DNA from: an uncultured Flavobacteriales bacterium
GTDB lineage: Bacteria; Bacteroidota; Bacteroidia; Flavobacteriales; BACL11
Reading direction: 5' to 3'
Assembly: GCA_905478185.1 (NCBI GenBank)
Contig: CAJQHO010000024.1
Span: forward strand, 1 to 36,408
Length of the DNA: 36,408 nucleotides
Positions 1 to 36,408 of this stretch are shown piece by piece; the stretch's first letter is position 1; the number at the start of each line of letters is the position of its first letter. A model generated the notes under the pieces. That model ran no database searches. It was not told where the DNA came from and was given only the letters and a program-made list of their open reading frames with translations. The position numbers and the translations under genes are program-made.

Positions 1-126
1 GTCACAAAACACCCAAGTAATCATGCTTGTAGCAGAAGCAATATTTGTATTTGCAAAAGCAATAACAGCTTCCATATTTGCTCCTAAAGAAGATCCTGCA
101 TTAAAACCAAACCAACCAAACCAAAG
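1..126 (-). pseudogene. Ammonium transporter (Amt) internal fragment, out of frame with the upstream ORF
   Basis: Read on the minus strand from base 126 to base 1, 42 codons are open and begin LWFGWFGFNAGSSLGAN, continuing MEAVIAFANTNIASATSM. This matches the Amt/MEP/Rh channel segment usually written LWFGWFGFNAGS, a membrane helix in the middle of the ammonium channel. There is no start for this frame: a TAA precedes it and the DNA upstream belongs to a different gene (the propeller ORF starting at 326). The fragment runs off the window at base 1, so a complete channel may continue outside. The join lies at about 120-127 and shares the short sequence TTTGG. It could be a real fusion or an assembly chimera at a contig end; the fragment length is close to a common assembly k-mer size. 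Confidence 0.7.
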
Positions 127-326
127 TTATTTCCATCATATTTTGCAATCCCTTTTTCGAGAGTGCCAAACCATAAATGTCCTTTAGAGTCTTCAAAAAT
201 ACTTGTTACATACTGTCCAATTTGAGAAGAATTTTCTTCTTTAACTGTTGATTGTGCATGTACTTTCTTTGGTATAACAGTTGACATCACGATAATCGTC
301 ATCAACAATAGTATTTTTTTCATCAT
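84..326 (-). pseudogene. 5' part of a two-component-regulator-propeller protein, truncated
   Basis: The 80-residue ORF starts with two Met codons, a Lys pair and a hydrophobic stretch ending VHAQ, a typical Bacteroidota signal peptide (about residues 1-25). Residues 40-68 (VTSIFEDSKGHLWFGTLEKG and following to YDGNNF) match one reg_prop beta-propeller blade. Blades of this family normally occur many in a row, in exported sensors or hybrid histidine kinases of 800-1400 residues. Here only one blade is left, and after NNF the sequence turns into ammonium-transporter DNA in another frame, giving a nonsense tail GLVGLVLMQDLL. The gene is therefore broken or falsely joined. Its start is preceded by the structured repeat at 341-411. 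Confidence 0.65.
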
Positions 327-340
327 GTAAACTTACGTAC

Positions 341-411
341 TAATTTCCTAAAAAAGTTCGAAACTGGGACCGAGAGGTCCACCAAAAATAAACCCGCTCA
401 ATTGAGTGGGT
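341..411 (-). repeat. Structured repeat element, copy 1 (GAGA-loop hairpin plus terminator hairpin)
   Basis: This 71-base element recurs at 962-1031. Shared blocks, read on the plus strand, are TAATTT, AAAAAAGTTCGAA, CCGAGAGGTCC, AAAAATAAA and GAGTGGG. Bases 367-380 form a perfect 5-bp stem, GGACC/GGTCC, around a GAGA tetraloop (GNRA type if plus-strand RNA). Bases 392-411 form a second stem-loop. On the minus strand it lies right behind the T9SS cargo gene and about 15 bases before the start of the next ORF, the position of a cassette 3' tail. Origin and function are unknown to me. Confidence 0.75.
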
Positions 412-415
412 TTTT
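391..415. terminator. Bidirectional stem-loop terminator inside repeat copy 1
   Basis: ACCCGCTCA/TTGAGTGGGT pairs over about nine positions with one G-U, followed by TTTTT on the plus strand; the minus strand has a U-rich tail, TTTATTTTT. It follows the frame-restored stop of the T9SS gene (418-420) by only a few bases, so it is a natural terminator for that gene. Confidence 0.6.
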
Positions 416-417
416 AT

Positions 418-944
418 TTATTCAATAATCATTTTCTTCTCCACTGTTCCATCATCATAGATGTAAAAGAGTGGTCTGTTTTTAGTTCCTTTTATCTTCC
501 TAAAACATCAACAATGCTAATAAGCTTTCTATTGTAACTGACATTAATATCAGTAATAGCTGTTTGTACTGAGTTGTATGTTAAGATACAAGTGTCCCAA
601 TCACTAGGAGGAATGCCGTATACAAAATAGATAGTTAGAGGATAAGCAGGGATAATAGAGCTAAGAATAGAATAATTAAACAAAGCCCTATCAAAAAAAC
701 TTACTCCAAACAGATTCGGATTGCCTTGTTGAATAGTATCGCCATTTGCATCAATTGTAAAAGCAACATAAGGATCATGAAGAAAGAGATTATATCCGTT
801 ATATATAGCAATATTCATTGTTAAATTAGTATTATCAATTATAACATCCGTCACCTCTAATGAGTCTGTGCAGTCAGGAATATATACGATCTGTGAAAAT
901 CCAATTACAGGTAAGTAAAGTAATATAAGTAGTAGTTTTTTCAT
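418..944 (-). pseudogene. Exported T9SS cargo protein with frameshift in the C-terminal sorting domain
   Basis: The uninterrupted ORF covers 492-944: 150 residues with a signal peptide (KKLLLILLYLPVIGFSQ) and no recognised domain. It ends ...SYNRKLISIVDVLGR at a TAA. In another frame the DNA continues at once with KGTKNRPLFYIYDDGTVEKK and MIIE, stop at 418-420. VDVLGR-x-x-KGTKN...FYIYDDGTVEK is the pattern of a T9SS type A sorting domain, so the two frames belong to one protein. Only two bases (TA) lie between the AGA of GR and the AAA of KGTKN, so a net 1- or 4-base loss is likely. The protein should pass the outer membrane through T9SS. As written, the sorting signal is cut, so it is either a young pseudogene or a base-call error. 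The 5' side carries repeat copy 2 and the 3' side copy 1. Confidence 0.75.
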
Positions 945-961
945 AAAGCAAATTTATTTAA

Positions 962-1031
962 TAATTTTCCAAAAAAAGTTCGAACTTAGGGCCGAGAGGT
1001 CCGCTAAAAATAAATCCACTAAAGAGTGGGG
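962..1031 (-). repeat. Structured repeat element, copy 2
   Basis: Second copy of the element at 341-411. The hairpin at 989-1002 reads GGGCC-GAGA-GGTCC: compared with copy 1, one A has become G, which keeps pairing as G-U in plus-strand RNA but would be an A-C mismatch in minus-strand RNA. The terminator-type stem differs in sequence from copy 1 but is kept as a stem. It begins about 17 bases upstream of the T9SS gene start (944) and lies directly behind the stop of the start-less ORF at 1034. The spacing between copies is 621 bases. Confidence 0.75.
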
Positions 1032-1036
1032 TTTTA
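1012..1036. terminator. Stem-loop terminator inside repeat copy 2
   Basis: TCCACT/AGTGGG (1015-1030) with loop AAAG, followed by GTTTT on the plus strand and by TTTATTTTT on the minus strand. The stop codon of the minus-strand ORF fragment is at 1034-1036, three bases before the stem. Confidence 0.5.
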
Positions 1037-1297
1037 TATTAATTCTCTCATCCAATCATTATAACTTATAATATCTAAATCTCTTGAGTCATCATCTGAC
1101 AAGTAAGTTAGTATCCTCTTTAAATCACCCTCAATCTCTTTATCATAGATTAATCTTGAAATTAAGTCTATGACTTCATTGTCTCTTTTAAACTCTTTAT
1201 CTGATAAAATAGATTTATACTCTCCTCTAATAAACTCTATTTTTTCTTCAATAATCTCTTCTTGATTAATATTTGATCTAATAATTAATTCAGTAAT
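1034..1297 (-). pseudogene. Start-less ORF remnant next to dnaE
   Basis: Between repeat copy 2 and dnaE, 87 codons are open on the minus strand, beginning ITELIIRSNINQEEIIEE and ending DLDIISYNDWMRELI followed by TAA (1034-1036). There is no ATG, GTG or TTG start in frame; the only Met is five codons from the end, and an in-frame TAA lies at 1298-1300. The dnaE stop is only about 20 bases upstream, leaving no room for the missing 5' end. The composition (many Asp, Glu, Ile, Leu, Lys) looks like a genuine small acidic protein rather than chance reading. I do not recognise the family. Apart from repeat copy 2, this is all I see in the stretch 945-1317. Confidence 0.5.
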
Positions 1298-1317
1298 TTA
1301 AGAAAGGAACAAGCTTA

Positions 1318-4300
1318 CTATTTAACCTTTAATTTCAATTGATCAAGATCTTCTATCTGAGAAAAAAAATCTTTTGATAGATCAACTTTCATTTTTCTAG
1401 AAAGTAAATCAACTTCATATTTATTAAGATGATCAGCTACATTAAAAACTAAGGAATGTTTTCCCTTATATTCAGAAACAATTTGAACAACCTCCTCTAC
1501 TAATTTTTCTGAAACATCATTAACATCAACCCTTAAAATAACATCACGAACCTCTTTATCAACAATCTCTGAAAGTAAATCAATAGAAGAAATTTTAAAC
1601 TCTAAATCATCATTATAAAATTTCTTTTTAACCTTTCCACTCAAATGTAATAACCACCCCACAGTAAAATAGGCTTTGAAATTAATGTAATCATCACCAA
1701 ATAAATAAAAACTAAATGCACCATGATAATCCTCAAAATGCAAAACACCAAATGGTTTTCCTGTTTTAGTTTCTCTATGTTCAACTTTAGTAACAACTCC
1801 TGCAAAACGCAAATCTTTACCCTTAACTTTGTCCATATTATTAAGCATAGCTAAATTGCCATTACAGAAATTAGAAATCTCTATTTTATAATCATCCAAA
1901 GGATGACCAGAAATATAAATCCCTACAACTTCTTTTTCTCTAGATAATAATTCCATAGTAGTCCAAGGTAGGACAGGATTAGGGACTGGAGCCTGAATAC
2001 TTGCCTCATCACTTTCACCAAACATATCAAACTGATTGGAATTTTCACTATCCTTAATCTTATTCCCAAACTTAATCATTTTCTCAATATAAGTTTGACC
2101 ATTATCTTCTTTAGAAAAATACTCTGAACGCTTTAAATCAAAAAGATCAAAACCACCAGCAGAAACAACACTCTCCAGAGTTCTTTTATTTGCTGAACGC
2201 AAATCTACACGCTTCATGAAATCATCAAAAGCAGTGTAGTTTCCATTCTCTTTACGCTCATTTACAATTGCTTCAACAGCACCTTCTCCCACTCCTTTAA
2301 CAGCACCTAAACCAAATCGAATTTCTCCTTTTGCATTTACAGCAAACTTGTAAAAACTTTCATTTACATCAGGGCCCAAAACAGGAACTCCCATTCGCTT
2401 ACATTCCTCCATATAATAAGTAATATCCTTAATGTCACGCATATGATTTGTAAGCAATGACGCCATCAACTCAGAAGGATAATGAGCTTTTAAATAAGCC
2501 GTTTGATAAGCAATAAGAGCATAGCAAGTAGAGTGCGATTTATTAAAAGCATAAGAGGCAAACGCCTCCCAATCTGACCAAATTTTATCTACAATATTGA
2601 TGTCAAATCCATTTTCAGCACAACCATCAAAAAACTTAGGTTTTAATTTGTCCAGTACCGACTTAATCTTTTTTCCCATACCTTTCCTAAGCATATCAGC
2701 ATCACCTTTTGAGAAACCAGCTAACTTTTGAGAGAGTAACATCACTTGCTCCTGATAAACTGTAATTCCGTAAGTTCCAGATAAATGAGATTCCATTTCA
2801 GGTAAATCGTATTCAATTTCCTCAATTCCATGCTTACGCTTAATATAATTAGGAATATACTCCATAGGTCCTGGACGATACAAAGCGTTCATAGCAATTA
2901 AATCATCAAACTTATCAGGTTTTAGGTGCTTTAAATGCGCCTTCATTCCATCAGAAGAAAACTGAAATATTCCAGAAGTTGCTCCACTTTGGAATATTTG
3001 AAAAGTTTGTTCATCATCCAAAGGAATAGTGTCAATATCAATTTCTACACCATGAATTTTTTTAATAATCTTCAAGCAATCCTTAATAATGGTAAGATTT
3101 CGTAAACCCAAGAAATCCATTTTTAAGAGCCCTGCATCCTCTACTACACTATTGTCAAATTGGGTAACCATCAGATCAGAATCCTTTGCTCTGGTCATAG
3201 GAATCAATCCCATCAAAGGTTCTGGAGTTATAATAACTCCACAGGCATGTGTTCCAATATTCCGAACATTACCCTCAAGTTTTCTAGCTAAATTAATTGT
3301 CTCAGCCGTTAAATCGTTTCCTTCAGAAAGTGAAATTAACTCCTTTGCTCCTGCCACTTGATCCCCTTTTACTTTATCTTTTAAAGTCTTTTCATCCCAG
3401 GAGAAAATTTTACCCAAGGAAGTAAAATCAGGAACTAGTTTTGCCGCCCTATCTGCTTCAAATAGTGGTAAATCCAAAGCTCTAGCCGTATCACGAATAG
3501 AGGACTTTGCAGCCATAGTACCGTAAGTAATAATTTGAGCTACATTTTCTTTTCCATATTTGTTCACTACCCAATCAATAATACGCCCCCTTCCCTCATC
3601 ATCAAAATCAATATCAATATCAGGCAAGGATACACGCTCAGGATTTAAGAAACGCTCAAAAAGTAGGTCATACTTAATAGGATCAACATTGGTGATAGTT
3701 GTGCAATAAGCAACTACTGAACCAGCAGCAGAACCTCTGCCAGGACCAACAGAAACATCCATATTTCGTGCTTGACGAATGAAATCCTGAACAATAAGAA
3801 AATATCCAGGATACCCTGAATTTTCAATTACTTGCAATTCAAAGTCAATTCGCTCTTTAATCTCATCAGTAATTTCAACATAACGCTCCTTTGCACCCTC
3901 ATAGGTAAGGTGTTTCAAATAAGCATTCTCCCCTCTTTTTCCACCATCCTTTTTATCTTTTACATCAACAAACTCTTGCGGAATATCAAACTCAGGCAAC
4001 AACACTTCTCGAGCTAAAGTATAGGGCTCAATTTTATCAATTAAGTGGGTGATATTATCAATTGCCTCAGGTAAATCAGCAAAAAGTTCCTGCATCTCTT
4101 TTGATGATTTAAAATAAAACTCCTCATTAGGAAAACCATAACGGAATCCCCTACCACTTCCCTTAGGAGTTTCTTGCTGCTCCCCATCTTTTACACAAAG
4201 TAAAATATCATGAGCATTAGCATCAGTTTTATCCAGATAATAAACATTATTAGAAGCGATAATTTTTACATTATACTTTTTTGCAAATGCAGTTAACACT

Positions 4301-5631
4301 TTGTTTACATGGTGTTCCTCATCTAAATTATGGCGATTAATTTCAACATAAAAATCATCACCAAAAGTATCAACCCACCATTTGAATTCTTCTTCAGCTT
4401 GCCCTTCACCAACATTTAAAATAAGATTTGGAATGATACCATAAGTACTCCCAGTTAGAGCAATTAAATCCTCTTTATGCTCAATTATCAAATCGTTATC
4501 AACCCTAGGAACATAATAGAAACCTGAAATATTACCAAGGGAAGAAAGCTTTGATAAATTATGAAACCCATTCTTGTTTTTACACAAGAAAGGAACTTGT
4601 GCTCCATGATCTTTATTTATTTTATCAGTATGATCCTTACATACATTTAGCTCGCAACCTAAGACTGCTTTAAGCTTAGGAGTTTCACCTTTTTCTAAAT
4701 AAGCATTTATAGGATGATTCAATACTGCATCTATAAATTTATAAGCCCCACACATATTAGTGTGATCGGTAAGGCCTACAGCTGGCATTCCCATTTCAGC
4801 AGCTTTATTTACTAATGTTTTTACATCTATAGTAGCTTGTAAAATAGAAAACTGAGAATGCACATGTAAATGCGCAAAAGGAGAATCTGAAATTTCATTC
4901 ACTACCTCATCTTCCTGCACTACAATAATATCATCAGCTAATTGCTCAGTAGCTATTGGGCTATAAGGCTCAATATTTAAGCCAATTAACTCAAAGGGAG
5001 TAGGATTAACCGTTTTATAATTTCTTAGCTCATCAGCTGTCATTCCAGCTTTAGCAAAAGGAATAACTCCCAAACGAATTAGCTCCAGGAAACACCTAGC
5101 AGTAGCCTCTACATCAGCAGAAGCATTATGAGCCTCTGCAAATGCTTCTCCAAATAGTTTAACATGCAGTTCCGTTAGTTTTGGCCATTTAAATCTACTA
5201 CCTCTACCTGGAATTGCACAAAAATTAGTACTATCATCCTTAGTGTCAATCGCAGGGAAATTAGCCAATAAATTTGGCATGTCTTTCCTTAGTAATTCAC
5301 AACCTACAATGCTGTTGTCAAAAGAAACATTGTGCCCAATTACAAACTTACATTTTTGTACATCTTTTACAAATTCAGCCAATACCACATTAAGTGAGAT
5401 TCCTTGTTTGTTGGCTCTATCAGTAGAAATTCCGTGTATCTTTTCCGCATTATAAGGAATATCATAGCCTTCAGGCTTTATGATGTAATTTTTCACTTCT
5501 ATCATCTTCCCTTCCACATCATGCACCTGCCATGCCAACTGCACACACCTTGGCCAATTGTTAAAATCAGTTAAAGGTGCTTTCCAGTTTTGGGGTAAGC
5601 CAGTGGTTTCCGTGTCGAATATCAGATACAT
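1318..5631 (-). CDS. dnaE: DNA polymerase III alpha subunit with N-terminal proofreading exonuclease
   Basis: Replicative polymerase of 1437 residues, longer than the ~1160 of the E. coli subunit because a DEDDh 3'-5' exonuclease is fused in front. Its catalytic set is visible: D6 and E8 in FDTETTG, D105 in HNVSFDNS, H168 and D173 in HNASADVEA. A PHP domain follows (HLHVHS at 254-259, then GLTDHTNMCG), then the C-family polymerase core with GPGRGSAAG near residue 627 and the catalytic PDIDIDF at about 669-675. The C-terminal third holds the helix-hairpin-helix region and an OB fold (LRFAGVVTKVEHRETKTGKP). This exonuclease-polymerase order is known from Bacteroidota and makes a separate DnaQ less necessary. 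TAG stop at 1318-1320. A weak TAAATTTA element lies about 35 bases before the start. Confidence 0.97.
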   Translation of the reverse strand: MYLIFDTETTGLPQNWKAPLTDFNNWPRCVQLAWQVHDVEGKMIEVKNYIIKPEGYDIPYNAEKIHGISTDRANKQGISLNVVLAEFVKDVQKCKFVIGHNVSFDNSIVGCELLRKDMPNLLANFPAIDTKDDSTNFCAIPGRGSRFKWPKLTELHVKLFGEAFAEAHNASADVEATARCFLELIRLGVIPFAKAGMTADELRNYKTVNPTPFELIGLNIEPYSPIATEQLADDIIVVQEDEVVNEISDSPFAHLHVHSQFSILQATIDVKTLVNKAAEMGMPAVGLTDHTNMCGAYKFIDAVLNHPINAYLEKGETPKLKAVLGCELNVCKDHTDKINKDHGAQVPFLCKNKNGFHNLSKLSSLGNISGFYYVPRVDNDLIIEHKEDLIALTGSTYGIIPNLILNVGEGQAEEEFKWWVDTFGDDFYVEINRHNLDEEHHVNKVLTAFAKKYNVKIIASNNVYYLDKTDANAHDILLCVKDGEQQETPKGSGRGFRYGFPNEEFYFKSSKEMQELFADLPEAIDNITHLIDKIEPYTLAREVLLPEFDIPQEFVDVKDKKDGGKRGENAYLKHLTYEGAKERYVEITDEIKERIDFELQVIENSGYPGYFLIVQDFIRQARNMDVSVGPGRGSAAGSVVAYCTTITNVDPIKYDLLFERFLNPERVSLPDIDIDFDDEGRGRIIDWVVNKYGKENVAQIITYGTMAAKSSIRDTARALDLPLFEADRAAKLVPDFTSLGKIFSWDEKTLKDKVKGDQVAGAKELISLSEGNDLTAETINLARKLEGNVRNIGTHACGVIITPEPLMGLIPMTRAKDSDLMVTQFDNSVVEDAGLLKMDFLGLRNLTIIKDCLKIIKKIHGVEIDIDTIPLDDEQTFQIFQSGATSGIFQFSSDGMKAHLKHLKPDKFDDLIAMNALYRPGPMEYIPNYIKRKHGIEEIEYDLPEMESHLSGTYGITVYQEQVMLLSQKLAGFSKGDADMLRKGMGKKIKSVLDKLKPKFFDGCAENGFDINIVDKIWSDWEAFASYAFNKSHSTCYALIAYQTAYLKAHYPSELMASLLTNHMRDIKDITYYMEECKRMGVPVLGPDVNESFYKFAVNAKGEIRFGLGAVKGVGEGAVEAIVNERKENGNYTAFDDFMKRVDLRSANKRTLESVVSAGGFDLFDLKRSEYFSKEDNGQTYIEKMIKFGNKIKDSENSNQFDMFGESDEASIQAPVPNPVLPWTTMELLSREKEVVGIYISGHPLDDYKIEISNFCNGNLAMLNNMDKVKGKDLRFAGVVTKVEHRETKTGKPFGVLHFEDYHGAFSFYLFGDDYINFKAYFTVGWLLHLSGKVKKKFYNDDLEFKISSIDLLSEIVDKEVRDVILRVDVNDVSEKLVEEVVQIVSEYKGKHSLVFNVADHLNKYEVDLLSRKMKVDLSKDFFSQIEDLDQLKLKVK

Positions 5632-5679
5632 AGAGTCGTTTTACTACATTAAAATAATAACCGTAAATTTAGGAAAACA

Positions 5680-5714
5680 AAAAAGTCAGCCCTTTAGTTT
5701 TAGACTGACTTTTT
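5680..5714. terminator. Bidirectional rho-independent terminator
   Basis: AAAAAGTCAG at about 5680-5689 pairs with CTGACTTTTT at 5705-5714 around a 15-base loop. It lies between the stop of the CBS-like gene (5740) and the dnaE start (5631), both on the minus strand, so it should stop read-through into dnaE. Confidence 0.75.
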
Positions 5715-5739
5715 AAGATGTTAGTAAGTTTTGAATTCA

Positions 5740-6714
5740 CTACATAAACTTCATTTCCTTCATCCACTCATCATTAAAGAGTTTACCTACATAACGTGTA
5801 CCATGATCATGAAAAATGACCACCACTACATCATCTTTTGAAAGCTTATCTTTTAATTGATTGATTCCCGCAACAGCACTACCAGCAGAATAACCAACCA
5901 TAATTCCTTCTTCTCTACTCAATCTTCTTGCCATGATAGCGCCATCCTTATCCGTTACTTTTTCAAAAAGATCAATCATATCAAAGTCAACATTTTCTGG
6001 CAATATATCTTCTCCAATCCCTTCCGTAATGTAGTTATAGATTTCATTTTTATCAAATTCCCCTGTCTCATGGTATTTTTTAAATACTGAACCATAAGTA
6101 TCAATCCCCCAAACTTTTACATCAGGATTTTGTTCTTTCAAGTATTTTGCCGTACCCGAAATAGTACCTCCTGTACCAACACCAACTACTAAATGAGTAA
6201 TTTTTCCCTCAGTCTGTTCCCAAATTTCAGGACCAGTACTTTCATAATGCGCCTTTGCATTAGAAGGGTTGTCGTACTGATTCACATACCAAGAATTAGG
6301 TGTTTCTTTTGTTAATCGCTTGGCAACTGAGTAATAGGACTCTTTACTTTCTGGCGGAACATCAGTTGGACAAACAACCACCTCAGCACCCACAGCACGC
6401 AAAATATCCATCTTTTCTTTGGATTGCTTATCTGCCATAACAAAAATACATTTGTAGCCTTTTTGTATTGCTGCTAGAGCTAAACCCATGCCAGTATTTC
6501 CAGAAGTACCTTCAATAATTGTGCCACCAGCTCGCAATCTCCCATCTAGTTCAGCATCTTCTATCATCTTAAGTGCCATACGATCCTTAATGGAATGTCC
6601 AGGATTAAAAGTTTCCACTTTTGCTAAAACTAAAGCATTTGTTTCAACAGTTTTATTAAGCTTTACTAAAGGAGTATTTCCGATAGTTTCAAGTATGTTA
6701 TTGTAATATTTCAT
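5740..6714 (-). CDS. PLP-dependent cystathionine beta-synthase / cysteine synthase family enzyme
   Basis: Fold-type II PLP enzyme of 324 residues acting on serine or O-acetylserine with homocysteine or sulfide. IGNTPLVKLN opens the domain; K43 in PGHSIKDR is the Schiff-base lysine; EGTSGNTGMGLAL near 70 is the substrate-carboxylate loop; GVGTGGTISG is the phosphate cup; SAGSAVA near the end contacts the pyridine ring. The stretch VEGIG-like TEGIGEDILPENVDFD and the ending YVGKLFNDEWM resemble cystathionine beta-synthase more than CysK/CysM. The heme-binding N-terminus and the C-terminal CBS (Bateman) pair of eukaryotic enzymes are absent, as is usual in bacteria. It is a single gene between terminators, with a TAAATTTG promoter element at 6732-6739. 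The exact substrate cannot be read from sequence. Confidence 0.88.
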   Translation of the reverse strand: MKYYNNILETIGNTPLVKLNKTVETNALVLAKVETFNPGHSIKDRMALKMIEDAELDGRLRAGGTIIEGTSGNTGMGLALAAIQKGYKCIFVMADKQSKEKMDILRAVGAEVVVCPTDVPPESKESYYSVAKRLTKETPNSWYVNQYDNPSNAKAHYESTGPEIWEQTEGKITHLVVGVGTGGTISGTAKYLKEQNPDVKVWGIDTYGSVFKKYHETGEFDKNEIYNYITEGIGEDILPENVDFDMIDLFEKVTDKDGAIMARRLSREEGIMVGYSAGSAVAGINQLKDKLSKDDVVVVIFHDHGTRYVGKLFNDEWMKEMKFM

Positions 6715-6731
6715 TGTAAAATTTAAGGATG

Positions 6732-6739
6732 CAAATTTA
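6732..6739 (-). promoter_or_regulatory. TAnnTTTG -7 promoter element for the CBS-like gene
   Basis: The minus strand reads TAAATTTG, an exact match to the Bacteroidota -7 consensus TAnnTTTG, 17 bases before the ATG at 6714. No convincing -33 TTTG is seen at the expected distance. The upstream permease gene ends at 6747. Confidence 0.4.
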
Positions 6740-6746
6740 TATTTTT

Positions 6747-7970
6747 TTACTCAAAGCTAATTGCTTTAATAGCTGTGATTTTAGTAATAATTACTGATGG
6801 AACTATCAAAACTAAGTAACAAACCACTACAGTTCCAATATTTAAGAGTAAGATGTATGTTAAATCAAAATTGACAGGAACTGTATCCATGTAATAGGTA
6901 GCAGGATCCAAACTGATTAATGAGAACTTTTTCTGTAAAAAAGCAAAACTCAAAGCAATAGCATTTCCAACCAACAAGCCCTTAACTATCAAGTTGACTG
7001 CACTGTACAAAAATATTTTCCTTACACTCCAATTTGTTGCTCCTAGCGCTTTTAAGATTCCTATAGTTTTTGTTCGTTCCAGGATTAGAATAAGTAAAGC
7101 TGTAATCATATTGATAACACCAACAATAAGCATTAAAATAAGAATTACGAACACATTTACATCTTGTAAATCTAACCAGTTGAAAATTTGAGGCGTTTTT
7201 TCCTTTATGCTTTGAGCATTCAAGTTATAAGGGGTTAAATTATAAACCTCATCAGTAATTTTATCTAAATCATCAAAATTAGTTAACTGAATTTCAAAAC
7301 CCCCTACCTCATTATTCTCCCAACCATTTAATGCCTGAATATGATTGATATCTCCTAAAACAAACAACTTATCAAAATCTGACATTGCTGTATTGTAAAT
7401 TCCAGAAATATGGAATTTCCTTACCCTAGGAGGATTCTGAGCAAAATACATTACCAAACCATCCCCTACATTTAAGTCTAAAGTTTTTGAAATGTTTTCA
7501 GAAATAAGAATTTGATTTGATTTTACACTATCATTAACTTCAAAAACTGAACCACTTACTAAATTATCCTTAAAGAAAGTCCAATCATAATCAGATGAAA
7601 CGCCCTTAAGCACTACTCCTTGTATTTCATCAGTAGTTTTAATTATCCCAGCCTTAGTAGCAAAAGTACTGATGTGCTTTACTCCCTCAACAGCAGTAAT
7701 TGAAGGATAGAAATCTTGTTCTACACTAATCGGCTCACTTTCATAGGACTGATTATTCGTAAAGTTAGATATAGTAATATGAGATCCAAAACCAATAATT
7801 TTATCAGAAATATCGTTTTTAAAGCCAGTAACAACCATAATTGAAATAAGCATAACCGCCACAGAAAGCGCAATAGCCAAAATTGCAATACGCAAAATGG
7901 GCTTAGTGTAAGTATTATTTTCTTCCTTTGCAGTAAATAATCGTTTAGCTATAAAATATTCAACATTCAT
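6747..7970 (-). CDS. ABC transporter permease, LolC/LolE-FtsX type
   Basis: Inner-membrane permease of 407 residues, of the class that extracts lipoproteins or moves other envelope substrates together with a LolD-like ATPase not encoded here. After MNVEYFIAKRLFTAKEEN comes TM1 (about IAILAIALSVAVMLISIMVV), then a periplasmic MacB-like core of roughly 230 residues, then three helices of an FtsX domain (VFVILILMLIVGVINMITAL; the motif TKTIGILKALGATNWSVRKI between helices; two more near the C-terminus). I chose the ATG at 7970 because MNVEYFIAxR is the usual beginning of this family in Bacteroidota; the longer reading from 8003 would run across the start of the divergent gene. The two ATG codons are only four bases apart. 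The precise substrate is inferred from the family. Confidence 0.88.
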   Translation of the reverse strand: MNVEYFIAKRLFTAKEENNTYTKPILRIAILAIALSVAVMLISIMVVTGFKNDISDKIIGFGSHITISNFTNNQSYESEPISVEQDFYPSITAVEGVKHISTFATKAGIIKTTDEIQGVVLKGVSSDYDWTFFKDNLVSGSVFEVNDSVKSNQILISENISKTLDLNVGDGLVMYFAQNPPRVRKFHISGIYNTAMSDFDKLFVLGDINHIQALNGWENNEVGGFEIQLTNFDDLDKITDEVYNLTPYNLNAQSIKEKTPQIFNWLDLQDVNVFVILILMLIVGVINMITALLILILERTKTIGILKALGATNWSVRKIFLYSAVNLIVKGLLVGNAIALSFAFLQKKFSLISLDPATYYMDTVPVNFDLTYILLLNIGTVVVCYLVLIVPSVIITKITAIKAISFE

Positions 7971-7974
7971 CTTG

Positions 7975-9114
7975 ATGGCGAAAATAAAACAAATAATCTG
8001 CATAAGTTTACTCCTACTTACTTTTAGTGCAAATGCACAAAATTTAAGATTAGGAGCCGAAAGACTTGACGCCTACCTCCCTCTGATAGAAAACAAAAAA
8101 GTTGGAGTTGTAGGGAACCAAACATCTATGATTGGCAATACACATTTAGTTGATAGTTTGCTCAGCTTAAGAATTGATGTTGTAAAAGTATTCTCACCAG
8201 AACACGGTTTTAGAGGAAAAGCTGATGCAGGAGCAAAAGTAGAGAATGGTACAGATAGCAAAACAGGTTTGCCTATTATCTCCCTTTACGGAAAAAACAA
8301 AAAACCTTACCCAAAACAATTAGAAGGAATTGATGTGCTGCTTTTTGACATACAAGATGTAGGAGCGCGATTTTACACTTATATATCTACCCTACATTAT
8401 ATAATGGAAGCAGCTGCAGAAAACAACATAAAGGTAATAATACTTGACAGACCGAACCCAAACAGCCACTATGTTGATGGGCCAATTAGAGATAAAGGGT
8501 TTGAAAGCTTTGTAGGAATGCACCCTATACCAATTGTACACGGAATGACCATTGGCGAGTATGCCAAAATGGTAAATGGAGAACATTGGATTTATGAAAA
8601 CTGTAATTTGACTATAATAGAAATGGAGAACTACAGTAGAGATATGGCTTATTATTTACCCGTAAAACCCTCTCCTAATTTACCAAATTCAAGAGCAATA
8701 AACCTCTACCCTAGCCTTTGCTTATTTGAAGGTACAACCATAAGTATTGGTAGAGGTACTGAGTATCCATTTCAGCATTTTGGAGCACCTTATTTAGAAA
8801 GCAATTATTCCTTTACCCCAAAAAGTGGTGCAGGAAGCAAATATCCAAAACACGAAAATAAAACTTGCTTTGGAACTGACTTAAGATTCCAAGAAAATTA
8901 CCTGACAGCTATTAACTTAAATTGGATAATTGAAGCCTACAAACAATGTGATGAAAAGGAAAATTTTTTCAATAACTTTTTTGATAAATTAGCAGGAACT
9001 GATAAACTCAGAAAACAAATAATTGCAGAGAAAACACAAAAAGAAATAAAAGAAAGTTGGCAAGAGGGTTTAGAAGAATTTAAGGAAATAAGAGGAAAGC
9101 ATTTAATTTATTAA
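7975..9114 (+). CDS. Exo-beta-N-acetylmuramidase, NamZ / DUF1343 family
   Basis: Exported enzyme of 379 residues. It opens with a signal peptide (MAKIKQIICISLLLLTFSAN, cleavage after AxA near residue 21). Then comes the DUF1343 fold: VGVVGNQTS, the strongly conserved SPEHGFRG at 74-81, GLPIISLYG, DVLLFDIQDVGARFYTYIST and ILDRPNP. Members of this family (NamZ of Tannerella and Bacillus) remove terminal MurNAc from peptidoglycan fragments, so a role in wall recycling in the periplasm is likely. That fits the Mpl ligase at 14426. Start: ATG at 7975, which gives a clean signal peptide; a TTG one codon before is possible. It runs divergently from the LolC/E-type permease, with start codons four bases apart. 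A 108-base convergent spacer follows in which I see only a weak hairpin. Confidence 0.9.
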   Translation: MAKIKQIICISLLLLTFSANAQNLRLGAERLDAYLPLIENKKVGVVGNQTSMIGNTHLVDSLLSLRIDVVKVFSPEHGFRGKADAGAKVENGTDSKTGLPIISLYGKNKKPYPKQLEGIDVLLFDIQDVGARFYTYISTLHYIMEAAAENNIKVIILDRPNPNSHYVDGPIRDKGFESFVGMHPIPIVHGMTIGEYAKMVNGEHWIYENCNLTIIEMENYSRDMAYYLPVKPSPNLPNSRAINLYPSLCLFEGTTISIGRGTEYPFQHFGAPYLESNYSFTPKSGAGSKYPKHENKTCFGTDLRFQENYLTAINLNWIIEAYKQCDEKENFFNNFFDKLAGTDKLRKQIIAEKTQKEIKESWQEGLEEFKEIRGKHLIY

Positions 9115-9222
9115 AAAAAATCAATAACAGAATAAGGCTCGTAAATCAGCCATTTTAATAATCTTATAACCACTTACATTTATTCCTCTTAAAAGTGCAA
9201 TGTATTTTTGCATGAGAGATGT

Positions 9223-9672
9223 TTACTCTCCTAAACCAACAAACATAATGTTAACTGACTCAAATTTGAGCAAACTCATAGGAGCAATATAAAATTCAGC
9301 ATTTGCTGCTATCGTAGCAGGGCGAACACCTGGTTTTGGAGGCATACTCATTAATATTAATGAAATAGGTGCATTGCAAAAAATACTGTCATTTCTTGAT
9401 GAAAAATTAATTGCTCCTTCAATAGTATTGTTTAAAGTTAATGATTTCCCAACAAAATCACTTTGAGAATTATCAGTTAAAGATAAATGCAGCATTTCAG
9501 ATGCACTAACATGTGTTCCTTCTTTTTTAACTTCTGGATTTTTAGATGCAAATTCTAAAGTAAGTGAATTCTCAACAAGAGTTTCAACCATTACTTCCTC
9601 TTCCGTTTTAGGATTAGAAGTACAAGAAGTAATTAATAGAATTGCAGATGCAAAAAGTAAATTCTTAGTCAT
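9223..9672 (-). CDS. Small lipoprotein of unknown function
   Basis: 149 residues. A short hydrophobic leader ends in the lipobox LLITSC, so C17 should be lipidated and the protein anchored in the envelope. The mature part is Glu/Ser/Thr-rich at first and then beta-like (FVGKSLTLNNTIEGAINFSS and FYIAPMSLLKFESVNIMFVG). A conspicuous PPKPGVRPATIAANA loop sits near residue 111. I do not recognise a family. It begins six bases behind the YkgJ-like gene and is probably the last gene of the ettA operon. Confidence 0.7.
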   Translation of the reverse strand: MTKNLLFASAILLITSCTSNPKTEEEVMVETLVENSLTLEFASKNPEVKKEGTHVSASEMLHLSLTDNSQSDFVGKSLTLNNTIEGAINFSSRNDSIFCNAPISLILMSMPPKPGVRPATIAANAEFYIAPMSLLKFESVNIMFVGLGE

Positions 9673-9678
9673 TTTTAT

Positions 9679-10164
9679 TTATTTTAAGGTTAGTTTTATT
9701 TTTTCAATAATGCTGAAAACAGCAGGGCAAACTTCAATATTTTTTTCGGTTAAATTTAACAATTGATTTTGTTTTATTCTATCAGTATGTGGAAACTCTC
9801 TACATGCTTTTGGTCGAGCATCATAAATTGAACAGTAATTATCATCTCCTAAAAAAGTACAAGGTGCTTTTTTCAAAACATAAAACCTATCTTCATCAAT
9901 TCTTAGATACTGACTAACTACAGCTGAAGGTTTTATCCGTAAATATTTTGCAATTCTACTAATATCTTTATCCGTAAAAAGAGGGCTTGTTGTACTGCAA
10001 CAATTTGCGCATTTTAGGCAATCAGTACATTCAAAAACCTCTTCATGTGCAGGATGAATAAGCTTATCTAAAACCTTGGGTTTTATTCTTTTTAATCGCT
10101 TAAAAAACTGAATATTCTTCTTGCTTTTTAACTTTAATTGCTCTTTATGATTGTCTAAATCCAA
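9679..10164 (-). CDS. YkgJ-family cysteine-cluster protein
   Basis: 161 residues with the CxxCxxCxxCC-type cluster of this family: C46, C49, C52, C55 and C56 in ECTDCLKCANCC. A second half follows with CTFLGDDNYCSIYDARPKACREFPH and a late VCPAVF. Together these resemble the metal (zinc or iron-sulfur) site assigned to YkgJ/UPF0153 proteins; the biochemical role is not settled. The N-terminal 40 residues are strongly basic (LKSKKNIQFFKRLKRIKPK), which could bind nucleic acid, an inference only. The gene starts five bases after the ettA stop, so the two are co-transcribed. Confidence 0.85.
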   Translation of the reverse strand: MDLDNHKEQLKLKSKKNIQFFKRLKRIKPKVLDKLIHPAHEEVFECTDCLKCANCCSTTSPLFTDKDISRIAKYLRIKPSAVVSQYLRIDEDRFYVLKKAPCTFLGDDNYCSIYDARPKACREFPHTDRIKQNQLLNLTEKNIEVCPAVFSIIEKIKLTLK

Positions 10165-10169
10165 TAAAC

Positions 10170-11861
10170 TTAATCTCTCTTTAACTTTCTATACTTAATA
10201 CGCTTAGGAGAAATATCACCCAATCGTTTTTTACGATTTTCTTCATAGTCAGAGAAGCTGCCTTCAAAATAAACCACATTACTATCTCCTTCAAATGCTA
10301 AAATATGAGTACAAACTCTATCTAAAAACCATCTATCATGCGAAATAATAACACCACAACCTGCAAAATTATCTAATCCCTCCTCCAATGCTCTCAGTGT
10401 ATTTACATCCAAATCATTGGTTGGCTCATCCAGTAAAAGCACATTTGCCTCTTGCCTTAATGTCATAGCTAAATGCAAACGATTACGTTCCCCACCAGAT
10501 AGTACTCCAACTTTTTTATTTTGATCAGAACCATTAAAATTAAACTTAGCTACATAGGCTCTTGAATTCATCAATTTTCCGCCAACATTTACTTGTTCTA
10601 ATCCACCAGTAATTTGTTCCCAAATAGTTTTTTCAGGATCAATATCAGTATGTTGCTGATCCACATAAGCAATTTTAACCGTCTCACCAACTTTAAAAGT
10701 TCCAGTATCAGCAGTTTCTTGCTCCATTATCATGCGGAATAAAGTAGTTTTACCTGCTCCATTAGGCCCAATAATACCAACTATACCTGCAGGTGGAAGT
10801 TTGAAGTTTAAATCTTCATAAAGCAATTTATCACCAAAAGCTTTACTTACTGCTTCAGCATCAATTACATTATTTCCTAACCTTGGTCCAGGGGGGATAT
10901 ACATTTCAATTTTTTCTTCTTTTTTCCTCCCTTCATCTCCTAAAAGATTTTCATAATTACTTAAACGAGCTTTTGATTTTGACCTCCTTCCTTTTGGTGA
11001 CATACGCACCCAATCCAACTCCCTTTCAAGTGTTTTTTTTCTTTTACTCTCTGATTTTTCCTCTTGCGCTAACCTCTTGGTTTTTTGCTCCAACCATGAT
11101 GAATAATTTCCTTTCCAAGGTATACCCTCTCCTCTATCTAACTCCAATATCCAACCAGCTACATTATCTAAAAAATATCTATCGTGAGTAATTGCAATTA
11201 CAGTTCCTTTATACTCTGCTAAATGTTGCTCTAACCACATTACTGATTCTGCATCCAAATGATTGGTTGGCTCATCTAATAATAAAATTTCTGGCTCTTG
11301 CAACAACAATCTACAAAGTGCAACTCTCCTTTTCTCCCCTCCTGATAAAACAGAAATTTGAGCATCTGGTTCAGGGCATCTTAAAGCATCCATAGCAATG
11401 TTCAATTTAGTGTCAATATCCCAAGCTCCTAAGGACTCTACTTTATCTTGCAAGATACCTTGTTGTTTCATCAAAGCCTCCATTTTATCAGCATTTTCAT
11501 AGTTTTCAGGTAATCCAAAAGCATCATTTATGGAATTATATTCTGCCAATGCATCAACAGCTTCTTGCATTCCTTCCTTTACAATTTCAATTACAGTTTT
11601 ACTCTCATCAAGTTTTGGTTCTTGCTCCAAGTACCCCACTTTGTATCCGTCTGAGAAAGTAACATCCCCCTGATATTGCTTTTCTACCCCTGCAATTATC
11701 TTTAAAAGAGTTGATTTACCCGAACCATTCAATCCTATAATACCAATTTTGGCGCCATAGAAAAAGGAAAGAAAAATATCCTTTAATACTTGTTTGTTGT
11801 TATTGTTGTAGGACTTAGAAAGCCCTGACATTGAAAAAATTATTTTCTTATCATCAGACAT
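10170..11861 (-). CDS. ettA: ABC-F translation factor, energy-dependent translational throttle
   Basis: Soluble ABC-F ATPase of 563 residues that binds the ribosomal E site and couples the first elongation step to the ATP/ADP ratio. Two nucleotide-binding domains without membrane segments are seen. The first has Walker A GLNGSGKST at 43-51, signature LSGGEKRR and Walker B ILLLDEPTNHLD. The second has Walker A GPNGAGKTT, signature LSGGERNR and LLLDEPTNDLD. The family-specific arm lies in domain 1 (QQGILQDKVESLGAWDID), and the basic P-site linker follows it (KRKKTLERELDWVRMSPKGR). Length and both motifs match EttA better than the drug-resistance ABC-Fs. It leads an operon with the YkgJ-like and lipoprotein genes; a perfect TACTTTTG promoter element lies about 22 bases upstream. 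Confidence 0.95.
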   Translation of the reverse strand: MSDDKKIIFSMSGLSKSYNNNNKQVLKDIFLSFFYGAKIGIIGLNGSGKSTLLKIIAGVEKQYQGDVTFSDGYKVGYLEQEPKLDESKTVIEIVKEGMQEAVDALAEYNSINDAFGLPENYENADKMEALMKQQGILQDKVESLGAWDIDTKLNIAMDALRCPEPDAQISVLSGGEKRRVALCRLLLQEPEILLLDEPTNHLDAESVMWLEQHLAEYKGTVIAITHDRYFLDNVAGWILELDRGEGIPWKGNYSSWLEQKTKRLAQEEKSESKRKKTLERELDWVRMSPKGRRSKSKARLSNYENLLGDEGRKKEEKIEMYIPPGPRLGNNVIDAEAVSKAFGDKLLYEDLNFKLPPAGIVGIIGPNGAGKTTLFRMIMEQETADTGTFKVGETVKIAYVDQQHTDIDPEKTIWEQITGGLEQVNVGGKLMNSRAYVAKFNFNGSDQNKKVGVLSGGERNRLHLAMTLRQEANVLLLDEPTNDLDVNTLRALEEGLDNFAGCGVIISHDRWFLDRVCTHILAFEGDSNVVYFEGSFSDYEENRKKRLGDISPKRIKYRKLKRD

Positions 11862-11883
11862 AATATTATATTTTTTAGAATTA

Positions 11884-11902
11884 CAAAAGTAATTATTACT
11901 TT
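11884..11902. promoter_or_regulatory. Divergent promoter region with palindrome
   Basis: On the minus strand 11884-11891 reads TACTTTTG, an exact TAnnTTTG -7 element for ettA. Bases 11886-11902 form a perfect 8-bp inverted repeat around a single T (AAAGTAAT-T-ATTACTTT), which places a degenerate copy (TACTTTAG) on the plus strand, 18 bases before the small membrane-protein gene at 11920. Function is inferred from position and consensus only. Confidence 0.4.
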
Positions 11903-11919
11903 AGCATAAAATTTAAAAG

Positions 11920-12087
11920 ATGAAAAAAAGTATTGGAATATCAGTATTTTTAATTGCTATAGGAGTAACCTTCCTATTAGATAACCTAAATTACATCAAT
12001 ATATCAGTTGCTGAACTCATCAAAACCTACTGGCCTGTAATTCTTATTTGGATGGGAATTGAAAAGTTATTGCGTGATTGGAAATAA
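11920..12087 (+). CDS. Small two-helix membrane protein, LiaF N-terminal / DUF5668-like
   Basis: 55 residues: MKKSIGISVFLIAIGVTFLL, then DNLNYINISVAELIKTYWPV, then ILIWMGIEKLLRDWK. The pattern (helix, a DNLxxINxS turn, WPVILIWxGI, second helix, basic end) is that of the LiaI/LiaF-like transmembrane module that often heads cell-envelope stress proteins; here it stands alone. Helices are about residues 5-21 and 38-51. Its last 21 bases overlap the 3' end of the radical SAM gene on the other strand. Start ATG 11920 lies just behind the divergent promoter region. The family assignment is by pattern and moderately sure. Confidence 0.7.
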   Translation: MKKSIGISVFLIAIGVTFLLDNLNYINISVAELIKTYWPVILIWMGIEKLLRDWK

Positions 12088-13002
12088 TCTTCCTTGCGTA
12101 GCATTTCTTTCTTCTAAGCGTTTTTCTACCAAATGTTTGACTTCAAAGTTTTTCAAACCATACTTTGGATGAATTAACATTCTTGCAGGAGATTCACTAA
12201 AGAAGCGTTCAATAATTATTTCAGGCTTAAGTAATTCTACAAAATCAACTACCAAATCAATGTATTCCTCCAGTTCCATAAAAGTAAACATATCCGGAGT
12301 GTTTTTAAACTGATGAGCCATCATAGTGTGCTTTACAATCTGAAGATGATGAACTTTTAAGGTATTAATTGGAAGTTCTGAAACTTTTCGAGCATGCTCT
12401 AACATATCTTCTTTTGATTCACCAGGCAGACCTAAAATAAGATGACCACCTAAATGCAAACCTCTCCCATCAGCTCTTTTAAAAGCATCAATTGCTTCCT
12501 CATGTGTTTGGCATCTGTTTATTGCCTCTAGCGTTTCATTCTTAGTTGATTCTAAGCCAAACTCAAGCTTTATAAAATAGTCTTTAGATGCTAATTCTTC
12601 CAGATAATCTAACACCTCATCTTTAATAGAGTCTGGGCGAGTAGCAATTACTAACCCAATCACATCTTCATGAGCTAAAGCCTCCTCATACATTTTTCTT
12701 AAATCAGCAAGAGGCGCATAGGTATTGGTAAATGCCTGAAAATAAGCAAGGTATTTTTGGGTTTTATATTTCTTTGAAAAAAACTCTATCCCTTCATCAA
12801 TTTGTTGCTTTATTGGCTTTATAGGTTTGCAATAATCAGGATTAAAAGTATTGTTATTGCAATAAGTACAACCACCAGTACCTTTACTTCCGTCCTTATT
12901 CGGGCAAGTAAAACCAGCATCAATGGACACTTTTTGCACCCTCCCATTAAATTTTCTTCTGATGAAAGAAGAAAAATCATTATATCTTTCTTGTTTTTGC
13001 AT
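12067..13002 (-). CDS. Radical SAM protein, YhcC / TIGR01212 family
   Basis: 311 residues. The iron-sulfur cluster ligands are C33, C45 and C48 in the family-typical spacing CPNKDGSKGTGGCTYC (not the plain CxxxCxxC). Then come a SAM-binding barrel with YFQAFTNTYAPL, GLVIATRPDSI, KLEFGLEST, HLILGLPGESKEDM and HHLQIVKHTMMA. The C-terminal ERFFSESPARMLIHPKYG completes the family pattern. Members have no firmly assigned reaction; they resemble the TtcA/Elp3-like group and a tRNA or small-molecule substrate has been suggested, which I cannot decide from sequence. Transcribed alone; its 3' end overlaps the LiaF-like gene by 21 bases. Confidence 0.9.
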   Translation of the reverse strand: MQKQERYNDFSSFIRRKFNGRVQKVSIDAGFTCPNKDGSKGTGGCTYCNNNTFNPDYCKPIKPIKQQIDEGIEFFSKKYKTQKYLAYFQAFTNTYAPLADLRKMYEEALAHEDVIGLVIATRPDSIKDEVLDYLEELASKDYFIKLEFGLESTKNETLEAINRCQTHEEAIDAFKRADGRGLHLGGHLILGLPGESKEDMLEHARKVSELPINTLKVHHLQIVKHTMMAHQFKNTPDMFTFMELEEYIDLVVDFVELLKPEIIIERFFSESPARMLIHPKYGLKNFEVKHLVEKRLEERNATQGRLFPITQ

Positions 13003-13066
13003 CTTGGCAAAAATAGCAGTTTACAAACAACAAAAGCTTTCTATTTCCGTATTAAAAAAGATTATC

Positions 13067-13074
13067 TAAATTTG
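13067..13074 (+). promoter_or_regulatory. TAnnTTTG -7 promoter element
   Basis: TAAATTTG, an exact Bacteroidota -7 match, 17 bases before the ATG of the small gene at 13091. The -33 element is not clear. Confidence 0.4.
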
Positions 13075-13090
13075 TAGCAATAATTACTTT

Positions 13091-13300
13091 ATGTCAGAAA
13101 AGAAAATAAGAGCATTTGAAGAAATTGGTTATGTTAAAACATTACTAAAGGGATCTGATATAAATGACTATGAAAGTATCAAAATAAAAATTAAAAATGG
13201 TGGAAAACTTACACTCTACAGAAACTTATCTGAAAAGAAAGAAATAGATGATACAAGTAATTTTGGGAGCAGTTGGGATGTCTTTAATTCACTTCTTTAG
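13091..13300 (+). CDS. Small hypothetical protein
   Basis: 69 residues, cytoplasmic by composition, beginning MSEKKIRAFEEIGYVKTLLK and ending in a Ser/Asp/Asn-rich tail. The middle looks like two beta strands (SIKIKIKNGGKLTLYRNL). I do not recognise a family. Support for it being real: its own consensus promoter element 17 bases upstream, a normal ATG, and no longer competing frame on either strand. It ends tail-to-tail with the DUF6356 gene, overlapping by 17 bases. Confidence 0.55.
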   Translation: MSEKKIRAFEEIGYVKTLLKGSDINDYESIKIKIKNGGKLTLYRNLSEKKEIDDTSNFGSSWDVFNSLL

Positions 13301-13505
13301 ACTGATCTTTTCTTTTTATTAAATCAATAGATAAAGTGATAATTCTATCACTTACAGCAGTTTTATACAGAAAAGGTAAGAATGCATGAACTAATGCTTT
13401 GAAACTTAAAAAAAGTAAAATCAAGGAAAACTTTAAAGATTTTAATAAATGCTTAAAATAAGATTCTCCAATACTGTTAGCATGATGAGTGAAAATATTA
13501 TTCAT
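13284..13505 (-). CDS. DUF6356-like small membrane protein
   Basis: 73 residues. The sequence has HHANSIGESYFKHLLKSLKF, then a hydrophobic helix (SLILLFLSFKALVHAFLPFL), then a variable tail. The order 'H-x-x-S-x-GESYFxH' plus 'ALVHAxLPFL' is what I associate with DUF6356 proteins, which have one or two membrane helices and no known function. The gene starts one base after the stop of the metallo-hydrolase at 13507, so the two form an operon. Overlaps the end of the convergent gene at 13300. Confidence 0.65.
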   Translation of the reverse strand: MNNIFTHHANSIGESYFKHLLKSLKFSLILLFLSFKALVHAFLPFLYKTAVSDRIITLSIDLIKRKDQSKEVN

Positions 13506-13506
13506 T

Positions 13507-14349
13507 TTACAAAATATCTATTAATCTGAAAGTTTCTTTTAAGCGTACTCTTCTATCTGTTTTTTCTACTGTGCAACACTCACTATAATTATCATGTTGC
13601 AAATAAATTATGTATTCTTTTTCAGCAGCTTCATTCAAAAACTTTTCTTTTTCACCAAGAGTAATTAGTGGCTTAGTGTCATACCCCATAACATAAGGCA
13701 AAGGGATATGACCGGTACTGGGTAATAAATCAGCAGCAAATACAATCGTTTTATCTTTATAAGTAATATGAGGTATCATTTGAGCCTCAGTATGTCCGTT
13801 TACAAAAAGTGCATTAAAATCATTAAAAACCTCATTTTCCCCTTCAACAAAATTCAAGTGTCCAGCTTCTTGAATTGGAATAATATTTTCCTTTAAGAAT
13901 GATGCTTTTTCTCTGTTATTTGGCACAGTTGCCCACTCCCAATGCTCTTTATTACTCCAATACTTTGCATTTTTGAAAGCCATCTCAAACCCACTTCTAT
14001 CGTTATTCCATTTTACACTCCCTCCACAATGATCAAAATGAAGATGAGTAAGAAAAACATCCGTTACATCATCTGCAGAAAACCCATGTTTTTCTAGAGA
14101 GGAATGCAAATTTACATCACCATGCAAATAATAATGTTTTAAAAATTTATCATCCTGCTTATCCCCAATACCATTGTCAATTAGAATAAGTCTATCTCCA
14201 TCCTCAATTAATAGGGAACGCATAGCCCAAGGGCACAAATTATTTTCATCTGAAGGATTTGTTCTACTCCATAATACTTTTGGAACAACACCAAACATTG
14301 CCCCTCCATCTAATTTAAAAAACCCAGTGTCAATTGTATACAAATTCAT
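13507..14349 (-). CDS. Metallo-beta-lactamase-fold hydrolase
   Basis: 280 residues, no signal peptide. The zinc-binding HxHxDH motif is at 102-107 (HLHFDH, followed by CGG). The further ligands are likely the His of VNGHTEAQMIPH (with the preceding GH) and the Asp of FAADLLPSTGH. N-terminal FKLDGGAMFGVVPK and SLLIEDGDRLILIDNGIGDK are typical of MBL-fold proteins related to quorum-quenching lactonases and alkyl-sulfatase-like enzymes. The substrate cannot be read from sequence. Leads a two-gene operon with the DUF6356 gene. The start is 76 bases from the divergent Mpl-type gene; FKLDGGAMFG directly after the short N-terminus supports this start. Confidence 0.85.
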   Translation of the reverse strand: MNLYTIDTGFFKLDGGAMFGVVPKVLWSRTNPSDENNLCPWAMRSLLIEDGDRLILIDNGIGDKQDDKFLKHYYLHGDVNLHSSLEKHGFSADDVTDVFLTHLHFDHCGGSVKWNNDRSGFEMAFKNAKYWSNKEHWEWATVPNNREKASFLKENIIPIQEAGHLNFVEGENEVFNDFNALFVNGHTEAQMIPHITYKDKTIVFAADLLPSTGHIPLPYVMGYDTKPLITLGEKEKFLNEAAEKEYIIYLQHDNYSECCTVEKTDRRVRLKETFRLIDIL

Positions 14350-14425
14350 GTTAGTAAATTTTAGTTTGTCAAAAATAACAATTGCTATTAATTCCTACTT
14401 TTATTTCAAGATAAATTTACTACAA

Positions 14426-15763
14426 ATGAAGATACATTTAATTGCAATTGGAGGAAGTGCTATGCACAATATGGCATTGGCATTACATCATAAAGGATTT
14501 AAAGTGACGGGAAGTGATGATGCTGTTTTTAGCCCTAGTAAAGAACGATTAGAAAAACACGGATTACTACCAAATGAAATGGGATGGTTTCCAAATAAAA
14601 TCACATCAGATTTAGATGCAATTATTTTAGGTATGCATGCCAGAGAAAATAATCCTGAACTCAAAAAAGCTAAAGACCTAGACATTCCAATTTTTTCTTA
14701 CCCTGAATATATTTATGAGCAAAGCAAAAACAAAAAACGAGTTGTAATTGGTGGTAGCCATGGAAAAACCTCAATTACAGCAATGATTTTACATGTACTA
14801 CAAAATCTAAATATTGATTGCGATTATATGGTTGGTGCTCAATTAGAAGGATTTGATACCATGGTAAAACTAACTCATAATGCTCCAATAATTATCTTAG
14901 AGGGTGATGAATACCTTAGTTCACCAATTGATAGAAGACCAAAATTTCACCTTTACAAACCACATATAGCGGTTCTTAGTGGAATTGCTTGGGATCACAT
15001 AAATGTATTTCCAACTTTTGAAATGTATGTTGATCAGTTTAGAATATTTAAAAATATGGTGAGTGATACGCTTATTTATTGCTCAGAAGATGAGAAATTA
15101 TGCAAATTGACAAAAGAAGAAACAAATTGCAAACTAATACCTTATTCTACTCCAAAACATGAGATAAAAAATGGAATAACAACTTTAAAAAATACTAAGT
15201 TATTAATTTTTGGAAACCATAATTTACAAAACCTAAATGCTGCAAAATTAATCTGTAATGAGTTAGGTATTTCTGATAATGATTTCTTTGACCAAATAGC
15301 TACTTTTAAGGGAGCAAGCAAAAGATTAGAATTAGTTAAACGAACAGAAACATCTGCACTTTATAAGGATTTTGCTCACTCTCCCTCCAAGTTAAAAGCA
15401 ACTTCCTCTGCTATGAAAAAGCAGTTTGAAAACAGAAAATTAGTTGCATGTATGGAACTCCATACTTTTAGTAGTTTGAATGATGAATTCTTAGCGCAAT
15501 ATAAAGGAAGCATGGACACTCCTGATACAGCAATTGTTTATTTTAGCCCGGAAGCAATAGCACATAAAAAGTTAGAGCTAATTACAAAGCAACAAGTGCA
15601 CTCTGCTTTTAATAGAGAGGATTTATTAGTTTTTACAGATACAAAAAAACTAGAAGATTATTTAACAACTTTAAATTGGAACAATCAAAACTTACTTATG
15701 ATGAGCTCAGGAACTTTTGATGGAATGAAGTTTGATGGACTGATAAATTCTTATACAACTTAA
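14426..15763 (+). CDS. mpl: Mur-ligase family peptidoglycan recycling enzyme, Mpl type
   Basis: 445 residues. The N-terminal Rossmann domain begins MKIHLIAIGGSAMHNMALAL, the middle ATP-binding domain carries the P-loop GGSHGKTSI at about 109-117, and KDFAHSPSKLKA is the end-domain signature of Mpl rather than MurC (which has DDYGHHP). Mpl attaches UDP-MurNAc to the recycled tripeptide L-Ala-gamma-D-Glu-meso-Dap in the cytoplasm. I set the start at ATG 14426; the open frame extends upstream to 14174, but that part crosses the divergent metallo-hydrolase gene, whereas MKIHLIAIGG is the family's normal beginning. Together with the NamZ-type muramidase at 7975 this suggests active wall recycling. 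A 27-base gap separates it from the next gene, probably an operon. Confidence 0.88.
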   Translation: MKIHLIAIGGSAMHNMALALHHKGFKVTGSDDAVFSPSKERLEKHGLLPNEMGWFPNKITSDLDAIILGMHARENNPELKKAKDLDIPIFSYPEYIYEQSKNKKRVVIGGSHGKTSITAMILHVLQNLNIDCDYMVGAQLEGFDTMVKLTHNAPIIILEGDEYLSSPIDRRPKFHLYKPHIAVLSGIAWDHINVFPTFEMYVDQFRIFKNMVSDTLIYCSEDEKLCKLTKEETNCKLIPYSTPKHEIKNGITTLKNTKLLIFGNHNLQNLNAAKLICNELGISDNDFFDQIATFKGASKRLELVKRTETSALYKDFAHSPSKLKATSSAMKKQFENRKLVACMELHTFSSLNDEFLAQYKGSMDTPDTAIVYFSPEAIAHKKLELITKQQVHSAFNREDLLVFTDTKKLEDYLTTLNWNNQNLLMMSSGTFDGMKFDGLINSYTT

Positions 15764-15790
15764 ATAATTTATAATATATTAACTTGCAAG

Positions 15791-16636
15791 ATGAGATACA
15801 ATTTAACTTTTATACTTTTATTTTTTACATTTTTATTAAATGCTCAGATAAAAACCTTCAGTTATTTAGGAACATTAATACTTAGTAACAATACTCCTAT
15901 TAGTTTTCAATTAGAACTTGAAGAACAAAATGGCATTGTAAATGGGTATTCCATCACCAATATAAATACCCCTGATAAAACCAAAAGTGAGATAAGTGGC
16001 TTGTATTTCAAATCAGATAATTCTTTTCAATTACAAGAAACTCAGATTTTACAAACCTCATCAGAAGCACCCTTAAACACTTTCTGCTACATCAATATGA
16101 ATTTAGCATTTAAAGGAAAGTTTGGTTCTAAAAGGTTAGAAGGTACTTTTATAGGAAATTTTCTAGACAGCACACAATGTGCTAGTGGTAAAATTATTTT
16201 GATGAAGAAATCAAAAATTGAAAAGAAAATAAAAAAGATAAAAAAGAAAGTTGCAAAAAAATATAATAAAAAGTATGCTGACACTACCCTAATTAAAAGG
16301 ACAGAAATTTTAAAAGATGGAGATGATTTTACTATAAACTGGGAAAGCAATAAAGTAAAACTATACATCTGGGATGCAAACCAAGAAGATGGTGACAAAA
16401 TCACTTTAAAAATAAATGGAGATATTATTTTACATGATTTTGAAACGAAAAATAAAAGAAAGAAACTCAAATATCAATTAGAAGATGGCGAAAATATTAT
16501 TGAGATAACTGCAACCAATCTTGGAGCATCACCACCAAATACTAGTAGAATTGAATTAGTTGACAGCAAAACTAAATATCCAATCATCACTCAACTGGAA
16601 ATAGGAAAATCAGCAATAATTAAAATTGTAAAATAA
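15791..16636 (+). CDS. Exported protein of unknown function with lysine-rich middle
   Basis: 281 residues. Signal peptide MRYNLTFILLFFTFLLNAQ. Residues 20-135 look like a beta-rich domain that includes an ISGLYF and an LEGTFIGNFLD motif, reminiscent of small beta-barrel or lipocalin-like domains. Residues 139-161 hold 14 lysines in 23 positions (KKSKIEKKIKKIKKKVAKK), probably a basic helix. Residues 180-281 look like a beta-sandwich (VKLYIWDANQEDGDKITLKI, then DGENIIEITATNLGASPPNT), similar in pattern to a Bacteroidota module that often follows OmpA or WD40 proteins. No catalytic motif is visible. It probably acts in the periplasm; the basic patch could hold acidic polymers, an inference. It follows the mpl gene by 27 bases and ends at a terminator. 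Confidence 0.7.
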   Translation: MRYNLTFILLFFTFLLNAQIKTFSYLGTLILSNNTPISFQLELEEQNGIVNGYSITNINTPDKTKSEISGLYFKSDNSFQLQETQILQTSSEAPLNTFCYINMNLAFKGKFGSKRLEGTFIGNFLDSTQCASGKIILMKKSKIEKKIKKIKKKVAKKYNKKYADTTLIKRTEILKDGDDFTINWESNKVKLYIWDANQEDGDKITLKINGDIILHDFETKNKRKKLKYQLEDGENIIEITATNLGASPPNTSRIELVDSKTKYPIITQLEIGKSAIIKIVK

Positions 16637-16672
16637 AAAACCCTCTACTTAAAAGTAAAGGGTTAATTTTTA
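16635..16672. terminator. Bidirectional terminator between the exported protein and tRNA-Arg
   Basis: AACCCT-C-TACTT (16639-16650) pairs with AAGTA-A-AGGGTT (16653-16664), with one C/A mismatch, a two-base loop, and T- or A-runs on both sides. It follows the plus-strand stop directly and also lies just behind the 3' end of the minus-strand tRNA. Confidence 0.75.
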
Positions 16673-16675
16673 AAG

Positions 16676-16749
16676 TGAACTTGGAGGGATTCGAACCCCC
16701 AACCTCCAGAGCCGTAATCTAGTGCACTATCCAGTTATGCTACAAGTCC
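16676..16749 (-). tRNA. tRNA-Arg (anticodon ACG)
   Basis: The minus strand folds as a full cloverleaf of 74 bases. Acceptor stem is GGACTTG/CAAGTTC with discriminator A. The anticodon stem CTAGA/TCTGG (one G-U) encloses the loop TTACGGC, giving anticodon ACG, which reads CGN arginine codons after deamination of A34 to inosine by TadA. The T arm is GGGGGTTCGAATCCCTC-like (GGTTCGAATCC core). The 3' CCA is not encoded and must be added enzymatically. A terminator follows. It stands alone, close behind clpS, and shows no attachment-site duplication nearby. Confidence 0.95.
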
Positions 16750-16796
16750 AAATTGGCTGCAAATATAATTTATTTGAACTATTCTAATTTAGTTTC

Positions 16797-17069
16797 TTAA
16801 AGAATTTCAACATCTAATCCGTACAGAGATAAATCCTCTTGTAAAGGAATTAAATCTTCAGTTTTTCCAATTGCAATTTCACAACTTCCTTTGTAGTGAA
16901 CTAAAACTGCACACTGCTCTGCCTGAATAGGATCATGATCACAAATTGCAACTAAGCAATCAATTACATGATCAAAAGTATTGTAATCATCATTGATTAA
17001 AAACAATGCTTTTTCTGCTACATTACTAGAAGAAGTCTTTGGTGTATATTTAGGAGTTTTTTTCATCAT
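16797..17069 (-). CDS. clpS: ATP-dependent Clp protease adaptor ClpS
   Basis: About 90 residues. ClpS hands N-degron substrates to ClpA/ClpC-ClpP. The core ALFLINDDYNTFDHVIDCLV corresponds to the family's LxNDDxxxxxxVI pattern, where NDD and the following residues form the N-end-residue pocket. Later HDPIQAEQCAVLVHYKGSCE and the C-terminal LSLYGLDVEIL also match. The N-terminus (KKTPKYTPKTSSSN) is the usual flexible extension. ATG 17069 (or the next codon, 17066) is preferred to the upstream Met at 17105, because the latter lies deep inside plsY and adds a non-family extension. It overlaps the plsY end by 20 bases and is the last gene of the eight-gene operon. Confidence 0.9.
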   Translation of the reverse strand: MMKKTPKYTPKTSSSNVAEKALFLINDDYNTFDHVIDCLVAICDHDPIQAEQCAVLVHYKGSCEIAIGKTEDLIPLQEDLSLYGLDVEIL

Positions 17070-17703
17070 TTTTATTTTTACCAAATATAACTTTTGTTTC
17101 CTCACCTCTAATTAAACGTTCAATATTTTTTTGGTGAGTTATTAACGATAAAATAGGAACAAAAATTGCAAACAAATTTAAGGACTCATTAGTTGAATTA
17201 AGTACAATCATTACAAAAAATGGAAAAGCTATAGATGCTATAATCGATCCTAGAGAAACATACTTTGAAATTAAGAAAACGACTACAAATACACCAAAAG
17301 AAAAAAGAGCAGCCCAAGGGTTCAAACCAATTAAAAGTCCCATCATAGTAGCAATCCCTTTACCACCTCTAAAACCAGTATATACAGGAAATAAATGACC
17401 AATAACAGCAGCAATTCCAAACGCTAATTGATTCTCAAAAAATAATTCTGGAGAAAGCTCAGCTACGTTACTAACAAAATGAACATAGTATACAGCTAAC
17501 CACCCTTTAAAGATATCCATAAAAAGCACCGGGATTCCAGCCCCTTTTCCTAAAACTCTAAAAGTATTTGTTGCTCCTGCATTTCCACTTCCATATTCCC
17601 TAACATCAGTTTTATAGAAAATCTTACCAACCCAAACTGCAGAAGGAAAAGCCCCCGTTACATAAGCAAGCAAGACAAATAATATGATTTCTGTAGTTAT
17701 CAT
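17050..17703 (-). CDS. plsY: Acyl-phosphate:glycerol-3-phosphate acyltransferase
   Basis: Inner-membrane enzyme of 217 residues that moves an acyl chain from acyl-phosphate to glycerol-3-phosphate, the first step of phospholipid synthesis. The three PlsY motifs are present: YGSGNAGATNTFR (motif 1), FMDIFKGWLA (around motif 2) and FRGGKGIATMMG (motif 3). Five to seven helices are seen, starting with ILFVLLAYVTGAFPSAVWVG. The C-terminal tail is longer and basic (LIRGEETKVIFGKNKNDEKN). It starts 22 bases after the giant exported protein and overlaps clpS by 20 bases. Placement in an operon with an envelope protein is sensible for a phospholipid gene. Confidence 0.95.
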   Translation of the reverse strand: MITTEIILFVLLAYVTGAFPSAVWVGKIFYKTDVREYGSGNAGATNTFRVLGKGAGIPVLFMDIFKGWLAVYYVHFVSNVAELSPELFFENQLAFGIAAVIGHLFPVYTGFRGGKGIATMMGLLIGLNPWAALFSFGVFVVVFLISKYVSLGSIIASIAFPFFVMIVLNSTNESLNLFAIFVPILSLITHQKNIERLIRGEETKVIFGKNKNDEKNS

Positions 17704-17725
17704 TTAAAGTTCGGCAAGATAGTAA

Positions 17726-20700
17726 TTAATACTTTTTCTTAGCTTGTTTCAAGAACTTCTCAGTAATATCTTCAGGAGCAATCATATAACGGTAAGCAGG
17801 AGCGCCTTTTGTACGCTCTGCTTTTCTTTTTCCATCAGGAACAGAAAGAATTGAAGCATTAAAATCTGGATTAGTTGACCAAGAACGCATCACCCCATTT
17901 TTGTATTGGAAATAATACTCGTCATAAAATTCTGTAGTTAAATAAATAGTTAAAACATCAGAATTTTGACCCTTTTCAATAATAATATAACCATCAACTA
18001 ACGAATTAACTTGTTTATTCAAAACACTTCCTACACCAATATTTCCTTTTGACACAAATGCTTTATTTTCATTATCCCACTTAAAATTAGTTTTAGCAAA
18101 AACAATAGAATGTTTCATCTCATTAGGGAATTTTGAGAAATCATCTTTCATTTCTAAATCAACTAAAAGCACCTCCCCTTTTTCCTTGCCAAGAACTCTT
18201 TTTAAATTCATTGAGAATTTATCATCATACTCAAACATATCATCTCCAGGAGCATCATACAAATCTTGCCCCATAATCTGCAATGCCTCTTCTGAAAAGA
18301 AAAAATCAAGCATAAAGAACCCATCTAACTCAGTTTTTTGAGAAGCAATATCATGAGTAACATTACCAACATTTAACGCTTTGACTTGCCCTAAATCTAA
18401 ATTCCAATCCATCACCCCCTCCCCTTTAGTTTTACATGTTTTATCATACAAGGTGTAATAGTTTGATAAAGAATCAGGACCCCCGATAATATATGCAAAT
18501 TGTTTTTTATCATATCTTAAATTAGAAGAAGCTGATAAAATATCGAAATCAAGAGCTTTTCTTTTTTTCTCACTCATAAATGTAGAATACAAATTTGTTG
18601 AATCAAAATTCATAACCAATGCTGATGAAAGTAAATCCTTCTTATCATTATAGATTTTATCATCTAAAGCGAACACTGTATTCTTAGGGTCTATTTCAGA
18701 CTTGAATTTAATCCATGATTTATCAAGTAAATCACAAGAATGATTTGCCATAAAATAACCATCAAAAGTTAAGTTCTTTTTATCAGCAATTAAATCAACA
18801 CTGCCTTTAAAATCAAATTTACTATCAATATGAAATACTTTATCTGTAGCAACATCTCCTCTTGCAAGAGTAATAGTATCAGTCCCTACTCTAATCTCTT
18901 TAAAAAATATTTGCTGTTCATTATTCATAGCATCTTTATAAGTATAATCACCATTGGCAGTATAGTTATGTGCTGATTTAAAATCAACAGTAGCATTAGT
19001 AAAAATATGGTATTCAGTTAAATCATCTGCAATAATAGTTGCTCCAAATAGCGTTTGAATAACTGCATTTTTAGCAACTGTTACAATTCCAGAATCAGGA
19101 TTAATAACAGCATCCGCAACAAGAATTTCTTCAACTCCTTCTGTGTTTATTATATAGTCTTTAAGACTGTAAGTAGCAGTTTTTGCAGTAAACATTAAAG
19201 AGTCTTGAGTAGGATGAATAGATACAAAATCAGAACCTTTACCCTCAGCAACAACTTCATCACCCAGAGTAAACAATTCATCATCCATTGCCCATCTCAG
19301 CTTATCAATATAAGAGATGTATTTATTAGCAGGAAACTCAACATATGAATTACCACCATTTGAATAAAACAGTCCTTCACGGGTTTTCAAATCAATATGT
19401 GATCTTAGATTATTTGCTCTAATTGCAGAGTTTTTTGAATCATCAAACACTTGAAGATTAGCGTCTTCTGAGCCAAACCAATTTGCATTAAAGGTAAATG
19501 CCTCTGCATCAACATCAGCTTTATCTAATGACATAATACCTCCCCCCGAAAGTGCAGTAGGTTGTAGTAATAAATCTCCTTTAAATGTAGCTTGATCATG
19601 ATAAAAATTAAAAACATCTTTAGTTTGATAAACCTCTAGCCTATCGTTATATGGCTCAAAGTGAGTATAAGTCTCAGTGTTTTTTACATCAGGAAATTCA
19701 ATTCCACTAGCAACTTCAGTAAGAGCAAAACTTTGTGTATAAAAATTAGTAGAATCAGGGAAAAAGAAAATTTCTTCAGCAGATGCTTTTGATGTTAAGT
19801 ATGCAAAGTCTCCACTTCCTTTTAATCCTTTATGGCTCAAATGAATATCATTATTATACTTTCCTTTTCCACCATAAATATCAAATCCATCAGCTGGTGT
19901 TTTTCTAGTAAACCCTAAAGAATAATCATCTTGCAATCTTAAAGTATCATCAAATATGGGGAAGATTCCTGCTGATTCAAACACACCTGCAAACCACAAT
20001 CCTTTTCCTGTGTAATTATCTAAGCTATCAATTTCAAAGGGCTGTAAATGAAAAGAGAAATTATCTCTTCTATAAACTCCATCATAAATAGAATTCCTAT
20101 CATAATAAGCGTAAGAATCCTCAAACGACCTAAAGATTGGGAACTCAGGAAAACTATCTTTTCTAACCCCTGATTTATTTGTTGGATCATCAATAATTAA
20201 ATCACCAGTTACTGCTTCAATAACTGTTCTAACTGGAGTTAAAATTTCATCACCATACATGTCTTTTTTAATAGGATGTACAGGAACTGAAAGCTGAACA
20301 GAATCAATTTTATTCAAATCAACTTTAAATTCATCATAGTGAAAAAAGAAATCTCTTCCGAAAAGATTTAACCTCCCTTTACCCGCATAAAGCTGACCGT
20401 TAAATACAAAATCTCTATTTTTCTTTACCACAAGTAAGCCATCTTTTGGATATAAATAAACAGCTCTTTCTTGGCTTAATTCAATATTATGAATCCCTAA
20501 GATATTTAAGTCTTTCGTTTTAATATTTAAAGTAGCATTTACCAAATTCTTATCAGGGGTTTTGTACTCTCCCTCTGAGATTATTGAATTGAAAGTTATA
20601 ACATCATAATCCCCAATTTCTGATGCTGCATTAATATAATTATACAACTTTGGAAGGACTGTAATTCGCTCCTCACCAAAATCATAAAAGATAAACCCAT

Positions 20701-22186
20701 CATTAGCCAATTGAATAAGATAATGCTGAATTTGAACAATAGGAAAACGAGAGAATTTCGCAAAATCCTCAACATAGAATTTTTCTTCTTGCTTTGCTCT
20801 CACATAATTATTAACCAAAAACAATGGATGAATTGCATCAATCCCTTGCATAGATTCAAATTTCTGTTGCAGAAACCTGTCAACAGACTCAAATTCGACC
20901 CTGGATTCAGCTGTTCCTGGCAAAGAACCGAAAGCTATAATATCACCATCAATATTCCATTGTAAAAGTTCAAAATCCATAGTTACATTATGGTAAGTAT
21001 TTAACATTGGAGCTGCAGAAATCCCATTAGAATTTCTATAAAGCTGCAACTGTCTTTTGCTGTCAATATACTTAAACTGCAAATTAGCATGACAAATCGA
21101 ATCACCATCAAAATATATTTTAACACCAGCTTCTTGTGATGAAATACGATCAGGCTTTAAACTAAAGCGATTTGCATTTGCAATAAAAACATCTTTACCA
21201 TCTCTTTTAAATACGATTTTTGCTTCAGCATACTTTCCTCCATCAGCTATAAACTCTTTACCTTGCATTTTATAACCACCTCTATAGTCTACATTTGGAA
21301 AAATATCTTTAAGCTCTATGTTTTTACTATATGAAGTGAATTTAGGATAATTTTTAGCTTGTTTTCCTTTAGAGACTTTATTTACTACTTGCCCAACAAT
21401 TGGAGTATTAAAAATATATTTATTCCAAAAAGTAGCAGAATCTGAAACAAGAACACTTTTTCGTGTGTCAATTTTATATGATTTAATCTCAGCATAAATT
21501 GAATCCTTTGACATTCCTTGAGATTCCCAGTTTATCACCCCATTTTTACCAAACCATTCGGTAGAAACAAAATAATACTTACCTATTGTTCCAAAGATAT
21601 CATAAGAACCCCCCTCAGCTGAACAATTTAAATCGAAAGGATTGTTAAAAACAATAACTGGTTCAATCATTTCAAAAGTGAATTTATAATCTGCTCTACC
21701 TACATTCCAGGATGCAGATTTACTTTCACGCAAAATATTATTCGATACTAAATCAGAAGAAAATGAGAAAAACATCACCAATTTTTTAGTTGTTGTCTCA
21801 GCTAAAGTCTCTTGAACTACATTTAACCATTCAGGAAGCATTGTTTCTCCCTTAGCATGATTATCAACAAGAATTAAAGCAGCTAAAAACTCCTGAAAAT
21901 GAGGCTTAGCACGCAATCTTTTCTTTAGCATCTTATCAGAAATCTGCATAATAATCTGTTTTTCAGATATTGCTAAAACTTCAGATTTCTTCTTAAATTG
22001 TTTAAAAACTGATTTTAAATCCGAATTATCAGTTGCATTCATAAAACCCTCCAATTCAACTAAAAATACTTGGAATTCTTGAGTGAATTCTTTTACCCTT
22101 CCTTTCTTTTGAGCAAAAGAACTCAAAGAAAACACAAGAGTTAATACTAAAAGTACTAAGCTCTTTTTAAATGTAACATTTGCCAT
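17726..22186 (-). CDS. Giant exported beta-rich protein of unknown function (1486 residues)
   Basis: A signal peptide (KKSLVLLVLTLVFSLSSFAQ, residues 7-26) is followed by about 170 mostly helical residues. These end in KLVMFFSFSSDLVSNNILRE. Then come over 1200 residues of short beta strands in repeating style: SYDIFGTIGKYYF, GRLNLFGRDFFFHYDEFKVD, DFKGSVDLIADKKNLTFDGY and similar, many with the G-x-h-x-h-x-ADxL-T-pattern of LptA/LptD-like or AsmA-like beta-jellyroll stacks. No outer-membrane barrel ending is evident: the tail is basic (EKFLKQAKKKY). No T9SS sorting domain and no catalytic motif are visible. I do not recognise a named family, but I believe long proteins of this kind occur in other Bacteroidota. 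The start overlaps prmA by 31 bases and plsY follows by 22, so it belongs to a core operon. A periplasm-spanning or outer-membrane lipid-handling role is a guess. Confidence 0.8.
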   Translation of the reverse strand: MANVTFKKSLVLLVLTLVFSLSSFAQKKGRVKEFTQEFQVFLVELEGFMNATDNSDLKSVFKQFKKKSEVLAISEKQIIMQISDKMLKKRLRAKPHFQEFLAALILVDNHAKGETMLPEWLNVVQETLAETTTKKLVMFFSFSSDLVSNNILRESKSASWNVGRADYKFTFEMIEPVIVFNNPFDLNCSAEGGSYDIFGTIGKYYFVSTEWFGKNGVINWESQGMSKDSIYAEIKSYKIDTRKSVLVSDSATFWNKYIFNTPIVGQVVNKVSKGKQAKNYPKFTSYSKNIELKDIFPNVDYRGGYKMQGKEFIADGGKYAEAKIVFKRDGKDVFIANANRFSLKPDRISSQEAGVKIYFDGDSICHANLQFKYIDSKRQLQLYRNSNGISAAPMLNTYHNVTMDFELLQWNIDGDIIAFGSLPGTAESRVEFESVDRFLQQKFESMQGIDAIHPLFLVNNYVRAKQEEKFYVEDFAKFSRFPIVQIQHYLIQLANDGFIFYDFGEERITVLPKLYNYINAASEIGDYDVITFNSIISEGEYKTPDKNLVNATLNIKTKDLNILGIHNIELSQERAVYLYPKDGLLVVKKNRDFVFNGQLYAGKGRLNLFGRDFFFHYDEFKVDLNKIDSVQLSVPVHPIKKDMYGDEILTPVRTVIEAVTGDLIIDDPTNKSGVRKDSFPEFPIFRSFEDSYAYYDRNSIYDGVYRRDNFSFHLQPFEIDSLDNYTGKGLWFAGVFESAGIFPIFDDTLRLQDDYSLGFTRKTPADGFDIYGGKGKYNNDIHLSHKGLKGSGDFAYLTSKASAEEIFFFPDSTNFYTQSFALTEVASGIEFPDVKNTETYTHFEPYNDRLEVYQTKDVFNFYHDQATFKGDLLLQPTALSGGGIMSLDKADVDAEAFTFNANWFGSEDANLQVFDDSKNSAIRANNLRSHIDLKTREGLFYSNGGNSYVEFPANKYISYIDKLRWAMDDELFTLGDEVVAEGKGSDFVSIHPTQDSLMFTAKTATYSLKDYIINTEGVEEILVADAVINPDSGIVTVAKNAVIQTLFGATIIADDLTEYHIFTNATVDFKSAHNYTANGDYTYKDAMNNEQQIFFKEIRVGTDTITLARGDVATDKVFHIDSKFDFKGSVDLIADKKNLTFDGYFMANHSCDLLDKSWIKFKSEIDPKNTVFALDDKIYNDKKDLLSSALVMNFDSTNLYSTFMSEKKRKALDFDILSASSNLRYDKKQFAYIIGGPDSLSNYYTLYDKTCKTKGEGVMDWNLDLGQVKALNVGNVTHDIASQKTELDGFFMLDFFFSEEALQIMGQDLYDAPGDDMFEYDDKFSMNLKRVLGKEKGEVLLVDLEMKDDFSKFPNEMKHSIVFAKTNFKWDNENKAFVSKGNIGVGSVLNKQVNSLVDGYIIIEKGQNSDVLTIYLTTEFYDEYYFQYKNGVMRSWSTNPDFNASILSVPDGKRKAERTKGAPAYRYMIAPEDITEKFLKQAKKKY

Positions 22187-22989
22187 TTGTTTTTATTTTT
22201 TAAAACAACTAATTCCAGCCCAAGTTGCTTTGATTTATCTAAAATTAAAGGAACATCCTCCTTAAAAAAACCACTGAATAAAATTTCTGATTTATCTTCC
22301 ATTGCCCCCACATAAGTTTCTAAATCATTTAAAATTATATTTCTATTGATATTTGCCAATATAATCTTAAATTTTGAGTCTCCAATTGCATCTGCATCAC
22401 CATGAATAAAATCAATATTATAAACATTATTTAACATTGAATTCTCCTCAGAATTCTCTACAGCCCACTCATCAAAATCAATTCCAACTAATGATGAAGC
22501 ACCTAATTTTGAAGCAAGAATTGCTAACACACCCGTACCACAACCCATATCCAGAACTGATTTTTCTTTAAAATCAAGATGGAACATCTCACTCATAATA
22601 AGGGATGTTGTTTCATGATGCCCAGTACCAAATGACATTTTTGGAGTGATAATAATTTCATGATCAACATCTGGTATTTCATCATGAAAGTGTGCTCTAA
22701 TAACACATTTATCATTAATTGTTGCAGGAGTAAAATTACTTTCCCACTGCTTGTTCCAATTTTCTTGTTTTACTTTATTAATTGTAAAACTAAGTTCAGT
22801 AGTTTTTGAAATATCATTGAGAATTTCACAAACTAGATCTTCTTTTAATAAGTGAGATTGCACATATGCTTTCACTCCATTTTCATCCTCAGAGTAGGAC
22901 TCAAAATCAATTTCATTCAATCTAGCAACCACAATTTCAGCAAATGGATTTACTTCACTTAACTTGATATTTACTTCACTATATTCCAT
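22156..22989 (-). CDS. prmA: Ribosomal protein L11 methyltransferase
   Basis: 277 residues. PrmA trimethylates L11 (uL11) using S-adenosylmethionine. A short N-terminal substrate-recognition domain (residues 1-100; QENWNKQWESNFTPATI closes it) is followed by the class I methyltransferase domain. FGTGHHETTSLIMSEMF and SAM motif I VLDMGCGTGVLAILASKLGA are present, then GIDFDEWAVENSEEN and the ILANINRNIIL motif near the active site. Its ATG shares one base with the tpiA stop (TAATG), and its last 31 bases overlap the next gene's signal peptide codons. This suggests translational coupling. Confidence 0.94.
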   Translation of the reverse strand: MEYSEVNIKLSEVNPFAEIVVARLNEIDFESYSEDENGVKAYVQSHLLKEDLVCEILNDISKTTELSFTINKVKQENWNKQWESNFTPATINDKCVIRAHFHDEIPDVDHEIIITPKMSFGTGHHETTSLIMSEMFHLDFKEKSVLDMGCGTGVLAILASKLGASSLVGIDFDEWAVENSEENSMLNNVYNIDFIHGDADAIGDSKFKIILANINRNIILNDLETYVGAMEDKSEILFSGFFKEDVPLILDKSKQLGLELVVLKNKNKWQMLHLKRA

Positions 22990-23744
22990 TAAAAAGATTG
23001 TGTAATTGCAACAAAATCATCAGCATTTAATGATGCCCCACCAATTAATCCCCCATCAATATCTTTTTGAGAAAAAAGCTCAATTGCATTGTTTGGCTGA
23101 CAACTTCCTCCATATAAAATTGAAGTGCCTTCTGCTACTTCATTTCCGTATTTCTCAACTAATAAATTTCTGATAAACGCATGCACTACTTGTGCCTGAT
23201 CAGTACTTGCAGTAACCCCAGTACCAATTGCCCATATAGGTTCATAAGCAATTACAATATTTTTAAACTCCTCAACTGAAAGGTGAAATAAACTCTCTGA
23301 TATTTGGGATTTAATCCAGTCAAAATGAACCCCATTTTCTCTTTGTGCTAAACTTTCTCCACAACAGAAAATTACTTTTAAATCATTTGCAAATACTTGT
23401 CCTACTTTAGTTTTTAAAAGCTCATTTGTTTCAGTAAAATTTGTTCTTCTTTCTGAGTGTCCTAAAACAACATATCTTGCACTACAAGATGCTATCATAC
23501 TAGCAGAAACTTCTCCAGTAAAAGCACCTTTTTCATTTGCACTACAATCCTGTGAAGCAGCAACTACCTTAGGGATATCAGAACACATTTTTGCTACTTT
23601 ATACAAATAGACAAATGATGGAGCAAGTATTACATGGGTTTTATTATCTACAGGCAATTTACTCAGCACATCTTCTACTAAAGTTAAACCTTCTGATCTA
23701 TTCAAATTCATTTTCCAGTTTCCTGCTACTATATTCTTTCTCAT
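22989..23744 (-). CDS. tpiA: Triosephosphate isomerase
   Basis: Glycolytic enzyme of 251 residues interconverting dihydroxyacetone phosphate and glyceraldehyde 3-phosphate. All catalytic residues are visible: K11 in AGNWKMN, H96 in VLGHSERR, and E168 in IAYEPIWAIGTG, the start of flexible loop 6. The phosphate-binding ILYGGS and GGLIGGASL complete the barrel. It starts one base after the DppB-type permease stop and overlaps prmA by one base. Placement beside DUF1599 and the MauE-like gene is a conserved Bacteroidota order as far as I know. Confidence 0.97.
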   Translation of the reverse strand: MRKNIVAGNWKMNLNRSEGLTLVEDVLSKLPVDNKTHVILAPSFVYLYKVAKMCSDIPKVVAASQDCSANEKGAFTGEVSASMIASCSARYVVLGHSERRTNFTETNELLKTKVGQVFANDLKVIFCCGESLAQRENGVHFDWIKSQISESLFHLSVEEFKNIVIAYEPIWAIGTGVTASTDQAQVVHAFIRNLLVEKYGNEVAEGTSILYGGSCQPNNAIELFSQKDIDGGLIGGASLNADDFVAITQSF

Positions 23745-23745
23745 A

Positions 23746-24822
23746 TTAACTTATTCTTATTCGGGGGTCGAGCCACCCATATATTAAATCGACTATTATA
23801 TTTATGATTACAAAAATTGATGCAATAAACAGCACGGAACCCATTACCACTGGCAAGTCCATTTTATTTAAAGCATCAACTATTTCTTTTCCAATTCCGT
23901 TCCAAGCAAAAATATATTCCACAAAAACGGCCCCTGCTAAAAGTGAAGCAAACCAACCCGAAACGGCAGTTACTACAGGATTCAAAGCATTGTTTAAGGC
24001 ATGTTTAAAAATTACAGTAAATTTACTTAAACCCTTTGCTGTTGCAGTTCGCACATAATCCATTGAAAGCACTTCTAGCAATGAATTTCTGCATAACTGA
24101 ATAATCACTGATAGTGGGCGAATACCCAAGGTTATTGCTGGCAGAATTAGATTTTTAATTTGTAAGAATGAACCTCTACCATAATCATCTACTTCATACA
24201 AACTACCTGTCATATTTAGCCCAGTATAGTTGTGCAGTACAAAACCAAACAACCATGCAATAATGATAGATGCAAAAAAGGAAGGTAAGGACATTCCTAA
24301 CACTGAAATAAATAAGATTACCTTATCAATAAAAGTGTCCTTATACAATGCTGAAAACACTCCTAAAATTAAACCCAAGAACAAAGCAATACCAATGGAA
24401 GAAAGTGCTAACACAAAAGTATTTTTAAAAGTATTCCCAAGTATTGAAGTGACAGAAGTTCCTTTACGCACAAATGATTCTCTTAGATATGGAACCTTAA
24501 AAACAAGGGTGTAATCAGCAATTGAAAATAGTTCTGAATATTGATATTTCCCACTCATCAAAGAGGTAAAAGCAGTTGTACTATTATGATGAACTGAAAG
24601 TGGCAAAACATCATTAAGGTATAAAGCATATTGCTCCCCAACTGAACGATCAAAAGCATACTTTTGCTTGATAACAGCCAACTGATTAGCATCTTCACGC
24701 TTATCCAACATCATACGAGCAGGGTCGCCAGGCAGTACATTAAACAAAAAGAAAACTAATGTAAGTACCCCCAATAAAACTAGGACACCATAACTTATCT
24801 TTTTTATAATATAAGCAAGCAC
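23746..24822 (-). CDS. Dipeptide/oligopeptide-type ABC transporter permease (DppB-like)
   Basis: 358 residues. The first helix with VFFLFNVLPGDPARMMLDKR is the hallmark N-terminus of the OppB/DppB family. A periplasmic insert of about 90 residues follows, then five helices (TFVLALSSIGIALFLGLILG; VILFISVLGMSLPSFFASII and so on). The EAA-like coupling loop is VRTATAKGLSKFTVIFKHAL, and GAVFVEYIFAWNGIGKEIVD closes the family pattern. The ending DLIYGWLDPRIRIS is typical. The partner permease, ATPase and binding protein are not in this window. In Bacteroidota such orphan DppB genes can lie in core operons; the substrate (peptides or other) is unproven. Four bases separate it from the gene upstream and one from tpiA. 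Confidence 0.9.
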   Translation of the reverse strand: MLAYIIKKISYGVLVLLGVLTLVFFLFNVLPGDPARMMLDKREDANQLAVIKQKYAFDRSVGEQYALYLNDVLPLSVHHNSTTAFTSLMSGKYQYSELFSIADYTLVFKVPYLRESFVRKGTSVTSILGNTFKNTFVLALSSIGIALFLGLILGVFSALYKDTFIDKVILFISVLGMSLPSFFASIIIAWLFGFVLHNYTGLNMTGSLYEVDDYGRGSFLQIKNLILPAITLGIRPLSVIIQLCRNSLLEVLSMDYVRTATAKGLSKFTVIFKHALNNALNPVVTAVSGWFASLLAGAVFVEYIFAWNGIGKEIVDALNKMDLPVVMGSVLFIASIFVIINIIVDLIYGWLDPRIRIS

Positions 24823-24826
24823 AATT

Positions 24827-25762
24827 TTATTTATTTAACAGTAATTGTAGTTCTTCAGCATGATATTCATTATACCCAGTACCATCAAATAATCTTATTT
24901 GTTTTGCTCCTTTATAAAGTATCACAATAGGGTTATCATAATCAGGAAAAGTAATCTCCATATAACTATCTACTTCATCAGTATCATAATTTGCAAATGG
25001 CATTACTTGGTAAGGATATTGATTACCTACATATTCAAAAAAGTTAGGAATATTTTCTTGTTCAGTATCTGAAAACACAATATGAACAGGTGGAAAATTA
25101 TCAGATAAGTTAGATAATGAATCTAAACTTCTTGCAGCATGTTGGCAATGTTCACATCCTGCATCAAAATAACATAGAATTTTATAATCTTCTGAATTCT
25201 TAAAGTTTTCATCTTCAACAAATGAAACGAAACTACTCCCTTCTGATTTAGTTTGAGATGAAACCGGTAAGAACGCAAACATAACCAGTAATACAGATAA
25301 GAATTGTATACTTAATTTTGAGCAGCTATTTTCTTTATCATCAGCAGTGTTTTTATACAAGAACCCTAAAACAGCAATAGTAATTAAGTTTTTAATTAGT
25401 GCTTGTAAAGGTGACATAGGAATTAAATCACCAAAGCAACCACAGTTTTCAGTGTCGCCTAAAAATATAGAATAAGTAAGATGTAAACTAAATAACACAA
25501 GCAAACCGATTGAAGAAGGAATAATTAATTTCTTTAAGTAATTTTTTTGAAGTATTGCAAAAGCAATAAGTAGTTCAATTGCTAAAATGAAACGAGAAAG
25601 GTAAGGGGCTAACCCTTCTGAAAAACCCATTGGAATCAACTGTCCTTCTTCAAATATTTTAGTTATCCCATACATTGGTGTTGGGTACAACTTTGCAACT
25701 GCTGAAAGCAAGAATAGTGCTGAAATAAGCACACGAATAATTAGTGGTAAGTTCTTTTTCAT
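24827..25762 (-). CDS. MauE/DoxX-type membrane protein fused to a thioredoxin-like domain (BT_3928-like)
   Basis: 311 residues. The first 135 form a four-helix MauE/DoxX unit with the redox-type NCGCFGD motif (C107, C109) after helix 3. After a further hydrophobic segment (SIQFLSVLLVMFAFLPVSSQ, about 151-170), residues 190-311 form a thioredoxin-like domain with the pair C203-x-x-C206 in FDAGCEHCQHAA. A probable cis-proline loop is seen near FPDYDNPIVILY. This suggests electron or disulfide transfer between the membrane part and an outward-facing thioredoxin fold, a family-based inference. The gene sits between DUF1599 and the DppB-type permease with four-base gaps; in Bacteroides a similar protein (BT_3928 family) also lies beside tpiA and DUF1599. 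Confidence 0.82.
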   Translation of the reverse strand: MKKNLPLIIRVLISALFLLSAVAKLYPTPMYGITKIFEEGQLIPMGFSEGLAPYLSRFILAIELLIAFAILQKNYLKKLIIPSSIGLLVLFSLHLTYSIFLGDTENCGCFGDLIPMSPLQALIKNLITIAVLGFLYKNTADDKENSCSKLSIQFLSVLLVMFAFLPVSSQTKSEGSSFVSFVEDENFKNSEDYKILCYFDAGCEHCQHAARSLDSLSNLSDNFPPVHIVFSDTEQENIPNFFEYVGNQYPYQVMPFANYDTDEVDSYMEITFPDYDNPIVILYKGAKQIRLFDGTGYNEYHAEELQLLLNK

Positions 25763-25766
25763 AATA

Positions 25767-26309
25767 TTATTTATTTTCTAATTTGATTAACGCAAAAACG
25801 GCATAGTTTAGCATATCTAAATAATTTGCATCTACTCCTTCTGATATTAGTGTTGCTCCATGATTATCTTCAATTTGCTTTACCCTAAGGATTTTTTGCA
25901 GAATTAAATCAGTTAAAGAGCTCACACGCATATCTCTCCAAGCCTCACCATAATCATGATTTTTAGCAATCATTAACTCCTTTGCAATATTAGCATGTTT
26001 ACTAAAGATGTTCATAACCTCATTGTAATCCAAATCCTCAGCCAAATCAGAAACACCTAAATCAAATTGAATAAGGCCAATTACTGCATAATTTACAATT
26101 CCAACAAACTCATTAGAAATATCCTCTGCAATCTTTTGTTCTCCCTTTTGTTCTATTGATCGAATTCTTTGTGCTTTTATAAAAATCTGATCAGTTAATG
26201 AGCTGATTCTTAGTATTCTCCAAGCACTCCCATAATCTTTCATTTTCTTAGCAAAAATGTCCTCACATTTTTTTATTATTGAATCGTATTCTGCAATTGT
26301 GTTTTCCAT
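25767..26309 (-). CDS. DUF1599 protein made of two tandem repeats
   Basis: 180 residues, all helical and cytoplasmic. Two halves repeat each other: KMKDYGSAWRILRISSLTDQ (near residue 21) against KNHDYGEAWRDMRVSSLTDL (near 116), each followed by an IKAQRIRSIE/LRVKQIEDN helix and by NYAVIGLIQF/NYAVFALIKL. The DYGxAWRxxRxSSLTD signature is that of DUF1599, which belongs to the nucleotide-pyrophosphohydrolase-like (MazG-type) helical folds in my reading; activity is unproven. First gene of the eight-gene minus-strand operon. Only 40 bases separate its start from the divergent folP gene, so both promoters share that spacer. Confidence 0.85.
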   Translation of the reverse strand: MENTIAEYDSIIKKCEDIFAKKMKDYGSAWRILRISSLTDQIFIKAQRIRSIEQKGEQKIAEDISNEFVGIVNYAVIGLIQFDLGVSDLAEDLDYNEVMNIFSKHANIAKELMIAKNHDYGEAWRDMRVSSLTDLILQKILRVKQIEDNHGATLISEGVDANYLDMLNYAVFALIKLENK

Positions 26310-26349
26310 AAAGTGTTAACAGTTAATAAAGCCGAAATATACAGCAATT

Positions 26350-27195
26350 ATGAGCTCAAAAGAAAATATCACCAAAACCAATTCCGCCATCTTTTCAACA
26401 AAAGATGCAGTTATAATGGGAATATTAAACCTTACTGATGATTCTTTTTTTGATGGTGGAAAATACTCAAATAAAGAAGAAATAATTGCTAGATGTAAAG
26501 CAATGCTAGATGAAGGAGCAACAATAATTGATATTGGAGCACAATCATCAAGACCAGGAGCAACTCAAATATCATCAAAAGAAGAACTTAAGAAGTTAAT
26601 CCCAATTATTAAATTGTTAAAAAACAATTTTCCAAACATTCTAATTTCAGTTGATACATTCTGGTCAAATACCGCAAAAGAATGTGCTCTTGTTGGAACA
26701 GATGTTATTAATGATATATCTGCTGGAGAAATGGATAAGGAAATGTTTCCAATAATTGCAGAACTTAACATTCCTTATATTATGATGCACATGAAAGGGA
26801 ACCCACAAAACATGCAAAACCACCCAGAATACAATAATATTGTTGATGAGGTAAGCACTTATTTTAGCAATAAAATAGAAGAACTAAACATTTTAGGATT
26901 TAACAAAATAATAATTGACCCTGGTTTTGGTTTTGGAAAAACACTAGAACACAATTACCAAATATTAAATAATTTAGATGCTTTTAAATATCTTAAATGC
27001 CCTATACTTACTGGTACATCACGAAAGTCCATGATTTACAAACTACTAGATACAACAGCTGATAACGCACTGAACGGAACAACAATAACAAATACTATGG
27101 CTTTATTAAATGGAGCAAACATATTAAGGGTGCATGATGTAAAGCAAGCTATTGATTGCATTAAAATTACTACATTCGCAAAAAATAATTGTTAA
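26350..27195 (+). CDS. folP: Dihydropteroate synthase
   Basis: Folate enzyme of 281 residues joining 6-hydroxymethyl-dihydropterin diphosphate with p-aminobenzoate. The TIM-barrel motifs are MGILNLTDDSFFDGGKY (residues 23-39, the first signature), IDIGAQSSRPGA (the second), SVDTFWSNTAKE, VINDISAG, MMHMKGNPQNMQ, IIDPGFGFGKT and the substrate-binding GTSRKSM. The signature reads NLTDDSF where NVTPDSF is most common, a known kind of variation. The N-terminal 20 residues are a short extension; ATG 26350 is the only reasonable start. Its stop overlaps the start of cdaA by one base (TAATG), a conserved pairing in Bacteroidota. Confidence 0.94.
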   Translation: MSSKENITKTNSAIFSTKDAVIMGILNLTDDSFFDGGKYSNKEEIIARCKAMLDEGATIIDIGAQSSRPGATQISSKEELKKLIPIIKLLKNNFPNILISVDTFWSNTAKECALVGTDVINDISAGEMDKEMFPIIAELNIPYIMMHMKGNPQNMQNHPEYNNIVDEVSTYFSNKIEELNILGFNKIIIDPGFGFGKTLEHNYQILNNLDAFKYLKCPILTGTSRKSMIYKLLDTTADNALNGTTITNTMALLNGANILRVHDVKQAIDCIKITTFAKNNC

Positions 27196-27968
27196 TGGAA
27201 TTTCTTCAAATTGGCTTTATTGAACTTATTGATATTGCGCTAGTTGCAATATTAATCTATCAACTTTACAAAATAGTAAAAGGTACGGTTGCAATAAATA
27301 TTTTTATTGGTTTAGCAGCCATTTACCTCTTATGGAAAGTAGTGTCAGCTTTTAATTTTCAGCTTTTAAGCGAAATATTAGGACAATTTATTGGTGTTGG
27401 TGTTATCATACTTGCTATTGTTTTTCAACAGGAATTAAGAAAATTCTTAATGATGATTGGAAAGGGTAAGGTTATGAAAAACAAAGGACTATTTAAATTC
27501 AATCTTAGTGTAAAACACGATAATCACCTTAATACGCATGCCATTGCAAAAGCATGTGAAGATATGGCCAAAACTAAAACAGGTGCTATTATGGTAGTTA
27601 CTCAAATGGATGATTTAGCCGTATTTGCTGAAGGCGGTGTAGAAATGAATGCAGAAATTTCAGTGCCTATGATTGAAAGTATCTTCTATAAAAACAGCCC
27701 ACTACATGATGGTGCTGTAATAATAAGAAATAATAAGATTATAAGCGCAAGGTGCGTATTGCCTGTAAGTAATAATGAAGATTTCCCTGGGCACTTAGGA
27801 ATGAGACATAGAGCTGCTGTAGGAATTACTGAAGAATCAGATGCAATAGCTATAATAGTATCAGAAGAAACAGGCGGAATTACTTATGTAAAAGATGGAG
27901 AATTGTTTACAAAAAGAACCGCTCAGCAATTAGAACAATTCCTCAATAGAGTATTTACTCCACAATAA
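27195..27968 (+). CDS. cdaA: Diadenylate cyclase CdaA
   Basis: Membrane enzyme of 257 residues that makes the second messenger c-di-AMP from two ATP. Three N-terminal helices (about residues 6-80) precede the DisA_N catalytic domain. The active-site motifs DGA (172-174, in SPLHDGAVIIRNNK) and RHR (204-206, in LGMRHRAAVGITEESDA) are intact, followed by IVSEETGGIT. ATG 27195 is chosen because it overlaps the folP stop; a TTG two codons earlier is less likely. c-di-AMP generally governs potassium, osmolyte and cell-wall balance. The usual CdaR partner is not adjacent. Its 3' end overlaps the convergent subtilase gene by 14 bases. Confidence 0.95.
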   Translation: MEFLQIGFIELIDIALVAILIYQLYKIVKGTVAINIFIGLAAIYLLWKVVSAFNFQLLSEILGQFIGVGVIILAIVFQQELRKFLMMIGKGKVMKNKGLFKFNLSVKHDNHLNTHAIAKACEDMAKTKTGAIMVVTQMDDLAVFAEGGVEMNAEISVPMIESIFYKNSPLHDGAVIIRNNKIISARCVLPVSNNEDFPGHLGMRHRAAVGITEESDAIAIIVSEETGGITYVKDGELFTKRTAQQLEQFLNRVFTPQ

Positions 27969-29496
27969 TAAATTTCTTACTGATATTATAATCTTCAGAA
28001 GTTAAATTGATGATATAAACCCCTGCAGTTTGTGGTTTTATAATTTTAACTGCATCTTGAGGGTTGTTATAATACAGTATCCCCTTATCAATTAACTTCC
28101 CATCAATTGTAAAAACTGAATAAGTGACATCACTATCTAAACTACTTTCAATTGGTATAGTTAAATCATATGCCAATTTCTGATAAGCACTAAAATAATC
28201 AGGAACACCATAACCAAACTGATTGTCAGGATTAATATACCTATCTGCTGATTTGTAAATAACATCTTTAATTGTAGCTGGGCTTTCATTAGGTTGAGCA
28301 CCCCACAAACAAGCCACCATTCCAGCTGTAATGGGAGAAGAGAAAGAAGTCCCATTCCCTGTTCGGACAGTATCAGAAGATGAAATAATAACAGTGTTTT
28401 TTCCTTGAGCAACAACATTTGGCTTTACTGCTCCATCAGCATTTGGCCCATAAGAACTGAAAGAAGCAAACTCCTCATTCTCATCAACTGCACCAACTGA
28501 TAAAACATCAAAATTATCAGCAGGAGCACCTATATAATGCCAACTGCTATTCCCTGAATTTCCTGCAGAATTCACAACAATTATTCCTTTATTACATGCC
28601 ATTCCAGCACCTATACTAATAGGAGCAGTTTCCCCATCCATATCCTCATAAGTATGGTTTTGCAAAGCATCATCAAAAGTAGTGTACCCTAATGATGAAT
28701 TAATAATATCAGCACCTGCACTATCAGCATATTCAGCAGCACAGACCCACATGTATTCCTCAATTAAATTCTCAGAAAAAACATCTTCTGTTCTTAATAA
28801 AATATAATCAGCATCAGGGGCAGCACCAATCATTTTGCCAAATTTCTTTGCTCCCATAGTACTTAACACCATCATTCCATGAGTATGATCATCATAAACA
28901 TTACAATTTCCATCAACAAAATCATAAGTACTTAAAATCTGATTTTGTAAATCAGAAAACACAGCTAACTCATCAACTTTATAGAACCCAGCATCAATCA
29001 CAGCAATAGTCATTCCTTCACCAGAAAAACCCTTTTCATGTAACTTATTTCCACCTAACATTTCTAACTGATTATAAGCATCACCATAATCTAAAACATC
29101 ATAATTAGCATTCCATTTTTTACCTACTGTTTTTGAGTTCTGCCAACTGCCAAAACCAATAATAGTATCTATAAATTGATAGTTTAATGATTCTACCAGC
29201 AAGCTATCATAAGTCGAAACCACCACCCCATTAAACCATTTCAATTTATTTTCTATAGTAATTCCTGCAAATTGTAAAGCCGTAACATATTCTATATTAA
29301 CAGGCAAATCAGTACTATCAATAGGGATAGCAAACAACTGGCGTTTGTTAATTGTTTTTTGAGAAAGAAACTCCTCAGGAGTATTTAAACTAAAAGTTGT
29401 ATTTGCTTTATTTTTGAAAAAAACAAAGTATCTAAAAGCACCATCTTGTGCAAACAGAATTGATGGAAACAATAAGATAATTAGGAGATTTTTCAT
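27955..29496 (-). CDS. Subtilisin-like serine protease (S8) with T9SS sorting domain
   Basis: 513 residues. Signal peptide MKNLLIILLFPSILFAQ, then a pro-region to about 155 (with SQKTINKRQ), then the S8 domain. The triad is D168 (AVIDAGF), H206 (DDHTHGMMV) and S384 (GTSFSSP), with the oxyanion Asn in NSAGNSG near 313. The last ~70 residues (SVFTIDGKLIDKGILYYNN, then PQTAGVYIINLTSEDY and KKFIIVE) form a T9SS type A sorting domain, so the protease should be secreted and held at the cell surface. The gene begins ten bases after hutH and may be its operon partner. It ends tail-to-tail with cdaA. Substrate specificity is unknown. Confidence 0.92.
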   Translation of the reverse strand: MKNLLIILLFPSILFAQDGAFRYFVFFKNKANTTFSLNTPEEFLSQKTINKRQLFAIPIDSTDLPVNIEYVTALQFAGITIENKLKWFNGVVVSTYDSLLVESLNYQFIDTIIGFGSWQNSKTVGKKWNANYDVLDYGDAYNQLEMLGGNKLHEKGFSGEGMTIAVIDAGFYKVDELAVFSDLQNQILSTYDFVDGNCNVYDDHTHGMMVLSTMGAKKFGKMIGAAPDADYILLRTEDVFSENLIEEYMWVCAAEYADSAGADIINSSLGYTTFDDALQNHTYEDMDGETAPISIGAGMACNKGIIVVNSAGNSGNSSWHYIGAPADNFDVLSVGAVDENEEFASFSSYGPNADGAVKPNVVAQGKNTVIISSSDTVRTGNGTSFSSPITAGMVACLWGAQPNESPATIKDVIYKSADRYINPDNQFGYGVPDYFSAYQKLAYDLTIPIESSLDSDVTYSVFTIDGKLIDKGILYYNNPQDAVKIIKPQTAGVYIINLTSEDYNISKKFIIVE

Positions 29497-29506
29497 GTTT
29501 TTAAAA

Positions 29507-31006
29507 CTACATCAATTCCTCATCAATAGCTAAGTTCTGTAAAAATAAAATTGAATTTTCTATATCATTATGCAGTAATCTATCATCTGCTAAAAAAGGA
29601 ACTTCATCTCTATAAATATCTAAAATACCTTCTATAAATTCGGATGATTTTGCATTCCTAAATGCAATACCTTGAGTAGCATTAAGAAGCTCAATAGCTA
29701 ATATACGCTCAGTATTCTGGGCTACCTTATATAATTTTGTAGCTGCATTTGCCCCCATACTTACATGATCTTCTTGTCCGTTTGATGACACTATAGAATC
29801 CACAGAGGCAGGCGTACATAGTTGTTTATTTTGACTTGCAATACTTGCTGCCGTATATTGTGGAATCATCATTCCTGAATTAAGTCCTGGCTCTGCCACT
29901 AAAAATGCTGGCAATCCCCTTAATCCTGAAATTAACTGATAAGTTCTTCTTTCTGAAATAGAACCTAATTCTGAAAGCCCTATTGCTAAGTAATCCATTG
30001 CCATAGCTAATGGTTGCCCATGAAAGTTTCCACCAGAAATTACTTTATCTTCTCCAATAAATACTGTAGGATTATCCGTTACTGAATTAATTTCAGTTGT
30101 AAAAACTTCTTTTACATGTGAAATAACACCTTTACTTGCTCCATGTACTTGTGGCATACACCTAAATGAATAAGGGTCCTGAACATGTTCCTTCTCCCCT
30201 TTTTGTATCTCACTTCCCTCTAAGAAATCACGAATATTTTCTGCTGTTTTTAATTGTCCTTTATGAGGACGAACCATATGAATCAACTCATCAAAACATT
30301 CATTCCTACCATCAAAGGCTTCTAATGAAATTGCACCTACCATGTCTGCCATGTAGGATAATTTCTGAGATTTTAGCAAACTCCAAATCCCATAAGCTCC
30401 CATGAACTGTGTTCCATTAAGTAAGGCTAAACCTTCTTTAGATTGCAAGGCTATTGCCTCCCAACCATTCGATTTCATAATAATTTTTGTTTCTACTTCC
30501 TCTCCATCAACAATAACTTTTCCTTCTCCTAAAAGAGGTAAAGAAAGATGAGCCAAAGGTGCTAAATCACCACTTGCCCCTAAACTTCCTTGTTGAAATA
30601 CAACTGGAAGAATATTTTTATTGAACATTTCAATAAGACGCTCAACTGTTTGTAATTGTACTCCTGAATGTCCATAGGATAAAGATTGAACTTTTAAAAG
30701 TAACATTATTTTCACCACATTAGTTGGAACTTTATCCCCAGTCCCACAAGAATGAGATAGCACTAAGTTTTTTTGCAACTTTCCTAAATCTTCTTTTGAT
30801 ATTTTATGATTACAAAGCGAACCAAAACCTGTATTTATCCCATAAATTGGAGCATCAGATTGTTCCATTTTCTTATCTAAATAATCACGGCAATCTTGTA
30901 TTTTTTGTTTTGCTTTTTTGCCTAATACTAATTGTCTTTCTTCTGCAATAATTTCAGAAATAACTGAAAGGCTTAGCATTTGTTCTCCTACTTTAAAAGT
31001 ACTCAT
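29507..31006 (-). CDS. hutH: Histidine ammonia-lyase
   Basis: 499 residues. Converts histidine to trans-urocanate and ammonia, the entry to histidine degradation. The autocatalytic MIO cofactor forms from A144-S145-G146 in QGSLGASGDLAPLAHLS. Tyr55 in YGINTGFGSLCN and the SVTDNPTVF and GGNFHGQPLAMAMDYL motifs are also conserved. The PAL/TAL relatives differ at the ring-contact position; the SH pair in LVLSHSCGTG favours histidine. Other hut genes (hutU, hutI, hutG) are not in the window. The ATG follows the hisS stop without a spacer (TAAATG), so the two are translationally coupled, an odd union of charging and degrading the same amino acid. Confidence 0.93.
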   Translation of the reverse strand: MSTFKVGEQMLSLSVISEIIAEERQLVLGKKAKQKIQDCRDYLDKKMEQSDAPIYGINTGFGSLCNHKISKEDLGKLQKNLVLSHSCGTGDKVPTNVVKIMLLLKVQSLSYGHSGVQLQTVERLIEMFNKNILPVVFQQGSLGASGDLAPLAHLSLPLLGEGKVIVDGEEVETKIIMKSNGWEAIALQSKEGLALLNGTQFMGAYGIWSLLKSQKLSYMADMVGAISLEAFDGRNECFDELIHMVRPHKGQLKTAENIRDFLEGSEIQKGEKEHVQDPYSFRCMPQVHGASKGVISHVKEVFTTEINSVTDNPTVFIGEDKVISGGNFHGQPLAMAMDYLAIGLSELGSISERRTYQLISGLRGLPAFLVAEPGLNSGMMIPQYTAASIASQNKQLCTPASVDSIVSSNGQEDHVSMGANAATKLYKVAQNTERILAIELLNATQGIAFRNAKSSEFIEGILDIYRDEVPFLADDRLLHNDIENSILFLQNLAIDEELM

Positions 31007-32356
31007 TTATGATAATTCTTTTATTAAATCAGTAATGTTCAAATTACTCTGCTCACCACTTTCCATATTTTTAATCGACAATATTCCTGATTCCATTTCA
31101 TCCTCACCTACCATGATAACAAACTGAACGCATTTATTATTAGCATAGGACATTTGCTTTTTCATTTTCGATTTCTTAGGGTACAGTTCCGAACTTATTC
31201 CTGCCGAACGCAATTGTTTTAATAGTGGCAAACAAAAAGCTGCCTCCTGCTCACCAAAATTAGCAAACATCACTTTCGTACTCACATCAATATTATCGGG
31301 AAACAAACCGAGTTCTTCCATCACAATATATATTCTATCAATTCCAAAAGAAATACCCACTCCTGAAACATCTTTAAGTCCAAAAATTGAAGTCAAATCA
31401 TCATATCTTCCTCCACCACCAATTGAGCCAATAGCAACATCATTTGCTTTTACTTCCAGTATACAACCTGTGTAGTAATTCAGTCCTCTAGCTAGAGTAA
31501 TATCAAAAATCAAATTAGCCGATTGCAAGCCTAAATTGTTAACCGAATTGATGACAAATTGCAATTCTTCTAATCCTTTTTTTCCTGTTGCTGAATTTTC
31601 CAAAAGGGATGATAAATCACCAACATTTGTCGTATTCAAAAAAGTATCTAAAATAGAAAGGGCTTCTTTTTTCACGCCTTTACTTTCCATTTCCTCTTTT
31701 ACTTTATCAATGCCAATTTTATCCAGTTTATCCAGTGCAATTACAACATCATCAAATAAATCAGATGCACCCATCAATTCAACCATTCCACTTAATACCT
31801 TTCGGTTATTAATGTAAATATCAACATTCGGAATATTTAATTTTGTAAATACATCATCATACAGTTGCACTAATTCCACTTCACAGAGTAAAGAATCAGT
31901 TCCAATCACATCAGCATCACATTGGTAAAATTCACGATACCTTCCTTTTTGAGGCCTATCGGCACGCCAAACATTTTGCATTTGATAACGCTTGAAAGGG
32001 AAAGTAATATCATTTCTGTTCTGCACCACAAAACGAGCAAAAGGAACGGTTAAATCATAACGCAATGCTTTTTCAACTATCTGTTTTGTTAAGGATTTTG
32101 AAGTAGTATTTTCATCCAAAGTAGCTTTAGATAAATAATCACCTGAATTCAATACTTTAAAAATTAATCGATCCCCTTCATCACCATACTTACCTGTTAG
32201 AGTCTGAATATTTTCCATTGTAGGCGTTTCAATTGGCGCATAGCCATAGCACTCGAAAGCTCTTTTAACAGTTTCAAAAATGTAATTTCTTCTGAACATC
32301 ACTTGAGATCCGAAATCACGCATCCCTTTAGGTATTGTTGGTTTTGTAGTACTCAT
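31007..32356 (-). CDS. hisS: Histidyl-tRNA synthetase
   Basis: Class II synthetase of 449 residues. Motif 1 begins with IPKGMRDFGSQVMFRRNYI, and YDLTVPFARFVVQN is the HisRS signature. Motif 2 includes FYQCDADVIG preceded by WRADRPQKGRYREF. The histidine-binding LNYYTGCILEV and GGGGRYDDL and motif 3 (GVGISFGIDRIY) are all visible, followed by the anticodon-binding domain. I set the start at ATG 32356 (MSTTKPTIPKGMRD); the open frame extends to 32485, but that part crosses the divergent lipoprotein gene and has no family match. Followed without a gap by hutH. Confidence 0.95.
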   Translation of the reverse strand: MSTTKPTIPKGMRDFGSQVMFRRNYIFETVKRAFECYGYAPIETPTMENIQTLTGKYGDEGDRLIFKVLNSGDYLSKATLDENTTSKSLTKQIVEKALRYDLTVPFARFVVQNRNDITFPFKRYQMQNVWRADRPQKGRYREFYQCDADVIGTDSLLCEVELVQLYDDVFTKLNIPNVDIYINNRKVLSGMVELMGASDLFDDVVIALDKLDKIGIDKVKEEMESKGVKKEALSILDTFLNTTNVGDLSSLLENSATGKKGLEELQFVINSVNNLGLQSANLIFDITLARGLNYYTGCILEVKANDVAIGSIGGGGRYDDLTSIFGLKDVSGVGISFGIDRIYIVMEELGLFPDNIDVSTKVMFANFGEQEAAFCLPLLKQLRSAGISSELYPKKSKMKKQMSYANNKCVQFVIMVGEDEMESGILSIKNMESGEQSNLNITDLIKELS

Positions 32357-32432
32357 AATTGTTTGCAAATATCGTAAATTATTATTGATAAATTTCATTA
32401 GTTTTGAATCGAAAAATTTTAAACAAATCATA

Positions 32433-32942
32433 ATGAAATACCTCCTTATACTAACCTTATTTATCACGAATTCTTGTGGAGACAAAAAGCAACAAAAAGA
32501 AGATGTATCACAGAATCCTACTGAAATAAAAGCAATTAAAGAAATACTTAATACTCAAAAAGAATGCTGGAACAATGGCGATATTGATGGATTTATGGAA
32601 GGGTATTGGAATTCTGAAGAATTAATTTTTACATCACTAAGCCATGAACCAGCATTTGGTTGGGAAAATACTTTAGAGCGATATAAAAACAGTTACCCAA
32701 CAAAAGAAAGTATGGGGAAACTTAAATTTGAATTTTTAGATTTGAAACTAATTTCAAAAAATACAGCAAGTTTGAAAGGAAAATGGGAATTGATTAGAGA
32801 AAGTGACAATCCTAATGGGCTCTTTTGGTTAGACCTTCAAAAATTTGATAAAAAGTGGTTAATAACAAAAGATTCTACAATATCATTTGAGATAAACATA
32901 CCTTTATCTTTATTAGAATGTGATAAAAATAACCCTTCATAA
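32433..32942 (+). CDS. Lipoprotein with NTF2/SnoaL-like (DUF4440-type) domain
   Basis: 169 residues from ATG 32433. The lipobox is ITNSCG with C15 lipidated, followed by a charged linker (DKKQQKEDVSQNPTE). The remaining part has the pattern of the SnoaL/DUF4440 fold: helix AIKEILNTQKECWNNGDIDG, then FMEGYWNSEELIFTSL, GWENTLERYKNSYP, and beta strands LKFEFLDLKLISKN, ASLKGKWELIR and GLFWLDLQKFDKKWLITKDS. Such domains bind small ligands or act as scaffolds; no catalytic set is obvious. The longer reading from 32385 would hide the lipobox inside the chain. Three bases separate it from the prenyltransferase gene. Confidence 0.85.
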   Translation: MKYLLILTLFITNSCGDKKQQKEDVSQNPTEIKAIKEILNTQKECWNNGDIDGFMEGYWNSEELIFTSLSHEPAFGWENTLERYKNSYPTKESMGKLKFEFLDLKLISKNTASLKGKWELIRESDNPNGLFWLDLQKFDKKWLITKDSTISFEINIPLSLLECDKNNPS

Positions 32943-32945
32943 TTA

Positions 32946-33794
32946 ATGAAAAAATACCTTTCCTTAATAAAATTTAGCCATACCATATTTGCAATGCCAT
33001 TTGCTTTTATCGGTTTTTTCTTGGCAACAAAAAATTACGATTTTGAGTGGATTACTCTTTTGTATGTAGTGTTCTGCATGGTTTTTGCACGCTCGGCAGC
33101 CATGGCTTTTAACCGTTATATTGATAGAGATATTGATACTGCTAACCCAAGAACTGCTGAAGTACGAGGAATTCCGAACGGAAGTATAAAAGCAAACTCA
33201 GCTTTACTATTTGTTATCATTAACTCCTTATTATTTATTGCAACCACTTATTTTATAAATACACTTTGCTTAGCACTTTCTCCAATTGCTTTATTGGTAG
33301 TTTTAGGTTATAGTTATACCAAACGCTTTACTGCACTTTGCCATTTGATATTGGGCTTAGGTTTGGCACTTGCTCCCATTGGCGCTTACTTGGCTGTTAG
33401 TGGTGAGTTTAATATTATCCCATTATTCTTTTCAGCAGCCGTACTCTTTTGGGTAAGTGGTTTCGATATTATTTACTCTTTACAAGATGAGGAGTTTGAT
33501 AAAACCCATGAACTCCATTCTATCCCTGTACAACTAGGAAAAAAGAATGCGTTAATGCTGTCAAATATTTTACATCTTCTCACTTTTTCAGCACTAAGTA
33601 TTGCTGGATCATTAGGAGGATTCAGCTTATACTATTGGATAGGTTTTTCTATTTTTTCAGCACTATTAGTATACCAACATACTTTAGTTAAGGAAAATGA
33701 TTTAAGTAAAGTAAATCTTGCTTTTTTCACCACAAACGGCATAGCATCCCTCATTTTTGGTGCATTTGTTATTGCTGATTTATTGCTTAAATAG
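32946..33794 (+). CDS. UbiA-family prenyltransferase (MqnP / UbiA-like)
   Basis: Integral membrane enzyme of 282 residues with about eight helices that attaches a polyprenyl chain to an aromatic acid in quinone synthesis. The first Asp-rich motif is N56RYIDRDID64 followed by NPRTAEVRGIPNG. The second is YSLQDEEFDKTHELHSIPVQLG, close to the form YACQDxEFD..GLHSIPARFG that I associate with the UbiA-like branch (MqnP) of the futalosine menaquinone route rather than MenA or true UbiA. No other menaquinone gene is in the window, so the pathway assignment is inference. It follows the lipoprotein gene by three bases. The start is ATG 32946; family proteins begin MKKYLSLIKFSHTIFAMPFA in the same way. 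Confidence 0.9.
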   Translation: MKKYLSLIKFSHTIFAMPFAFIGFFLATKNYDFEWITLLYVVFCMVFARSAAMAFNRYIDRDIDTANPRTAEVRGIPNGSIKANSALLFVIINSLLFIATTYFINTLCLALSPIALLVVLGYSYTKRFTALCHLILGLGLALAPIGAYLAVSGEFNIIPLFFSAAVLFWVSGFDIIYSLQDEEFDKTHELHSIPVQLGKKNALMLSNILHLLTFSALSIAGSLGGFSLYYWIGFSIFSALLVYQHTLVKENDLSKVNLAFFTTNGIASLIFGAFVIADLLLK

Positions 33795-33844
33795 TCCTTT
33801 TTTATCAATTTATTGATTTATTTTAATCTAGTAAAATAATTTTT

Positions 33845-33869
33845 TAGTACTTTGCTTTGCATAGTACTA
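33845..33869. promoter_or_regulatory. Palindromic operator, probably for PadR
   Basis: TAGTACT (33845-33851) and AGTACTA (33863-33869) form a perfect 7-bp inverted repeat with an 11-base spacer, 24 bases before the padR start. The spacer contains TTTGCTTTGC, so the -33 TTTG (33856-33859) of the likely promoter lies inside the operator. Binding of the dimeric PadR product would cover it, giving autorepression. The binding itself is inferred. Confidence 0.6.
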
Positions 33870-33888
33870 TATTTTTTATTTATGTTTG
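33856..33888 (+). promoter_or_regulatory. Consensus Bacteroidota promoter for padR-pspC
   Basis: The -33 TTTG at 33856-33859 and -7 TATGTTTG at 33881-33888 (exact TAnnTTTG) are 21 bases apart. The -7 element ends only four bases before the ATG of padR at 33893, so transcription should start at or next to the start codon and the message may be leaderless. Confidence 0.5.
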
Positions 33889-33892
33889 CAAC

Positions 33893-34231
33893 ATGAAAAT
33901 TGAAAACACACAATCGCAAATGCGAAAAGGGATTTTGGAATACTGCATCCTTTCCATCTTAAAAAATGGAGAGGCCTACCCTTCTGATATTATCGAAAAG
34001 CTAAAAAATGCTAAAATGATAGTAGTGGAAGGAACGCTTTACCCCCTACTTACTCGCTTAAAAAATGCTGAACTTTTACAATACCGTTGGGAGGAATCAA
34101 GCGCAGGACCACCCAGAAAGTATTATTCTATTACTGAAAAAGGAAATACCTTTTTATTAGAATTAGATACAACCTGGAAGGATTTAGCAAAAGCAGTACG
34201 ATTAACCACTAAAACACTAAAAGATGAATAA
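33893..34231 (+). CDS. PadR-family transcriptional regulator
   Basis: 112 residues. The PadR winged helix is clear: MRKGILEYCILSILKNGEAY, then SDIIEKLKNAKMIVVEGTLY, PLLTRLKNAELLQYRWEESS and AGPPRKYYSITEKG, followed by a C-terminal dimerisation helix. Start ATG 33893 (MKIENTQSQMRKG) is the family's usual beginning; the open frame from 33857 runs through the operator and promoter and is not used. The DNA target is probably the palindrome at 33845-33869. It overlaps the next gene by eight bases (GATGAATAA), so both are co-translated. In Bacteroidota PadR-PspC pairs are common and presumably sense envelope state. Confidence 0.92.
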   Translation: MKIENTQSQMRKGILEYCILSILKNGEAYPSDIIEKLKNAKMIVVEGTLYPLLTRLKNAELLQYRWEESSAGPPRKYYSITEKGNTFLLELDTTWKDLAKAVRLTTKTLKDE

Positions 34232-35771
34232 GACAGTAAACATTAACCTAGCAGGAATTGTATTTCATATTGATGAAAATGCTTTTGAAACACTAAACAA
34301 TTACCTAAATGCACTTAATAATCATTTTAAAAATGAAGAAGGTAGAGATTAAATATTAAAAGATATTGAAGGGAGAATTGCTGAGCTTTTTACTGAACGA
34401 ATGATAAAAAAAGAAGCGATTTCACTTACTGATATAAATGAAGTAATTACAATAATGGGCGAGCCTAGCCAATATGATGAAGAAATTGAACCAGAAAAAC
34501 CGCAAGAACAGCAGCATAAAGATGAAGACTTAAGACAAGGAAAAAGAAGAAAAGTTTTCAGAGATGAGGAAGGTAGAATGATTGGTGGAGTTTGTAGTGG
34601 ATTGGCTCATTATTTTGATATAAATGTCTTTTGGTTTAGAATTATATTTATAATTCTATTATTTGCAATTGGTGGAGGACCTTTAATGTATATAATTCTT
34701 TGGATTGCAATACCTTCTGCTAAAACCACTGCCGAAAAACTAGAGATGAAAGGAGAAAAAGTAAACATCAATAATATTGAAAAAAATATTAAAGATGAAT
34801 TGAATATTATAGAAAATAAAATATTAGATTTTGACAAGAAATACACAAAAGAAATATTTGGAGCAAATAGTTTTTTCAGAAAAATAGTGGATTTCTTTAT
34901 CCGTGTAATTACAGGGATATTTAAATTTATTGGAAGTTGCTTTGGAATTTTTTCGATTGCATTAGGCGGATTTCTTCTTTTAATTATTTTCTCTCTTTTA
35001 TTTTCTAGAGAAGCAGTTTTATTCCAAAACGATTTATTATTTACGTATGTATTAAATGATTCTATCTTTAGCGACACATTAGGAACATGGCTCTTTCTCT
35101 TTATTGGAATACCAATTGTTGCAGTTATTCTGTTTGGATTAAGATTGGTTAATAACACCAAAATCCATATGAATTACAAAATAGGAATATTTGTTTTATG
35201 GCTAATATCTTTATTTTTTCTTCTTAATTCAGCAAAAGATTTTTCAATAGAATTTCAAGAAGAAGCAAAAAATACAATTATTGAAAATATAATCACAGAA
35301 AGTGATACTCTTTATTTAAGTATGAATAATGTTGATAGAGTGTTCGATAATGCATTTGACGCAAAAGGATTTAAAGTCACTCCTTTTGAAGATAACTTAA
35401 TCGGCAATGGAATGCAGTTAGATGTTGTAAAAAGTAAAAATGATGAATTTAATTTACTTAAAGAAGCTACTGCAAGAGGTAAAAATAAGCATTTAGCAAA
35501 AAAAATGACAGAAGGAATTGGTTTTGAATTTACACTAGAAGATGATAATCTAATTTTTTATGACTTTTTCACTATTTCTACACAAGAATGGCGTATGCAA
35601 GAATTAGATTTAACTTTAGAATTACCTGTTGGTATGGTTGTTTTCTTAGATCATAGTTTAGAGGACTTAATTTACGACATTAAAAATGTTCATAATATGT
35701 GGGATTATGATATGCTTGGCCACTATTGGAAAATGGAGAAAGAAGGTCTTAGTTGTATTAGTTGTGAATAA
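34224..35771 (+). pseudogene. PspC-domain membrane protein interrupted by an in-frame stop codon
   Basis: The reading frame starts at ATG 34224, overlapping padR. It codes MNKTVNINLAGIVFHIDENA, then FETLNNYLNALNNHFKNEEG and RD, then TAA at 34350-34352, then continues in the same frame ILKDIEGRIAELFTERMIKK. Families of this kind have E where the TAA stands (GRDEILxDIExRIAELF), so one G-to-T change (GAA to TAA) explains it. The rest is intact: the PspC domain (KVFRDEEGRMIGGVCSGLAH, then YFDINVFWFRIIFIILLF) near residue 110, two or three further helices, and a beta-rich outward tail with CISCE at the end. Re-initiation at ATG 34401 would give a 456-residue protein without the first 59 codons. 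Either the gene is newly broken, there is a base error, or translation restarts. Confidence 0.8.
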
Positions 35772-35792
35772 CAAAAAAGATATATTTGTCGA

Positions 35793-35963
35793 ATGAAAAA
35801 AGAAACAATTAAAAAAGATTCTGAGTACTATATTGGTGTTGGCTTATGTTTTGGTGTAGCATTTGGTGCTGTTTTCGATAATATTGGCTTAGGTATTTGT
35901 CTTGGTTTAGTTTTTGGTGTAGCCATGCAAAAAAGAAATTCTAATACTCAGGAATCTCCATAG
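35793..35963 (+). CDS. Small glycine-rich two-helix membrane protein
   Basis: 56 residues: MKKETIKKDSEYYIGVGLCF, GVAFGAVFDNIGLGICLGLV, FGVAMQKRNSNTQESP. Glycines are spaced every three to four residues through both helices (about 13-27 and 30-45), a glycine-zipper-like pattern that favours tight helix packing. The DN turn between them points to a hairpin with both ends on the same side. It lies 21 bases behind the PspC gene and probably belongs to the PadR operon; stress-type small membrane proteins are often found there. I do not know a named family with certainty. Confidence 0.65.
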   Translation: MKKETIKKDSEYYIGVGLCFGVAFGAVFDNIGLGICLGLVFGVAMQKRNSNTQESP

Positions 35964-36039
35964 GTTGTGCATTTGTTTTACCTTTTTGTAGATCAAATAA
36001 AGGAGGGTGTGATGGACGTAAAGAAAATCTAACTTTAAA

Positions 36040-36408
36040 ATGACAAGAAAAGAAATATTTATTAAGGCACTTCATCTAGCTAAAACACCCATAATAGTTT
36101 CTCTGTTTGTCACTCCAATTCGTTTTTTACTTGAACTAGCTGGATTACCTGAAAATATTATTTTCATTATTGGACTACTCTGGCTAACCTTAGCGTTTGC
36201 AGTTTATTGGGGTATTAAATTATTTGAAAAACAACGTCAATTCCTTCTCTTACTCTTGAGTTTAATTATATTTGCACCTGTTTCGAGACTTACAGTTGTA
36301 ATTGCTTGGTTGATTGATACTAGATGGCAAATAGGGACTCATTATGTCCTGATTCATGATAGTCTTGCGCAAGCTGCATTTCAACAAGTTGTTTTCGGTT
36401 CTTTAATT
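36040..36408 (+). CDS. Multi-helix membrane protein, 5' part (cut by window end)
   Basis: 123 codons are open to the last base. The sequence starts MTRKEIFIKALHLAKTPIIV and contains at least three hydrophobic helices: PIIVSLFVTPIRFLLELAGL, IIFIIGLLWLTLAFAVYWGI and FLLLLLSLIIFAPVSRLTVV. The short amphipathic ITW-like region TRWQIGTHYVLIHDSLAQAA follows. No signature motif that I can name is visible; related integral membrane proteins of unknown function are common in Bacteroidota. It lies 76 bases after the small glycine-rich gene, perhaps in the same transcription unit. The true length is unknown because the frame leaves the window. Confidence 0.6.
   Translation, partial: MTRKEIFIKALHLAKTPIIVSLFVTPIRFLLELAGLPENIIFIIGLLWLTLAFAVYWGIKLFEKQRQFLLLLLSLIIFAPVSRLTVVIAWLIDTRWQIGTHYVLIHDSLAQAAFQQVVFGSLI

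Follow-up and report, generated by a model that had tools for sequence, protein, structure and literature searches.

What stands twice near one end of a contig from an uncultured Flavobacteriales bacterium, each time next to the stop codon of a small, damaged gene? The earlier note on this DNA had taken the two copies for structured tails of gene cassettes, and left a new cassette-associated site, a mobile non-coding element and a shared regulatory 3′ UTR as readings. We analysed the whole stretch of 36,408 nucleotides (the window) together with related genomes, mostly MAGs. Sequence comparison leads us to regard the element as probably the junction of two mobile gene cassettes, part of a cassette system driven by a large serine recombinase (LSR) at the ends of tRNA and tmRNA genes.

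Two copies near the contig end

Both copies were recovered, at 344-430 and 966-1052. They are 77% identical over 87 nt, lie 622 nt apart from start to start, and are found by a 41-position model with E = 4e-14 and 6e-11 for the whole own genome. The stems, the GAGA loops and the closeness to stop codons are as the earlier note described. The neighbouring genes are indeed damaged: the open reading frame (ORF) at 492-944 is frameshifted, the frameshift preceding a T9SS-type tail (..FYIYDDGTVEKKMIIE*), and at about 1034-1228 only the C-terminal part of a larger gene is left. Each copy contains a conserved head of about 28 nt, GTTCGAA-N4-GGACC-GNRA-GGYCC-ACC, and in head 2 CCAC is altered to CCGC. 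Towards the contig end, the one complete unit adjoins a partial unit; its opposite flank holds a gene remnant (Table 1).

Near its far end the contig carries the 3′ end of a gene which, from reading its sequence, we take to be PspC-like. In G049 (L160, ~8906) the same gene end is followed by an A-tract, a head and an array. On this comparison the window would hold a one-sided empty site, the chromosome-side A-tract being already present in the array-free genome; a match was obtained for one side only of the G049 array.

Table 1. Features of the cassette region and of the array-free site in the window
Feature	Position	Strand	Basis
Start of secreted-protein gene, beta-propeller-like fragment of the neighbouring unit, damaged, cut near contig start	84..326	-	ORF list, frame reading
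A6 tract preceding head 1	350..355	+	T6 (gene orientation) conserved in 83-92% of distinct cassette starts
Head 1, tRNA 3′-end mimic	356..383	+	Model E 4e-14, consensus, tRNA likeness
Parts of head 1: GTTCGAA; tag ACTG; GGACC-GAGA-GGTCC; ACC	356-362; 363-366; 367-380; 381-383	+	
Crossover window of copy 1 (CCAC 379-382)	378..383	.	Positions -23 to -28; identity switch in recent junction pairs
Stem-loop 1, AAACCCGCTC-AATT-GAGTGGGTTT, unit end; probable bidirectional terminator	390..413	.	Inverted repeat I1; present whatever the gene direction; same stem-loops after tRNA ends
Cassette gene, secreted protein with T9SS-type tail, frameshifted near 491	418..944	-	ORF list, frame reading
Sole complete cassette unit in the window, 622 bp, crossover to crossover	382..1003	.	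Unit and crossover comparisons
A7 tract preceding head 2	971..977	+	Sequence
Head 2: GTTCGAA 978-984, tag CTTA, GGGCC-GAGA-GGTCC 989-1002, then GCT	978..1005	+	Model E 6e-11, sequence
Stem-loop 2, TCCACT-AAAG-AGTGGG	1015..1030	.	Sequence; family feature
C-terminal fragment; full-length relative of 476 aa at L174:14133-15563	1034..1228	-	tblastn 56% over 61 aa, E 3e-8
Array-free counterpart: 3′ end of PspC-like gene, then AAAAAAG	35750..35790	.	Comparison with G049

Distribution and structure of the element

The earlier note had set against its proposal the absence of copies in relatives, or their confinement to one duplicated gene family. A search of relatives found many further copies, which do not form one duplicated gene family: the element family comprises 148 copies in 41 examined loci of small-genome marine Flavobacteriales. 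The window's own genome holds nine copies at three mismatches or fewer, against none for the reversed control, and 11 by a covariance model. Within the window's family, the exact pattern found copies in 23 of 52 genomes; within its genus, the covariance model found them in 13 of 14. An order-wide sample gave 27 of 396 genomes with copies, 23 of those 27 in the window's family. The records with exact-pattern matches were mostly marine Flavobacteriales MAGs, and viral contigs contained no occurrence of the element pattern. A few exact-pattern matches of the same spacing in unrelated phyla, which had neither the A-tract nor the stem-loop, were set aside.

The consensus reads TAAAAAAGTTCGAA-N4-GGACC-GNRA-GGYCC-ACCAAAAA, followed by a stem-loop. 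The view that pairing is preserved only on the plus strand, as RNA or as DNA, did not survive the enlarged alignment. Over 61 distinct copies there was no compensatory change, and the commonest variant, GGACC/GGCCC, pairs on the other strand; the compensatory changes proposed as support are missing from the hairpin stem, where 0 pairs were changed on both sides. The element had no Rfam match at the gathering score, only a tRNA being matched in the window, and weak leader-type Rfam matches were discarded as falling on its terminator part. In 107 of 119 regular heads (for example window 367-383) the GNRA loop lies on the plus strand and is followed by ACC(A), so that a hypothetical transcript would resemble a tRNA acceptor minihelix.

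Gene content of the arrays and exchange of units

By the core profile, 40 of the 41 loci hold at least two copies, and orientation is single within all 40; the near-complete genome G048 has 30 copies in four clusters. The intervals usually contain one gene, unrelated to its neighbours. The main gene was antisense to the plus orientation of the element in 77 of 101 cases (hereafter forward) and opposite in 24. The cargo is diverse, 86 cassette proteins matching 123 Pfam families, nearly all once or twice, and by motif match a T9SS-type tail ends 29 of the 77 forward genes. A stem-loop above the 95th percentile of control windows accompanied 52 of the 77 forward and 17 of the 24 opposite-facing genes. 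As it is present regardless of gene direction, it belongs to the unit and is not merely the terminator of the gene; it is probably a two-way terminator. The same indifference to gene direction, with the highly diverse gene content, speaks against a shared regulatory 3′ UTR. Some arrays lie 9-35 kb from the likely dif site of the genus, TTTGCATAATTCTATTT[AG]TATGAA (G048:C2:709782, G049:C1:365130, G039:C126:5545, G045:C2:112525).

Whole units that are 94-99.5% identical stand beside different neighbours in different genomes, with their limits at the elements. There are 19 unit clusters in at least two genomes, four of them across genera. Identities between genomes were, for instance, 93.8% (G000/G019), 96.4% (G045/G012) and 94.9% (G039/G030), while backbone alignments between genera gave only about 67-75%. 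Near-identical units with different neighbours, across genera so divergent in their backbones, indicate that the units are mobile. In the G044 assembly, two contigs carry the orders U15-U09-U21 and U15-new-U21-U09, the common units being at least 99.6% identical; this looks like strain-level reordering, and could also be a mis-assembly or a mixed bin. The leading guess of the earlier note, a new cassette-associated site other than attC, is thus supported by the copies in relatives, the unrelated genes between them, the exchange at the borders and the lack of an attC-like pair.

Location of the crossover

To locate the exchange point, junctions with only the downstream or only the upstream gene in common were compared, with positions numbered in gene orientation from the boundary TTCGAAC/TTTTTT. 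Same-downstream pairs agreed above random at -23, -19, -18, -10 and -8, and not at -34 and -35. Same-upstream pairs had raised agreement at -28, -33, -34 and -35, and were near random at -23, -19 and -18. Where identity reached 99% or more, none of the nine same-downstream pairs had a mismatch to the right of -28, and in seven of eight same-upstream pairs the leftmost mismatch was at -23 or later, the eighth being set apart by a T-run of altered length. For random pairs, the probability of a match at every one of the seven variable head positions is 0.073. The mismatch limits in near-identical pairs place the crossover within GGTGG, that is plus-strand CCACC, at the foot of the hairpin. The boundary TTCGAAC/TTTTTT, itself a candidate crossover, was given up for CCAC after this comparison.

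Judged from these junctions, the hairpin, the tag and GTTCGAA travel with the downstream gene. The borders drawn in the earlier note therefore change, since the element is made of halves of two different units and is not a single 3′ tail. Its description as a cassette 3′ tail holds for the terminator-like stem, which ends one unit, and fails for the GAGA hairpin and GTTCGAA, which belong to the next, the crossover lying between them. Some older same-downstream pairs differ in tag or hairpin, and older events could include crossovers elsewhere in the core, beyond CCAC.

Insertion at tRNA and tmRNA gene ends

The chromosomal gene abutting a unit is often a tRNA or tmRNA gene (..GGGTTCGAGTCCCTCATTGCCCACCA/AAAATAAACCCACTC.., slash at the border). 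ARAGORN identified the targets as tRNA-Val(tac), tRNA-Val(gac), tRNA-Arg(tcg), tRNA-Phe(gaa), tRNA-Ala(ggc) and tmRNA, and unit stem-loops directly follow the CCA(C) of tRNA-Val, -Arg, -Phe, -Ala and tmRNA genes. Occupied tRNAs and tmRNAs are still detected by ARAGORN, the RNA gene remaining whole, as in tDNA islands. One locus, presumably exbB-exbD-tonB-folC-tRNA-Val from reading its ORFs, holds differing units in many genomes.

RNA genes without a unit mostly have no encoded CCA. The tmRNA end reads ..GCTCCAC/TTAAATTTG in G048, where there is no unit, versus ..GCTCCACCA/AAGCGG when occupied. Among 65 distinct RNA 3′ ends, 29 had CCA and a stem-loop, 31 neither, three a stem-loop only and two CCA only; because many of the CCA examples were obtained by the CCACCAAA pattern, it is their association with the stem-loop that is informative. 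Searched with tRNA spacing, this pattern had 46 sites, spread over 32 of 52 genomes, and none in the control. Occupied tRNA ends and the head have only GTTCGA and CCAC in common. The unit stem-loops behind the CCAC of tRNA and tmRNA genes, together with the mostly missing CCA of unit-free genes, make the head a mimic of a tRNA 3′ end; the crossover falls in the same CCAC in tRNAs as in heads. The tmRNA gene of the window's own genome, on contig 34 (L284:929-1298), has an encoded CCA and a unit stem-loop, marking it as an occupied target.

A large serine recombinase at the target ends

Comparison of the target ends also brought out a recombinase gene, which, like the tRNA and tmRNA targets themselves, the earlier note had not anticipated. 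At tRNA-Val in G045 lies a gene for a protein of 536 aa that has a Resolvase and a Recombinase domain (PF00239, PF07508); the 3′ end of this gene runs through a second stem-loop type (AAGCGGAATCC..) into the tRNA. The same LSR gene, together with a weakly MerR-like neighbour of 304 aa and the beginning of a gene for 159 aa, stands at tmRNA in G009, which belongs to a different genus; the region (L276 vs L289) is 97.3% identical over 3170 bp, against 73% for the backbone. Partial copies or remnants, either at target genes or within arrays, occur in G046, G013, G048, G041, G043, G044, G025 and others. As the 3′ end of the LSR gene constitutes this second stem-loop type and remnants lie within arrays, array stem-loops of that type are best read as recombinase-gene fossils. 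The catalytic domain resembles that of the TP901-1 integrase.

PF00239 had no match in G000, G039, G030, G013, G014 and G049, although G013 has an LSR remnant at a contig end. The own genome likewise had no LSR by PF00239, so its arrays look orphaned; so, by this survey, do most arrays, in a CALIN-like manner. Every intact LSR unit is cut off by a contig end on its far side, so that any head there would lie outside the sequence. The LSR was not found in viral contigs, and plasmids had only recombinases less than 60% identical to it. Its place, and the ends and targets it has in common with the cassettes, suggest that the LSR is probably the enzyme that moves them.

Alternative explanations

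The same cassettes and sites might instead be moved by a tyrosine recombinase, either XerC/XerD or a tDNA-type integrase, with the LSR a mere passenger. tRNA 3′ ends are the classical targets of tyrosine integrases (PMC4383910), XerC/XerD-sized PF00589 genes occurred in almost all of the ten array-bearing genomes searched, and integrases of about 400 aa were also present in several of them. However, G039 and G014, both with arrays, have only two Xer-type PF00589 genes each, the sequence that is probably the dif of the genus (TTTGCATAATTCTATTTATATGAA) does not resemble the head, and no tyrosine recombinase recurs at the target ends as the LSR does. We consider this explanation unlikely. For the same dissimilarity of sequence, the element was rejected as a dif/Xer site. 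A small contig beginning with a head (L277:1393-1773, G039:C73) carries a 126-aa tyrosine-recombinase ORF, possibly a rival enzyme or a passenger. Homologous recombination between the ~70-bp repeats after natural transformation, with no dedicated enzyme, would draw on the 35-70 bp of similar sequence common to every unit border and on the frequent lack of an LSR in MAGs. But pairs at least 99% identical switch at CCACC and not across the whole core, occupied tRNA ends have only GTTCGA and CCAC in common with the head, and the first insertion at tRNA ends would stay unexplained, which makes this account rather improbable.

A regulatory or terminator region which T9SS cargo genes share by duplication, and which is not itself mobile, would fit the T9SS-type tails on 29 of 77 forward genes and the promoter-like TAnnTTTG after several heads. 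It is very improbable in view of the diversity of the cargo (86 ORFs, 123 Pfam families), the opposite-facing genes that keep the stem-loop (17 of 24, among 101 main genes) and the units that cross genera with sharp borders. A known integron cassette array with IntI and attC is scarcely credible despite the array form, the one gene per unit and the CALIN-like orphan clusters. None of 145 elements had an attC-like R''/R' pair (RYYYAAC..GTTRRRY; random windows, mean 0.1) or GTTRRRY at the core, PF00589 matches were not recurrently next to arrays in ten genomes, as an IntI beside attI would be, and the crossover lies at CCAC. An element of REP/RAYT or IS200/IS605 type was rejected, the Y1 HUH transposase (PF01797) being absent in 11 of 12 genomes.

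Proposed mechanism and relation to known systems

Sequence comparison establishes the arrays of one orientation, the exchange of units and their transfer across genera, the crossover window, the difference between occupied and empty RNA gene ends, and the LSR gene at these target ends with its 3′ end forming one stem-loop type. In the LSR-driven cassette system that we propose, a unit read on the plus strand begins with CCA-A(n) and a stem-loop, probably terminating transcription both ways, then carries usually one gene, mostly on the opposite strand, and ends with A6 and the head, which imitates the T-loop, acceptor, discriminator A and CC of a tRNA 3′ end (A6-GTTCGAA-N4-GGACC-GNRA-GGYCC-ACC). 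Units insert at the discriminator base of tRNA or tmRNA genes (..CCA/C..), leaving the RNA end intact and supplying it with a terminator. Because every unit carries its own mimic, new units could insert at mimics and build arrays of one orientation; units could also be lost, reordered and passed between species. The LSR would catalyse integration at tRNA ends and mimics, acting in trans for units without an LSR, and the units would presumably move as circles. The arrays of the own genome would be orphans.

Like integrons and CALINs, the cassettes form long arrays of one orientation, composed mostly of single-gene mobile units, many without a nearby recombinase. Unlike them, they have no attC and no linked IntI, another crossover and another enzyme class. 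They work like an integron array, yet show neither attC nor IntI. There is about an even chance that they represent a serine-recombinase counterpart of the integron, in which single-gene cassettes carry a tRNA 3′-end decoy, any suitable tRNA or tmRNA gene and all earlier cassettes serve as landing places, and the enzyme acts in trans, passing between genera.

Staphylococcal and enterococcal cassette chromosomes (SCC and ECC) use a large serine recombinase, insert at the 3′ end of a conserved gene and form tandem composites that include recombinase-less units; SCC targets rlmH and has large units. The cassettes resemble them in the serine recombinase, the gene-3′-end insertion and the tandem composites. 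They differ in using several tRNA and tmRNA genes plus unit-borne mimics, and in being mostly single-gene units. The targets found were tRNA and tmRNA genes and not the rlmH 3′ end, and the LSR scored 65 bits against the CcrB model and 37 bits against CcrC (cut-off 900 for each).

tDNA islands (Islander/TIGER) also insert at tRNA or tmRNA 3′ ends and restore the RNA gene, carry a site resembling the target and can form tandem arrays, but known cases use tyrosine integrases (PMC4383910), whereas the enzyme recurrent at target ends here is an LSR. Tandem members there each have their own integrase and a true tDNA fragment, while the cassettes mostly have one cargo gene, no integrase and a generic mimic. 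Tycheposons and additive flexible islands likewise represent tRNA-anchored gene flux in small-genome aquatic bacteria. One type of additive island, described in Methylophilaceae, repeats the final 20 bp of tRNA-Lys and holds 1-63 genes, and tycheposons are given as 4-200 kb long with a tyrosine recombinase; the passages considered mention no serine recombinase, multi-tRNA mimic site or one-gene arrays (PMC10872708). A limited literature search found no published description of the cassette system.

The system would offer a concrete, testable route for single-gene exchange among streamlined marine bacteria. If the enzyme is the LSR, serine integrases would be joined to tRNA/tmRNA targeting, which was not known according to the Islander authors in 2014 (PMC4383910) and to which a non-exhaustive literature search found no later exception. 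It would further show that an unrelated recombinase can give rise to integron-like cassette arrays through the copying of a tRNA end.

Parallel families may exist. A second LSR family, about 25% identical to the first, was found in three genomes (L279:4455-6014, L280:8128-9687, L281:6123-7679); its gene ends inside tRNA-Leu(taa), and upstream of it lies a partner gene that is MerR-like. A second conserved repeat of ~200 bp (..GGTTAGCGGTGCAAAAAGTGGTGCAAATTTTAG..GGTTGTAATCCTGCTACCCCGA), at L214 ~10960-11150 and also in L221, L215, L160 and L171, has an end resembling the 3′ end of tRNA-Pro and may be the site of a parallel cassette family. In the own genome, a copy of this repeat lies beside the head at L285:6443-6480.
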